From Acidobacteriota bacterium (GTDB lineage Bacteria; Acidobacteriota; Terriglobia; UBA7540): a stretch of DNA of 55,022 nucleotides. How positions within the stretch are numbered: position 1 is the stretch's first letter; each line of letters begins with the position of its first letter. Shown one piece after another: positions 1 through 55,022 of this stretch. The notes under the pieces are model-generated. The model was not told where the DNA came from and made no database searches. It saw nothing but the letters and a program-made list of their open reading frames with translations. The stretch is taken from positions 1-55,022 of the forward strand of contig CADDZC010000018.1 in the NCBI GenBank assembly GCA_902812365.1, read 5' to 3'. A program made the translations under genes and the position numbers.

Positions 1-226
1 GACGAGTGAGAAATGTGCTCAGCACTTCAGTTCGTTGCCCCCCGGACCGACGGCGCGTGTTTGTTGACCGCACCAAAGCTTTCCCGTGAACCCTCGACCG
101 TCAGCGGTCTCTTATCGACGGATCGGGGAGCGCATTCGCAGTTGACTCCACAGCAGCAGGTGGCGTAAAGTGCAACCCACCGAGAGCCGCCAGTTTCAAC
201 TAAACCTGGGACATGCTCGCCGGCGG
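1..226. other. Left-edge region without a recognisable gene
   Basis: No reading frame here looks like a real protein. The only open frame of note, on the minus strand at 27-236, has a composition unlike the neighbouring proteins and no recognisable domain. The stretch probably carries the 3' end or flank of something outside the window, followed by the promoter of the first gene. Confidence 0.4.
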
Positions 227-256
227 TTGACATCATCCCAATGTTTCTTGTAGGCT
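227..256 (+). promoter_or_regulatory. Predicted sigma-70 promoter for the first TPR gene
   Basis: A consensus -35 box TTGACA (227-232) is followed 18 bases later by TAGGCT (251-256), which keeps the important T, A and final T of a -10 box. Transcription would begin near 263, about 37 bases before the ATG at 300. No mapped start site supports it. Confidence 0.45.
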
Positions 257-299
257 CGGTTCATTAGAAGAGGATTTCTTGCGGGGAGCGAGAGCCGAG

Positions 300-1208
300 A
301 TGAAGAGCTTATGGCAGTTCACCTTGACTGCGTTGGTCGCGATGACCTGCGGGGCCGTGCTGCCGGGTACGAGCGCGCCTTACCCGGCACAAAACACGCC
401 ATCGGAATCCGGAACGAAACCGACGGCTGGTTCCCAGACGCAGTCCGGACAACAGGGGCAGGGGCCGGCGCAAGCGCGCCAGGTAACGCCGGATGAAATC
501 AACGCCATCAAGGCGATCCAATCCGAGCTGGATCCAGATCGCGCGATCCAGCTCGCCCAGGACTTTGAGAAGAAATACCCGGACAGTCCCTACCTATTCA
601 CCGTTTACACACTTGAGGCGAACGGGTACGAACAGAAAAACCAAGTGGACAAGGCGATCGATGCTCTGGAGAAGAGTTTGAAGTTGAAGCCAGATAACCT
701 CATGAGCTTGATCATGATGGCTGACTTGCTCCCGACTCCCCAGGATTTGCAGAATGCCAGCGACGCCGAGAAGGACAAGAAACTGACGGAGGCCGAGCAG
801 GACGGCACCAAAGCCTTGCAACTGATCGAGCAACTTCCGAAGCAGCCCAACCAAACCGATGAGCAGCTTGCCAACAACAAAGCCCAATTGGCAAGCGAAG
901 TCCACGGGGCCATGGGTATGGTTCACCTGGAGCGCGCGACGATGGGACTCCAAGGGATGGACATGGCCGAGCTCGGCAAGGCCGAAGCCGAGTACAAGCT
1001 GGCGGTGGCGGTTCCCAACGTGCCGCCTCAGACTTTTTACCGGCTCGGGGAAGTTTTTGAGCACGAAAATAAGATTGACGAAGCCATTGACGCCTTCACC
1101 AAAGCTTCTCAGGCTGCGCAAGGCACGCCGATCCAGCAATTGGCTGACCAGCAGGTACAGAGATTGAAACAAAAGAAGGCGCAAGGCCAAGCTGCGGTCA
1201 AACCGTGA
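300..1208 (+). CDS. Secreted TPR-repeat protein
   Basis: A 302-residue protein with an N-terminal signal peptide (hydrophobic stretch around residues 3-25), then a Gly/Gln/Ser-rich linker (about 30-65) and tetratricopeptide-like helical repeats. Two clear TPR units sit near residues 100-135 (YEQKNQVDKAIDALEKSLKL) and 245-275 (FYRLGEVFEHENKIDEAIDAF). TPR proteins of this sort usually act as scaffolds in the periplasm or outer membrane; the partner is unknown. I chose the ATG at 300 because it starts the signal peptide directly; an in-frame TTG at 279 would add seven residues. It stands alone ahead of rnc with a 194-base gap that holds nothing I recognise. Confidence 0.75.
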   Translation: MKSLWQFTLTALVAMTCGAVLPGTSAPYPAQNTPSESGTKPTAGSQTQSGQQGQGPAQARQVTPDEINAIKAIQSELDPDRAIQLAQDFEKKYPDSPYLFTVYTLEANGYEQKNQVDKAIDALEKSLKLKPDNLMSLIMMADLLPTPQDLQNASDAEKDKKLTEAEQDGTKALQLIEQLPKQPNQTDEQLANNKAQLASEVHGAMGMVHLERATMGLQGMDMAELGKAEAEYKLAVAVPNVPPQTFYRLGEVFEHENKIDEAIDAFTKASQAAQGTPIQQLADQQVQRLKQKKAQGQAAVKP

Positions 1209-1402
1209 GGTAGAAAGCTATTTGCACACATATTTGGAGGGAGCTTTTTGGCACAAGAAGAGGCTGGGTCGTCGCGGCAGCGGTCGGCGCGCAGGCTACT
1301 GCACAACCTTGGGCCGATGGCGCGCGTGAAGTAGGCCTCCCTGGAACAAGGGTGAGACGACGAGAGGAAGTGTAGGCAAATTGCCTTACGTGTCACGGAT
1401 GC

Positions 1403-2116
1403 ATGTCACGCTGTTCACCTGAAGCCTTGCAAGAGGTCATCGGCTACCGATTTCGCAACCCCCAACTCTTGGTAACGGCTTTGACCCACTCCTCCTACGT
1501 TCAGGAACACGCTACCCAGAGCCGCGACAACGAACAGTTGGAGTTTCTCGGAGACGCAGTTCTGAACTTCATAGTTAGCGCGCGGCTGGCTGACGTGTTT
1601 CCTGAGTATTCCGAAGGCAAGCTTTCCCGCGCGCGCGCGCGACTGGTCGCCGCAGAACACCTGAGCGCCGTCGCCTCCCGCCTGCAACTCGGCAGTTATT
1701 TGCGCCTGGGCCACGGTGAAGAGAAGACTGGCGGTCGCAGCAAGTCCCGCTTGCTGGTCAACGCCCTCGAGGCCCTTGTGGCGGCCATATACCGAGACGG
1801 GGGGTTGCGTGCAGCGCAGAAGTTCATCCGGAAGTTCGTTTTGCCAGCCGACTTGCGCCGAGCGGCCGCCGACTTATTTTCGATTGATTACAAGAGCGCC
1901 TTACAGGAGTACTTGCAAGCGGAGCGCGCCGGATTTACCGATTACCGCGTCGTGGGTGAGTCCGGGCCCGAGCATCGAAAGCGTTTTATTGTGGAGGCAT
2001 CAGCGGCCGGAAATGTCGTGGCACGGGGCACCGGCGGGAGCAAGAAGGCCGCCGAGCAACAGGCAGCGAAGGCACTGCTTGAGCGTTTGCAGCGGCGGCC
2101 AGTCATCCATGGCTGA
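1403..2116 (+). CDS. rnc: Ribonuclease III
   Basis: A 237-residue double-strand-specific endoribonuclease that matures rRNA precursors and cleaves structured mRNAs in the cytoplasm. The catalytic signature NEQLEFLGD lies at residues 43-51 (usual form NERLEFLGD), and a second acidic patch, NALEALVAAIYRD, supplies the remaining metal ligands. The C-terminal 70 residues form a double-stranded RNA-binding domain ending in GGSKKAAEQQAAKALLE. Length is normal for the family. Its last codons overlap the start of lepB by 8 bases, so the two are almost certainly co-transcribed and translationally coupled. The Shine-Dalgarno sequence ahead of the ATG is weak. Confidence 0.96.
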   Translation: MSRCSPEALQEVIGYRFRNPQLLVTALTHSSYVQEHATQSRDNEQLEFLGDAVLNFIVSARLADVFPEYSEGKLSRARARLVAAEHLSAVASRLQLGSYLRLGHGEEKTGGRSKSRLLVNALEALVAAIYRDGGLRAAQKFIRKFVLPADLRRAAADLFSIDYKSALQEYLQAERAGFTDYRVVGESGPEHRKRFIVEASAAGNVVARGTGGSKKAAEQQAAKALLERLQRRPVIHG

Positions 2117-2876
2117 AGGTTATAAGAAATCATCAACCCGCGACACGTTCGAATCCCTTGTGGTAACGGTGATTCTAGCGGTCTTCGGCACGACCTTCGT
2201 CGTGCAGGCATTTAAGATTCCGACCGGCTCGATGGAGGACACCCTACTGATCGGTGACCATTTGCTGGTGAACCGGTTTGCCTTCGCTCCACAGTCCGGC
2301 TGGCTGCGTGGAATTTTGCCCTACCGACAGATCCGCCGTGGCGACGTTTTGGTATTTAAATTTCCCGGTCCCCTGGGAGAAGCCCAGGAGCCAGGGGAGC
2401 ATTTCGTGAAGCGGGTGATTGGGGTGCCAGGAGACCGAATCAAGATTATCCACCGGCAGGTATTCGTCAACGAGAAGCTCCTCTATGAACCTTACGTGCA
2501 CCATACGTACCCAGGGGAGGAGCGCCCCGGGGATGACTTTCCCCCTCTGAGTTCAGCCTACGTTCTGCCCGGCTCAACGGCCGAGTGGGCTCAAGAGATG
2601 CCGCGCTACGTGCGAAACGGCGAACTTGTCGTCCCGCCGCGTCACTATTTTGTGATGGGTGACAACCGCGAGAATAGCTGGGATAGCCGCTTTTGGGGCT
2701 TTGTGCCCCCGAATGCGGTGTCAGGCCGGCCGCTCTTCATTTACTGGTCGTTTGAAACGCCGGAACAGGAATATGAACGGACTTCGTTCGGTGACCGCAT
2801 TTCCCAGACGTTAGACTTGCTGGTGCACTTCTTTTCCAAGACTCGGTGGCGACGGACGTTCCAGGTTGTACGCTAA
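2109..2876 (+). CDS. lepB: Signal peptidase I
   Basis: A 255-residue membrane-bound serine protease of family S26 that removes signal peptides from exported preproteins. One membrane segment spans about residues 14-34. The catalytic Ser41 sits in GSMEDTLL and the general base Lys101 in KRVIGVPGD; the box MGDNRENSWDSRFWG near residues 182-196 is the conserved family region. It lies between rnc and an AsmA-like gene: the start overlaps rnc by 8 bases and the stop overlaps the next start in TAATG. The start at 2109 is fixed by the family N-terminus; a longer upstream frame is a shadow of rnc. Confidence 0.95.
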   Translation: MAEGYKKSSTRDTFESLVVTVILAVFGTTFVVQAFKIPTGSMEDTLLIGDHLLVNRFAFAPQSGWLRGILPYRQIRRGDVLVFKFPGPLGEAQEPGEHFVKRVIGVPGDRIKIIHRQVFVNEKLLYEPYVHHTYPGEERPGDDFPPLSSAYVLPGSTAEWAQEMPRYVRNGELVVPPRHYFVMGDNRENSWDSRFWGFVPPNAVSGRPLFIYWSFETPEQEYERTSFGDRISQTLDLLVHFFSKTRWRRTFQVVR

Positions 2877-5554
2877 TGAGTCGCATGTCTCAACGACGCG
2901 CCCGCACGGTCGCCTTCATCGCCGTGGTTCTCGGCCTCGCGGCATGGCTCGCGCCGTCATTTCTGAGTGGCAACCGATATCGCCGTCGGCTAGAGTCTCA
3001 ACTTTCTCTGATTCTGGGCCGTACGGTGGAATTCAGTTCAGTCTCTCTCCGCTTGCTTCCTCGCCCGGCCTTTGTGCTGTCGGACGTCGTCGTGCGCGAA
3101 GACCCGCGTTTTGGCCCAGAGCCATTCGCACGGATCGGTCAGGCCACGTGCGACTTGCACCTGCGAAGTCTGTGCCGAGGCTACCTCGAATTCGATACTC
3201 TGGGATTGGACCAAGCCACCTTCAATGTAGTGCGCAAGAACGAAGGGGGATGGAATATCGAAAGTCTGCTGCAAAGGCGCGGCATCGCCCCATCGGAGGT
3301 CTCGAGCGCCGAGCATCCTATCGCTGAACGCCTAAGTTTGGAGATCAGCCGAGCTAGACTCAATTTTAAGGTCGGAACCAACAAAAAGCCATTCGCTTTA
3401 ACCGATCTGAGTGCCCGCATCGACCTCGATCCCGCCAACCAAGTCGTGCGTTATGATGTGACGGGAACTCCTGTCCGCACCGATTCGACTCTACCTACCC
3501 CAGGGGCACTCGAACTGAGCGGCGAGTGGAGGCCGGGAGATAAACCAGGTGGCACTCTGGAGGCTTTGCTGCAAACCCGCCGGGCGTTGCTGTACGACTG
3601 GATTCCGCTGGTGACCGGGCATAACCCGGGCGTATACGGGGTGGTGGACGCAACGATGCGTCTTACCGGCTCTGCTCAGATGCCCCGCCTCGAAGGCGAG
3701 GCACACGTTGAACAACTTCATCGCTGGGACTCGCTTCCGCCCTCCGCCGATATGCCCGTCGCGATTCGTTTTCGAGGCCGTTGGGATCGCCCGGCGGATC
3801 GGTTGCTGCTCGACAGCCTGGACGCCAGTTTCGCGAACTCGGAGGTCCATCTCACGGGCGCAGTCAACCAGATTGCTGCGTCGCCGCAGCTCGACTTGGT
3901 GATATCTGTCGGTCGCTCGCGCGCCGAGGATCAGTTGTCTCTGGTAGATCGCTTGCTGGGGAGAAATCCAGGCAAAGTTGGGCTTAGTGGCCGAATGGCT
4001 GCGCTGGTCTCCATCCGGGGCTCGTGGCGCGGTCCTCGCTATTTCGGATCCGTCACGATCCGCGAGGGCAGCGTTAAATCGCTCGCCGGAACATTTCCTC
4101 TGGCACCAGTGACGATTAATCTAGTGGGTACGGACGCAGAGCTGGAACCGTCGAAGATCCAAGTAGCGCGGCATGTTGACCTGATCGCGACTGGAACACT
4201 GCACATTCCGATCGCTCGGGATGAAACAACAACTTCTTTTTCTCGCCCGGTTGCCGCTCCCTCCCGCTTGCAACGAGACAGCCTCCTCAGCCAGGGAAGG
4301 GTCGATCTGCCTGCGAGTGGAACATACATCCTCAAGTGTTCGGCAAAATCGATGCCCTTGGAAGTCGCACTCGGCCTTCTGCGGAACTTCGGGATCCAAC
4401 CCTTGCAGCACGTCGACGCCCAAGGCACGGTCAATGCCGACCTGGAGATCTCCGGCCGAGCTTGGCCCTTCACCGCCCCGTTGGTTTCCGGTCGGGCGGA
4501 GCTCGCGGGTCGGCTGTATTTGCCCGGCTTCGCGGAGTCGCTCGGAATACGCAAAGCCCGCCTCCAGGTCAGCGGCAAGCGGATCGTGATCGATCCGGTG
4601 GTGGCCGAGCTTCCGCCGAGCACTTTCACGGGCCGTTTGGAGTACAACGGTCTGCGACAGCAACCGTGGGTCTTCGCTGTGCAAGCAGACAGACTCAACC
4701 TTGATCGGGCTGCATTGTGGTTCGACGGTGTCAATCCTCAATCGCCATTGCGGCTGCTTGAATTTCTGCCCGGATTGCGCTTGATGGCTAACCGCGAGGC
4801 CGCAGGTGCCCAATTGTTCGCCTCCGTACGAGCGGCGGGATCCTTCGCCACTCCACTCCTTAGCTATCGCGGGACGCGACTGGAAGACTTTCGTGCTGTG
4901 GTGAATATCTCCCATCGAAATCTCGACGTCTCTCGTGCCGTTTTTCGACTCGCGGAAGGTCAGGGCCAAGGCAGCGCACAGGTTGATCTCGCCAGCCCGC
5001 CACCTTCGGTGAGGATCGATGCTGTGATAAAAGGCGCTCAACTCCATGTATGGGCTCCGGATCTTCCGCCACAGCTGCGGCGGATACGCGGGGTAGCCGA
5101 CGCGAATCTGCGTTTGGAGACTCGCGGCTTCTCTTACCCGGCTCTGGCTTCAGCGCTGAAAGGCCAAATTCACGCGCAGCTCAAGGCAGTGGACCTCGGC
5201 GGCTTTGATCCTGTCGCCGCCGTCGCTCGCGTCGCTTCGTTTGGGACGCTGCAGCCGATAAAAGGAGATGTGACATTGCCGGCCGCCAGCGCCACCGTGA
5301 CGGTTCGGGATCGGCGCCTGATCGTTTCGTGCCCGATCGTTCTGAACCGAGCGTTGCTGGACGTTACCGGCGTGTATGGTTTCGATGGATCGGCCTCCCT
5401 TCGCGTCCGGGCCGACCTCACGCACGTCAAACGCCGATGGCTCGACGATAATGGGTATTCCGATCCGGCGCGCATCGCCACGTTTCGCTTAGGCGGGCGG
5501 CTCGACCGGTTAGGCGTGCTTCCAACGGCGCAGACGGTTGCCGTTCGCCGATAA
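2876..5554 (+). CDS. AsmA-family envelope protein
   Basis: An 892-residue protein with one N-terminal membrane segment (about residues 8-28), followed by a long beta-strand-rich periplasmic region. The opening after the anchor (RRRLESQLSLILGRTVEFSS) and the C-terminal part resemble the AsmA/YhdP/TamB-like repeating beta-groove superfamily, whose members are thought to ferry phospholipids between the membranes or help outer-membrane assembly. The ATG at 2876 shares a base with the lepB stop (TAATG), showing coupling. A start 30 bases upstream inside lepB was discounted. Exact role in this organism is inference; AsmA-like proteins are often multicopy. Confidence 0.8.
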   Translation: MSRMSQRRARTVAFIAVVLGLAAWLAPSFLSGNRYRRRLESQLSLILGRTVEFSSVSLRLLPRPAFVLSDVVVREDPRFGPEPFARIGQATCDLHLRSLCRGYLEFDTLGLDQATFNVVRKNEGGWNIESLLQRRGIAPSEVSSAEHPIAERLSLEISRARLNFKVGTNKKPFALTDLSARIDLDPANQVVRYDVTGTPVRTDSTLPTPGALELSGEWRPGDKPGGTLEALLQTRRALLYDWIPLVTGHNPGVYGVVDATMRLTGSAQMPRLEGEAHVEQLHRWDSLPPSADMPVAIRFRGRWDRPADRLLLDSLDASFANSEVHLTGAVNQIAASPQLDLVISVGRSRAEDQLSLVDRLLGRNPGKVGLSGRMAALVSIRGSWRGPRYFGSVTIREGSVKSLAGTFPLAPVTINLVGTDAELEPSKIQVARHVDLIATGTLHIPIARDETTTSFSRPVAAPSRLQRDSLLSQGRVDLPASGTYILKCSAKSMPLEVALGLLRNFGIQPLQHVDAQGTVNADLEISGRAWPFTAPLVSGRAELAGRLYLPGFAESLGIRKARLQVSGKRIVIDPVVAELPPSTFTGRLEYNGLRQQPWVFAVQADRLNLDRAALWFDGVNPQSPLRLLEFLPGLRLMANREAAGAQLFASVRAAGSFATPLLSYRGTRLEDFRAVVNISHRNLDVSRAVFRLAEGQGQGSAQVDLASPPPSVRIDAVIKGAQLHVWAPDLPPQLRRIRGVADANLRLETRGFSYPALASALKGQIHAQLKAVDLGGFDPVAAVARVASFGTLQPIKGDVTLPAASATVTVRDRRLIVSCPIVLNRALLDVTGVYGFDGSASLRVRADLTHVKRRWLDDNGYSDPARIATFRLGGRLDRLGVLPTAQTVAVRR

Positions 5555-5660
5555 GGGAACTCAAACGCAGCTCAGGACTCAATCCCGGCCCCAGTACAGA
5601 GCGCGCTCATGGAAATTCTGATTGTCAATAGGTGAATGCTTCTTTTCCGCTCTCCAAATG

Positions 5661-5669
5661 TGGTACAGT
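5661..5669 (+). promoter_or_regulatory. Possible extended -10 promoter
   Basis: TGGTACAGT matches an extended -10 element (TGnTAnnnT) 31 bases ahead of the ATG at 5701, within a locally AT-richer stretch. No good -35 box is visible at the right distance. Confidence 0.3.
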
Positions 5670-5700
5670 AACGCGGCACATAACGAGATTGAGGCGATGG

Positions 5701-6333
5701 ATGAACATCTTTCGGACCGTAGCTGTGATGTTGCTCGCTTACCGCGTCGGGTTTTCTCCACCAAGCCAACGTGCGTGGGTACGCCTTTTCAACGGCAAGG
5801 ATTTGGATGGATGGAGTGTTAAGGGGCGGGAGCGATGGGTGGTTGATCACGGCACCATTCTTGGCGAAAGCACTGTAGGGCATTACGGCTACCTCACGAC
5901 CGACAACAGTTACAAGGATTTTGTGCTTCGCCTACTTTTCAAGGGCGAGGGCAATGGTAACAGCGGCGTGTTCTTTCATGCTCGTATCAAGGCAGAGATG
6001 AAAGATTCCGGCCCCGATATTGAGGGGATGCAAGTCGAAGTGGATCCGAACATGGGCCACCACACGGGCGGGCTTTACGAGAGCGCTGGCCGCGACTGGC
6101 TGATTCAACCGACGGCGGCGGGAGAGCAGGCCCTGAAACCCGCGGCCTGGAATCGCCTCGAAATATCGGTCCAGGGCCACCACATAAGAACCCGCCTGAA
6201 CGTCCTCCAAATTGTTGACTACACGGACGCGAACCCGAGGTTCGCGGACGGAGTGATCGCCCTGCAAATTGACACCGGCGGCGGGGTCAGGATGCCGTGG
6301 CGGGATCTCTATATTCAGGAAATATCTCCTTAA
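5701..6333 (+). CDS. Secreted DUF1080 (3-keto-disaccharide hydrolase-like) protein
   Basis: A 210-residue exported protein with a signal peptide over about residues 1-22 and one DUF1080 domain, a concanavalin-like beta-sandwich. Family hallmarks are FNGKDLDGW near the N-terminus, then YKDFVLRLLFK and NGNSGVFFHAR. Characterised members cleave 3-keto-glycosides made by oxidoreductases, and many others are uncharacterised. The ATG at 5701 is preceded by GAGG six bases upstream; an upstream in-frame start at 5632 would put 23 non-signal residues in front. It is followed by an exported TIM-barrel isomerase, a common pairing in carbohydrate-degrading gene sets. Confidence 0.82.
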   Translation: MNIFRTVAVMLLAYRVGFSPPSQRAWVRLFNGKDLDGWSVKGRERWVVDHGTILGESTVGHYGYLTTDNSYKDFVLRLLFKGEGNGNSGVFFHARIKAEMKDSGPDIEGMQVEVDPNMGHHTGGLYESAGRDWLIQPTAAGEQALKPAAWNRLEISVQGHHIRTRLNVLQIVDYTDANPRFADGVIALQIDTGGGVRMPWRDLYIQEISP

Positions 6334-6390
6334 GCGGGCACGTTTTCCGGTCGTGTCGAGATTGCGGACAGATCACCCAGGAGTGCACGT

Positions 6391-7341
6391 ATGGCCTTGC
6401 ACAACAGGCGGAAGTTCATTCAGAGTTCCGCGACCGCTGCCGGCTTCGGCTTAGTCGCGACGTCCGGGGTTGGTCATTTTGCCGACGTTGTGGTCGGTGA
6501 GTCCGGTAACGCAACCAGGAGCGACAAGGGCATGCGACTGGGGCTGGTCGTCGGACTCGGTAATGATCCGGAGGCGGCGATCAAAAAAGTACACGACCTC
6601 GGATTGCCAACTTGCCAGGTACTGGCCGAGGAGATCAATGACGATCTGCTGAAGCGCCTCAAGCTTGTGCTTGACCGGTATGGTGTGGAAGCTACAGCAC
6701 TCGGTACGGGCGGTCCGGGTCCGCTGGTTTATGACTTCTATGACGGCCCGTTGACGCTCGGGTTGGTGCCCGAAACCTATCGCGGAGCACGGATCGAACA
6801 TCTCAAACAATTTTCCGACTATGCTCGGCAGCTCGGCATTCCAGCTCTGCACACCCACGCTGGTTTCATTCCCGAGGATCCAAATGACCGTTTGTACCGC
6901 GAAAGTATCGAGGCATTCAAAGAGATCGTTGGCTACTGTCGCCGCAACGGCCAGACGTTCCTTTACGAGGCCGGCACTGAGACTCCGGTGACCCTGCTCC
7001 GCGCCATTGAAGACGTGGGCCTGGACAACCAAGGTGTCAACCTTGATACCGCCAACCTCATTCTTTACGGCAAGGGAAATCCGCTTGATGCTCTCGATGT
7101 GATCGGCCCCTGGGTCAAGGGCATGCATGCCAAAGACGGCCTCTATCCGACAGGCACGCGCGAGCTGGGGCGAGAGGTTCCCATCGGCCAAGGGAAAGTG
7201 GATTTTCCCCGTCTAATCGCCCGTCTCAAAGAACTGAATTACAGGGGGGCAGTCAGCATCGAACGGGAGATTTCGGGACCTCAACAAATAGAAGACATTC
7301 GGAAGGAAAAAACCTACCTCGAAAAGCTCATTGCCTCGTAA
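6391..7341 (+). CDS. Tat-exported sugar phosphate isomerase/epimerase-like TIM barrel
   Basis: A 316-residue protein of the AP-endonuclease-2/xylose-isomerase-like superfamily. The N-terminus carries a twin-arginine export signal (NRRKFIQSS then a hydrophobic run to about residue 30). The barrel spans residues 48-315, with typical metal-ligand strands in YEAGTET, NLDTANLI, GMHAKDG and VSIERE. A clear AGGAG precedes the ATG by nine bases. Substrate is unknown; with the adjacent DUF1080 protein, a role in periplasmic processing of oxidised or keto sugars is plausible, but that is inference from context. Confidence 0.85.
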   Translation: MALHNRRKFIQSSATAAGFGLVATSGVGHFADVVVGESGNATRSDKGMRLGLVVGLGNDPEAAIKKVHDLGLPTCQVLAEEINDDLLKRLKLVLDRYGVEATALGTGGPGPLVYDFYDGPLTLGLVPETYRGARIEHLKQFSDYARQLGIPALHTHAGFIPEDPNDRLYRESIEAFKEIVGYCRRNGQTFLYEAGTETPVTLLRAIEDVGLDNQGVNLDTANLILYGKGNPLDALDVIGPWVKGMHAKDGLYPTGTRELGREVPIGQGKVDFPRLIARLKELNYRGAVSIEREISGPQQIEDIRKEKTYLEKLIAS

Positions 7342-7357
7342 CCTTCCTCACCACGCC

Positions 7358-8459
7358 TCACTTCGGCACCGTCCGGCGCGAGAGCAGGTAGGCCTTAATG
7401 AACGGATCAATATCGCCATCGAGCACGCGCTCCGCGTCGCCCACTTCTAACTTGGTTCGATTGTCTTTCACCAGGCGGTAGGGATGCAGAACGTAAGACC
7501 TGATCTGACTCCCAAAGTCGATATCCGCTTTAGAAGCCTCCAGCTTCCGCGACTCTTCTCGCTTCTTTTCGAGCTCCCATTCGTAGAGCTTCGACCGCAG
7601 TATCTTCAGCGCCATTTCACGATTGCGGTGCTGCGAGCGTTCATTCTGACACTGCGCGACGAGCCCGGTCGGGATATGCGTAATCCGCACGGCCGAATCA
7701 GTGGTGTTGACATGCTGGCCGCCTTTACCAGCGGACCGATACGTCTCAACTCGCAATTCTTCCGGCTTGATGTCAATGTTGATGTTGTCATCGATCTCCG
7801 GGCTGACAAAAACTGAGGCGAATGACGTGTGTCGCCGGCCAGCCGAATCGAAGGGCGAGATGCGAACCAGGCGATGGACGCCGATTTCGGAGGTCAGCAA
7901 GCCATACGCGTAATCGCCCGCCACGTTGAAGGTTGCCGATTTCAGGCCCGCCTCCTCCCCGGCCTGATAGTCCATCAATTTAAACCTAAAACCGCGACGC
8001 TCAGCCCATCGACGGTACATGCGCAGCAGCATCTCGGCCCAATCCTGTGATTCGGTACCCCCTGCGCCCGGGTGGATCGTGACAATGGCATTGAGGCGGT
8101 CGTTCTCCCCGGCGAGCATCGTCTCCGTCTCCAGCCGGTCAATCTCTCGACGCAACCGCGCCAACTCCGCCCTGAAGTCGGCTTCAACGTTCTCGCCTTC
8201 GCGCGCGAGCTCCAGGTAGGCCTCCACGTCGGCCAGACGCTGAGCAAGTTTCTCATCCGCCTCCAATACCTGTGCAAGGCGCCGCCGATCCGACAACGCT
8301 TTTTGCGAGGCTTCCGGTTTATCCCAGAAGTCAGGCCGAGCAAGCTGTCTTTCTATGGCTTCCAGTTCTCGACGCCGATTAGGAGCGTCAAAGAAAGCTC
8401 CTAAGATCTGCGGCGCGACGCCGCAATTCTTGTAATTCCCGTTCTAAGTCTTCAATCAC
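7358..8459 (-). CDS. prfB: Peptide chain release factor 2 (programmed +1 frameshift)
   Basis: Release factor 2 recognises UGA and UAA stop codons and triggers peptide release. The frame opens at a GTG (8459-8457), preceded by GGAGGGAG, and runs 23 codons to an in-frame TGA at 8390-8388. Skipping one base (8390) continues without interruption to 7358, giving 366 residues, the normal RF2 length. The stop-recognition motif SPF is at about residues 201-203 and the catalytic GGQ at about 246-248 (SAGKGGQHVN). Ribosome shifting at the UGA autoregulates RF2 level. The gene is last in a long minus-strand block behind lnt. A reading starting at a TTG at 8296 would lose the N-terminal domain. Confidence 0.95.
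8387..8402 (-). promoter_or_regulatory. prfB programmed +1 frameshift site
   Basis: Reading on the minus strand, an internal Shine-Dalgarno-like AGGAG is followed by CTTTGAC, the classic RF2 shift heptamer (CTT slippery codon, TGA stop, C context). The AGGAG element pairs with 16S rRNA to promote the slip when RF2 is scarce. The frame joins perfectly after the shift. Confidence 0.93.
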
Positions 8460-8525
8460 GACATCTCCCTCCACGATCCGGAAGTCCTTGTTGCTACCCC
8501 GCCATGGATCCGCCTCCCCTGCGGG

Positions 8526-10163
8526 TCAGGTCTTGCTCCGGTTGCTAAATGTTTCCGCTGATCGCGCTGCCAGGATCGCCGTCGCCGCCACCACACACAG
8601 CCACCCAAACACGTCTCCATGCGCGGTATAAAAAGATCGCCTGGATACATAGCTGAAACGCCCGGTGAGGGTCGCCTGTTCATGGCGAGGCAATGTCTGG
8701 ATGACCCGTCCATAAGGATCAATGATGGCCGTGATTCCGTCGTTGGTCGCGCGGAGAATATACCGATGATTTTCGATGGCCCGCACTCGTACCATTGCCA
8801 AGTGTTGGTCGGCGGCGGAGGAGTCATCGTACCAAGCGTCATCTGAGATATTGACCAAAACGCTCGGCCCCTCCGGTGTCAGCCGCCGCACGAGTTGTGG
8901 AAAAATCGCTTCATAGCAGATAAAGACTCCAATCCGACCTTGCGGGGTCTCCGCCGACCCGTAATTCCTCCCCGGCACGAAATCGCCGACCTGCGACGTC
9001 ACCTTGCCGGCCAATCCGGATAGCCAGCCGGGCACGTACTCACCGAAAGGTACCAAGTGAATCTTAGCATACTCCAGCACCGGCACGCCCAGCGGGTCGA
9101 GCACAACAGCGGCGTTTTGCGGTTTGGACTCATCAGCCCCGGCAAAGGTAGTGGCGCCGACAACGGCATAGCTTCGCGCTTGCCGTGCCATGCCTTCAAC
9201 AGCCCTGCGGAAGGTGGGATCACGATTGAAGAAGAACGGAGCGGAATCTTCGGACCACACAATCAGCGGTATGGCCCTCCCCTCACCCGCGCTCCCGACA
9301 GCTTCCAAGCTCAGGCGAACGAGACGTTCAAGCGGTGCCGGATTTCGCCAAGGGGCCCAATCTTCTGCCTGTTCGTTAAGTGGTACGTCCGGCTGGACCA
9401 GCACCGCCAAGTTGCCCGCGGGCGGAAGCCGGCCAGGAACAAGTACCTGATTCCCAATTACGAGCGCGCCCACCCAAGCGCCCAGCACTATCCCCGCCGC
9501 GCACCTCGGGCGGGATCGACTCTCGACTACAGCCCACGCCAGTAGCGCGCTCGTCGCCACGGCCAGAAACGACAGTCCGTACACTCCGGTGGCCGAAGCG
9601 ATTTGCCGCAATCCGACCGGCTCGACGGCATAACCCAGCAGGTTCCACGGAAATCCGGAAAAGTAGTAGTACGTACGCCCGAGCTCGAGGGCCGTCCATA
9701 AAAACGGCACGAGCAGCAGCGCCCGTCGTATCGAGCGGCTCGCCACCCACGCCACGAGTAGTCCAAATGCTCCCCAGAAACTCGACATGACAACCAGAAA
9801 CAACAGAAGCACGGCGAAAGCCAGAGTTTCGGGTAGGTTGCCATAATGCTCCATGACTGCAGTGAACCAATAGACGCTGCCGCCAAGAAAAATGGCGCCG
9901 GCAAGTGCACCCTCAAGGTACGCTCGCCAAAGCTTACGCTCGTTAAGTGCGGCGAGAACAAGGGGCAGGCATGCAACCCAAACCAGGAAATAGCAATCGA
10001 ATTTGGGAAAGCACGCCACCAGCAGCAAGCCACTCATGACGCTGGCCGCTACACGAATCGCAGCATGATGGAACATGCGGAGACGAGCAAGTATGTCTGT
10101 CCGACCGCCCTCCTCGGTGTCGTCAGACCCATAGACCGCCACGGAAGACATCTGACTGGCCAT
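8526..10163 (-). CDS. lnt: Apolipoprotein N-acyltransferase
   Basis: A 545-residue inner-membrane enzyme that adds the third acyl chain to the N-terminal cysteine of lipoproteins. About six membrane segments fill residues 38-240, then a nitrilase-fold domain spans about 250-510. The catalytic triad is visible as Glu305 (WSEDSAPF), Lys367 (KIHLVPFGEY) and Cys416 (ICYEAIF). A final membrane helix is near 525-540. The ATG at 10163 comes five bases after the upstream stop, with GAGAGG ahead; a longer frame from 10265 would overlap the SPOR gene and look unrelated to the family. It sits in a colinear block of envelope genes, upstream of prfB. Confidence 0.94.
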   Translation of the reverse strand: MASQMSSVAVYGSDDTEEGGRTDILARLRMFHHAAIRVAASVMSGLLLVACFPKFDCYFLVWVACLPLVLAALNERKLWRAYLEGALAGAIFLGGSVYWFTAVMEHYGNLPETLAFAVLLLFLVVMSSFWGAFGLLVAWVASRSIRRALLLVPFLWTALELGRTYYYFSGFPWNLLGYAVEPVGLRQIASATGVYGLSFLAVATSALLAWAVVESRSRPRCAAGIVLGAWVGALVIGNQVLVPGRLPPAGNLAVLVQPDVPLNEQAEDWAPWRNPAPLERLVRLSLEAVGSAGEGRAIPLIVWSEDSAPFFFNRDPTFRRAVEGMARQARSYAVVGATTFAGADESKPQNAAVVLDPLGVPVLEYAKIHLVPFGEYVPGWLSGLAGKVTSQVGDFVPGRNYGSAETPQGRIGVFICYEAIFPQLVRRLTPEGPSVLVNISDDAWYDDSSAADQHLAMVRVRAIENHRYILRATNDGITAIIDPYGRVIQTLPRHEQATLTGRFSYVSRRSFYTAHGDVFGWLCVVAATAILAARSAETFSNRSKT

Positions 10164-10167
10164 CGTC

Positions 10168-11196
10168 TCAGCCTCTCGGGGACCGTCTGATGAAAGGCCG
10201 AAATCCCTGTCCGGCAAGGAGGCGTCGCACCCGCTCGGCGTCGGAGGCGGTCGCGTAAGGGCCAACTTGGACGCGGTACAAAGCCCCTAAATTCGAACCT
10301 TGGTCCGGCCCCGTAAGATACGCCGGATAACCATGTGATCTCAACTGGTTGACGACCCGCTGCGCGCCGCCGCGATCCTGGCGTGCTTCCACTTGCACGA
10401 CAAAGCCCCTAACGGCCGGCGATGGAAGCAGCGGACCAGCCGAATCCCGGCCAGGAGGCCGGACGGTGAAACTCCCCGTGTTGCTGGCCTTTGGAAGATC
10501 TCCGCCACCCGCAGTGAAAGGCTGCGCAACGCCCACCGCCTGCGATGGCCTCCTGGCCGTAACGGACTCGGCAGCCAGCCCCTCAAGCTTCATCTTTTGC
10601 AGCGCAAGTTGCGCATCGTCGCGAGACGCGTAAGGGCCGATTTGGACGACGTAAGACACACCATCAGGGCGTGACCTCTGCGGCCCGACCGTGTTGGCAC
10701 GGTAGCCTAGCCGGTTCAACACCGCCACTAGCTCTGCCGCTTTTTCTGCGGTCGGAACGGGCGCCATTCCGACAACAAATTCCTCCGCCAGAGGCGCGCT
10801 GGGGCGTCTCGGCTCAGCCTTCGCGGCAGCAGGTGCCTCATTGCCCCCGCCGATCCGGTTGCCAGCCGGCTGGGGGGAGCGGCTCGCACCCAACGATTGA
10901 GCCATCCTCTGGGCCACGCCCGAGTTGTCAACAGTATTTGACTCTAGTGCCCCAGGGGGCACCGGCTGGCTTATGGGCTGAGACTTTGACAACACCGGGC
11001 GGTGAACATCCGCCCCGGGGCGCCTCGGCGGTGCGGCACCGCGTCCAAACGGGAAGCCCACCCAGACACACAGCAGCGCGGTGCCAACGCCAGCCAGAAA
11101 GGCTACCACTAGGGCTATGGACTTTCTCTTCGGGGACGGTCCAGGCACGGGTGATGGAAGAGCGGAAGTCGCGGGTTCGTCGCTCCACACTGTCAA
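10168..11196 (-). CDS. Membrane-anchored protein with two SPOR domains
   Basis: A 342-residue protein with a short cytoplasmic N-terminus, one membrane helix (about residues 25-47), a long Pro/Ser-rich periplasmic linker and two SPOR domains (about 135-215 and 262-338). SPOR domains bind peptidoglycan denuded of stem peptides and often localise division or cell-wall proteins to the septum. Both copies carry the YxVQxGPYAxxxDA pattern. The start is a TTG at 11196 preceded by AAGGA. It lies 46 bases after a second SPOR gene and five bases before lnt, so it is probably co-transcribed with both. The specific role is unknown. Confidence 0.85.
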   Translation of the reverse strand: MTVWSDEPATSALPSPVPGPSPKRKSIALVVAFLAGVGTALLCVWVGFPFGRGAAPPRRPGADVHRPVLSKSQPISQPVPPGALESNTVDNSGVAQRMAQSLGASRSPQPAGNRIGGGNEAPAAAKAEPRRPSAPLAEEFVVGMAPVPTAEKAAELVAVLNRLGYRANTVGPQRSRPDGVSYVVQIGPYASRDDAQLALQKMKLEGLAAESVTARRPSQAVGVAQPFTAGGGDLPKASNTGSFTVRPPGRDSAGPLLPSPAVRGFVVQVEARQDRGGAQRVVNQLRSHGYPAYLTGPDQGSNLGALYRVQVGPYATASDAERVRRLLAGQGFRPFIRRSPRG

Positions 11197-11242
11197 CGTC
11201 GTCCTTCTTATGCAGGGAGCGTCGCGGCTTCGCTCCCGTGAC

Positions 11243-11884
11243 TTACCTTCGAATGAACGGCCGAAAACCTTCCGCGGTCAGTTTCTTCAGCGTCAGCTCG
11301 GCCGCCTGTCGCGACGGGAATGGCCCCACCTCGACCCGGTACAGCCAGTCCGTTGCATGGGCTGGCGATGGAGCCATCAGATAGGCCGCGTATCCCCGTT
11401 CGCGAAGTACCTCCACCAGCGCCTGGGCATCCTGTAGAACGCTCGATGCCGCCACTTGAACGGTGATACCGGCACGATCAACCCTCGATTCGTCCTTCCT
11501 AGCCGTACTGTTGGCCGAGTCGTGCCCTGACGTTGGCCGCCGCCCCAACCGGATCCCGGAGGACACATCGGAGGTTGCGACCGACGTTCTCGCCGAGTCT
11601 TGAGCACGAGAAGCAGAGCGAGCGGGTTGCCATGCAGGCTCAGTTTCGCTCTGCGGACCGGGGCTGTCGCGCTGTTGCTGGGGAGGATTCACGGTGGGCG
11701 GAACGTCCCCGACCGGCGTAATTTGCTGGGACAGCGGTGCCGGGTTCGACGCCTGGCGGCTGCGTCCTACCAAGAATCCCAGCGCGAAAAACACGGCGCA
11801 GACTGCAACCAGCGCCAAAAACAGCGTCCCTAACTGGCGGACTGTTAACCCGCCGTCCTCACCCTCCCGATGACCTAATGCCAT
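11243..11884 (-). CDS. Membrane-anchored SPOR-domain protein
   Basis: A 213-residue protein with one membrane helix (about residues 19-41), a low-complexity Pro/Ser/Gln linker and a single C-terminal SPOR domain (about 138-213) ending in GFRPFIRR. The next gene ends in a very similar peptide, so the two likely arose by duplication. I chose the ATG at 11884, which has AAGGAG just upstream, over an in-frame start at 11956 that would add 24 residues with no hydrophobic or domain character. Peptidoglycan binding is known for the domain; the role here is inferred. Confidence 0.85.
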   Translation of the reverse strand: MALGHREGEDGGLTVRQLGTLFLALVAVCAVFFALGFLVGRSRQASNPAPLSQQITPVGDVPPTVNPPQQQRDSPGPQSETEPAWQPARSASRAQDSARTSVATSDVSSGIRLGRRPTSGHDSANSTARKDESRVDRAGITVQVAASSVLQDAQALVEVLRERGYAAYLMAPSPAHATDWLYRVEVGPFPSRQAAELTLKKLTAEGFRPFIRR

Positions 11885-12005
11885 ACCGTGCTCCTTACTA
11901 GGTCGATCCGTCCTGACACGGGTGACTTGGGAACCCTGGCTGCCGCCACCTGCCACCCTCGATTCGCTCCACGTCGTAAGACGTTCACTTCTCAGCGATC
12001 GATCC

Positions 12006-12800
12006 TCATGCCTTCGGCGCAGGACCGGGCGAGACCGAAGCGCTCCCTCCGACCCTGGCCGCCAAACCGGTCAGCAGATCAATCGGCAGAGGAAAGACAA
12101 TCGTGGTGTTCTTTTCGGCGCCAATCTCGATCAGCGTCTGAAGATAACGTAACGTGATGGCGACCGGTTCGCGATTGAGTACGGCGGCGGCTTCGGCCAG
12201 CTTGGTCGAGGCCTGGAACTCGCCGTCGGCCGCGATGATCTTGGCCCGGCGCTCCCGTTCCGCCTCCGCCTGTGCGGCGATGGCACGCTGCATCTCTTGT
12301 GGAAGGTCGACTTGCTTCACCTGCACCTGGGTTACTTTGATGCCCCAGGGCTCCGTGTGCTCGTCCAGAATGGTTTGCAGGCGCGCGTTCAGCTTCTCGC
12401 GCTGGGAAAGCAGGTCATCCAACTCGACCTCGCCCAGAACCGAGCGGAGGCTGGTCTGCGCGGCCTGCTCCACCGCGTAGCGGTAATTTTCAACTTCCAC
12501 AATAGCTTGCGTCGCGCTCATCACACGAAAGTAAACGACGGCATTAACTTTCAGTGAGACGTTGTCTCGAGTGATGATGTCCTGCGGAGGAACATCCCAC
12601 GTCGTGACTCGCAGCGAAACCTTCACAATCTTGTCGATCGGCCAGAGAATCAGGATCACACCCGGCCCTTTGTCCCTCTTCAGCACGCGGCCCAAGCGGA
12701 AAACTACGGCTCGCTCGTACTCGCGCATGATGTTCAGACACTTGAAAATCCAGATCAAAAAAATGATGATGATAATCGCCAGGCCGGTGTTTGCGTCCAT
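12006..12800 (-). CDS. Slipin (stomatin/prohibitin-like SPFH protein)
   Basis: A 264-residue SPFH/band-7 protein. A hydrophobic hairpin or helix at residues 5-24 is followed by the SPFH domain (about 30-190) and a coiled-coil tail with the [17 protein letters not shown] signature. Such proteins form ring or cage-like oligomers that organise membrane microdomains and regulate proteases. The ATG at 12800 has a strong GGAGGAGGG directly upstream. It lies next to an NfeD-type protease gene, the classic slipin partner whose archaeal counterpart cleaves stomatin, so the two probably form one functional unit. Confidence 0.92.
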
Positions 12801-12868
12801 CCCTCCTCCTTCACGTCGCTGTCCAGATCGATCAACAACCTCGTCCATTCAAGCGCTATCGCTAGGCG

Positions 12869-12896
12869 GCCCGAAAGCAAATTTCACCCCTTTCGG
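12869..12896. repeat. 8-bp inverted repeat between nfeD and slipin genes
   Basis: CCCGAAAG (12869-12876) and CTTTCGGG (12889-12896) form a perfect 8-bp stem with a 12-base loop. It lies in the 195-base gap between the nfeD-like and slipin genes. No T-run follows on either strand, so it is more likely an mRNA-stability or processing hairpin than an intrinsic terminator. Confidence 0.35.
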
Positions 12897-12995
12897 GTCA
12901 ATCCGTGATAGACGCCTCCGCCCTTTACCGAGTCCTTCGGCCACGATGGCGCCTCGCGGCTCCGCCATTCGCCCTTCAGCCTCTGGCCCCTCGGC

Positions 12996-14459
12996 TCACG
13001 GCTCGGGCTTTTCCGGTTCCACCTCCAGCGTCAATCCTTCCACTTTGCGCACCCGAATCCGGCTCCCACTCGGAACCGCGCGTCCCGCTCGGGCTTTCCA
13101 TAGCTCCCCGCGAATCAGTACTTGACCCTCGGGCGACAGGTCCGTGTTCGCTATCCCCACCGCGTCGACCAACCCGTCGGCTCCGGTTACTGCTTTTCGC
13201 TTCTGGGCTTCCAATGCTACCCGCACCAGGATGATCGTGATAACCGCTATCGGAATGGTCACGCTCAACGACGTGCCGAAGTGGATCTGTGCACCCGGCA
13301 ATGGCGACTGCACCAGAATCAGCGACCCTATAATCATAGCGATGATACCACCGACCGCCAATACGCCGTGCGAACTCACCTTCACCTCCAGCGCAAAGAG
13401 AATGAAGGCTAAGATAATCAGCGCCACACCCGTGTAATTAATGGGCAGCAAGTGGAATGCGTATAACGCCAAAATGACGGCGATCGCCCCTCCCACCCCC
13501 GGCAATACCATGCCCGGATGGGTGAATTCGAGATAAAGGCAGAGCACCCCGAGCGCCCCAAGGATAAAAGCTATGTTGGGATCGGCGATCCGGGAGAGGA
13601 ACCGCTGGCGCGAAGTCATCACATACGGCTCAATCTTGGCGTTCTGGAGATGGAGCGTTGCCGTGCCGCCTTCGAAACGCTTGACCGTCCTGCCGTCAAG
13701 TCGTGACAGCAGTTCTTGCGGCGAGTCGGCAACCAAATCAATCAGATGATTCTGCAGCGCCTCCTTTTCCGTGAATGATTTACTCTGCCGCACACCGGCC
13801 TCCGCCAGTTGAACGTTGCGCCCTCGCTTGTCCGCAATGCTGCGAATATACGCGGCGGCGTCATTTTCGATCTTCTCGCCCAGCGTCTTGCCAATGTCGG
13901 CCCCATTCATCAGCACCGGATGGGCGGCTCCCGTATTGGTGCCCGGGGCCATCGCGGCCACATCGCCAGCGAGCAGAATGAAGAACCCCGCCGAAGCCGC
14001 ACGGCTGCCGCTCGGCGCGACATAGGTGATAATCGGCACTCGCGAGCTGATGACCGTCTTCACGATATCTCGCATCGAGCTTTCCAGGCCGCCCGGGGTG
14101 CTGAGCTCGAGAATGACCGCCGCGGCCTGGATTTGATTGGCGTGCTCGATGCCGCGCTCTACATACTCAGCAGTGATCGGTTCCACGATGTTGTCGAGAT
14201 CGATCTCCACAACCACCGGACGCCGAGACGTTGGGGACGAATCCGCCCTGAGCAGGGTAGCAAGAAGAAGCAATCCGGTCGCAAACAGCAGCGGAGGGGA
14301 AACGCAAGGCACCCAACCGCGGCGGGGGACTGGCCGAGCTTCCCTGCCCTTCTCCGTGCAGCGGCCTTGGGACAGGTGACTCAACACCATCTCGGTCAGT
14401 AGTCCACCCAGCCTCCGGTGACTGCACCCCTGTCGATCCGTGCCGATCTTATCCCTCAT
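12996..14459 (-). CDS. NfeD-family membrane-bound ClpP-class serine protease
   Basis: A long-form NfeD protein of up to 487 residues. After a hydrophobic segment (about residues 52-72) comes a ClpP-class protease domain (about 80-290). It carries the Ser of RAASAGFF and the candidate catalytic Lys of KSFTEKEAL, as well as the family motif GTNTGAAHPV. Four to five membrane helices follow (about 300-430), then a C-terminal OB-fold NfeD domain (about 435-480). Long-form NfeD proteases cleave slipin C-termini, and a slipin gene lies downstream. The ATG at 14459 directly follows the stop of the TPR gene (TGAATG). The first 50 residues do not look like family sequence, so translation may begin later, for example at a GTG near the membrane segment. 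Confidence 0.88.
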   Translation of the reverse strand: MRDKIGTDRQGCSHRRLGGLLTEMVLSHLSQGRCTEKGREARPVPRRGWVPCVSPPLLFATGLLLLATLLRADSSPTSRRPVVVEIDLDNIVEPITAEYVERGIEHANQIQAAAVILELSTPGGLESSMRDIVKTVISSRVPIITYVAPSGSRAASAGFFILLAGDVAAMAPGTNTGAAHPVLMNGADIGKTLGEKIENDAAAYIRSIADKRGRNVQLAEAGVRQSKSFTEKEALQNHLIDLVADSPQELLSRLDGRTVKRFEGGTATLHLQNAKIEPYVMTSRQRFLSRIADPNIAFILGALGVLCLYLEFTHPGMVLPGVGGAIAVILALYAFHLLPINYTGVALIILAFILFALEVKVSSHGVLAVGGIIAMIIGSLILVQSPLPGAQIHFGTSLSVTIPIAVITIILVRVALEAQKRKAVTGADGLVDAVGIANTDLSPEGQVLIRGELWKARAGRAVPSGSRIRVRKVEGLTLEVEPEKPEP

Positions 14460-16091
14460 TCAATGAGCCCGCGCATGCCTGCCGGACTGCCTCTCGACAA
14501 CTTGCACTAATTGTCGGGCGTCACGATTGCCGGGGTCGAGCGTTAACGCCATCCGCCCGTGTTCGAGCGCCGCCAAGGGCCGGTTGAGCGCAAGATAGAC
14601 CCGCGCCAGCCACAACTGAGTCATGGCACTGTTATCCAACCGCGCGGAATTCTCAAGTTCCGCCGCCGCTTCGCGATGCCGGCCTTCAGCCTCGTAGGTC
14701 TGGCCCAACAACAAGTGAACCTCGTTATTTTCGGGTACTAGGGAAGCCGCTTCGGTTAACTCCCGCTCCGCTTCTTGAACCTTCCCCTCGGCCAGCAGCC
14801 GCCGCCCCCGGTCAATATGAAACTGCCCGTGCTCCTCAGGAGACTTCCTCGCTAACCCCGCCTCTTGTTGGTTGCGAATCGTTAAAGCCAGCAGCCGAAA
14901 CGCGTGACCGTCATATTGCTTCTTTACCCGCCACTGGGGTGCGAACTCAGGCGTCGTGCCGCCCTTCCCATCTCCTCCATGAACCGCCAACCAGCGGCTC
15001 TCCTGCCGCTCGCCTTCGGTGTCGCCGAGAAAGCCATCAACCATTGCCAGTAACGCGTGCGCCTCAGGATCATCTTCGTCATGTTTCAGATGGTCGCGAA
15101 GAGATGTTGCAGCCTCCTGGTATTTCTTCAAATACCAGTAGCAGGCAGCGAGATTGAAGCCGTAATCGGGATCAGAAGGATCACCCTGATAAGCTCGCTC
15201 GAAATGAGCGACCGCGGCGGCGTAGGCGCCGTGTCGGGCCTCCATCACACCCAGGTTATTCGCCACCTCACTCAGCGGAATGTGTCGGTCGACTTGCGCA
15301 AAAGAGTCTTCCGCCTCGGCATCCTGCCCGAGAAAATAGGCATCAACCCCACGCAGAAAGAGCGATTCGAGATAGTCCGCGTCGCCACTGACGAGCTTGG
15401 CCAGCCATCTTTTCGATGTTGCATACTCTTTCTCGTCGAAGTAGTAGCGCCCCAGCTCGAAGGCGGGTCGGTGATCAGCAGGATTCAAACGATCGGCCTC
15501 CGTGAAAAAATGGACTCGGCTCTGGTCGTCGCCGGCGAGCAGACCGCGGACGTAGTTCTCGAATGCGTCTAAGCGAATCGGCGGAAAGCGACGGGCAAAT
15601 TCTCCTTCCGTGCCTGTCGTAAACCCGGGATCATAGGTGGCCAGTAACCGCCAGGCAAGGTGAGTTTGAATGGACACGAGGTCGGTCAGCTCGCCGGTCG
15701 CCTCGAGAGGGGGATGTAGCTTCATGCGACGCATCTCCAGCAAGCGGCATTGGGCAGTCAAGCGGCCGCCTTCCACTTGAAAGCTCCCGATAACCCCCCA
15801 GTTCACCCCGAGCGTCTCGGCCACTTTATACGCGGTGGCCAGAGTCACGGGAGTGCCGGCGGGAATGCCGAGTTGCACGTAAGCGGCGTCGCGTTCGTCG
15901 CGGCCGAGGACGTATCGGTCGGCCCCGGCCAGCCGCGTGGACAACACCTCGGCAAAAGCCTCCGAGATCCAGCCGAGATCTCCGTTGGCGCTGCGGTTCT
16001 CAAAAGGAAAGACGACGATGGTACGCGTCTCGATCGCCGCCCGAAGGCTTGATGACGCGATCAGGATCAGCCACGGGAGAAGCTTCTTCAT
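14460..16091 (-). CDS. Secreted TPR protein with FlgO/TolB-like N-terminal domain
   Basis: A 543-residue exported protein with a signal peptide (residues 1-18). Residues 20-140 resemble the small alpha/beta domain seen in FlgO and in TolB-like N-terminal modules (TIVVFPFENRS, then LAGADRYVLGRDE and NWGVIGSFQVEGG). The rest is a superhelix of tetratricopeptide repeats, the clearest around 255-370 and 440-535. It is the first gene of the minus-strand block, with an extended -10 promoter 22 bases upstream, and its stop abuts the NfeD start. Function unknown; probably a periplasmic or lipoprotein-complex scaffold. Confidence 0.8.
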   Translation of the reverse strand: MKKLLPWLILIASSSLRAAIETRTIVVFPFENRSANGDLGWISEAFAEVLSTRLAGADRYVLGRDERDAAYVQLGIPAGTPVTLATAYKVAETLGVNWGVIGSFQVEGGRLTAQCRLLEMRRMKLHPPLEATGELTDLVSIQTHLAWRLLATYDPGFTTGTEGEFARRFPPIRLDAFENYVRGLLAGDDQSRVHFFTEADRLNPADHRPAFELGRYYFDEKEYATSKRWLAKLVSGDADYLESLFLRGVDAYFLGQDAEAEDSFAQVDRHIPLSEVANNLGVMEARHGAYAAAVAHFERAYQGDPSDPDYGFNLAACYWYLKKYQEAATSLRDHLKHDEDDPEAHALLAMVDGFLGDTEGERQESRWLAVHGGDGKGGTTPEFAPQWRVKKQYDGHAFRLLALTIRNQQEAGLARKSPEEHGQFHIDRGRRLLAEGKVQEAERELTEAASLVPENNEVHLLLGQTYEAEGRHREAAAELENSARLDNSAMTQLWLARVYLALNRPLAALEHGRMALTLDPGNRDARQLVQVVERQSGRHARAH

Positions 16092-16112
16092 GCCGGTCTC
16101 TATTTCCTTGCC

Positions 16113-16121
16113 ATTATATCA
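16113..16121 (-). promoter_or_regulatory. Extended -10 promoter for the TPR-nfeD-slipin block
   Basis: On the minus strand TGATATAAT matches the extended -10 consensus TGnTATAAT exactly. Transcription would start near 16106, giving a leader of about 15 bases before the ATG at 16091. No clear -35 box is present, which an extended -10 can tolerate. Confidence 0.55.
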
Positions 16122-16264
16122 CTTGTTAGCCGAGCATTTCGCCGCGTCCCGACCTTGAAACCCTCGGGAAAGTGGCGGCAACCGCAAGCCCGCTGGACAC
16201 GCCAACAGGAAATGGCTAGACTCTTTTTTGAAACCTGAGATTGGCGTGAGTGGGAGGTTTGGCA

Positions 16265-16441
16265 ATGACGCATTGTCCGGAATGTGAGGCCGTGCTTGAC
16301 ATGGAAGAGGACGACGTCGAGGAGGGCCAAACGCTAAACTGCCCGGAGTGCGACGCTGAGTTGGAGGTGGTGAGCACGAACCCCGTCGAACTAGACGTGG
16401 TTTCGGGCGGGGATGAGGAGGAGGAAGGAGAAGACTGGTAG
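16265..16441 (+). CDS. LysW-like amino-group carrier-type zinc mini-protein
   Basis: A 58-residue very acidic protein with two CPEC zinc knuckles (residues 4-7 and about 26-29) followed by ELEVVSTNPVELDV. This is the layout of LysW/ArgW carriers, which hold alpha-aminoadipate or glutamate on a C-terminal glutamate during lysine or arginine synthesis. The family normally ends in EDWGE; this protein ends in GEDW and lacks the final Gly-Glu, so the usual attachment residue is missing. The ATG at 16265 has GGGAGG nine bases upstream. No lysine or arginine biosynthesis gene is nearby. Family membership looks clear; carrier function is doubtful. Confidence 0.8.
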   Translation: MTHCPECEAVLDMEEDDVEEGQTLNCPECDAELEVVSTNPVELDVVSGGDEEEEGEDW

Positions 16442-16443
16442 CG

Positions 16444-16857
16444 ATGCGACCGGTAGCGACGGGATGCCTCGAGTTGGGCAGGCCGGTGGAGGGCAACATT
16501 TCGCCACTCGGGATTTTGATCCTGCTCGCTGCGGCGGCGTGGACTGTTTTTCCGCGGCACGCCGACGCCAAGCAGAAGCAACCGGTCTCAAGGACGATTA
16601 AAGGATCGGTGCTTGACGAGCAGGATCATCCCATTGTGGGCGCGACAGTCGAGCTGACCGACAAGGAGAGCGGCAAGAAGTTCGATATTTACTCTCAAGC
16701 CGGGGGCCAGTACGAATTCTCCGGACTGGAATTCACCCACGACTATGAGGTCCAGGCGCGCTACCAGGGGCGCACGTCCGAGATTCGGCACGCCAGTTCT
16801 CTGGATGATTCGCGGATCCTGGTGCTGAATTTGAGGATTCCTTCCGGTGGACCTTAG
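16444..16857 (+). CDS. Small exported carboxypeptidase-regulatory-like (beta-sandwich) protein
   Basis: A 137-residue protein with an N-terminal hydrophobic export segment (about residues 22-36) and one CarboxypepD_reg-like beta-sandwich (about 48-135): RTIKGSVLDEQDHPIVGATV, then GGQYEFSGL. Such domains appear as stalk or adhesion modules on secreted and TonB-linked proteins. It begins three bases after the LysW-like stop, so the two are probably co-transcribed. A GTG at 16486 would give a cleaner signal peptide and may be the true start. Confidence 0.72.
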   Translation: MRPVATGCLELGRPVEGNISPLGILILLAAAAWTVFPRHADAKQKQPVSRTIKGSVLDEQDHPIVGATVELTDKESGKKFDIYSQAGGQYEFSGLEFTHDYEVQARYQGRTSEIRHASSLDDSRILVLNLRIPSGGP

Positions 16858-16876
16858 GCTGCACGTGGTTTTTCCG

Positions 16877-16911
16877 CACTGGCCTGCTCGGCGCCCGGTA
16901 GCAGGCCAGTG
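16877..16911. repeat. 12-bp perfect inverted repeat
   Basis: CACTGGCCTGCT (16877-16888) pairs perfectly with AGCAGGCCAGTG (16900-16911) across an 11-base loop. It lies just after the beta-sandwich gene. No T-run follows on the plus strand, so it is not a canonical intrinsic terminator; it may be an mRNA 3'-end-protecting hairpin or a protein-binding site. Confidence 0.5.
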
Positions 16912-16953
16912 TGCATCCGGCCCGGTAGGGCGAGATCAGGGGCACGACTGGCG

Positions 16954-17760
16954 GTGAGAAAAACCCTATTAGCCGCGATCTGGCTGGCCGCCGAAACGGG
17001 TCTGCTCACCGGCGCGGGGCGGCCGCCGGCCGCGACTTTTCCTGAAAAGCGCCACGTCAGTGCGTTCGATTATCAACAAGCGCAAGGCCAAGTCCACGTC
17101 GCTTTCCGCGCCGCGACCAATTTAGCCGCCACTCGCGCCGAGATCCGAGTCAAAAAATATAAGAAAGATTACCTTCTGCGCGCCGTCTTCCGAAACCTGC
17201 CTTCTCCCGGCCGCTTCGGACCTGCCTACCTGACCTACGTGGTCTGGGCGGTGACGCCGGACGGGCGGGTTGGCAACATTGGCGAAGTCGAGATTTCCGG
17301 AAATCGGGGCTCTATGGAAGTTCTGGCTGGCATGCGGAAGTTCGGCATTGCGGTTACCGCCGAGCCTTACTTCGCGGTGCCGCAACCCAGCGATCGGGTG
17401 GTATTGGAAAGTGATTCCGCCCGGGACTCGCGGGGAGCGCTTGAACCCATTCCCGTAACCTACAGCGTGATGGACAAGGATCGCTCGATCGCGTTCGACA
17501 GCGATCAACCGCCGACCGGTGATTCTCAGGCTTCGCTCGCCTTACTCGAAGCTCGGAACGCGATTCGAATTGCCCGTAAGGCAGGCGCTGACCGCTACGC
17601 CGCTTCGACGTTCACCCAGGCCGTCCAACTTTTGGCCGGCTCGGAGGCGCTCGAGGCCCAGCGCGCCGCCCGCGACCGAGTTGCCAACGCGGCGCGTCAA
17701 GTGGTGATCATGGCGGAAGATGCCCGCGCCATCGCCGTCCACCAGCACCGCCAGCCTTAA
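16954..17760 (+). CDS. Exported DUF4398-type envelope protein lacking an OmpA domain
   Basis: A 268-residue exported protein. The central part (KYKKDYLLRAVFRNLPSPGR, FGPAYLTYVVWAVTPDGRVG, AEPYFAVPQPSD) matches, from memory, a family of acidobacterial envelope proteins, and the last 80 residues form a DUF4398-like helical segment (SLALLEARNAIRIARKAGAD). Family members usually continue into a further coiled-coil stretch and a C-terminal OmpA peptidoglycan-binding domain, but this one stops right after the helical segment, 40 bases before the convergent gene. I chose the GTG at 16954, which begins the signal peptide; an ATG at 16909 overlaps an inverted repeat. Confidence 0.7.
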   Translation: MRKTLLAAIWLAAETGLLTGAGRPPAATFPEKRHVSAFDYQQAQGQVHVAFRAATNLAATRAEIRVKKYKKDYLLRAVFRNLPSPGRFGPAYLTYVVWAVTPDGRVGNIGEVEISGNRGSMEVLAGMRKFGIAVTAEPYFAVPQPSDRVVLESDSARDSRGALEPIPVTYSVMDKDRSIAFDSDQPPTGDSQASLALLEARNAIRIARKAGADRYAASTFTQAVQLLAGSEALEAQRAARDRVANAARQVVIMAEDARAIAVHQHRQP

Positions 17761-17799
17761 GATCAAGCGGCGTTTGGCCGCCTCGGGGGCGACCGGCGG

Positions 17800-18966
17800 C
17801 TACTTGACCTTGATCATCACCACACCGTGGCGGGGAACTTCCGCCGAGAAGCTGCCCTCAAACGACCCGAGGTCTTTGTGAGCCCACAAGTCGCGGACGA
17901 TCGCCGACCCGGAGACCCCAATATCGCTGAAGTTCACACCGATCTTCTCCGCATCCTCGCCGCGATTAAACAAGCCTACGGCGGTGCTTCCGTCGGCGAG
18001 CGGCTTGGCCCAGACTTCATATGGACCCTCTTGCCATACGCGACGGCCCTGGGCACCTTTCGAGTCCTGATCGACAGCGATCACCTCTTTGTTGGTCAGG
18101 ATTTCCAGTGTTTCCCGATTCATTTTTGAAAGGTCGTTTCCGGCCAGCAACGGAGCCGCCAGAAGGCACCATAGGCTCATGTGCGTCAGGTACTCATCGC
18201 GGTTCATGTGGCCGTTGCCGACCTCGAGCATGTCAGGATCGTTCCAATGCCCGGGTTTGGCGTATTTCTCGAGCCCGTTCTGATCAAATCCAATCACCGA
18301 CATGCGGTCATAATGATCGCTGATATCGCCCGTCGTCCGCCACAAATTCCCGCCCACCGAAGGCCCCCAACGCCACACCGCTTGCAGTCCGTATTGGCAT
18401 AAACTGTAAACGATAGGGCGCCCCGTGGCGAGCAGCGCATCGTGCATTTTCCGGTAAACCTCCTGCATCTGCTCGGGCTTATAGACGCGCGAGGCGCTGC
18501 ACCAGTCGTACTTCAAGTAGTCGATGCCCCACGCCGCATATTGCCGGGCATCCTGGGCTTCATGCTGGTAACTGCCTTCGTATCCGGCGCACGTCTTCGG
18601 TCCGGGTGAGGAGTAGATGCCGATCTTGAGCCCTTTGCTGTGGACGTAGTCGGCCAGCGCCTTCATGTCGCCAAATTTCCCATTGGGACGGATATTACCG
18701 TCGGCGTCGCGGCGGCCCTGCCAGCAATCGTCGATGTTGACGTAGGTATAACCGGCGTTTTTCATGCCGTTCGACGCGATCGCATCGGCCGCCGCCCGCA
18801 CATCAGCGGCGGTAACCCGGCAGCCAAAATGATTCCAACTGTTCCAGCCCATCGGAGGTGTTGCGGCCAAGGTAGAGTCCTCGGCCAACAGAGCACCGGA
18901 AAGGCTCATCCCCAGCAACGCCGCGCCCGCAAGCGCTTTCACCCAGCATGGAAATCGGCAAGTCAT
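17800..18966 (-). CDS. Secreted GH27 alpha-galactosidase
   Basis: A 388-residue glycoside hydrolase of family 27 that releases terminal alpha-galactose (or alpha-N-acetylgalactosamine) from sugars. A signal peptide covers about residues 1-28. The TIM barrel starts at PPMGWNSWNHFGC; the nucleophile is Asp154 in YLKYDWC, and the acid/base aspartate lies in WNDPDM (241-246). The last 90 residues form the beta-sandwich domain. Length fits the secreted bacterial type. It has its own predicted promoter and no transporter partner nearby. Confidence 0.93.
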   Translation of the reverse strand: MTCRFPCWVKALAGAALLGMSLSGALLAEDSTLAATPPMGWNSWNHFGCRVTAADVRAAADAIASNGMKNAGYTYVNIDDCWQGRRDADGNIRPNGKFGDMKALADYVHSKGLKIGIYSSPGPKTCAGYEGSYQHEAQDARQYAAWGIDYLKYDWCSASRVYKPEQMQEVYRKMHDALLATGRPIVYSLCQYGLQAVWRWGPSVGGNLWRTTGDISDHYDRMSVIGFDQNGLEKYAKPGHWNDPDMLEVGNGHMNRDEYLTHMSLWCLLAAPLLAGNDLSKMNRETLEILTNKEVIAVDQDSKGAQGRRVWQEGPYEVWAKPLADGSTAVGLFNRGEDAEKIGVNFSDIGVSGSAIVRDLWAHKDLGSFEGSFSAEVPRHGVVMIKVK

Positions 18967-19011
18967 CGTTCGCTCCTTGTTTTCGCTCGAAAGTGTCCGA
19001 ACAAGCGCGGC

Positions 19012-19040
19012 AGTGTACTACCACCCAGCAGCCGTGTCCA
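19012..19040 (-). promoter_or_regulatory. Predicted sigma-70 promoter for the alpha-galactosidase
   Basis: On the minus strand TGGACA (19040-19035) and TACACT (19017-19012) are separated by exactly 17 bases. The start site would be near 19005, about 40 bases ahead of the ATG at 18966. The promoter lies in the 96-base gap after the dCTP deaminase gene. Confidence 0.5.
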
Positions 19041-19062
19041 GCACGAACCATTTTGGACGGTC

Positions 19063-20268
19063 CTAAGAGCCTCTCGCCGGCTCGCTGCTCAGCACGAGCG
19101 ATGGGGATAAAACGGGTGATTTCGGCTCCCGGCCGGGTTGGCGCTTAAACTGCTTGCTCAGCGCCAATCCTTGCTGTTGGTAGGAAGAACCTATGGACGG
19201 CCCGTAAATTTTTTCCGGTTCCTTCGCCATCTTGTAATATTTCAACCGTCCGATGAGCTGCCGGTCTTCCAAAAGGATGGGCACTTCGTGGACTCGCACC
19301 TCTAAAACCGCCTTCGTGCCTCGGGTCGGACTCAGGCCGTAGCCGAAGCCGGGGTCAAAGAAGCCGGCGTAGTGGATGCGGAACTCACCGATCGACGGGT
19401 CAAAGGGCACCATCTCCGCCGCGTGGGTGGGAGGCACGCTGATCCTTTCCCACGACGCCAACAGATAGAAATCGCGCGGGTTAAGAATTAAACCCTTGGG
19501 GCCCGGGCTTGGGATCACTTCCCAAAACTCATCGATGTCGTAATAGTCGACTTGATCCAGATCGATGGGAGGAGCATTGTGTTTCGCCTTGTAGGCTACG
19601 ATATTGGATTCGCCCTCCCCTTGCAAATCCACTGAAACGCACATCCCGCGGTCGATCTGGGGCTCAATCGGATTCTCACCGTCCTCGAACACCAGCCCTT
19701 CCTTCTCAGCCAATTTTGCCAGCCGGCCGTCGCTCGAAGGCGGGTTCCCTCGGATGAAACGCAATTGGTTGAGCTTGATTCCCTTGCGCACCACGATCGG
19801 GAAAGTCCGGGACACGATCTCCAGATACAGCGGTCCTGCGTAGCCCGGCGGGACACGCTCAAACTCCGAGCCGGCCTCCGTAATCAACCGCGTGAAAATG
19901 TCCAGGCGACCGGTGGTACTCTTCGGGTTCGCCTGCCCCCACACATCGGAAGGCAGACTCAGGCTCTCAATCAGGGGCACGATGAAGACAGAGTTCCTGG
20001 AGAATGTGGCGGAAGGCTCAAGCGGGATCTCGCGGATGAACAAATCGTGAATCTTCTTTTCTACCGTGGATTTGCTGGGCAGGAAACTGGCGCGCACCTC
20101 ATAGGCCACCGAGCCCAATCGCAAATCGATGCTGGCGGGTTGAATTTGGTCGGGTGTGATCGGGATCGGGGCGATGATCTTCCCGGCATCGATCAGAGCG
20201 GCGATGGTCTGGGACGGCAAGATTCCCGTAGCCAGAGGCCCGACCCGGGGGTTTTGAATAAGACTCAC
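19063..20268 (-). CDS. dcd: 2'-deoxycytidine 5'-triphosphate deaminase (duplicated fold)
   Basis: A 401-residue member of the dCTP deaminase/dUTPase superfamily that converts dCTP to dUTP for dTTP synthesis. The N-terminal half has QPASIDLRLG (about residues 42-51) and the active-site loop NPKSTTGRLDIFTRL. The second half repeats the fold, with AGFFDPGFG and a following AVLEVRVHEV strand. This double-length form is known from Alphaproteobacteria and several other phyla; ordinary Dcd is about 190 residues. The GTG start at 20268 is preceded by AAAGGAGG. The gene appears monocistronic. Confidence 0.9.
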   Translation of the reverse strand: MSLIQNPRVGPLATGILPSQTIAALIDAGKIIAPIPITPDQIQPASIDLRLGSVAYEVRASFLPSKSTVEKKIHDLFIREIPLEPSATFSRNSVFIVPLIESLSLPSDVWGQANPKSTTGRLDIFTRLITEAGSEFERVPPGYAGPLYLEIVSRTFPIVVRKGIKLNQLRFIRGNPPSSDGRLAKLAEKEGLVFEDGENPIEPQIDRGMCVSVDLQGEGESNIVAYKAKHNAPPIDLDQVDYYDIDEFWEVIPSPGPKGLILNPRDFYLLASWERISVPPTHAAEMVPFDPSIGEFRIHYAGFFDPGFGYGLSPTRGTKAVLEVRVHEVPILLEDRQLIGRLKYYKMAKEPEKIYGPSIGSSYQQQGLALSKQFKRQPGREPKSPVLSPSLVLSSEPARGS

Positions 20269-20599
20269 GATCGCCTCCTTTCGGTTCGATCACCGCTAAC
20301 ACACGCCGAGCGGTAGCCGGCCGGCTTCTGAGGCGAGCCGCAAGAACCGGCGAGCCCGTTACGCCGACGGCCGAAACGCTCACCGCTGCCCACCGCCTTC
20401 CCCTCCGCGACCGGCAGGCGTTCCCCGCCGGCCGCTCCATCCCCGCTCGCACAGCAACTTAGCATGGCCTGGACCGTTTGTCACGGTTTGACAGATTGCT
20501 CAGGAATGCAGTGCTGGGCCGCAGGCGGTTCGAACGGAATGAGCCCCCGGAGGGGCCGGCGACGGCCCGGCTGTGGGCGTCGCTGCGCGAGCCGGGCTT
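20269..20599. other. Intergenic region upstream of dcd
   Basis: About 330 bases with no convincing gene; short open frames here look like high-GC noise. The one structured element is an inverted repeat TGTCA-N5-TGACA at 20479-20493, which could be an operator for a dimeric regulator. No clear promoter was found for dcd. Confidence 0.35.
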
Positions 20600-21196
20600 T
20601 CAGCGGCCGATGAACTTGGTGATTTCCAGGTGCCCTTCGACGCTCGTCCCCAGAAACAGGAACTCCTCGCGCGATGTCACGCAACCGAACAGCGCGCGGC
20701 CGACAGCCGGCGGGGGAAGATGATAGGTATCGGTGATCTCGCTCGCGCCCAGGTCAAGGAGCGCTAGGGCAGAGCGCGAGTGCGGATCCTGGCGGGTCGG
20801 CGTATGCGCCAGCTGCATTACCAGACTGTTGCCGCCCGCGAAGCTAATTTCGACGGGCTTGAGGCCGGGGTGTGGAAGTTTCACGCTGAGCTCGCGCACG
20901 ATGGTTCCGTCCGACGAGACGGCGTAAAGCAGCGCTGGGTTCGTTGCCCTGGCCAGGTAGAGGTTGCCGTCCAGGTCGCACTGGGCTCCTGACTGCATGG
21001 CTCGTGGGGGCGGAGCAGAAAAATGGATTTTCCCCGTCTCGTAAAGCTCGTGGTGCGCCGGCTCCTGAAGCTGTGTGCTCTCCCGTACTGATGGCACACC
21101 TTGGGCCGGCGGTTGTTGGATAGCCGGCGTCCTCGCAAAGGACCATGCTCCCGCCCAGGCCAGAAAGATGCAACTGCTGTAAACGTACACCCTCAT
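20600..21196 (-). CDS. Secreted protein of unknown function
   Basis: A 198-residue protein with an N-terminal hydrophobic export segment (about residues 4-21). After a Gln/Pro-rich linker comes a region with beta-propeller-like phrasing: AQCDLDGNLYLARATNPALLY, followed by LLYAVSSDGTIVREL and later SALALLDLGASEI. This suggests a few blades of a six-bladed or NHL-like propeller, too few for a closed fold alone. I do not recognise a named family. The gene stands between two long non-coding gaps and has no obvious operon partner. Confidence 0.55.
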   Translation of the reverse strand: MRVYVYSSCIFLAWAGAWSFARTPAIQQPPAQGVPSVRESTQLQEPAHHELYETGKIHFSAPPPRAMQSGAQCDLDGNLYLARATNPALLYAVSSDGTIVRELSVKLPHPGLKPVEISFAGGNSLVMQLAHTPTRQDPHSRSALALLDLGASEITDTYHLPPPAVGRALFGCVTSREEFLFLGTSVEGHLEITKFIGR

Positions 21197-21637
21197 GGGA
21201 CTGTGCCCCCCGGATGCCGATGCTCAGCTCTCAACGCTGAGATTGATGAACGAATACCTGCCGTCACAACCGAGCACGTAAACAAGCGTCCCGGTCCCCG
21301 GCGCGGCGCAAAGCCAAACAGTATTGAGACTGTTCAAACGCCTTTTGGACCTCCTCGCCGGGGGTTTACCCCCGCGTTTTGGCACCATCGTAATCGTCTG
21401 TTTTTGTGTGTCAACCCTGTCCGCGATATGGGGTTAGGGAGCGTCCCTCAAGCGGGGCCTGCCGTCGCGATGGAGGAATCAGCTTTGCCCGGATTTCACT
21501 TGTGGAATTGCGTGCCGGACGACGGCGGCGGGTGTATAATCCCGCCCGCTTCGTGGCTCGGGGCGCTACTCGCCCGGCTCAGGAAGTGAGGATCCGAGCG
21601 GCGGTGGCCAGCCGCCGCTCATCATGGAGGATATTCG
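21197..21637. other. Intergenic region between secreted unknown and M1 peptidase
   Basis: About 440 bases between divergent genes with no convincing coding frame. A perfect 6-bp hairpin, CGGGGG-TTTA-CCCCCG, lies at 21359-21374 and is followed by CGTTTT, a weak terminator-like element. A TATAAT hexamer at 21535-21540 is noted separately. Confidence 0.35.
21535..21540 (+). promoter_or_regulatory. Possible -10 box for the M1 peptidase
   Basis: A perfect TATAAT occurs in an otherwise very GC-rich stretch, 97 bases ahead of the GTG start. The best -35 candidate (TTGCGT at 21508) is 21 bases away, which is too far for a standard promoter. Confidence 0.3.
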
Positions 21638-23821
21638 GTGGGAGCGAAGGTCTTAACCGTTCTATTGGCAAGTTGCCTGAGTGTCGCCGTGACGGCGCGA
21701 GGCCAAACGTACCGGTCTCATATCGCCCATCCGATCGTGCAGTACAAGATGTCGGCCACGCTCGACCCCCTGAACAAAACGGTGAAGGGGCACTACACCC
21801 TAACCTGGTGGAATCACACCGCGGACACAATTCCCGACCTTTACTTCCATCTTTACCTTAACGCCTTCAAGAACCTGGATAGCACCTTCATGCGCGAGGG
21901 CACCGTCAGCCGGCGGCGGGATTTGCTGCGATCGTGGAGGACCATGCCGGAGGCCGCCAAGTGGGGCTGGGTGGATATGGATCGAATTCAGGTGGTGGAC
22001 GGGCCCGATTTGACCCAACTTCAGACCTTCGTTCATCCCGATGACGATAACGCCTCCGACCAGACCGTGATGCGGATCGTGCTGCCGCAACCGATCCCGC
22101 CGCACGGCACCATCCGACTGGCCGTGGACTTCACGTCCAAACTGCCGCGGGCCATTGCCCGCACCGGTTACGACGGCGATTATTTCCTGGTGGCTCAATG
22201 GTTTCCGAAGATTGGCGTCTACGAAGGCCCCGGCGAGCGGGGTCGAAAGCAGGGAGGCTGGAACTGCCACCAGTTTCACGCCAACACGGAGTTTTACGCC
22301 GATTACGGAGTTTACGACGTCGATCTCACCGTACCTGCCGACTACAAGGTGGGAGCCACCGGATTGACTCGAGGCGTGCGCCAAAATCCGGACGGCACGA
22401 CGACGTACAACCAATACCAGGAAGACGTTCACGATTTTGCCTGGACGGCGAGCCCCCGCTTTCTGAAGATCACGCGAAAGTTCGCCTGGAACGACGAAGT
22501 GAAGCCCCAGGAGCTGCTTCACTGGAGCCATGTCTTCGGCTTGCCGGCCGATGATGTGGCCCTGCGGGATGTGGATGTCATCCTCATGTTGCAACCGGAT
22601 CATCGGGGGGTGGAGGATCGCTATTTTCGCGCCGTATTCAATGGCCTGAAGTATTTCGGACTGTGGTACGGGCAGTACCCCTATGACACGTTGACCGTGG
22701 TCGACCCGCCGCGGCATTCCAACACCGGAGGCATGGAATACCCCACGTTTATCACGGCGGGGTCGTATTTCTGGCCGGGCGCCCACCAGTTCGACCCGGA
22801 AGGCGTGACGGTCCACGAGTTTGGCCACCAGTTCTGGTACGGTCTAGTGGGCAACAACGAGTTTGAGGAAGCATGGCTCGACGAGGGTTTTAACACCTAC
22901 TCCACGGGGAAAGTCCTCGAGGCAGCCTACGGACCGAGTTGCGGTTACGAAGAGGTGCTCGGCATCCCGATCCCAAATCTGAGCTGGCTGAGCGTATCCT
23001 TGCCGGCCTTCCCATTTGCCGACTTGGGAAGCATCCCGATCGGACCTTATTTCTCCTGCGTGCCGATGCCGGAGCGAACCTCCGGTCGCCTTTTCTACCT
23101 GAACCACGCCAAGGACGACGACCTTGTACGCCGCGGTTGGGAATACGTGGACGGGGCCAGCTACGTGGTGAATTCCTATACCCGCGTAGGGCTGACGTTG
23201 CGGACGCTGGAAAGTTACCTGGGCGAAGACACCATGGCGCGCGTCATGCGAACCTACCAACAGCGCTGGCGTTACCGCCACCCCACGACGCGGGATTTTA
23301 TCGACGTAGTCAACGAAGTCGCCGGGCGCAACATGGACTGGTTCTTCAACCAGTTTTTCTACAATTCCGATCTCACCGACTATGCGGTGGCCAGCATTTC
23401 GGCGGAGCCGCTAGGAGGCAAGGTGGGCATTTACGACGAAAATGGCCGGAAAGTCGCGCATTCGGAACGGGAAGCGGAGACCAAGTCTGCTAAGAGCGCG
23501 GCCAGGGTCTACCGGTCTACTGTGCTAGTGAAGCGGCTGGGGGAAACCCTGGCTCCGGTGGACGTTCGGATCACTTTCGATAACGGCGAAACCGTGTGGG
23601 AACAATGGGATGGCCAGTATCGCTGGACAAGATACACCTTCGACAAGCCCTCTCGAATCCAGGTCGCGGAGGTGGACCCGGAGCACAAGCTGGCCATAGA
23701 CGCTGACTTCAATAATAACAGCTACTTACGCGATGTGGATGGAACCGGGGCAGCCAAATGGTATCTGCGGTGGATTTTCTGGGTGGAGAACTTGTTCTTC
23801 GCTGGCGGGTTCTTGGCTTAA
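21638..23821 (+). CDS. Secreted M1-family zinc metallopeptidase
   Basis: A 727-residue exported aminopeptidase-like enzyme. The signal peptide covers about residues 1-22. The zinc site is HEFGH (393-397) with the third ligand Glu416 in WLDEGF, and GGMEYP (364-369) takes the place of the family's GxMEN substrate box. The beta-rich N-terminal domain begins at about 25 and a helical C-terminal region runs past 500. The far C-terminus (WIFWVENLFFAGGFLA) is hydrophobic and may be a membrane anchor. The start is a GTG with GGAGG seven bases upstream. Expected role: degradation of exogenous peptides in the periplasm or at the surface. Confidence 0.92.
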   Translation: MGAKVLTVLLASCLSVAVTARGQTYRSHIAHPIVQYKMSATLDPLNKTVKGHYTLTWWNHTADTIPDLYFHLYLNAFKNLDSTFMREGTVSRRRDLLRSWRTMPEAAKWGWVDMDRIQVVDGPDLTQLQTFVHPDDDNASDQTVMRIVLPQPIPPHGTIRLAVDFTSKLPRAIARTGYDGDYFLVAQWFPKIGVYEGPGERGRKQGGWNCHQFHANTEFYADYGVYDVDLTVPADYKVGATGLTRGVRQNPDGTTTYNQYQEDVHDFAWTASPRFLKITRKFAWNDEVKPQELLHWSHVFGLPADDVALRDVDVILMLQPDHRGVEDRYFRAVFNGLKYFGLWYGQYPYDTLTVVDPPRHSNTGGMEYPTFITAGSYFWPGAHQFDPEGVTVHEFGHQFWYGLVGNNEFEEAWLDEGFNTYSTGKVLEAAYGPSCGYEEVLGIPIPNLSWLSVSLPAFPFADLGSIPIGPYFSCVPMPERTSGRLFYLNHAKDDDLVRRGWEYVDGASYVVNSYTRVGLTLRTLESYLGEDTMARVMRTYQQRWRYRHPTTRDFIDVVNEVAGRNMDWFFNQFFYNSDLTDYAVASISAEPLGGKVGIYDENGRKVAHSEREAETKSAKSAARVYRSTVLVKRLGETLAPVDVRITFDNGETVWEQWDGQYRWTRYTFDKPSRIQVAEVDPEHKLAIDADFNNNSYLRDVDGTGAAKWYLRWIFWVENLFFAGGFLA

Positions 23822-23835
23822 GGGGCTAGGTTGAT

Positions 23836-23849
23836 TTCAACATGTTGAA
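23836..23849. promoter_or_regulatory. 14-bp perfect palindrome (candidate operator)
   Basis: TTCAACATGTTGAA is its own reverse complement and lies in an AT-rich patch about 65 bases upstream of a predicted promoter. Its symmetry and position suit binding by a dimeric regulator; no regulator gene is adjacent. Confidence 0.35.
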
Positions 23850-23912
23850 TATAAATGGGTTATGCTCACAATACGGCGACAAGGAGAAAGGTTGTCAGCG
23901 CTGAGATTCGCC

Positions 23913-23941
23913 TTGACAATCAGTGATTATTACAATAATAT
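23913..23941 (+). promoter_or_regulatory. Predicted sigma-70 promoter for the membrane-protein operon
   Basis: TTGACA (23913-23918) and TAATAT (23936-23941) are 17 bases apart in a strikingly AT-rich segment. A TATAAT overlaps at 23939-23944, at a less favourable 20-base spacing. Transcription would start about 165 bases before the ATG at 24116. Confidence 0.5.
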
Positions 23942-24115
23942 AATTGAAGTACTATTGATTCCACCCGGCTTGAGCCAGCATCGGATTCGCACAACCTGGC
24001 GGGCGGTAGGCCGCCTTGGCCGTCGTCCCCGGAAACGCCTCGGCACATCTCCGCACTGGCTCGCTTTTGGAGAAGTGCGGTATAAGGGTAAGCCCGAAGT
24101 CGTGGAGTTAAGACA

Positions 24116-25033
24116 ATGAGCGTGCGATCGGCGATCAGGCAGGGTCTCCATCTGGCCGGGCGGGCGAGCGCCGGCGTTTGGGCATTGTTTCTCGCCAATC
24201 TTGCGCTCGCGGCCATCGCCACGGAGCCGGTCTATCACGGTATTCTGAGCTTCAGCGGCCACAGCCTGGCCGCCCGGATGTTGGCCACCGGCTTTTCCCC
24301 AGACTGGCTGACCGATTTCTCGTTTAACGGGGCGGGAGCCCTCGACCGTTATGCTCGCTGGATCGCCGCCGTCGGCCTTTTGTCGATCCCGGTTGACGCC
24401 GTTTTGGCCGGCGGAGTTCTGGCGCGCTTTCAGGAGGCGGATCGCGGGCACAAGTCGAGCGGGTATTTCCGGGACTGCGGTCGCTATGCCGGGCGGCTGC
24501 TCCGTCTGATGTTAGTCGGCTTAATCCTATATTGGCTGGTATTGCGATTGCTTCACCAAAGTCTGGGAGGAATTATCAACCGTTGGACGGCCGACTGGCT
24601 GGATGACCGGACCGTCTTCGCGGCCAACCTGGGGCTGGGCGCGCTGGTGATTCTGGGGTTGGTTTTTGTCAATCTGGTCATGGATTATGCTCAGGTGCGC
24701 TTGGTCATGGACGACGAATCGAGCGCCATCGCCTCGTTTCTTGGATCGCTGGGTCTGACGTTGAAGCGCTTGCGGACAGTGTTCGCGGTGTATCTGCTCC
24801 CTTCCCTGGGCGGTATCAGTTTGCTCTTGCTGTACCGGCTCCTGATGCCGTGGCGGTTCATCAACAGCCACACGGTGAACCCGCCTGGTCGCGGCTGGCA
24901 GGAACCTCTCACCCTGGCGCTGCTGTTCGCCGGCCAGCAGGCCGTCATGTTTGGGCGGTTCTGGTTTCGCGTGGCGACCTGGGCTAGCGAATGGAGCTAC
25001 GTGCGCGCCTGGAAGTCCCAGATGGGCCGCTGA
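24116..25033 (+). CDS. Polytopic membrane protein of unknown function
   Basis: A 305-residue integral membrane protein with about five or six hydrophobic segments (near residues 20-38, 80-100, 128-145, 175-195, 222-240 and 262-285). I recognise no catalytic motif or named family; the architecture resembles the uncharacterised membrane proteins common in Acidobacteriota, with helices separated by Arg-rich cytoplasmic loops. It is followed 15 bases later by a 100-residue gene and then by chitosanase and CPBP genes on the same strand, so it may head a small operon driven by the AT-rich promoter upstream. Confidence 0.65.
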   Translation: MSVRSAIRQGLHLAGRASAGVWALFLANLALAAIATEPVYHGILSFSGHSLAARMLATGFSPDWLTDFSFNGAGALDRYARWIAAVGLLSIPVDAVLAGGVLARFQEADRGHKSSGYFRDCGRYAGRLLRLMLVGLILYWLVLRLLHQSLGGIINRWTADWLDDRTVFAANLGLGALVILGLVFVNLVMDYAQVRLVMDDESSAIASFLGSLGLTLKRLRTVFAVYLLPSLGGISLLLLYRLLMPWRFINSHTVNPPGRGWQEPLTLALLFAGQQAVMFGRFWFRVATWASEWSYVRAWKSQMGR

Positions 25034-25047
25034 GCGGGCGGTGCACC

Positions 25048-25350
25048 ATGCGCGACTCGCTCATCGAGGCCGAACGGCGGGTGCTCGAAGCCCTGTGCCA
25101 AGGCCTGGGGAAGGAAGAAGCCGGAACTCTGTTGAGAAACTATGCGTGGCGTGAGCCCTCTCATCAAGTCTTGTTTTCGGCTTTGACGGAAATTTCCAGC
25201 ACCAATTCCGAGGTTATCCGCGCTGAACTCCCCGCGCGGCTGGTGCGAAAGGGATTTCCGGACCTTGATTGGGAACATCTCTTTCGGGCTTCGCCGTCCG
25301 ACAAGGAGGAAACCCTGGCTTTGATGCGGCGGCTGGCCGGAGCGGCTTAG
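25048..25350 (+). CDS. Small soluble protein of unknown function
   Basis: A 100-residue, mostly helical, soluble protein without signal peptide. I do not recognise a family. Its length, helix pattern and position suggest a cytoplasmic adaptor, but nothing in it shows that directly. The ATG at 25048 is 15 bases after the membrane-protein stop and has GGGCGG upstream; a start at 24991 would overlap the previous gene by 43 bases. The frame keeps the codon bias of its neighbours, which supports it being real. Confidence 0.55.
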   Translation: MRDSLIEAERRVLEALCQGLGKEEAGTLLRNYAWREPSHQVLFSALTEISSTNSEVIRAELPARLVRKGFPDLDWEHLFRASPSDKEETLALMRRLAGAA

Positions 25351-25445
25351 CGCGTCACGGCAACGCGGACAGTGGCCGTGGCAGCCTCAGGGTGCTCGCT
25401 CCCTGCTCATCGCCGAGCGCCGCCCGGGAAATAACCAGAAAGACT

Positions 25446-26378
25446 ATGGCCATCACCGATTTGCAAAAGAAAGCTGCCCAGGCAATCGTCAATATCTTCG
25501 AGACCGGACGGCCCCAGGGGAATTACGGGAGCGTAACGCTGCTCGCTGGCGATACGGGTCATCTCACCTACGGCCGTTCCCAAACCACTCTGGCCAGCGG
25601 CAGTCTCTATTTGCTCATTCAGCAGTACTGTGACGCTCCGGGCGCCTATTACGCTTCCGAGCTCCGCCCGTACCTACCGGGTCTCGCCAACCGCGACTTC
25701 AGCCTGGACAACGACGCCTCCTTCCGGTCTCTGCTCCACGCCGCCGGCGACGATCCGGTCATGCACGACACCCAGGACCGGTTTTTTGACCGGGAATACT
25801 GGAGCCCTTGCGTCTCGACTGCGGCCAGCATGGGCATTCAGGGAGCCCTGGGAACCAGCGTCATCTATGATAGCTTCATTCAAGGGGCTTTCAGGATCAT
25901 CCGGGATCTGACCAATGTGGACCACGGCCTGGCCAGCGCGATCGGAGAGCAGGCCTGGATTGCCGCTTACGTCGCCGAGCGGAGAAATTGGCTGGCCACC
26001 AACCGCAATACCCTCTTGCAGCGCACGGTGTATCGCATGGACGCCTTCACCCGTCTGATGAGTGACGGGAAATGGGACCTGGCTCTGCCCCTCACCGTCC
26101 TCGGCCAGACCATTGACGAAGGGGTGCTCTCCGCAACCCCCTTGCGAGCCGCCGCGCATCCGCCCGACGAGCGCGTCCTGGTCGTGGCGACGCCCCTCAT
26201 GAGGGGTCCGGACGTGCTCGCCGTGCAGCAGGCTTTGGAACAGGCAGGATTCACCATCAGCGATCACAGCGGCTACGGCCCCGACACGGCCGCGGCGGTG
26301 AAACAGTTTCAGGCTCAACACGGCTTAGCGGTGGACGGAGCCGTCGGCCCCGCCACGCGCGCGGCGCTGGGCCTGTAG
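25446..26378 (+). CDS. GH46 chitosanase with peptidoglycan-binding domain
   Basis: A 310-residue protein. Residues 3-235 form a family-46 chitosanase-type lysozyme fold: Glu19 in NIFETGRPQGNYG and Asp36 in LAGDTGHLTYGRSQ match the two catalytic acids of Streptomyces chitosanase. Residues 245-310 are a PG_binding_1 repeat (MRGPDVLAVQQALEQAGF, then VKQFQAQHGLAVDGAVGP). The enzyme would cut beta-1,4-glucosamine chains or a modified cell-wall polymer. The Met at 25446 gives an N-terminus (MAITDLQKKA) without a signal peptide, so export would need another route or lysis. It sits between a small unknown and the CPBP gene. Confidence 0.88.
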   Translation: MAITDLQKKAAQAIVNIFETGRPQGNYGSVTLLAGDTGHLTYGRSQTTLASGSLYLLIQQYCDAPGAYYASELRPYLPGLANRDFSLDNDASFRSLLHAAGDDPVMHDTQDRFFDREYWSPCVSTAASMGIQGALGTSVIYDSFIQGAFRIIRDLTNVDHGLASAIGEQAWIAAYVAERRNWLATNRNTLLQRTVYRMDAFTRLMSDGKWDLALPLTVLGQTIDEGVLSATPLRAAAHPPDERVLVVATPLMRGPDVLAVQQALEQAGFTISDHSGYGPDTAAAVKQFQAQHGLAVDGAVGPATRAALGL

Positions 26379-26406
26379 TCGTTCCTGGCGGCTGTCTCGG
26401 ATCGAG

Positions 26407-29400
26407 GTGCTCATGCCCGTCAAGCTCACGTCGACGCAGTATAAGATCATCGCCGCGACCATTCTCCTTGCCGGCATCTCGCTCGCCCTTGCCGTCAAGT
26501 ATTTCGAAAAAGCTTTCCCTGAGGCTTCCATTACGTTTCGGGTTAACCGGACAGAATCGCAGGCGATTGCCGCGCGTTTCGTCGCCGATCGCCGGTTTGA
26601 CCTGGCGGGCTACCAGCACGCGGCCGTGTTTAACTATGACGATGACACCAAGTTGTACCTCGAGCGCACCCAGGGCCTGGAGCGAATGAATCAATTGGCG
26701 CGCGGGCCGATTCACCTGTGGCGCTGGGACCATCGCTGGTTCAAGTCCGGGCAGAAAGAAGAGTTCCGCGTGAGCGTGACCCCGGGCGGCGACGTCGTGG
26801 GCTTCGACCACGAGATTCCCGAGGCGGCGCCGGGAGCCCATCTCGATCAGAACGCCGCCCGCCAAATTGCGGAAGGATTCCTGACCGGCGTGATGAAGCG
26901 CGACCTGAACGCCCTCGAGTTTATGGAAGCGACGAGCCGGCAGCGCCCCGCCCGCACTGACCACTCGTTCACGTGGAAGCAGAAGGACGTCAACCTTGGT
27001 GACGGCAGCCTGCGCATCGAGGTGGAGGTGGATGGCGACCGCGTGGCCGGCTACGAGGAGTTCGTCAAGATTCCCGATCAGTGGATTCGCGATTACCAGC
27101 GCTTGCGCTCGCGCAATGTATCGGCCCAGGTGATCGATCAGGTGCTCTGGGCCCTGCTGAGCGTCGCCATGCTCGTGCTGCTGGTTATGCGCCTGCGCGA
27201 TGGCGACGTGCCGTGGCGGCTCGCCGCAACGTTTGGCGCGGTGGCGGCCACGCTTTTTTTTCTCGGCCAGTTGAACACATTCTCGCTGGCCAAGTTCGAG
27301 TACGCGACGACGGACCCTTACGCAAGCTTTGTCGCCAATTATCTGGTCCGAAGCATCGTCAGCGCCGTGGGGATCGGGGTGGCGATTTTTCTGCTCATCG
27401 CCAGTTCCGAGCCCGTGTACCGCGAGGCTTTTCCCGGCCTGCTATCGCTGCGGCGGGCGCTGACGTGGCAAGGCCTGCGCTCCCGCTCCTTCTTCATGGC
27501 CAATGTGGTCGGCATTGGCCTTACCTTCTTTTTCTTCGCCTATCAGACGATTTTCTATTTGGCCGCCAACCGGCTCGAGGCCTGGGCGCCCTCGGACATC
27601 CCGTTCTCCAATGACCTCAATACCACCATTCCGTGGGTGGCCGTCCTCTTCACCGGGTTTTTCCCGGCCGTGTCCGAGGAGATGCAGTTTCGCGCTTTCG
27701 CCATCCCCTTTCTCAAGAAGGTTTTCCGCTATTGGCCCGTCGCCATCGTGCTGGCCGCGTTCAACTGGGGGTTTCTGCACTCCGCCTACCCCAACCAGCC
27801 GTTCTTTATTCGCGGCGTCGAGGTAGGCATGGGCGGCATCATCATCGGCCTGATCATGATGCGGTTCGGCATCGTCGCCACCATGATCTGGCACTACTCC
27901 GTCGACGCTTTGTATCAGGCCTTTCTGCTGCTCCGTTCACCCAATCACTACCTGATGCTTTCAGGAGCCGTGACGGCGGGCATCATGTTGATTCCCCTGG
28001 GTGTCGCTTTGGTTGCCTATCTCCGCACGGGAACGTTCACAGCCGAAGAACCCCTCACCAACCAGAGCGAAGGCATCCGGCGAATTCCAAAAACGGAAGT
28101 GGCGGCGGCGAAGGACGAGATGCCGCCCTATCGGCCGCTCGGCGGGCGGGCGCTGGTGGCGGCACTTGGCCTCATCGTCTTGTTCGGTGCTCTGGCTGCG
28201 ATCCCGGTATACCGCTTCGGCCAGGAGATCAAACTCCGCGTCACGCGCCGCGATGCTTTGAGTCTGGCCGACGATTTTCTCCGCGCGAAGCACGTGGCGC
28301 CCGAGTCCTACCGCCGCGTCGCGACGTTACAGAATCACGTTGATCCGCTGACCCTCAAGTACCTGCTCGAGTATCGATCCGTGCGGGACGCGGACGCCGT
28401 TTATCGCCGAGCCACGAAACTGGTCTTGTGGCAAGTTCGCTACTTCCGCCCGCTTCAGATCGAAGAGTATCTCGTGTTTATTGACCCTGAAACCCCGCGG
28501 GTGTTCGCCTACCGGCACATCCTTGACGAAAACGCGCCCGGCCCTTCGCTCTCGTCCCAACAGGCTCAGGCGCTCGCCGAGCGGTTTCTGGCCGAGCAAG
28601 GCTACGACCTGCACAACTTCACCCTCCAGGACTCGGAAGCGCGGAAACGGAAGGCCCGCGAGGATTACGAGCTGGTGTGGCAGGCGAAGCCCGGCGATCC
28701 CCGCAACGTCGGCCAGGCCTATTATCGCCTCCAGGTCGAAGTCGCCGGGGATCAGATCGTCGGCTTCGTGCGCCTGTTCAAACTACCCGAAGCGTGGGTA
28801 CGCCACGAGCAGCAAAACAGCCTGGTGAACGTCCTGTTGAACGCCTTGAAGGGCATTCTGTATGCCGGCCTGGTTGCCGCATTTGTAGGGCTGTTTGTGC
28901 GCCAAGTTCGCCGGGGAGCGCTTCCGTGGAGGCGCGCCGTCAAGGTCGCCATACCGATGTTCGCGGCCATCGCATTGTACGCCGTCCTCCAGGCGCCCGT
29001 GCTATACCAATTCTACTCGACCTCCATTCCCCTGAGCACGTTCAAACTGCTTGTCGCCGCCGGTTTCTTGACGTTATGTATCGGTGTCACCGTCCTGATT
29101 TGGTTGCTCGTGGCCTTTGCCTCAAGCCTTTATCCGCGATCCTGGAGCATCTTCCTTCCCGCCGCGCGGCGCACCTGGCGGCGTGACGCCCTGGTGGCCC
29201 TCGTTGTGAGCCTTGTCGTCGGCGCGGGATTGGATAAACTAACCGCTCTGTTGTACTCCCACTTCCACGCGTACGCCGCCATGAAGGCGGAGCTCGTGCC
29301 CGGAGTGCTCAACGCGTGGTGGCCCGGCGCGGCCGTTTTTATGGATGCCCTGCCCCACGCCGTGGCCTACGCCGCCATCGCCGCGTTCCTGATTTATCTG

Positions 29401-29769
29401 GTGCGGTTCGGCTTTGCCACCCGGGCGTGGTGGCTGTGGCTGGAAGTGGCGCTGCTGGTGGTTACGCTCGGGCCCACCGGCGCGCATTCGGCCGCCGCGT
29501 ACTTCCTCGGCTGGGCGGACGCGTTGCTGCAGCTCGCGGCCACGATTGCTTTGGTAATCTTCTATTTCCGAGACAACGTGCTCGCCTATGTGGCCGCCGC
29601 CTTTTGTCTGCCCCTCGCCGAGCCGCTGGTCTATCTGCTTTCCCAGAGCGCGTCCTTCTTCCGCTGGAACGGGATTTTGTTGGCCTTGCTCACAGCGCTC
29701 GCGCTCTGGTGGTTCTTCGTTCCGCGCAGAGCCGCGGCGGCGCGGCCAGACGATGCCCCTCGCCCGTGA
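26407..29769 (+). CDS. Giant internally duplicated CPBP-family intramembrane protein
   Basis: A 1120-residue polytopic membrane protein with two related halves. Each half has an N-terminal helix, extracytoplasmic PepSY-like segments, and then a membrane bundle. The first half (to about residue 550) carries the CPBP (Abi/Rce1-like) glutamyl-protease motifs: Glu424-Glu425 in SEEMQFRAF, FNWGFLH near 451-457, and a His/Asp box in WHYSVD near 497. The second half repeats the PepSY-like and linker regions (EAWVRHEQQ matches DQWIRDYQR of the first half), but its membrane bundle lacks those residues. Start is GTG 26407 or ATG 26413. Function is unknown; CPBP proteins are metalloproteases or immunity proteins. 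Confidence 0.82.
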   Translation: MLMPVKLTSTQYKIIAATILLAGISLALAVKYFEKAFPEASITFRVNRTESQAIAARFVADRRFDLAGYQHAAVFNYDDDTKLYLERTQGLERMNQLARGPIHLWRWDHRWFKSGQKEEFRVSVTPGGDVVGFDHEIPEAAPGAHLDQNAARQIAEGFLTGVMKRDLNALEFMEATSRQRPARTDHSFTWKQKDVNLGDGSLRIEVEVDGDRVAGYEEFVKIPDQWIRDYQRLRSRNVSAQVIDQVLWALLSVAMLVLLVMRLRDGDVPWRLAATFGAVAATLFFLGQLNTFSLAKFEYATTDPYASFVANYLVRSIVSAVGIGVAIFLLIASSEPVYREAFPGLLSLRRALTWQGLRSRSFFMANVVGIGLTFFFFAYQTIFYLAANRLEAWAPSDIPFSNDLNTTIPWVAVLFTGFFPAVSEEMQFRAFAIPFLKKVFRYWPVAIVLAAFNWGFLHSAYPNQPFFIRGVEVGMGGIIIGLIMMRFGIVATMIWHYSVDALYQAFLLLRSPNHYLMLSGAVTAGIMLIPLGVALVAYLRTGTFTAEEPLTNQSEGIRRIPKTEVAAAKDEMPPYRPLGGRALVAALGLIVLFGALAAIPVYRFGQEIKLRVTRRDALSLADDFLRAKHVAPESYRRVATLQNHVDPLTLKYLLEYRSVRDADAVYRRATKLVLWQVRYFRPLQIEEYLVFIDPETPRVFAYRHILDENAPGPSLSSQQAQALAERFLAEQGYDLHNFTLQDSEARKRKAREDYELVWQAKPGDPRNVGQAYYRLQVEVAGDQIVGFVRLFKLPEAWVRHEQQNSLVNVLLNALKGILYAGLVAAFVGLFVRQVRRGALPWRRAVKVAIPMFAAIALYAVLQAPVLYQFYSTSIPLSTFKLLVAAGFLTLCIGVTVLIWLLVAFASSLYPRSWSIFLPAARRTWRRDALVALVVSLVVGAGLDKLTALLYSHFHAYAAMKAELVPGVLNAWWPGAAVFMDALPHAVAYAAIAAFLIYLVRFGFATRAWWLWLEVALLVVTLGPTGAHSAAAYFLGWADALLQLAATIALVIFYFRDNVLAYVAAAFCLPLAEPLVYLLSQSASFFRWNGILLALLTALALWWFFVPRRAAAARPDDAPRP

Positions 29770-29779
29770 ACGGCGCCTT

Positions 29780-30766
29780 TCAATACAAGGCGGGAGCTTC
29801 CAACAGCCGGCTTTCCCCGTCGCGCCATAGCGCGTACGTGAGCTTAAATTGGGCGTTCATCGACGCCGCCCCGATCTCGCCGCGAGGATTCATGGCGATC
29901 ACGCAGATTTGATCGCCCTGCCGGTTTCGGGGATCGGTCTGCGCCATGTGGCGCAACAGTTCTTCGCAGGCTTCCTGGGGCGAAGCGCCCCGGGCCATAC
30001 TGTGAACGATGGAGACGCTGGTGCAGTAGTTGGTCATCAGGTCCCCGTCCCCGGTCGCCGAAGCCGCTCCGGCGTTATCGTCGGCGTAGACCCCGCAGCC
30101 GACAAGCGGCGAGTCCCCCACGCGTCCTGGCAGCTTCCATGCCAGACCCGACGTGGAGCATCCCGAAACCATGTGGCCGCGACCGTCGGTGGCCACCATG
30201 CCGATGGTGTCATGGTTCTCGGCGGTAAGCCAGAAGCTGGGGCGATTCGGCGTAGCCTTCCACTTGAGCCAGGCTTCGAGACTTTGCGGGGTGAGCAACT
30301 GCTCGGGTTGGAAACCCATCTCCAGGGCAAAGCGAAAGGCACCCCCGCCGGCCAATGTCGTGTGGCGGGTCTTCTCCAGAACCAGCCGGGCCACCGAAAT
30401 CGGATTCTTGATGCTGTGCAGGCTGCAGACCGCGCCGGCCCGATGCCGCGTGCCGTCCATGATGGCGGCGTCGAGCTCCACTTCGCCTTCCGCGTTGGGC
30501 AGTCCGCCATAGCCAACGCTGGTCACGTTCGGATCATTTTCGGGAACGTTAATTCCCTTTTCGACGGCGTCGAGCAGGCTGCCGCCGTTTCGAAACACTT
30601 CCGCCGCGCGCTCGTTCGCTGGCTGGCCGTGTTTCCACGTCGACAAGAAAACCGGACTCCCCGAAGCCGCGACGGAAGAGGAGCCCGCCGCGCTTAAATC
30701 TGCGGCGGCCACCAGTGCGGCTCCGGTAACGGATTTGATAAACGTTCGCCGATCTGATGAATCCAT
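29780..30766 (-). CDS. Exported N4-(beta-N-acetylglucosaminyl)-L-asparaginase (glycosylasparaginase-like)
   Basis: A 328-residue Ntn-hydrolase of the isoaspartyl peptidase/glycosylasparaginase family, which is made as a precursor that cleaves itself into two chains. The new N-terminal nucleophile is Thr187 in ENHDTIGM, the motif of the glycosylasparaginase branch. A Tat-like export signal is present (SDRRTFIKSVTGAALVAAA). Other anchors are the chain-alpha DAAIMDG and the GDGDLMTNYC region. The role is release of asparagine-linked sugars or isoaspartyl residues in the periplasm. It follows the hydantoinase B gene in the same orientation, with a 123-base gap. Confidence 0.9.
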   Translation of the reverse strand: MDSSDRRTFIKSVTGAALVAAADLSAAGSSSVAASGSPVFLSTWKHGQPANERAAEVFRNGGSLLDAVEKGINVPENDPNVTSVGYGGLPNAEGEVELDAAIMDGTRHRAGAVCSLHSIKNPISVARLVLEKTRHTTLAGGGAFRFALEMGFQPEQLLTPQSLEAWLKWKATPNRPSFWLTAENHDTIGMVATDGRGHMVSGCSTSGLAWKLPGRVGDSPLVGCGVYADDNAGAASATGDGDLMTNYCTSVSIVHSMARGASPQEACEELLRHMAQTDPRNRQGDQICVIAMNPRGEIGAASMNAQFKLTYALWRDGESRLLEAPALY

Positions 30767-30889
30767 AAGCTGCCTCCGGGAAGAGACTGAGTCTGGAATC
30801 CTGGCTAAACCAATCCATTTCCCGCAGTCGATCCGGGTAGGGAAGAGCCGGATGTGCTGCCGGACAGGGTCGGATGGCCAACCTGGCTT

Positions 30890-32554
30890 CTACTGCTTGA
30901 CTCCGGACTTCGAGCTGTCGCTCTCTACCGCTCCCCACCCGCCGCCACCTGGAGTCTCAATTCGCAGAACGCTACCCGCCGGAGCCATGAACGTCACTTT
31001 CGATGGCAGGACCGTCGTGCGATACTTTCCGCCGCCTATCGGCACCTTGAGCACGTTTTTGCCCGGCTTTCCCGGTTTTCCGCCCGCCAACCCGTAGGGG
31101 GGAAACCGGCGGCGGTCGGAAAGGATGCTCGCGCGAACATCGGTTAAGAACTCCATCTCGCGCACCACGCCGTCGCCCCCCCGGAATCGTCCGGCACCGC
31201 CGGATCCGCGCCGCCTCTCATAGCGGACGACGCGGACCGGATAGCTGGACTCGAGCGCCTCGATGGGAGTATTAAGGGAATTGGTCATGTGCGTATGGAC
31301 GGCGGAAAGTCCATCCGCCGTCGGCCGCGCTCCCATGCCGCCGGCGATCGTCTCATAATAGGTGAACGGTTCCGAAGGCGGCGAACCGTGTGATCGCGGG
31401 CTCCCGGGGGCCGCCGGCCGCAATCCGCCGAATGAGAGATTGTTCATCGTGCCGGCGCTCGCGGCGGGGATACGATCCGGGATGGCCAACGCGAGGGCTT
31501 TGAGCAGCACGTCCACAATACGCTGCGACGTCTCGACGTTTCCCGCCGCCACCGCCGCCGGGGGAAGGGCGTTGACCACCGAACCTTCCGGAGCCAGCAC
31601 CTTGATCGGAGTCATTAGGCCAGCCGCAGCCGGCACCTCCTCGCCGAGCAGGCACCGGAAGACATAAAACACGGCCGAGACCGTGATGGCCAACACGGCA
31701 TTGATGCTGCCTCGCCGCTGTGCCGATGTGCCGGTAAAGTCCACCGTGGCCTGATCGCCATGGATGCGGATGGCAACTATGAGGCGCACCGGGCGGTTGT
31801 CGAATCCGTCGTCATCCAGCCAATCTTCGGCCCGATAAACACCGTCCGGAATATTGCGAAGCGCTCGGCGCATGAGGCGTTCGGAATAACGATGGAGGGC
31901 GTCAAGGTAAAACGTAACCTTGGCGAGACCGTATTTATCGAGCAGCTCTCTCAACCGCCTCTCGCCCAGACGGCACGCGGCCAGCTGAGCCGTCAGATCC
32001 CCTTCGCGCTCCCGAGGCGCGCGTACATTAGCGAGCACCATGGCCAGCACATCCGGAGAGATTTTGCCCCGGTGCACGACGACAACCGGGGGAATCCGCA
32101 ACCCTTCCTGATAGACCTCTTCGCTCAACCCCATCGAGGCCGGCTGACTACCCCCGATATCGGAGTGATGGGCGCGATTGGCCACGTAGAAGATCGGATG
32201 CCGAATGGTGGCCTCGCGCCGCCGCTGGCCGGGCCAGACCGGCATCACGAGCGTGAGGTCCGGCAGGTGGGTGCCGCCCGCGAACGGATCGTTGAGCATG
32301 GCTATGTCTCCCGGTCCCAGAGTTAGCCGTTCGATGGCCGCGACGACCGACATCGGCATGGAGCCCAAATGTACGGGCATGTGATCTCCCATCGCGACCA
32401 CGCGACCCCAGCCGTCAAAGACGGCACAGGAATAATCGCGCCGCTCCTTAATGTTGGGGGAAAACGCCGCGCGCCGGAGCGCCGCGCCCATTTCCTCGGC
32501 GATGGAGTGGAAAAGGTTCTTGAAGATTTCCAGCTCTGCCGCTTCCGTCCGCAT
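30890..32554 (-). CDS. Hydantoinase B/oxoprolinase-family protein
   Basis: A 554-residue HyuB-family protein, the beta subunit of N-methylhydantoinases, 5-oxoprolinases and acetone carboxylase-like enzymes. Recognisable blocks are the N-terminal IFKNLFHSIAEEMGAALRRA, then NIKERRDYSCAVFD, GDIAMLNDPFAGGTHLPD and NRAHHSDIGG, all of which hold family-conserved His/Asp residues. The ATG at 32554 has GGAGGG upstream; a longer frame from 32653 would add 33 residues that do not match the family. The usual partner HyuA (ATP-binding alpha subunit) is not in the window. The substrate is unknown. Confidence 0.88.
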   Translation of the reverse strand: MRTEAAELEIFKNLFHSIAEEMGAALRRAAFSPNIKERRDYSCAVFDGWGRVVAMGDHMPVHLGSMPMSVVAAIERLTLGPGDIAMLNDPFAGGTHLPDLTLVMPVWPGQRRREATIRHPIFYVANRAHHSDIGGSQPASMGLSEEVYQEGLRIPPVVVVHRGKISPDVLAMVLANVRAPREREGDLTAQLAACRLGERRLRELLDKYGLAKVTFYLDALHRYSERLMRRALRNIPDGVYRAEDWLDDDGFDNRPVRLIVAIRIHGDQATVDFTGTSAQRRGSINAVLAITVSAVFYVFRCLLGEEVPAAAGLMTPIKVLAPEGSVVNALPPAAVAAGNVETSQRIVDVLLKALALAIPDRIPAASAGTMNNLSFGGLRPAAPGSPRSHGSPPSEPFTYYETIAGGMGARPTADGLSAVHTHMTNSLNTPIEALESSYPVRVVRYERRRGSGGAGRFRGGDGVVREMEFLTDVRASILSDRRRFPPYGLAGGKPGKPGKNVLKVPIGGGKYRTTVLPSKVTFMAPAGSVLRIETPGGGGWGAVESDSSKSGVKQ

Positions 32555-32670
32555 GGCGCGACGTTCCCTCCGAGGGCTGATTGTAGCTGATTCGCCGTGC
32601 GGACGGAGGCGGGTTGTGCAGGCCCCGGGAGCTTTCAGGCACCGCTGCCGCACGATGCCCGCCGATCGGT

Positions 32671-33222
32671 CTAGTGCCCGCCAACGACGCCGCGAATAAT
32701 ATCCGCGATCCTCCCCGTCTTGGTGTTCATGATGACGACGTCGGCACCGATTGTACCGCGGACATAAACCGGCGGGAGGCGTGGCAACCGACGATCGAGG
32801 GGGGGCGGAAGTGGAGCGAGTCGCTTTTGGAGACCAGGAGGAAGCTGGCCGTCACGTTCGAGGTGTTTCTCAAGGCCGGGCGGAAGATTCCCGCCGCGCT
32901 TGGCAAGTCCCGGCGGCAATCCTCCGCGCTGATGCCGATAATAGTCGCCTATCTCGGCGCGCTCGCGCTCCGTGAACATCACTCTCAGGGAAGCCGGCCG
33001 GTCTTGGCGACCGGCGCGGCCTTCCTCCTCATCTTCACCTTCCGCATCATGATCCCGGCCTTGCCTCCAGTGTTCGCCCCCGTGGCCGTGACCCTGAGCC
33101 GACACGTCAGCGATGGCCAATTTCGGACGACTGACCCATGTTCCGAGCGCAACGATCACCGCGGTTGCCGCCATCGATACAATCCAGTGGCGGCCCCCGA
33201 GGGGATTTCCCGAACTGTCCAT
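32671..33222 (-). CDS. Secreted LPPGL-repeat protein
   Basis: A 183-residue exported protein. The signal anchor is at about residues 13-32, followed by a His/Asp/Glu-rich low-complexity stretch (about 45-75). The C-terminal half carries LPPGLAKR, LPPGLEKH, LPPGLQKR and LPPPLDRR in succession, then YVRGTIGADVVIMNTKTGRI. This is a lineage-typical repeat protein found widely in Acidobacteriota, often annotated only as hypothetical; RcnB and DUF1236 proteins have a similar C-terminal pattern. The ATG at 33222 has a strong GAGGAGGTGGAG upstream. Confidence 0.7.
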   Translation of the reverse strand: MDSSGNPLGGRHWIVSMAATAVIVALGTWVSRPKLAIADVSAQGHGHGGEHWRQGRDHDAEGEDEEEGRAGRQDRPASLRVMFTERERAEIGDYYRHQRGGLPPGLAKRGGNLPPGLEKHLERDGQLPPGLQKRLAPLPPPLDRRLPRLPPVYVRGTIGADVVIMNTKTGRIADIIRGVVGGH

Positions 33223-33320
33223 TCTCCACCTCCTCGGCGCGATCGCTGGCACGGAGCCGGGCCCTTCGGCGTTACTCGCTCCGTCTCTATCGAGAGTGTA
33301 CTCTCTCGCCGAAATAAAAC

Positions 33321-33647
33321 CTATTCGGATGTGATTTCAGCGACCTCAATCTCCAGCAGCGCGTGGCATGAGGAACACACAATCCTTCCACTCTCCTGAC
33401 CGCCTTCGATCCTGAAAAGCGCCGTCTCGCCGCAGCGGGCACAGGCGGCAGTGGGCGCCGAGGGATCGCGGTCGGGAAGTGGCGATCTCAGGGGCCCGCA
33501 AAACTGTCCAACTTGGCGTGTAACAGGTTCAAACGTCGTGTAACACCGGCTGCACACATGGTTGAAACAACACGCCGGACTGCAGGAGTAAACGACATCG
33601 GAAGAGCCGCATTTCGGGCACGCCATCGACACAGGGGCGAGGGTCAT
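33321..33647 (-). CDS. Small multi-zinc-ribbon protein
   Basis: A 108-residue protein with several paired cysteines: CPKCGSSD near the N-terminus, CSPACC and CSRC in the middle, CARCGE near residue 75 and CSSCH near 95. These would form two to three zinc ribbons, as in nucleic-acid- or partner-binding proteins. There is no signal peptide. Translation could start at 33626 (MACPKC) instead of 33647; neither has a strong Shine-Dalgarno. It precedes the LPPGL gene and follows the NatB-type permease gene; no partnership with either is evident. Confidence 0.65.
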   Translation of the reverse strand: MTLAPVSMACPKCGSSDVVYSCSPACCFNHVCSRCYTTFEPVTRQVGQFCGPLRSPLPDRDPSAPTAACARCGETALFRIEGGQESGRIVCSSCHALLEIEVAEITSE

Positions 33648-33745
33648 GATCGGGATCGCCTTCCTTCGGCAGCGACCGGAGCCCTGTCGTCAAGCGCCGG
33701 AATTCCCCGCCCAGGTGCTCTCCGGCGGCCTCGATCCGGCCATGG

Positions 33746-35020
33746 CTACGTATACCTGAACCAGCGCAACAGCTCGACCAGAGACGGCCGCTTGCCGTAC
33801 ATCAACACTCCGACACGATAAATCTTCGCCGAAATCGCCAGTACTCCCGTGGTGGTGACGACCGACAGGCCGAGCGAGAGGGCGATTTGCCACAGTGGCG
33901 GCGTTTGCACAGCAATGCGCAGGATCATCAGGATGGGCGAGAGAAATGGCACCAGTGACAACACCACAGAAGTCGTGGAGTTCGGATCGCGCAAGATCAC
34001 ATTGAAGAGCAAAAAGCTAAAGACAATCACGAGCGTAACAGGAGTCTGAAGCTGCTGGGCCTCCTGCTCGGTCGACACCATGGCGCCGACCGCGGCGTAC
34101 AGGGCCGCATAGAGCAGGTAGCCGGCCAGGAAAAACAACAGCAGGTAAGCCATCCACACCGCCGGCAGATGCAGATGCGGTATTGAGGCCTCCGGGTCGA
34201 TGGCCGCGGCCATCGCGCCGCCATAAGCGGCCACAGTCCCGGCGGCAACACCCCAGATGAGGTATTGGGTGGCGGCCACACCCGCTACGCCCAGCATTTT
34301 GCCGACGAGCAAATGAAAAGGCTTGATCGATGACACCAGCAGCTCCACGATGCGAGTCGATTTCTCCTCCATCACCGACCGCATCGTCGCCACGCCGTAA
34401 ACGATCAGCGTGACGTAGAGCAGCACGCCGAGCATGATCGCCACCACAAACGTCTGGCCTTTCTCTTCGGTCTCGCCTTGCTCTGTCACCTTGATCAGCC
34501 GGACGTTCACCCCCTTCACGATCTCATCGACATCGCTGGCCTGGATTCCCTTCTGCTCGAGCCGGCGAGCGATGACAGCGTTGCTGACCGCGCGGTCGAT
34601 GGTTCCCATCAGGCTGAAATCGGCCGTATTCCTGGCGTGCAGCTCTGCGATGCCTTGCCGCAGGGCGTCCTGAGGAACGAGCAAGAAAGCGTCCAGGCGA
34701 CCTCGCTGAATGTCGGCCAGCAGTTCGTCGCGAATGTCCCGGTCGGCAGCCGGCGATTCGACCGTCTTCACCAGCTCGAATTGCGGCTTCCCGTTGCTCA
34801 CTTTTCCGGCCAGGTCCCGCGCGATCGGAGTCGCCAAGCCGCCCGCTTCGTCCACAATCGCGATCTTCAGCGTTCGGTTCGTCTGCCGTGTGGCCATGTA
34901 AATCGAGAAGCCGAAAGTGCCCATGAACAACAGGGGCAAGCCGATCGTGGACAAGATAAAAGCCTTGGTGCGAACACGCGTGATATATTCTCGCTTGATC
35001 ACCAGTCCGATCTTACGCAT
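33746..35020 (-). CDS. ABC-2 type transporter permease (NatB-like)
   Basis: A 424-residue ABC-2 family permease. A first membrane helix (about 22-40) is followed by a large extracytoplasmic loop (about 50-180), then five to six helices from about 185 to 415. This NatB/YhaP-like layout goes with the partner ATPase encoded immediately before it. The ATG at 35020 overlaps the ATPase stop by 8 bases, so translation is coupled. NatAB systems export sodium or toxic compounds in Bacillus; the substrate here is unknown. An upstream in-frame GTG/ATG at 35041 lies wholly within the ATPase gene and was rejected. Confidence 0.9.
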   Translation of the reverse strand: MRKIGLVIKREYITRVRTKAFILSTIGLPLLFMGTFGFSIYMATRQTNRTLKIAIVDEAGGLATPIARDLAGKVSNGKPQFELVKTVESPAADRDIRDELLADIQRGRLDAFLLVPQDALRQGIAELHARNTADFSLMGTIDRAVSNAVIARRLEQKGIQASDVDEIVKGVNVRLIKVTEQGETEEKGQTFVVAIMLGVLLYVTLIVYGVATMRSVMEEKSTRIVELLVSSIKPFHLLVGKMLGVAGVAATQYLIWGVAAGTVAAYGGAMAAAIDPEASIPHLHLPAVWMAYLLLFFLAGYLLYAALYAAVGAMVSTEQEAQQLQTPVTLVIVFSFLLFNVILRDPNSTTSVVLSLVPFLSPILMILRIAVQTPPLWQIALSLGLSVVTTTGVLAISAKIYRVGVLMYGKRPSLVELLRWFRYT

Positions 35021-35933
35021 CGACACTGGATACCTTCTCAATGAAAATGTCGTTCAGCGGCGGCTCGACGAGCTCAAACCTGCTGATGCGCACCCCGTGG
35101 CCGACAGCCGACTTCAAGAGCTCCTGCGGGTCCGCGCCGGGATTCAGTTTCACCTCGACCACGGCACCGTACCGGTTGATGCTGGCAGCCGCGCCGCCTG
35201 CCTTAAGGAAGTCGCCGTCGCCGCCCGAGTACTCGATCCGCACCGTATTTTTGCCATACGATTGCTTGATCTGCTTCAAATCGCCGTCCAGGATGTTCCG
35301 GCCTTTGTGGATCAGGCAAATCGAATCGCACATCATCTCCACTTGCTCCATGCGGTGGGTCGACAGGATAACGGTAGCCCCCTGGTCGCGCAGTTCGAGC
35401 ATGATGTCTTTCACCATCACCGCGTTGACCGGATCGAGTCCGGTGAACGGCTCATCGAGAATGATCACCGGAGGGCGGTGAATCACGGCAGCAATAAACT
35501 GGACCTTCTGTTGCATCCCCTTGGAAAGGTCAATCACCTTCTTGTGGGCCCAGTGAGCAAGATCGAAGCGCTCCAGCCACTGGTCGGCGCGGCGGCCCGC
35601 CTCCACCTCAGACAGTCCTTTGAGCGCCGCCAGAAATACCAACACCTCCTTCACTCGCATGCGCGGATACAGCCCGCGCTCCTCGGGAAGATAGCCGATC
35701 ACCTCCTGCGACCGCTCACTCAGCAGCTCGCCCAGCAGCCGGATGTCGCCTTCGTCCGGAATCATGATGCGCATCATCATGCGCAACGTGGTGGTTTTGC
35801 CGGCCCCGTTTGGACCGAGCAAGCCAAAGATGGCTCCGGCGCGAATCTTCAGGCTGAGGTTATCGACCGCCGTCACCGTATCGAACCGCTTGGTCACTCG
35901 TTCGAGTGCCACGGCTTCCCTCATAGCTGCCAT
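35013..35933 (-). CDS. ABC transporter ATP-binding protein (NatA-like)
   Basis: A 306-residue ATPase that powers the NatB-type permease encoded next. The Walker A motif is GPNGAGKT (residues 40-47), the ABC signature is LSKGMQQK, Walker B is VIILDEPF, and the H-loop is STHRMEQ. The C-terminal 80 residues form the extra domain typical of NatA/YhaQ-type ATPases. I chose the ATG at 35933, with AGAAGAG just upstream; a GTG at 35948 lacks one. A predicted promoter lies about 65 bases upstream. It is divergent from trxB. Confidence 0.93.
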   Translation of the reverse strand: MAAMREAVALERVTKRFDTVTAVDNLSLKIRAGAIFGLLGPNGAGKTTTLRMMMRIMIPDEGDIRLLGELLSERSQEVIGYLPEERGLYPRMRVKEVLVFLAALKGLSEVEAGRRADQWLERFDLAHWAHKKVIDLSKGMQQKVQFIAAVIHRPPVIILDEPFTGLDPVNAVMVKDIMLELRDQGATVILSTHRMEQVEMMCDSICLIHKGRNILDGDLKQIKQSYGKNTVRIEYSGGDGDFLKAGGAAASINRYGAVVEVKLNPGADPQELLKSAVGHGVRISRFELVEPPLNDIFIEKVSSVDA

Positions 35934-35996
35934 CGGCTCTTCTCGCACCTAGTCGAACAGAAAAAAGAGGAACTCAGCCGTCGGAACGAAGTTCCT

Positions 35997-36025
35997 TCTA
36001 TAGCATCAAATCTTAGGAACGGCAA
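35997..36025 (-). promoter_or_regulatory. Predicted sigma-70 promoter for the ABC exporter operon
   Basis: On the minus strand TTGCCG (36025-36020) and TATAGA (36002-35997) are 17 bases apart. The leader of about 57 bases contains a small hairpin, GGAA-CTTCG-TTCC, near 35983-35995. Divergent trxB is 104 bases away. Confidence 0.5.
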
Positions 36026-36128
36026 CGTCAGTCTAACCTCAAGGACTGCATCTCAGGTAAGATAGGCAGCTCGATCGGGCCGCCGAACCATCGGACGCCC
36101 GAACCATGATAACGGAAAGGGATCCTGT

Positions 36129-37052
36129 ATGAGAAACGTTGTGATTATCGGCTCGGGATGTGCCGGTTTGACAGCGGCCATTTATGCGGCGCGGGCCAGA
36201 CTCGAGCCGCTCGTCGTCCGCGGCCACGAGGCCGGGGGGCAACTCAGCCTCACCACTCTGGTCGAGAACTATCCCGGCTTTCCGGACGGCGTTCAGGGGC
36301 CGGAGCTCATCGAGAGAATGCAAAAGCAGGCGGCGGCCTTCGGCGCCGAGTTTCGGGAAGGCGACGTGACGCGCGTCGACCTGTCTCGCCGTCCCTTCAC
36401 GCTAGAAATCGGCAAGGAACACGTTGAGACGCGCACGCTGATCATCGCCTCTGGGGCCTCCGCTAAGATGCTGGGCCTCGAATCCGAGCGGAGATTGCTG
36501 GGTCATGGAGTTTCCACTTGCGCGACGTGCGACGGGTATTTTTTCCGCGGGCGGGAGGTCGCTGTGGTCGGGGGCGGCGATACAGCGGCGGAGGAGGCGC
36601 TTTTTCTCACCCGCTACGCCACGGTCGTCTATCTCATCCACCGTCGCGACCAACTGCGGGCCTCCAAGATCATGGCCGATCGCCTCATGCACAACGAGAA
36701 GATTAAGCCGATTTGGAACACGGTCGTGACGGACGTGCTCGACGTCGCCCGGAATGAAGTGACGGCAGCCAAGCTTCGGAACGTCAGAACCGGCGAGGAG
36801 AGCGTCCTGCCGATTGCCGGACTCTTCATCGGCATCGGGCACCAGCCAAATACGGACCTGTTCAGAGGCCAACTGGAAATGAACGAGGTCGGCTACTTGA
36901 AGACGCATGACGGAACCAGGACCAGCGTCGCGGGTGTCTTTGCCGCCGGTGACGTGCAAGACCATATCTATCGGCAGGCCATCACCGCGGCGGGCAGCGG
37001 CTGCATGGCCGCAATGGACGCCGAAAAGTTTCTGGAGGCAGAACAAGGCTAA
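36129..37052 (+). CDS. trxB: Thioredoxin reductase
   Basis: A 307-residue FAD- and NADPH-dependent flavoenzyme that keeps thioredoxin reduced in the cytoplasm. The FAD-binding Rossmann motif is GSGCAGLTAAIYAAR (about residues 8-22), the redox-active pair is Cys131-Ala-Thr-Cys134 (STCATCDG), and the NADPH-binding motif is VVGGGDTAAEEA (about 147-158). The C-terminal FAD contact, GVFAAGDVQDHIYRQAITAAGSG, is intact. It is divergent from the ABC exporter and upstream of the radical SAM gene. Length is normal. Confidence 0.96.
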   Translation: MRNVVIIGSGCAGLTAAIYAARARLEPLVVRGHEAGGQLSLTTLVENYPGFPDGVQGPELIERMQKQAAAFGAEFREGDVTRVDLSRRPFTLEIGKEHVETRTLIIASGASAKMLGLESERRLLGHGVSTCATCDGYFFRGREVAVVGGGDTAAEEALFLTRYATVVYLIHRRDQLRASKIMADRLMHNEKIKPIWNTVVTDVLDVARNEVTAAKLRNVRTGEESVLPIAGLFIGIGHQPNTDLFRGQLEMNEVGYLKTHDGTRTSVAGVFAAGDVQDHIYRQAITAAGSGCMAAMDAEKFLEAEQG

Positions 37053-37163
37053 TGCGACGTTGCCGGGACAATCGACCCGGGCGTTGGTATTGGTTCATGG
37101 CGGCTCCCCCGTCCGCGCCGCCCGCTTCCCGAGGTTAACCGGTATTTCGGCACGCGCGATAAG

Positions 37164-37172
37164 TGCTATAAT
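37164..37172 (+). promoter_or_regulatory. Extended -10 promoter for the radical SAM gene
   Basis: TGCTATAAT is a perfect extended -10 element (TGnTATAAT). Transcription would start near 37179, leaving a leader of about 43 bases to the ATG at 37222. The -35 region is weak, which is normal for this promoter class. Confidence 0.6.
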
Positions 37173-37221
37173 GAAATAAGGTGATCTGAGCACGCAAGTC
37201 CGCGGCGCGAGGACGACCTCC

Positions 37222-38361
37222 ATGCTTACTTTGAAGGAGATTCTGGCGAGAAACGTCCGCGAAGGAGAGCTTTACGAAAAGCTCGACCGCGAGGGGTGGG
37301 TTCGTTGCTTCGCGTGCGGGCACTGTTGCCGCATTCCTCCCGGGCAGCTCGGCATCTGCAAGGTCCGGTTCAATCAAGACGGCAAGCTTTACGTCCCCTG
37401 GGGCTACGTGGGCGGCATACAGTGCGATCCGATTGAGAAGAAGCCTTTCTTTCACGCCTACCCGGGCGCTCTCGCCTACAGTTTCGGCATGCTGGGCTGC
37501 GACCTTCACTGTGCCTACTGCCAGAACTGGGTCACTTCCCAGGCCTTGCGCGATCCAAACGCCGTTTCGCCTCCCCTGGGCACGACGCCCCAAGCCCTCG
37601 TGCAGGACGCTGTGCGACACGGCGCGCGCGTTGTGGTCAGCACTTACAACGAACCTCTGATCACCAGCGAATGGGCGGTGGCGATCTTCAAGGAGGCGCG
37701 CGCCGCCGGATTGAAAACAGCCTTCGTTTCGAACGGGAACGGAACGCCCCAGGTGCTCGAATATCTGCGGCCTTGGATCGACTTCTATAAGGTTGACCTG
37801 AAGAGCTTCGACGACCGCCATTACCGCCAGCTCGGCGGGCGCATTGATCCGATCCTGTGGACCATTCGGCGGCTCCATGAGATGGGCATCTGGCTTGAAG
37901 TCGTGACCCTCGTGATTCCCGGCTTTAATGATTCGGACGCGGAGCTCACCCGCCTGGCTGAGTTCCTGGCGAGCGTGTCGCCCGACATCCCCTGGCACGT
38001 GACCGCGTTTCACCAGGATTACAAAATGACGGATCCCGAGAACACCCCGCCGGAAACGCTGATCCGCGCCGCCGGTATCGGCAAGCGAGCCGGGCTCCGC
38101 TATGTTTACGCGGGAAACCTGCCCGGCCAGGTCGGGGACCTCGAAAACACGTATTGTCCAAACTGCCGCGCACTGCTGATCGAGCGTTACGGCTATCTTA
38201 TTCGCGGCTACCGCCTGACAGCGGAAGGCTCGTGCCCGCAGTGCGGTACGGCGATCGCCGGCCGTTGGCCGGCTTCGTTTGAGGGCCAAATTACGGACCA
38301 CCCCTTTCTGCCCCGAGTCCGGAGCAGCGCCGCCTTATTCAACCTGGTCCCGATCCCGTGA
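37222..38361 (+). CDS. amrS: AmmeMemoRadiSam-system radical SAM enzyme
   Basis: A 379-residue radical S-adenosylmethionine enzyme. The cluster-binding cysteines are Cys93, Cys97 and Cys100 (GCDLHCAYC), the CxxxCxxC signature. An N-terminal CxxCC-type zinc region (RCFACGHCCRIPPGQLGIC) and a C-terminal rubredoxin-like knuckle (CPNCRALL, then CPQCG) match the AmrS/PflA-like family that travels with Memo and AMMECR1 proteins in many genomes. Neither partner is in this window. The reaction of the system is not established. A well-placed extended -10 promoter lies upstream. Confidence 0.9.
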   Translation: MLTLKEILARNVREGELYEKLDREGWVRCFACGHCCRIPPGQLGICKVRFNQDGKLYVPWGYVGGIQCDPIEKKPFFHAYPGALAYSFGMLGCDLHCAYCQNWVTSQALRDPNAVSPPLGTTPQALVQDAVRHGARVVVSTYNEPLITSEWAVAIFKEARAAGLKTAFVSNGNGTPQVLEYLRPWIDFYKVDLKSFDDRHYRQLGGRIDPILWTIRRLHEMGIWLEVVTLVIPGFNDSDAELTRLAEFLASVSPDIPWHVTAFHQDYKMTDPENTPPETLIRAAGIGKRAGLRYVYAGNLPGQVGDLENTYCPNCRALLIERYGYLIRGYRLTAEGSCPQCGTAIAGRWPASFEGQITDHPFLPRVRSSAALFNLVPIP

Positions 38362-38382
38362 CCGCCGGCGGGTTCGTCTCCT

Positions 38383-39651
38383 TCAGCCGCTCACAGGAAC
38401 CTTGCTGGAAAAGAAAGCACTCACCACCAGGAACAGGGTTAAGCCAATCATCACCAGGCAGGTTGCCCACGCGATCCAGTTGAAAACACGATGGTTGCGA
38501 TAATCGCCCATCAAGTCAGGCCGGTTGGCGAGACGCAACATAAAGATCAGCACAAAGGGTAACAGGATTCCGTTGACGACCTGCGAGAGCAGGATGATCG
38601 GAATCTGTTTTTGCTGGCTCAGGATCATCACCGCCAGTGAGCCCACGAAAATCAGCGCCGTGTAAAGCGAATAGAAGGCCGGCGCCTCGCGAAAACGCTT
38701 ATCGATGCCGGATTCCACCCCCAACCCTTCACACACGTAATAGGCCGTGGCCAGCGGAAGAATCGACGCCGAAAACAGCGAGGCGTTGCACAGCCCGAAA
38801 GCAAACAGCCAACTGGCCGCGCGGCCAGCCAGGGGTCGCAAGGCCAAGGCCGCGTCGGCGGCGTCGTGGATCGGCCCGCGTCCGGTCCGGTAGATCGTCG
38901 CTGCGCAGGCGACGATGATAAAGAAGGCCACCACGTCGGTCATGATGCAGCCGACGATGACGTCCCAGCGGGAGAGCCGGTAGTCCCGCAATTTGATACC
39001 CTTTTCGACGACGGCGGATTGCAGGTAAAACTGCATCCAAGGCGCGATCGTCGTCCCCACCAAGCCGATCAGCATGTAAAGGTAGCCGGAGTTGAGATGA
39101 AACGTCGGGATCACCAGCGCCTTCAGCGGCTCAGCCCAGCGGGGATGCGCCAAGAAACAAGAGAGCGGGTACGAGACATAAAACAAACAGGCGACCAAAA
39201 AGACGCGTTCGACAATCCGGTACGTTCCCTTCACCACCAAACCCCAGACGATTAAGGCGCCGAGCGGCACCACGACATACCGGCTGACGCCCAGCACCGA
39301 CATTCCGGAAGCCAGGCCCGCGAATTCCGACATCGTGTTGCCCAAATCCGCGAGCAGCAGGAGAAGCATCAGGAAGAATGTCGTGCGGAAGCCGTATTCC
39401 TCGCGGATCAGGTCCGCCAATCCCTTGCCGGTCACCACGCCCATCCGCGCCACCATCTCCTGCACGACGATCAAAGCAATCGTGATGGGAATCAGCGTCC
39501 ACAGAAGGGAGTAACCAAAACCGGCGCCCGCCTGCGAATACGTGAGGATGCCGCCGGCATCGTTATCGACGTTGGCGGTGATAATTCCCGGCCCCACGAC
39601 GGCCAAAAATATCAGCAACCGGGTTCGGAAGTGACGCAGACGCCGCTTCAT
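38383..39651 (-). CDS. NRAMP-related transporter of the NRMT (magnesium) type
   Basis: A 422-residue SLC11-fold membrane protein with about eleven helices. In helix 1 the metal motif DPGN reads Asp31-Ala-Gly-Gly34, so the conserved asparagine is glycine. In helix 6 the usual Met-Pro-His-Asn reads Ala203-Pro-Trp-Met206, so the soft-metal methionine is alanine. As I recall, this pair of changes defines NRAMP-related magnesium transporters, in which hydrated Mg2+ replaces Mn2+ or Fe2+. The upstream gene encodes an MgtE-N/CBS protein, which supports a magnesium role. ATG 39651 is chosen; a GTG at 39690 is possible. An ordinary MntH call would probably be misleading. Confidence 0.88.
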   Translation of the reverse strand: MKRRLRHFRTRLLIFLAVVGPGIITANVDNDAGGILTYSQAGAGFGYSLLWTLIPITIALIVVQEMVARMGVVTGKGLADLIREEYGFRTTFFLMLLLLLADLGNTMSEFAGLASGMSVLGVSRYVVVPLGALIVWGLVVKGTYRIVERVFLVACLFYVSYPLSCFLAHPRWAEPLKALVIPTFHLNSGYLYMLIGLVGTTIAPWMQFYLQSAVVEKGIKLRDYRLSRWDVIVGCIMTDVVAFFIIVACAATIYRTGRGPIHDAADAALALRPLAGRAASWLFAFGLCNASLFSASILPLATAYYVCEGLGVESGIDKRFREAPAFYSLYTALIFVGSLAVMILSQQKQIPIILLSQVVNGILLPFVLIFMLRLANRPDLMGDYRNHRVFNWIAWATCLVMIGLTLFLVVSAFFSSKVPVSG

Positions 39652-39700
39652 AGCACCATGACCCGTCCCAGCCGCTGCCCGCGCCTCCACCGGCCGCCGG

Positions 39701-40942
39701 CTACGATTTCTTCACCACCAGCTCCAAGACGTCGTCGGCCGTAATCACTCCCAGCAGGTGACCCTGCTCATCGACCACGGGCAAGGCGATCAGGTTGTAC
39801 TTGTGGAACAAGTCGACGACCGTCTTCTCGTCGGCGTGGGCCTGCACGCTGATGATCGGCTCGGTGGAAAGCTCTTTCAACGGCGTCGCGGCGCCGGCCA
39901 ACAGAATCCGCGCCAGCGGCACCGCGCCCGTCAAAACCCCGTCGGGGTTGACCAGAAACACCACGTGCACCGATTCGACCGGCCCTTCGAAGTGCCTCAA
40001 GGCGGCGATGGCCCCTTCAATCGTCGCCGAGTCGCCGACCACAATGAAATCGGTCGTCATCAACCCTCCTGCCGTCCTCTCTTCAAAACCCAGTAAGTTG
40101 CGGACTTCCTTGGCTTCCTTGTTCTCCATGTCCGCCAGGAGTTCGGCGGACGTTTCCGGCGGCAGCTCCTGCAGGACGTCGGCGGCCTCGTCAGGAGGCA
40201 TCTCTTCCACGATGTCGGCGGCCTTTTCCGGATGGATGCTCTCCAGGATGTCAGCCTGAATTTTGGTAGGAATTTCGGAAATGACCTGGGCGGCCGTCTC
40301 CTTGTCGAGCGACTCGATCACCGCCGTCTGCTCATCGCGGCTCAGGTCCTCCAGAATTTCCGCCACATCCGCGGGATGGAGCTGAGCCAGTCGGTCGTAA
40401 GAGAGCCGGAGCTTGACGCGGCGAGCCGGATCGGACTCGATGAGGTTGATGAACTCCCAAGGAATGGTCTTGGAAGGCAGCACCCCGGTGAGGGACCGGA
40501 TGCGATGCTTCGCCACCACCCCTTGCAGCAGGCGGCGAGCGGCCGCCGCCAGACCGACGTTGGCGGCGACGATGCGCAGCTCCGTATGCCCGTTGGTCGG
40601 CCGGATGTCGAAATCGACGTCATTAACGCGCACCACCTTGCGGTGGTTCACGTCGATGACCTGCTGATCGAGCACGTCCTTCTTGATGTGCAGCAGGCCC
40701 TCGTCCGGCGCGTAACAGCGGATCAGGTCGGCGGGGACGCTGGTCTGCATGGCGCGCACGGAGATGGATTGCACCTGCTCGTGGGTAATGCACAGCATCC
40801 GCTTACGGGGTGTCTTGATTAGATAACAGGCCACTCGCAGCGAATTCTGGCTCGGGTCCACGCATAAATCCGCCAAGCGCCCCAGAAACTCGCCCTTGGC
40901 GTCGAAGGCCGGAAGGTTCTCTAGTTCAGTGAAATAGATCAT
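39701..40942 (-). CDS. PRC-barrel/MgtE_N/CBS sensor-like protein without a channel
   Basis: A 413-residue soluble protein. An N-terminal PRC-barrel-like region (about 1-160) is followed by an MgtE intracellular N domain made of short helical repeats (about 175-290: LHPADVAEILEDL, then HPEKAADIVEEM and PPDEAADVLQEL). A CBS-domain pair ends it (about 295-413). In MgtE these two domains sense cytoplasmic Mg2+ and gate the pore, but here the five-helix channel is missing. ATG 40942 has AGGGGGAG upstream; a TTG at 41098 was rejected. It is followed 49 bases later by the NRMT gene, so a regulatory or gating role for that transporter is likely, by inference. Confidence 0.88.
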   Translation of the reverse strand: MIYFTELENLPAFDAKGEFLGRLADLCVDPSQNSLRVACYLIKTPRKRMLCITHEQVQSISVRAMQTSVPADLIRCYAPDEGLLHIKKDVLDQQVIDVNHRKVVRVNDVDFDIRPTNGHTELRIVAANVGLAAAARRLLQGVVAKHRIRSLTGVLPSKTIPWEFINLIESDPARRVKLRLSYDRLAQLHPADVAEILEDLSRDEQTAVIESLDKETAAQVISEIPTKIQADILESIHPEKAADIVEEMPPDEAADVLQELPPETSAELLADMENKEAKEVRNLLGFEERTAGGLMTTDFIVVGDSATIEGAIAALRHFEGPVESVHVVFLVNPDGVLTGAVPLARILLAGAATPLKELSTEPIISVQAHADEKTVVDLFHKYNLIALPVVDEQGHLLGVITADDVLELVVKKS

Positions 40943-41130
40943 GGCTCCCCCTGGCGCCGAACCCCCGGCCGCCCGGCGGCTCGGGCTCCACAACCGGCCG
41001 CCGACCACACCCGGGTCCTTGGTGGCGCCGCTGGTCACCTTGAACACTGGCGCGGGATGGCCGGGCCGGATAGAGTTAGGTTGCGTCGAGCGAGACAACG
41101 GAGGCTTTTCGAGAGCTTGAAAAGGCCTCC
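40943..41130 (-). promoter_or_regulatory. Long structured 5' leader of the MgtE_N-NRMT operon
   Basis: The predicted transcript start near 41130 leaves about 188 untranslated bases. The first 31 (41130-41100) fold into a hairpin: GGAGGC and TTTTC pair with GAAAA and GCCTCC around a loop, with one bulged G. Further GC-rich complementary segments (several GGCGCC and GCCGGGC blocks) follow. I see no match to the ykoK M-box or mgtA leader sequence, so a riboswitch is only a hypothesis. Confidence 0.35.
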
Positions 41131-41136
41131 ATGCCC

Positions 41137-41165
41137 TTAATACGGACGAGCGGCAGCTTTGTCAA
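41137..41165 (-). promoter_or_regulatory. Strong predicted sigma-70 promoter of the MgtE_N-NRMT operon
   Basis: On the minus strand a perfect TTGACA (41165-41160) and TATTAA (41142-41137) are spaced exactly 17 bases. An A/T-rich stretch lies just upstream of the -35 box. This is one of the best promoter matches in the window. Confidence 0.65.
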
Positions 41166-41291
41166 GAAAAAAGCGCCGGACATCGGATGGCAACATTTCG
41201 GGAACCCCGAGGCTTCCAAAAAGCATCATCAGGAGTAAGATGGAGAAGGAGGCCTCCCGCCGGCCGAGCCGCGCGGAGACGGCGAAGCAAG

Positions 41292-41846
41292 ATGCGGCGA
41301 CGAGCGTTCATGGCGGCCGGGGTGGGATTGGGGGCTGCGCTTTTCGAGGCGGCGCGGGCGGGCCGCGGCGGAAGCCGGAGGGGCCGGCCGAAGGTGGTCC
41401 AACTGGTGGAGTTTACCCACTCGGGCCAAAGGAAGGGAGTGGTGACCATGGAAAAAGTCGTCAAAAGCGATGAGGAGTGGCGGCAAATCTTGACCCCGGA
41501 ACAGTTCGAAGTGACCCGCCGGAACGGGACCGAACGCGCCTTCACCGGCAAATACTGGAACTGGCACGAAAAGGGCATCTACCGGTGTGTGTGCTGCGGC
41601 ACGGCGCTCTTCAGCTCGGAGACAAAATTCGATTCCGGCACCGGCTGGCCCAGTTTCTGGGCCCCCATCGCCCAGCAGAACATCGAGACCCGCGTGGATC
41701 TGTCCCTCGGCTTGCCGCGCACCGAGGTGCGCTGCCGGCGCTGCGACGCACACCTCGGGCATGTCTTTGATGACGGGCCGCCACCCACCCGCCTGCGCTA
41801 CTGTATGAATTCGGCGGCCTTGAACTTTGTGAAAGAAGGATCGTGA
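41292..41846 (+). CDS. msrB: Exported peptide-methionine (R)-S-oxide reductase
   Basis: A 184-residue MsrB that reduces methionine-R-sulfoxide in proteins. The N-terminus carries an RRRAF twin-arginine-like leader and a hydrophobic run, implying periplasmic location. The zinc site is two CxxC pairs (CVCC and CRRC), the substrate box is SGTGWPSF, and the catalytic Cys171 lies in [10 protein letters not shown] chose the ATG at 41292, which begins that leader; an upstream start at 41187 would add 35 Arg-rich residues of no clear meaning. It lies seven bases ahead of a small coiled-coil gene. Cytoplasmic action cannot be excluded. Confidence 0.93.
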
Positions 41847-41852
41847 GCGAAG

Positions 41853-42239
41853 ATGGTTGACAGCCTCCGTAAGAACCTTCGGCCCCGGTGGCCGGCTTGC
41901 CTTCTGGCGTCCCTGATCGTAGCCATCAGCCCGCCGCCCCCGCTCGCCGCCCCGGCGCAATTGCCGCCGACAACAGCCGTGAACGGAAACCAACTCCCTC
42001 CGCCCGTGCCGGACGGCGAAGACAACGGCCCCTCCCCCAAGCAGAAAAAGGACCTGTTGAAGTACCGCTTCGAAAACCTGAAGAAGGATGCCGACCGGCT
42101 TTCGAAACTCGCCGAATCCCTCCAGAAGGAGATTGACCAATCCAATCCGAACGTCCTGTCGCTCGATGTGGTGAGGAAAGCCGGCCAAATCGAGAAGCTG
42201 GCCAAGAAAATCAAGGACAGCGCGACGGCGGGATACTGA
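41853..42239 (+). CDS. Small exported coiled-coil protein
   Basis: A 128-residue protein with an N-terminal signal peptide (about residues 12-33), a Pro-rich linker (about 36-62) and a helical, charged segment with coiled-coil heptads (about 64-125: KKDADRLSKLAESLQKEI, then IEKLAKKIKDS). I recognise no family. It follows msrB by seven bases, so it is probably co-transcribed and likely periplasmic, but its function is unknown. Confidence 0.68.
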   Translation: MVDSLRKNLRPRWPACLLASLIVAISPPPPLAAPAQLPPTTAVNGNQLPPPVPDGEDNGPSPKQKKDLLKYRFENLKKDADRLSKLAESLQKEIDQSNPNVLSLDVVRKAGQIEKLAKKIKDSATAGY

Positions 42240-42281
42240 CGCTCAGCCTGGGCCAGTGGAAGCCGCCGTGCCGGCAAAAGC

Positions 42282-44879
<2,598 letters not shown>

Positions 44880-45002
44880 CAATAGGCCTCCGACACGAAT
44901 CTTGTTTCCGCACCCTCGGGAGTCGGCGAAAGCAGGCTTAACCGGGTCCAGTTTGATATGAAATTGCCTAACTGCGCTACGGAGCAACCTCGAAAAGACC
45001 CT

Positions 45003-45031
45003 ATTCTACCATCCGCCGGGCGGCCCGTCAA
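45003..45031 (-). promoter_or_regulatory. Predicted sigma-70 promoter for the pyrophosphatase
   Basis: On the minus strand TTGACG (45031-45026) and TAGAAT (45008-45003) are 17 bases apart. The leader would be about 117 bases long before the ATG at 44879. Confidence 0.55.
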
Positions 45032-45555
45032 GTTGCTCAAAAGTCGAAAAACGAGCTCAAGTCAAGGGCGGGTCTGGCCGAAAAGTTTAGTAGAGGAACG
45101 CCGACGTCCACTAGTTTTCCTCCTTTCTAGGGACGCCGGAGAACTTGGCGGCGGGGTCGAGCAGCCTTCCTGGGATGCAGGCTCGCCCGGCCCTGCCGTC
45201 AAGCCTCTACCCGTTCACCGGGCGCTAATCCTTTGGAAAAAAAATACGGTTCAGGCGAGAAGAGCGAGCAGCCCCGAGTCGCCTCTCGCCGCGGTTTCTG
45301 GACACCCTGTCGGTAGGAATTACGCGGGTGGGAACCAACGTTGCACATTTAGGAGTTCTGACCCCAAGGCAAGCCTTCAATCTAAGGATTTAAATGAATT
45401 AGCACCAGCCCGCCGGCCCGCTGCAAATCCTTTGCCCCACGCAGCTACTGGATGGCGGCACCAGCTCGGCCACCCTCGCGGGCTGCAGACTGGGCCGCCG
45501 ACCCGCCCCGGCAACGATCCTCCGGCGGCCGCGAGTCGCCAGCGCAGGGTGGAAC
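45032..45555. other. 524-base region without a recognised gene
   Basis: No convincing coding frame, tRNA or known RNA motif was found. A hairpin with GGCGAGA (45254-45260) and TCTCGCC (45284-45290) lies next to an eight-A run on the plus strand (45238-45245). On the minus strand that run becomes T8, nine bases past the stem, which could be a poor terminator for erpA. Another AT-rich patch near 45340-45410 is unexplained. Confidence 0.4.
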
Positions 45556-45888
45556 CTAAACGGTGAACGAACTGCCGCATCCGCAGGTCGATTTCACGTT
45601 CGGATTCTCAAACTTAAACCCTGCGCCTTCAAGCGTTTCCACGTAATCGATCTTGGTTCCCTTCAGGTACATCAACGACGCCTGATCCACGAACACCTTG
45701 AGACCGTCGAATTCGAAGGTCTTATCGATGGCGCTCGTCTGGTTCTCGAAATTCATCTGATACGAGAATCCCGAGCATCCTCCGCCGACGACGGAAACCC
45801 GCAGGCCCGTCGGTACCGGATTCTGCTGCGCCATGATCTCTTTCACTTTCTGGGTCGCGTGCGGCGTCAATTCCAAAGTGTTAGCCAT
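45556..45888 (-). CDS. erpA: Iron-sulfur cluster insertion protein
   Basis: A 110-residue A-type Fe-S carrier that accepts clusters from scaffold proteins and delivers them to apo-enzymes in the cytoplasm. The three cluster-binding cysteines are Cys38 (GGGCSGF), Cys102 and Cys104 (CGCGSSF). Length and the C-terminal signature agree with ErpA/IscA; I prefer ErpA because no isc or suf operon is adjacent. GAGGAG precedes the ATG by eight bases. A sound promoter lies about 60 bases upstream. Confidence 0.93.
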   Translation of the reverse strand: MANTLELTPHATQKVKEIMAQQNPVPTGLRVSVVGGGCSGFSYQMNFENQTSAIDKTFEFDGLKVFVDQASLMYLKGTKIDYVETLEGAGFKFENPNVKSTCGCGSSFTV

Positions 45889-45942
45889 ACGTAAACTCCT
45901 CGCGGCTGGGGATCAACGTCCCACAGCACGGAAACCAACATA

Positions 45943-45971
45943 AGAATATCAAACCCAGCTCACAAAATCAA
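45943..45971 (-). promoter_or_regulatory. Predicted sigma-70 promoter for erpA
   Basis: On the minus strand TTGATT (45971-45966) and TATTCT (45948-45943) are 17 bases apart in a local AT-rich patch. The leader would be about 48 bases. No IscR-type operator is obvious. Confidence 0.55.
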
Positions 45972-46411
45972 GGGCCTGCTGCCGAACGCCGGGCCGCGGA
46001 TGCGCTCAGCCGTCCGGACGGCGCTGAGCGGCAAAATGTACACGGAGGGGGCCACGGACGTGTCAGATTTACACAGACTCGTTCTCTTGCCGGTAGCCAT
46101 TATTAGCATTTTCATACACTTAGGAGCATTCACTCGTTTGGTAAAACGCTTGCTCCCTGGTAAATTGCCTCGCCAGGCGGGTTATGGCTGGGCGAGTGCC
46201 CGCGGTTCCCCCTTTTCCGCGGAGACTACCGGGGTGTGCCTGAGGTTACGTCGCGCGCTCTCTTTTGCGATTTCGGGGCGACGCGGTGGACCTCAGGACG
46301 CCCGGAGCCTGCCCCGTTCGATGATCGTAAGCCATTGCAGGTATTAGAGTTAATCCTTCCTAGTGGGACCCCTAAGGGATGTCTCCCGCACCGCCGCGCG
46401 CAACGGCCCTC
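45972..46411. other. 440-base region without a recognised gene
   Basis: A plus-strand open frame at 46000-46347 has an odd composition and no domain, so I do not call it. An AT-rich patch at 46080-46140 is unexplained. No tRNA, riboswitch or terminator was recognised. Confidence 0.4.
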
Positions 46412-46440
46412 ATGATAATCCCCGCTTTTGATGCTACAAT
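46412..46440 (+). promoter_or_regulatory. Candidate promoter for a leaderless idh transcript
   Basis: ATGATA (46412-46417) and TACAAT (46435-46440) are 17 bases apart. Transcription would start at or within a base or two of the ATG at 46447, which has no Shine-Dalgarno sequence, so the mRNA could be leaderless. Confidence 0.4.
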
Positions 46441-46446
46441 GCCGCA

Positions 46447-47466
46447 ATGACCGCTGGCCAAGCCCCCAAGGTACCCGTCACGCTGATCCCGGGCGATGGC
46501 GTCGGGCCGGAGGTGACCGCGGCCACCGTTCGACTGCTCGATTCGGCCGGCGCGCAAATTGAGTGGCGCGAGCAGAAGGCGCAACCGGTCGTCGGACGCC
46601 GGAAGGAAGACTCTCAGGCTGATCCGGTCATTAGATCGATCCTCGAAACTCGAGTCGGCCTTAAGGGCCCTCTGACCACTCCCATCGGCATGGGGCATCA
46701 AAGCATCAACGTGGCTCTTCGGCGCGCCCTCGACCTCTACGCTAACTTTCGCCCTGTCAAGAAGTTACCAGGCGTTCGGACGCCTTTTGACGCGGTCGAC
46801 CTGATCATCGTCCGCGAGAACACCGAGGACTTATATGCCGGTCTTGAACACATCGTCGTCCCCGGAGTCGTCGAGAGCCTCAAGATCATTACGGAGCGGG
46901 CCTCGACCCGCATTGCCCGCTTCGCCTTTGACTATGCCCGCCGGTTTCGCCGCAAAAAGGTGACGGCTGTCCACAAGGCCAACATTATGAAGCTGTCGGA
47001 CGGCCTGTTCCTGGAATGCATTCGCTCGGTGGCCAAGGACTACCCCGAGATCGACTACCAGGAGGTTATCGTCGACAACTGCTGCCTGCAGCTCGTCATG
47101 CGGCCTGGCCAGTTTGACGTCCTGTTGCTTGAAAACCTTTACGGCGACATCGTCTCCGACCTCGGCGCGGGACTCGTGGGCGGTTTAGGCCTCGTGCCCG
47201 GGGCCAATCTGGGCGAGCAGTGCGCCCTGTTTGAGGCCGTCCACGGTACCGCTCCCGACATTGCCGGCCGCGGCGTGGCCAACCCTACGGCACTCATGCG
47301 CAGCGCCGCCCTCATGTTGCGGCACATTGGCCAAGCCAGCGTGGCCGACCGCATTGAAGCGGCCCTCTACCACGTGTACAGCGAGGCCCGCCACCTCACC
47401 CCCGACGTCGGCGGCACCGCGTCGACGGAGGAGTTCACGGCCGCCGTCATTGAGGCCCTTTGCTAG
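46447..47466 (+). CDS. NAD-dependent isocitrate/isopropylmalate-type dehydrogenase (probable isocitrate dehydrogenase)
   Basis: A 339-residue beta-decarboxylating dehydrogenase. Features are the nucleotide-fold opening LIPGDGVGPEV, the substrate-binding block LDLYANFRPVKKLPGV, then RENTEDLYAG, KANIMKLSDGLF, the metal-binding segment NLYGDIVSDLGAGLVGG, and GTAPDIAGRGVANPTALMRSA. The NFRPVK and RENTEDLYAG patterns favour isocitrate over isopropylmalate. Length matches the homo-oligomeric NAD-dependent bacterial type. No leu genes are nearby, which also favours the citric-acid-cycle role. There is no Shine-Dalgarno sequence and the promoter abuts the start. Confidence 0.85.
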   Translation: MTAGQAPKVPVTLIPGDGVGPEVTAATVRLLDSAGAQIEWREQKAQPVVGRRKEDSQADPVIRSILETRVGLKGPLTTPIGMGHQSINVALRRALDLYANFRPVKKLPGVRTPFDAVDLIIVRENTEDLYAGLEHIVVPGVVESLKIITERASTRIARFAFDYARRFRRKKVTAVHKANIMKLSDGLFLECIRSVAKDYPEIDYQEVIVDNCCLQLVMRPGQFDVLLLENLYGDIVSDLGAGLVGGLGLVPGANLGEQCALFEAVHGTAPDIAGRGVANPTALMRSAALMLRHIGQASVADRIEAALYHVYSEARHLTPDVGGTASTEEFTAAVIEALC

Positions 47467-47763
47467 GCACGGCGGCCCCGACGCTGCCTGCCTTCCCCGA
47501 GAGCCAGCCACCGAATAGCTCCCGCCGCGGCTTCCGTACTAGCCGCCGTCCGTCTGACCGTGCCGCGGCGGGCGCCCTCGCCCCGCCGAGTGACCGGTTT
47601 GAACCCCGTCTCGAGCCGGAGTATCATCTCTGTTTCAGGGTCAGCTGCATGCCTTACGGTTCCTGCCCGTGGGCCAAGCTTCAGGTCAGCCACCCGGACT
47701 CGAAGGCCCAGACTAATGTTTTTTGCTGAGTTTGGCGTCGAGGTGTACGAAGGAGCTTTGTGG

Positions 47764-49659
47764 ATGAGCCATACGCGCAGCCGCTTTATTCTCTCGATCC
47801 TACTTTGCGTCGTTGGTGCCAACGCCGGCTTCCGGGCTGATGGGGCAGAAGCGATCCGGCTCACCGTCGATGCCACCGAAGCCCCGTTGAAGATCATTCA
47901 TACCCACATGCAGATACCGGTGTCGCCCGGCCCCCTCACCCTTTACTATCCCAAATGGATTCCCGGAGAACACGCTCCCGACGGCCCCATTGCCAATGTG
48001 GCCGGCCTGAAGTTCACGGCCAACGGCCGGGTGGTTCCCTGGCGTCGCGATCTCCTGGATATGTTCGCGTTCCATCTTGACGTCCCTGCCGCCGCCACCA
48101 CCCTGGACGCCGATCTGGACTACCTCGAGCCGGAGGAAACCTCCGGCTTCAGCGCCGGAGCGTCGGCCACCGATAAGATGGTGGTCATCAGTTGGAACCA
48201 GAACCTGCTCTACCCCGGTGGGGTGCCCGCCGACCAGGTCCTGTACGAACCCATCCTGCGCCTGCCTCCGGGCTGGAAGTACGGCACGGCGCTGCCCGTC
48301 GCCGGCGAAGCGGACGGCGAAATCCGCTTCCAGGCCGTATCCCTCAACCGGCTGGTCGATTCCCCGGTGATCGCCGGCGAACATTTCCGGGCCATCGACG
48401 TGACGCCCCCGAACGAGCCGATCCATCATGAGCTCGACCTGGCGGCGGACAGCGCCGCGGCGCTCAACCTCAGCGACACGCTGCGCCGGGCCTACGTCAA
48501 GTTGGTGGCGGAAACGGGCCAACTGTTTGGCGCCCGGCACTACCGCGATTATCACTTCCTGCTCAGTTTAAGCGATCATGTCGCCCACTTCGGCCTCGAA
48601 CATCATGAATCCGACGATAGCCGCGTGGAGGAACGTTCCCTGCTCGAGCCGGCGCGCCGCGACCTGATGGCCAGCCTGCTCCCGCATGAGTTTGTACACT
48701 CCTGGAACGGCAAGTTTCGCCGTCCCCAAGATCTGTCGCCGCCCTACTACGATCAGCCGATGAAGGATGATCTGCTGTGGGTTTACGAGGGACTGACCGA
48801 CTACCTCGGCTCGCTGCTGGCCGCGCGCAGCGGCCTGTGGACACCGGAACTTTACCGAGATCATCTCGCCATCATCGCCGCCTCGCTCGGCCCCGGCCGC
48901 CCCGGCCGCCTCTGGCGGCCCCTCCAGGACACGGCCGACGCCGCCCAGCTGCTCTACTTCGCTCCTGAAGCCTGGCGGAACTGGCGGCGCTCGACGGACT
49001 ACTATGAAGAGGGTGACCTGATTTGGCTGGAGGTGGATACGCTGATCCGCCGCGAAACCGGCGATGCAAAATCCATCACCGATTTCTGCCACCTCTTCTT
49101 TGGCGGCCCCAACCACGGACCGGAGCTCAAGCCCTACACCTTTGAAGACCTGGTGGCCGCCCTCAACCGCGTGGCACCATATGACTGGAAACGCTTCTTC
49201 CGCGAGCGGCTCGGCTCGACGTCACCCGCGCCTCCGCTGGCGGGTATCGAGGCGAGCGGCTGGAAGGTAGTGTACACAGAAAATGAGCCGGAGCTGATGA
49301 AAGACACCGACGAGGTCCACCACACGGTGAACGCCGCCTACTCGATCGGTTTGCTGCTCCACGACGACGGCACCGTGGAAGACTCCATCCTCGGGATGCC
49401 GGCCGCCAAGGCCGGCATCGGGCCGGGCATGAGGGTGGTGGCCGTCAATGGCCGCGGCTTCACGCCGGACGTGCTGCGTGAGGCCTTGAAGGCCGCCAAA
49501 GGCAGCTCCACGCCCCTCGAGCTACTGATCGAAAACGATGACTACTACCGCACCTGCCGCCTCGACTACCACGGCGGGGAACGCTATCCCAACCTGACGC
49601 GCGAGACCGGCAAGCCCGACCTGCTCAGCCGGATTCTCCAGCCGCTCGCGGCCCCGTGA
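47764..49659 (+). CDS. Secreted M61-family glycyl aminopeptidase-like metallopeptidase with PDZ domain
   Basis: A 631-residue exported peptidase. The signal peptide covers about residues 6-27. The zinc site is HEFVH (308-312) with Glu342 in VYEGLTDYLG; the M61 marker GLEHHES (277-283) is just upstream. A C-terminal PDZ domain (about 520-600) carries ILGMPAAKAGIGPGMRVVAVNG. The ATG at 47764 has GAAGGAG ten bases upstream; an upstream frame to 47560 adds 68 residues of noncoding-looking sequence. The 297 bases between the idh stop and this start hold nothing else I recognise. The role is digestion of peptides in the periplasm. Confidence 0.93.
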   Translation: MSHTRSRFILSILLCVVGANAGFRADGAEAIRLTVDATEAPLKIIHTHMQIPVSPGPLTLYYPKWIPGEHAPDGPIANVAGLKFTANGRVVPWRRDLLDMFAFHLDVPAAATTLDADLDYLEPEETSGFSAGASATDKMVVISWNQNLLYPGGVPADQVLYEPILRLPPGWKYGTALPVAGEADGEIRFQAVSLNRLVDSPVIAGEHFRAIDVTPPNEPIHHELDLAADSAAALNLSDTLRRAYVKLVAETGQLFGARHYRDYHFLLSLSDHVAHFGLEHHESDDSRVEERSLLEPARRDLMASLLPHEFVHSWNGKFRRPQDLSPPYYDQPMKDDLLWVYEGLTDYLGSLLAARSGLWTPELYRDHLAIIAASLGPGRPGRLWRPLQDTADAAQLLYFAPEAWRNWRRSTDYYEEGDLIWLEVDTLIRRETGDAKSITDFCHLFFGGPNHGPELKPYTFEDLVAALNRVAPYDWKRFFRERLGSTSPAPPLAGIEASGWKVVYTENEPELMKDTDEVHHTVNAAYSIGLLLHDDGTVEDSILGMPAAKAGIGPGMRVVAVNGRGFTPDVLREALKAAKGSSTPLELLIENDDYYRTCRLDYHGGERYPNLTRETGKPDLLSRILQPLAAP

Positions 49660-49680
49660 GCCCAAAAGCCGGCGGCGCGC

Positions 49681-51144
49681 TCACGGTTGTTCGATCAGGC
49701 GCACCAAAGCGTTCATCACCGCCCCGGCGACGTCCGGCCCAGCTGAGTTCACTTCCCCGTACCACCGCGTCTTGTGGTTGCGCAGCCACGGCGGAACGTT
49801 GTCATACTCGCACTTGGGGATAATGTAGCCGAGTTCGTCGTTGGCCAGCCCGAAGACGAACTGATATCGGCTCTTCAGGTGCGCGCGCAGCGTGGGCTCG
49901 AACGGCGCGTCCGGGTAGTCGGCCCCCGGGTAGCGGGCGAGACCGCCGTTGACCAGCTCGGGGTAGATTTCGCCGGGGATCGTCGCCACCTCGGCCACCA
50001 CCCTTCCCCGGCTTCGCAACTGGATGTAATCCACCTCGGTCTCGGTGTCATGGCCGGTGTTGTACTTCACGGTACCCAGTCCGGGGACCGATTTTTCGGC
50101 CACCGAAGGGTCCGGCTGGCCCTCCGTGTACAGCGGCTTGCGGCCGGCGAAAACGCCGGCCGCGCCGGCCACGCGGAACCCGTCGTTTTGAAGGGGAGCG
50201 AAGATCACCTGATGGCGAATTCGGAACGAATCCACATCCACGTTCTGCGGGTATCTCTCGAGCGCGCGCATGGCCAGCTCCCCGACCGTGTTGCCGAAAA
50301 GCCGGGCTTTGAGCCAGGTGCCGTCCTTGGCGATTTCGCCGGTGTCCGGATCTTGCAGGGCCACTTCATCGCCCAGGGTCGACAGCAGCCCGCCGATCGA
50401 GCCGTTAAAAAAGACCGCCGTGCCGCCGCCGTGGCTCTCCACATAAGCGCAGAGCCAATGCGGGTAATCAGCGGTGATGAGGGTGTTTAGGCTGCCCAGG
50501 GTCTCCGGGTGATCGCTCCAATTCACCAGCGTGGCCAGCGGAGCGCCGGAATCCGCCGTCAAGTGCATGACGAAAAGATACGGATCTTTGACGTAGGGGG
50601 GGCGGGAGTCGCTTTGCAGCAAAGCAAGCAGCGGATGATCGTCGCGGGCCAGGGTCATCCGGGCCTTGCGCATCGAGCGCACCGCGGCAACGGCGGTGGA
50701 AGCGATTCGGTTGTCCAGCCAATCCATGTAGCGCTCGTTGATGCCGGAAACGAGCGGGCGCGGACCCCAAAGTCCCATCGTGTCGATGCTCTCGTGATCA
50801 TGCGAGGAGGCGACGATCAGATGCGTGATCTCGGGCGCCCGCGCTTTCGCCTGGGCGCGAATCTTCAGGACGTCGTCGTAAAATAGGCCGATCTGGTCCG
50901 CCTCGCACCCAGCGAGCGTCTTTCCTGCCGCCCGCAGCGCCAGACAGCGCACATAGGTGTCATCATGCACGCCGGTCGCCACGCGGTTGTTGCCAAAACC
51001 CGCCATGTAAACGGTCACGGCGCGGACGTCGGGCGTGATGACGGCTTTGGCGGCTCCCGCCTCGAGCGCCCGCGCCGGCCGAACTGCGGCTGCGAGCACG
51101 GCCGCGGCCAGCGCCGCAAGCCCGGAGCGAATCCCGTTTTGCAT
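49681..51144 (-). CDS. Exported neutral ceramidase-like protein
   Basis: A 487-residue exported protein (signal peptide about residues 6-27) resembling the alkaline/neutral ceramidase superfamily. The N-terminal GAAKAVITPD, the MAGFGNNR turn, the VASSHDHES zinc box near residue 115 and the NWSDHPETLG histidine box support a zinc-amidase fold. The family acts on ceramides or other acyl amides; many bacterial members are uncharacterised. The start ATG at 51144 has GGGGGCAG upstream. It lies convergent to the M61 gene and divergent from the cupin gene. Confidence 0.78.
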   Translation of the reverse strand: MQNGIRSGLAALAAAVLAAAVRPARALEAGAAKAVITPDVRAVTVYMAGFGNNRVATGVHDDTYVRCLALRAAGKTLAGCEADQIGLFYDDVLKIRAQAKARAPEITHLIVASSHDHESIDTMGLWGPRPLVSGINERYMDWLDNRIASTAVAAVRSMRKARMTLARDDHPLLALLQSDSRPPYVKDPYLFVMHLTADSGAPLATLVNWSDHPETLGSLNTLITADYPHWLCAYVESHGGGTAVFFNGSIGGLLSTLGDEVALQDPDTGEIAKDGTWLKARLFGNTVGELAMRALERYPQNVDVDSFRIRHQVIFAPLQNDGFRVAGAAGVFAGRKPLYTEGQPDPSVAEKSVPGLGTVKYNTGHDTETEVDYIQLRSRGRVVAEVATIPGEIYPELVNGGLARYPGADYPDAPFEPTLRAHLKSRYQFVFGLANDELGYIIPKCEYDNVPPWLRNHKTRWYGEVNSAGPDVAGAVMNALVRLIEQP

Positions 51145-51258
51145 AACTGCCCCCGCGCGGGTTAGAGTAAGCCCCGCCAAACGGCGATTCTATCAGAGCC
51201 GCGCCCCCGGCCGGACCCTCAACCTGGCGAAGCGGGCGGGGCGGAAAGGAGAGTGGCT

Positions 51259-51672
51259 ATGAACTCTTCACGCCGGGAAGCGTGGGGATGGCTGGCAGCC
51301 TTTTTTGCCGCGACGGCGGCGGCCGCCGACGAAGTGTTGCCCTCCAAGGTTTATCGGTTTCAAGACCTGCCCGCGCGCGGCCTTTCTCGTCCGGTGCTGC
51401 GAGGGAGAACCCACACCGGCTTCCCGATCGAAATTCACGAAACGGAACTGCCGCCGGGGGCCATGCCTCACCCGCCGCATCGGCATCCGCACGAAGAAGT
51501 CTTTTTCATCCGCGAAGGCACGGTGGAGGTGACAATCGATGGAACCGGCTCCCGGCTCGGTCCGGGGTCGGTCGCCTACATCGCCTCGAACGCCCGGCAC
51601 GGCATTCGCAACGTGGGCGCAACCGAGGCCCAGTATTTCGTGCTGGCGCTCGGCACCGACCCGCTGGGATAG
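51259..51672 (+). CDS. Exported cupin-domain protein
   Basis: A 137-residue protein with an N-terminal signal or Tat-like segment (SSRREAWGWLAAFFAATAAA) and one cupin barrel (about 50-132). Metal-ligand histidines occur in PHPPHRHPHEEVFF and NARHGIRN. No partner gene defines a substrate. The ATG at 51259 has AAAGGAG seven bases upstream. It is convergent with the tube-protein gene. Confidence 0.82.
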   Translation: MNSSRREAWGWLAAFFAATAAAADEVLPSKVYRFQDLPARGLSRPVLRGRTHTGFPIEIHETELPPGAMPHPPHRHPHEEVFFIREGTVEVTIDGTGSRLGPGSVAYIASNARHGIRNVGATEAQYFVLALGTDPLG

Positions 51673-51720
51673 AAACGCGCGCCGGCGGTTTCGGTGGCCG
51701 CGAGCCCATGCCGGCCCCGG

Positions 51721-52230
51721 CTACGCGGGTTCCACCGGCTCGCTGACCGAGGTATCGCGCTCCCACCCCTCATTTTGGAGCGTCATTGACTCGATGGCGA
51801 CGGCGTTCGCGGCCGAATCCAGGTCGGCCAAGGCCACGTATTCCGACGGCCAGCAGCGAAATATCTTAAACGCCATCACCAGTTGACCCGCCTCGTTCAG
51901 CAGCTCGATGAAAATGTCCTTGCGAAAGTCTTTCAAGCCGGCTTCCGCTCCCAGACCGGCTCCCAGGCGCCACACAAGGTTTGCCCAGTTTTCGAAATCC
52001 GCGTCCTGCGTGCGCCCGCGCTCGAGAACGATGGGAGCGAAGGCGGTCTGGCCGGGCGAGCGGTGTTCCAGGCTGGGGTTGCCGCCTTCGCGATGCTCCA
52101 CGACGCCGGTAGTCCGCCGCAAGGCGCTGACCTTGGAAACGCCCGCCACGTAACGGCCGTCCCACTTCACTCGAAACTTGAAGTTCTTATAGGGGTCCAA
52201 GCGCGCCGGGTTGACAGGGAATTCAGCCAT
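51721..52230 (-). CDS. Contractile injection system tube protein (T4 gp19-like)
   Basis: A 169-residue protein of the phage-tail-tube/extracellular contractile injection family (gp19, Afp1, Pvc1-like). Typical blocks are DPYKNFKFRVKWDGRYVAG, VVEHREGGNPS, LERGRTQDADFENW, LKDFRKDIFIELLNEAG and NEGWERD near the C-terminus. These proteins form the inner tube through which effectors pass. No sheath, baseplate, spike or AAA-ATPase gene is adjacent, so this copy is an orphan within the window. The ATG at 52230 has GGGAGGTGA upstream. Confidence 0.9.
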   Translation of the reverse strand: MAEFPVNPARLDPYKNFKFRVKWDGRYVAGVSKVSALRRTTGVVEHREGGNPSLEHRSPGQTAFAPIVLERGRTQDADFENWANLVWRLGAGLGAEAGLKDFRKDIFIELLNEAGQLVMAFKIFRCWPSEYVALADLDSAANAVAIESMTLQNEGWERDTSVSEPVEPA

Positions 52231-52337
52231 TTTCGTCACCTCCCAAAAGGATGACCGCCGCCAGCGGCGGATTGAGGGTCGCGGTATTATAGCCCCTGGG
52301 AGGCGGCTCAGCGCCGGAATCGCCGAATTGGGTAGCC

Positions 52338-53906
52338 TCAGTGCAGCGCGCTCTCCATGAACTTGGCGACGTCTTCCTTCAGTTGATCGAGCGACCGGGA
52401 GTCAATATACACCATGTGGCCGGCGTAAAACTGGCCGGTGGCGATATTGGCGCGCAAGGCGGGATCCAGGCCGAGATGAGCGAGGGTATAATCCACGGCG
52501 TAGAGCGGCGTGGCCAGATCATAGTAACCCTCGACGACGAACAGCTTCATATACCGGTTCTTGACCAACGCACTGCGCAAATTCGGAGCCACGTTGGGGA
52601 ATCCCTGGCCGGCCGAGCCCCAGTCCCACTGGCGGAATCCTCCCCCGAGAACGTAATAGGGTTCATCCGTCTGGTAGCCCAGCTCGGCGCGAACATAGTT
52701 CATGAACACGGAGGTAAACGGCGGCCGAATCGCCGCCTCACTCGGGTCGTAGTCCGGGCGCTCGGAGACGCCGGATTCGTCGATGCCCTCGAAGCGACTG
52801 TCGAGACGGCCCACGCTGCGGCCGGCGTCGCGCAACAGCTCTTTGGCGAAGTGCCCCTCGGTGAGCCGCAGGTCAGCATGATCGATATAGGTCTTGGAGA
52901 TGCCGGTGTAGCGGGAGAGGCGGTCGATGACGGCGGCGCGCTCCTCCTTCGTCAGCCGGTCGCCTTTGGCCAGGGCCAAGGAATAGTCATTTGCGGCCCA
53001 CTGCTCGGCCTCGGCCACCACCTTAGGCAGGGGCTGTTGCTGGAGGTCGGCTGGGAGCTTTTTGTGGTACCAAGCCGTGGCCGTGTAGCTGGGCAGATAA
53101 AGGATGTAGGGGAGGTCGTTGCCTTTGGTGAACTCGAGGGTTTCGAAATTGAGGACGGTCGAAACCAGCACGATGCCGTTCAGAGCTATGCCGTGGTCGA
53201 CCAGATAGCCCGACAGTCCCGCGGCGCGGGTGGTGCCGTAGCTTTCCCCTGCCAGAAACAGCGGTGAAGTCCAACGCTCGTAACGAGTTAGGTACAACCG
53301 GATAAACTGGCCGACGGACTCAATATCACCTCTGACGCCCCAGAACTTTTTGCCGTACTCCTTTTTGGTGGGGCGACTGTAACCGGTTCCAACCGGATCG
53401 ACAAAGACGAGGTCCGTCTGGTCAAGCCACGTATCCTGATTGTCTTCGAGCTCAAAGGGCGGATGCGGCATCGCGCCATCCGGCTCGAGCCTAACCTTCC
53501 GTGGCCCAATGGCCCCCATCTGCAACCACACCGATGAAGAGCCGGGGCCGCCATTGAAGCAGAAGGTGAGTGGCCTGGAGGCGGCCGATGTATTGTCTAA
53601 TGTATAGGCAATAAAGAAGATATGAGCCTCGACAGTGCCCTCATCGTCGGCCAGGGGCATCAGGCCGGCCGTGGCCGTATAATGGAGCGTTTTCCAGCGC
53701 ACCCGGATTTCGTGGCGGGTTACGACCGGAGGCTTCTCGGCTTCCGGCCCCTTGGACGTTTCGGCCGGCGACGGTTTTGCCTTCCCGGCTGGCGAGCCCG
53801 CCTGGGCGGCGAGGGCGGTCTCAGCGCCCGGTTGTTGGGGGTGAGCTGAAAGTGCCAGCCCGCTAAGGGCTATACTCAACATGAAGATGCGACGCAAAGC
53901 AGACAT
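52338..53906 (-). CDS. Secreted S10-family serine carboxypeptidase
   Basis: A 522-residue exported carboxypeptidase of the alpha/beta-hydrolase fold. The signal peptide is at about residues 1-22, followed by a Pro/Ala/Lys-rich linker (about 30-58). The catalytic residues are Ser222 (GESYGT), Asp463 (GYYDLATP) and His497 (YAGHMVY). FNGGPGSSS (117-125) forms the oxyanion and carboxylate-binding box. It removes C-terminal residues from peptides, probably in the periplasm. The ATG at 53906 has GGAGGG upstream; a start at 53960 adds 18 non-signal residues. Confidence 0.92.
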   Translation of the reverse strand: MSALRRIFMLSIALSGLALSAHPQQPGAETALAAQAGSPAGKAKPSPAETSKGPEAEKPPVVTRHEIRVRWKTLHYTATAGLMPLADDEGTVEAHIFFIAYTLDNTSAASRPLTFCFNGGPGSSSVWLQMGAIGPRKVRLEPDGAMPHPPFELEDNQDTWLDQTDLVFVDPVGTGYSRPTKKEYGKKFWGVRGDIESVGQFIRLYLTRYERWTSPLFLAGESYGTTRAAGLSGYLVDHGIALNGIVLVSTVLNFETLEFTKGNDLPYILYLPSYTATAWYHKKLPADLQQQPLPKVVAEAEQWAANDYSLALAKGDRLTKEERAAVIDRLSRYTGISKTYIDHADLRLTEGHFAKELLRDAGRSVGRLDSRFEGIDESGVSERPDYDPSEAAIRPPFTSVFMNYVRAELGYQTDEPYYVLGGGFRQWDWGSAGQGFPNVAPNLRSALVKNRYMKLFVVEGYYDLATPLYAVDYTLAHLGLDPALRANIATGQFYAGHMVYIDSRSLDQLKEDVAKFMESALH

Positions 53907-54172
53907 AATCCCTCCACGGAGCGAACGTGTCATCTTGCCACTGGGGGCGGTCGAGCACAACCCCCAAAAGCGGCCTCCGGCCAGCGGAGCCGACTGGTGT
54001 GCCGGGCAGGACGATCAATCCGATTACGGCGACCGCGGCCATATCGCGGCCGGGAACACTTCGCGCCGTGCGAAAGCCTTTGGACAAAAGGGGAAACGAA
54101 GTTCAGCTGATGGTTTCAGTCTTGGGTGCGAATATTATCACTAAGATATTGAAAACGCTTTAGTTGTTGAAG

Positions 54173-54188
54173 TGGCACGGTGATTGCT
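54173..54188 (+). promoter_or_regulatory. Consensus sigma-54 (-24/-12) promoter
   Basis: TGGCACG (54173-54179), four bases (54180-54183), then TTGCT (54184-54188) match the sigma-54 consensus TGGCACG-N4-TTGCW at every fixed position. Transcription would start near 54200, about 40 bases before the GTG at 54241. The patch is AT-rich, unlike the surroundings. Confidence 0.75.
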
Positions 54189-54240
54189 TTAACTACTAGA
54201 AGAGAAAACGGACTGCGCCTCGCGCACCGGGCAGTCAGGC

Positions 54241-55022
54241 TGTGATCAAACACGACCGAGAAATCGCTACCCGCCGCCGGTCGGCAGGATTAGTAGACCG
54301 GAGACGGCTCGTCGGTTGGAGTCTGCTCAGCGTGTGTCTGGCCGCCGCTGTGTGGGCGGTCGTGCCGGCGGCACGCCGTCCTGGTTCCACCGGGCCCGGC
54401 ACCGCCGGCCCGGACGATCCCGCCGTAGCTGCCGGCCTCGAACGGGCCGCCGAGTCCAAGCTTGTTGTCTACCCGTACTCCGTGATTCCAGGGGGGGCGC
54501 ACAATCGATCCGAGCTTCGCCGAGCGATGGCGCGAGACCCGATCGTGCGCGAGCATTACTCGGATTTTGCCGTGGCGCGAACTCGCACCGTGCGGCTGGA
54601 GCACGACGAAGTAGCGTACGTATCGTATCGCTGGCACAACCGCGTTTTTTGGACTTCGCGGCCCCTCAAGCTCCCCCACGGCGAGGTGTTGCTGACCGAC
54701 GGAGCTCACTACGCCCGGACACGCTGCGGGAACCAAGTTTCAAGAACACCTCAGCAACCCACCGCGCCGCGCATTGAGCCGGAATCCTCGGAAATGGAGA
54801 CGCCCGAACAGGTGACGCTGGGCCCGACGGCCGCCGCCATTGAAATTCTTCCCCTGCCACGCGGCGAGATGCCCGGCCAGATCGCCTTTCCACACCCAGC
54901 CGGCCCACTGACGCCGCTCGAACCGAACCGGGGCGAGGTGGCGACCGTGCTGCCACCGGGCGGACCTCTGGCTTTTCCGCCCTCGCCCCCCGCCCGTCCC
55001 GGCGGCCCGGGCGGCACGGTTA
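54241..55022 (+). CDS. Secreted protein, 3' end outside the window (probable PEP-CTERM-type)
   Basis: An open frame from a GTG at 54241 runs off the right edge: at least 260 residues with no stop. It has an Arg-rich N-terminus, one hydrophobic helix (about residues 24-40) and a conserved-looking block near 70-155 (VVYPYSVIPGGAHNRSELRR, then VLLTDGAHYARTRCGNQVS). A Pro/Gly-rich linker follows. This layout resembles, from memory, acidobacterial proteins ending in a PEP-CTERM sorting signal, but that end is not in the window. A consensus sigma-54 promoter lies about 50 bases upstream, and such promoters accompany PEP-CTERM regulons. Confidence 0.7.

Follow-up and report, generated by a model that had tools for sequence, protein, structure and literature searches.

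A LysW-like zinc-ribbon protein lacking the attachment glutamate and its ligase, coupled to an exported beta-sandwich gene in Terriglobia

LysW is familiar as a carrier of cargo, with its last residue as the business end. In the stretch of acidobacterial DNA analyzed here (55,022 nt, hereafter the window), a LysW-like gene encodes a protein without that residue, which raises the question of what such a protein is kept for. A carrier that has outlived its ligase, has lost its business-end residue and is still selected offers a natural test of what LysW does without cargo. The gene and its surroundings comprise the following features, in which homologues ending in EDWGE are called canonical and all others orphans.

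16194 to 16222, forward strand: sigma-70-like promoter match upstream of the gene pair, weak (one found, 0.4 expected)
16265 to 16441, forward strand: LysW-like zinc-ribbon protein of 58 aa ending in GEDW, from Pfam and structure matches
16274 to 16351, forward strand: zinc ribbon with Cys4, Cys7, Cys26 and Cys29, all four conserved in 107/107 orphan and 13/13 canonical homologues examined
16403 to 16438, forward strand: acidic tail, residues 47-58, with a C-terminal Trp replacing ...EDWGE, from sequence comparison and the structural model
16444 to 16857, forward strand: exported carboxypeptidase-regulatory-like (beta-sandwich) protein, the next gene of the unit, matching PF13620; its true start may be further downstream

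The translation of the LysW-like gene is MTHCPECEAVLDMEEDDVEEGQTLNCPECDAELEVVSTNPVELDVVSGGDEEEEGEDW, followed by the stop codon, and its C-terminus reads EEEEGEDW. We preferred the start at 16265 over an upstream GTG at 16250, given a GGGAGG about 9 nt 5' of the ATG and the M-x-x-C start of the homologues. The initial annotation of the sequence had called the protein LysW-like and its attachment glutamate missing, and both statements are borne out. The protein matches Pfam Zn_ribbon_LysW (PF21344) at an E-value of 9.5e-13 (48 bits, above the cut-off of 27), the solved chains nearest to it are 3wwl (Thermus LysW) and 5k2m (Thermococcus LysW), and it ends in W with no GE after it, so that the terminal Glu of EDWGE expected of a LysW/ArgW member is absent. 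It scores 29.2 bits against the NCBI LysW equivalog TIGR01206, below the cut-off of 53.2, and 25.9 bits against NF041070, the archaeal LysW/ArgW domain model, under the cut-off of 75. An AlphaFold2 model computed with 30 aligned sequences has a mean pLDDT of 77, the tail being mostly below 50, and a Foldseek search with this model gave LysW chains or LysW-complex entries as its seven best matches, with no E-value passing 0.001. The window protein has in common with the LysW/ArgW proteins of Thermus thermophilus (3wwl, 3wwn, 5eio) and Thermococcus (5k2m) the zinc-ribbon fold, the four Cys, the acidic character, the LEVV...P.EL core and an EDW near the end, but differs from them in lacking the terminal GE, in its longer acidic tail and in coming from a genome without LysX. 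That genome, 96.7% complete, contains a single LysW-like gene; a second, canonical LysW elsewhere in it was ruled out, since none was found.

Of 151 relatives, 127 have a homologue. The search matched 130 places, of which 121 were read (the window and 120 fetched loci) and nine were left out (G130, G122, G119, G093, G107, G132, the second G109 copy, G111 and G114). One of the LysW-like genes read, a second copy in G002 (L089, contig C203) with an f6-type core and a tail that breaks off at the contig end, is probably contamination or part of a chimeric contig and was left out of the counts; 120 proteins were used. EDWGE stands at the end of 13 of these, namely 12/12 of family f8 and 1/3 of family f9. 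In the other 107, the orphans, it never does, and the tails are variable and acidic. Of the 32 homologues examined in f1, the family of the window gene, 22 end in W, an EDWGE end is absent, and each of the 22 Trp in this family is the very last residue; in f5, a W end occurs in 6/18 and a WK, WR or WN end in 9/18. Trp is present in 40/107 orphans and in 40/40 is confined to the last three residues. Families f6 and f10 are mostly without a terminal aromatic (an aromatic in the last four residues in 1/23 and 2/22, respectively). The orphans have the acidity of the tail in common; a near-terminal Trp characterises f1, f2, f5 and f9 and is not general. Since the W end is shared by 22 of 32 homologues of the same family, a local sequencing error near 16438 was ruled out; the comparison of acidobacterial LysW C-termini proposed in the initial annotation shows the W end to be a feature of the lineage and not an oddity of one genome.

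The same 151 genomes were searched with a LysX query from f8 (TIGR02144, above cut-off). LysX was found at an E-value below 1e-140 in 13 of them (1.7e-142 or better), and these are exactly the 13 genomes that have an EDWGE LysW; none of the genomes that supplied the 107 examined homologues without EDWGE has such a match. Next in rank, at 5.6e-27 and 1.7e-26, are matches in two f4 genomes without LysW. The LysX on contig C608 of G109 (569-1420) has one in-frame TGA that was read through. A LysX/ArgX-type ligase elsewhere in the window genome, which had also been suggested for checking, was not found, the best match in this 96.7% complete assembly being 1.1e-4 and 22 bits. According to PMC10433800, haloarchaeal ArgW with the E54A mutation causes arginine auxotrophy, and EDWGE is read by the GSWGR motif of ArgX; on these two grounds the C-terminal Glu is taken to be needed. 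It is very unlikely that the window protein is still a carrier whose tail carboxylate is loaded by an unrecognised ligase. The tails are indeed rich in Glu and Asp, and a few orphans of other classes still end in E (e.g. DWEE, EDWDE). Nevertheless, no LysX-type match exceeds 22 bits in the window genome, the W-ending tails are without the residue shown to be necessary in ArgW (PMC10433800), and genes for ArgJ (acetylated arginine) and dapA (DAP lysine) are present. The window genome has one argB above cut-off, dapA above cut-off and ArgJ; therefore, there are other routes to lysine and arginine. The f8 genomes sampled likewise have dapA and ArgJ, but the LysX-positive f9 genome G046 has no dapA above cut-off, and the loss of LysX is therefore not simply tied to dapA. 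For Deinococcus proteolyticus, PMC3356886 ties the loss of aminoadipate genes to the gain of a DAP cluster. A LysW annotation in Acidobacteriota does not imply an aminoadipate or a LysW-arginine route.

The exported beta-sandwich gene that had been reported to adjoin the LysW-like gene does so, at 16444-16857 (PF13620), beginning 2 nt past the stop. The accompanying claim that the locus is away from lysine genes stands only in part: no LysX, LysY or LysZ gene adjoins the window gene, but the same exported genes lie inside the lysW-lysX-lysY-lysZ operon of relatives. In canonical f8, lysW is followed by lysX, by the ArgC-like lysY, by two exported beta-sandwich genes, the second of which has a carboxypeptidase-regulatory domain, and finally by lysZ. 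At three f8 loci (L119:1248-2408, L113:3260-4354 and L136:1369-2568), the exported protein encoded in the lys operon combines its carboxypeptidase-regulatory domain with a fused alpha/beta hydrolase. Using an HMM grown from the exported protein of the window, we found a beta-sandwich gene directly 3' and on the same strand in 106/107 orphan loci across ten families, the sole exception being L117 (G106), and two or more such frames in tandem at 36 orphan loci; genes further out from the pair vary by family. At canonical loci the gene is adjacent in 0/13, and in 11/13 it lies at most 5.5 kb downstream, beyond lysX-lysY, the other two being contig ends. From the canonical operon order and the pairing in orphan loci it follows that the orphan loci correspond to the canonical operon minus lysX, lysY and lysZ. 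The exported neighbour is thus an old member of the lys operon that is still coupled to the orphan. LysW genes without an EDWGE end, without LysX in the genome and with an exported beta-sandwich gene directly 3' form a group that we name the Terriglobia acidic-tail LysW orphans; the window gene has all three features. The fold and the family are known. What appears to be new is a class-wide form of LysW that lacks the cargo residue and the ligase and is coupled to exported genes; a search of titles and abstracts in open-access literature, and hence a weak one, found no description of LysW without LysX.

We then considered whether the coding sequence itself is maintained. Pooled Nei-Gojobori dN/dS values, which are rough since synonymous sites are near saturation (pS ~0.5-0.6), are 0.16, 0.12, 0.26, 0.26 and 0.19 for the globular part in the orphan families f1, f6, f10, f5 and f7, respectively, and 0.21 in canonical f8. 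For the tail they are 0.31-0.67 in these five orphan families and 0 in f8. Every one of the 120 LysW proteins has the four Cys, Gly21 and Pro40. Because the orphan zinc ribbon is, by these sequence comparisons, under purifying selection, the protein presumably still works. A decaying relic without function could account for the missing lysine-operon partners and for family f4, which is without any LysW, but this is extremely unlikely in view of the purifying selection, the invariant Cys and the presence of the gene in 127/151 relatives. The lysW frame might also be kept mainly as an expression device, through which the exported beta-sandwich gene 3' of it is translated or transcribed. The pair order kept in all but one of the orphan loci and the 2-nt gap in the window would fit this. 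However, a leader frame needs neither a zinc-ribbon dN/dS of 0.12-0.26 nor four invariant Cys nor conservation of the terminal Trp, and the partner gene differs in other classes, and we regard this alternative as quite improbable.

The conversion of a canonical locus can be followed within family f9. In G046, a lysW ending in EDWGE is followed by lysX and lysY. The flanking genes of G046 recur in G054 and G061, but there lysX and lysY are absent, lysW leads straight to exported genes, and the tails end in EEWEG or EEEWEG. Like the window, these two loci combine a LysW, in the absence of LysX, with exported beta-sandwich genes 3' of it, but they differ from the window in their end and in a core that is still canonical-looking. 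On the rpoB tree (40 genomes, unrooted), G046, G054 and G061 are placed as sisters, two changes are required to explain the LysX-positive state, of which one falls inside f9, and the f9 orphans represent a conversion separate from that of the window lineage. Since this tree is unrooted, it does not itself tell gain from loss; we infer loss as the simpler reading because canonical LysW-LysX is widespread elsewhere. With the only 42 usable columns of the LysW gene tree, a single ancient clade of orphans is not rejected (p-AU 0.757), and the order of loss outside f9 is therefore not proven. In family f4 (e.g. G041, G056 and G063), sister to f8 on the rpoB tree, there is no LysW-like gene, the carrier having vanished with the ligase.

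Across the phylum, a LysW-like gene is present in 166/396 genomes, and LysX at an E-value below 1e-70 in 43 genomes by hand count. Tails outside Terriglobia were read at 55 loci from the 166 LysW-bearing genomes. Each of these loci that was read as EDWGE had LysX in the fetched stretch, and 0/39 orphan-type loci did. One protein, L306, ends in EDWGQ with LysX just outside its fetched stretch, and L273 gave no LysW reading with the pattern used. A W, Y or F end occurs in 12/39 of the other-class orphans, aromatics being again enriched at the tail end. Both kinds of LysW occur together in f39 (G188, G377), f34 (G301, G341, G424) and f69 (G269). The coexistence of orphans with a working LysW in other classes is as compatible with an old paralogue as with repeated decay. 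It is thus possible, if somewhat doubtful, that two kinds of LysW have long existed in Acidobacteriota and that most Terriglobia kept the acidic-tail kind and lost the LysX-linked carrier, as the coexisting copies, the unrejected single orphan clade and the orphan-type genes at 39/55 other-class loci would allow. Against this, the Terriglobia orphan precedes the same exported genes as the canonical lys operon, which points to an origin in place, and f9 shows direct conversion at one locus. Outside the phylum, Chloroflexota also have both kinds: L048 combines EDWGE with LysX-LysY-LysZ, and L044, L046, L047 and L049 have other endings (DDW in L044) and no adjacent LysX. Plasmid records gave two LysW matches only, weak and partial.

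The explanation we favour, to which we give about an even chance, is that the window gene encodes a LysW that has ceased to carry substrate and yet has been kept, probably repurposed and most likely as a cytosolic docking protein. Repurposing had been raised in the initial annotation, and we judge it likely, the attachment Glu and LysX being gone and the zinc ribbon being under purifying selection; the specific zinc or peptide-tag role suggested along with it gained no support. The ancestor would have been the first gene of a lysW-lysX-lysY-(exported beta-sandwich)-lysZ operon, from which lysX, lysY and lysZ would have been lost in the lineage of the window genome. The C-terminal Glu, required to hold the amino group of the substrate, would then have been free to go, and the tail would have turned into a variable acidic stretch, in f1 mostly Trp-ended. 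The folded zinc ribbon may now present a disordered acidic tail with a terminal aromatic to a partner, whose basic groove the tail would bind non-covalently, with no covalent transfer; expression of the orphan would be tied to the exported beta-sandwich gene 3' of it. We infer this docking role because of the composition of the tail, its conserved end and the retained fold. In bacterial SSB and T7 gp2.5, a disordered acidic tail with a terminal aromatic docks into basic partners. These proteins have a different fold from the orphan LysW, and the proposed docking would resemble theirs in the acidic tail and the terminal aromatic.

A candidate partner is suggested by the neighbours of the other-class orphans. 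LarE is a sacrificial sulfur transferase and uses ATP to activate a carboxylate. Its gene lies directly 3' of the orphan, on the same strand, in 22 genomes from 10 families, within 500 nt in 18/22 and at 779-1161 nt in the rest. Other-class loci with an orphan and a LarE-type sulfur transferase include L275, L293-L298, L303-L305, L220, L222, L229, L230 and L239, and at such loci a response-regulator gene often diverges upstream. In Acidobacteriota, LysW may have a widespread second life with an acidic, often aromatic-ended tail used for non-covalent docking and, in the boldest version, the orphan could be a partner or protein substrate of LarE-type chemistry, not of aminoacyl transfer; we put this forward as an unlikely but attractive idea. 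LarE as an obligate partner is weakened by its presence over cut-off in 133/151 relatives, that is, in most genomes with or without the orphan. The orphan-bearing G080, G106, G071, G127 and G130 gave no LarE match, and in the window genome LarE is on contig C22 and the orphan LysW on C18.

Elsewhere in the window, on the reverse strand at 8370-8410, prfB (peptide chain release factor 2, TIGR00020, 473 bits) is split into a short leader and a main frame at AGGAGCTTTCTTTGAC, an arrangement resembling the classic programmed +1 frameshift motif.
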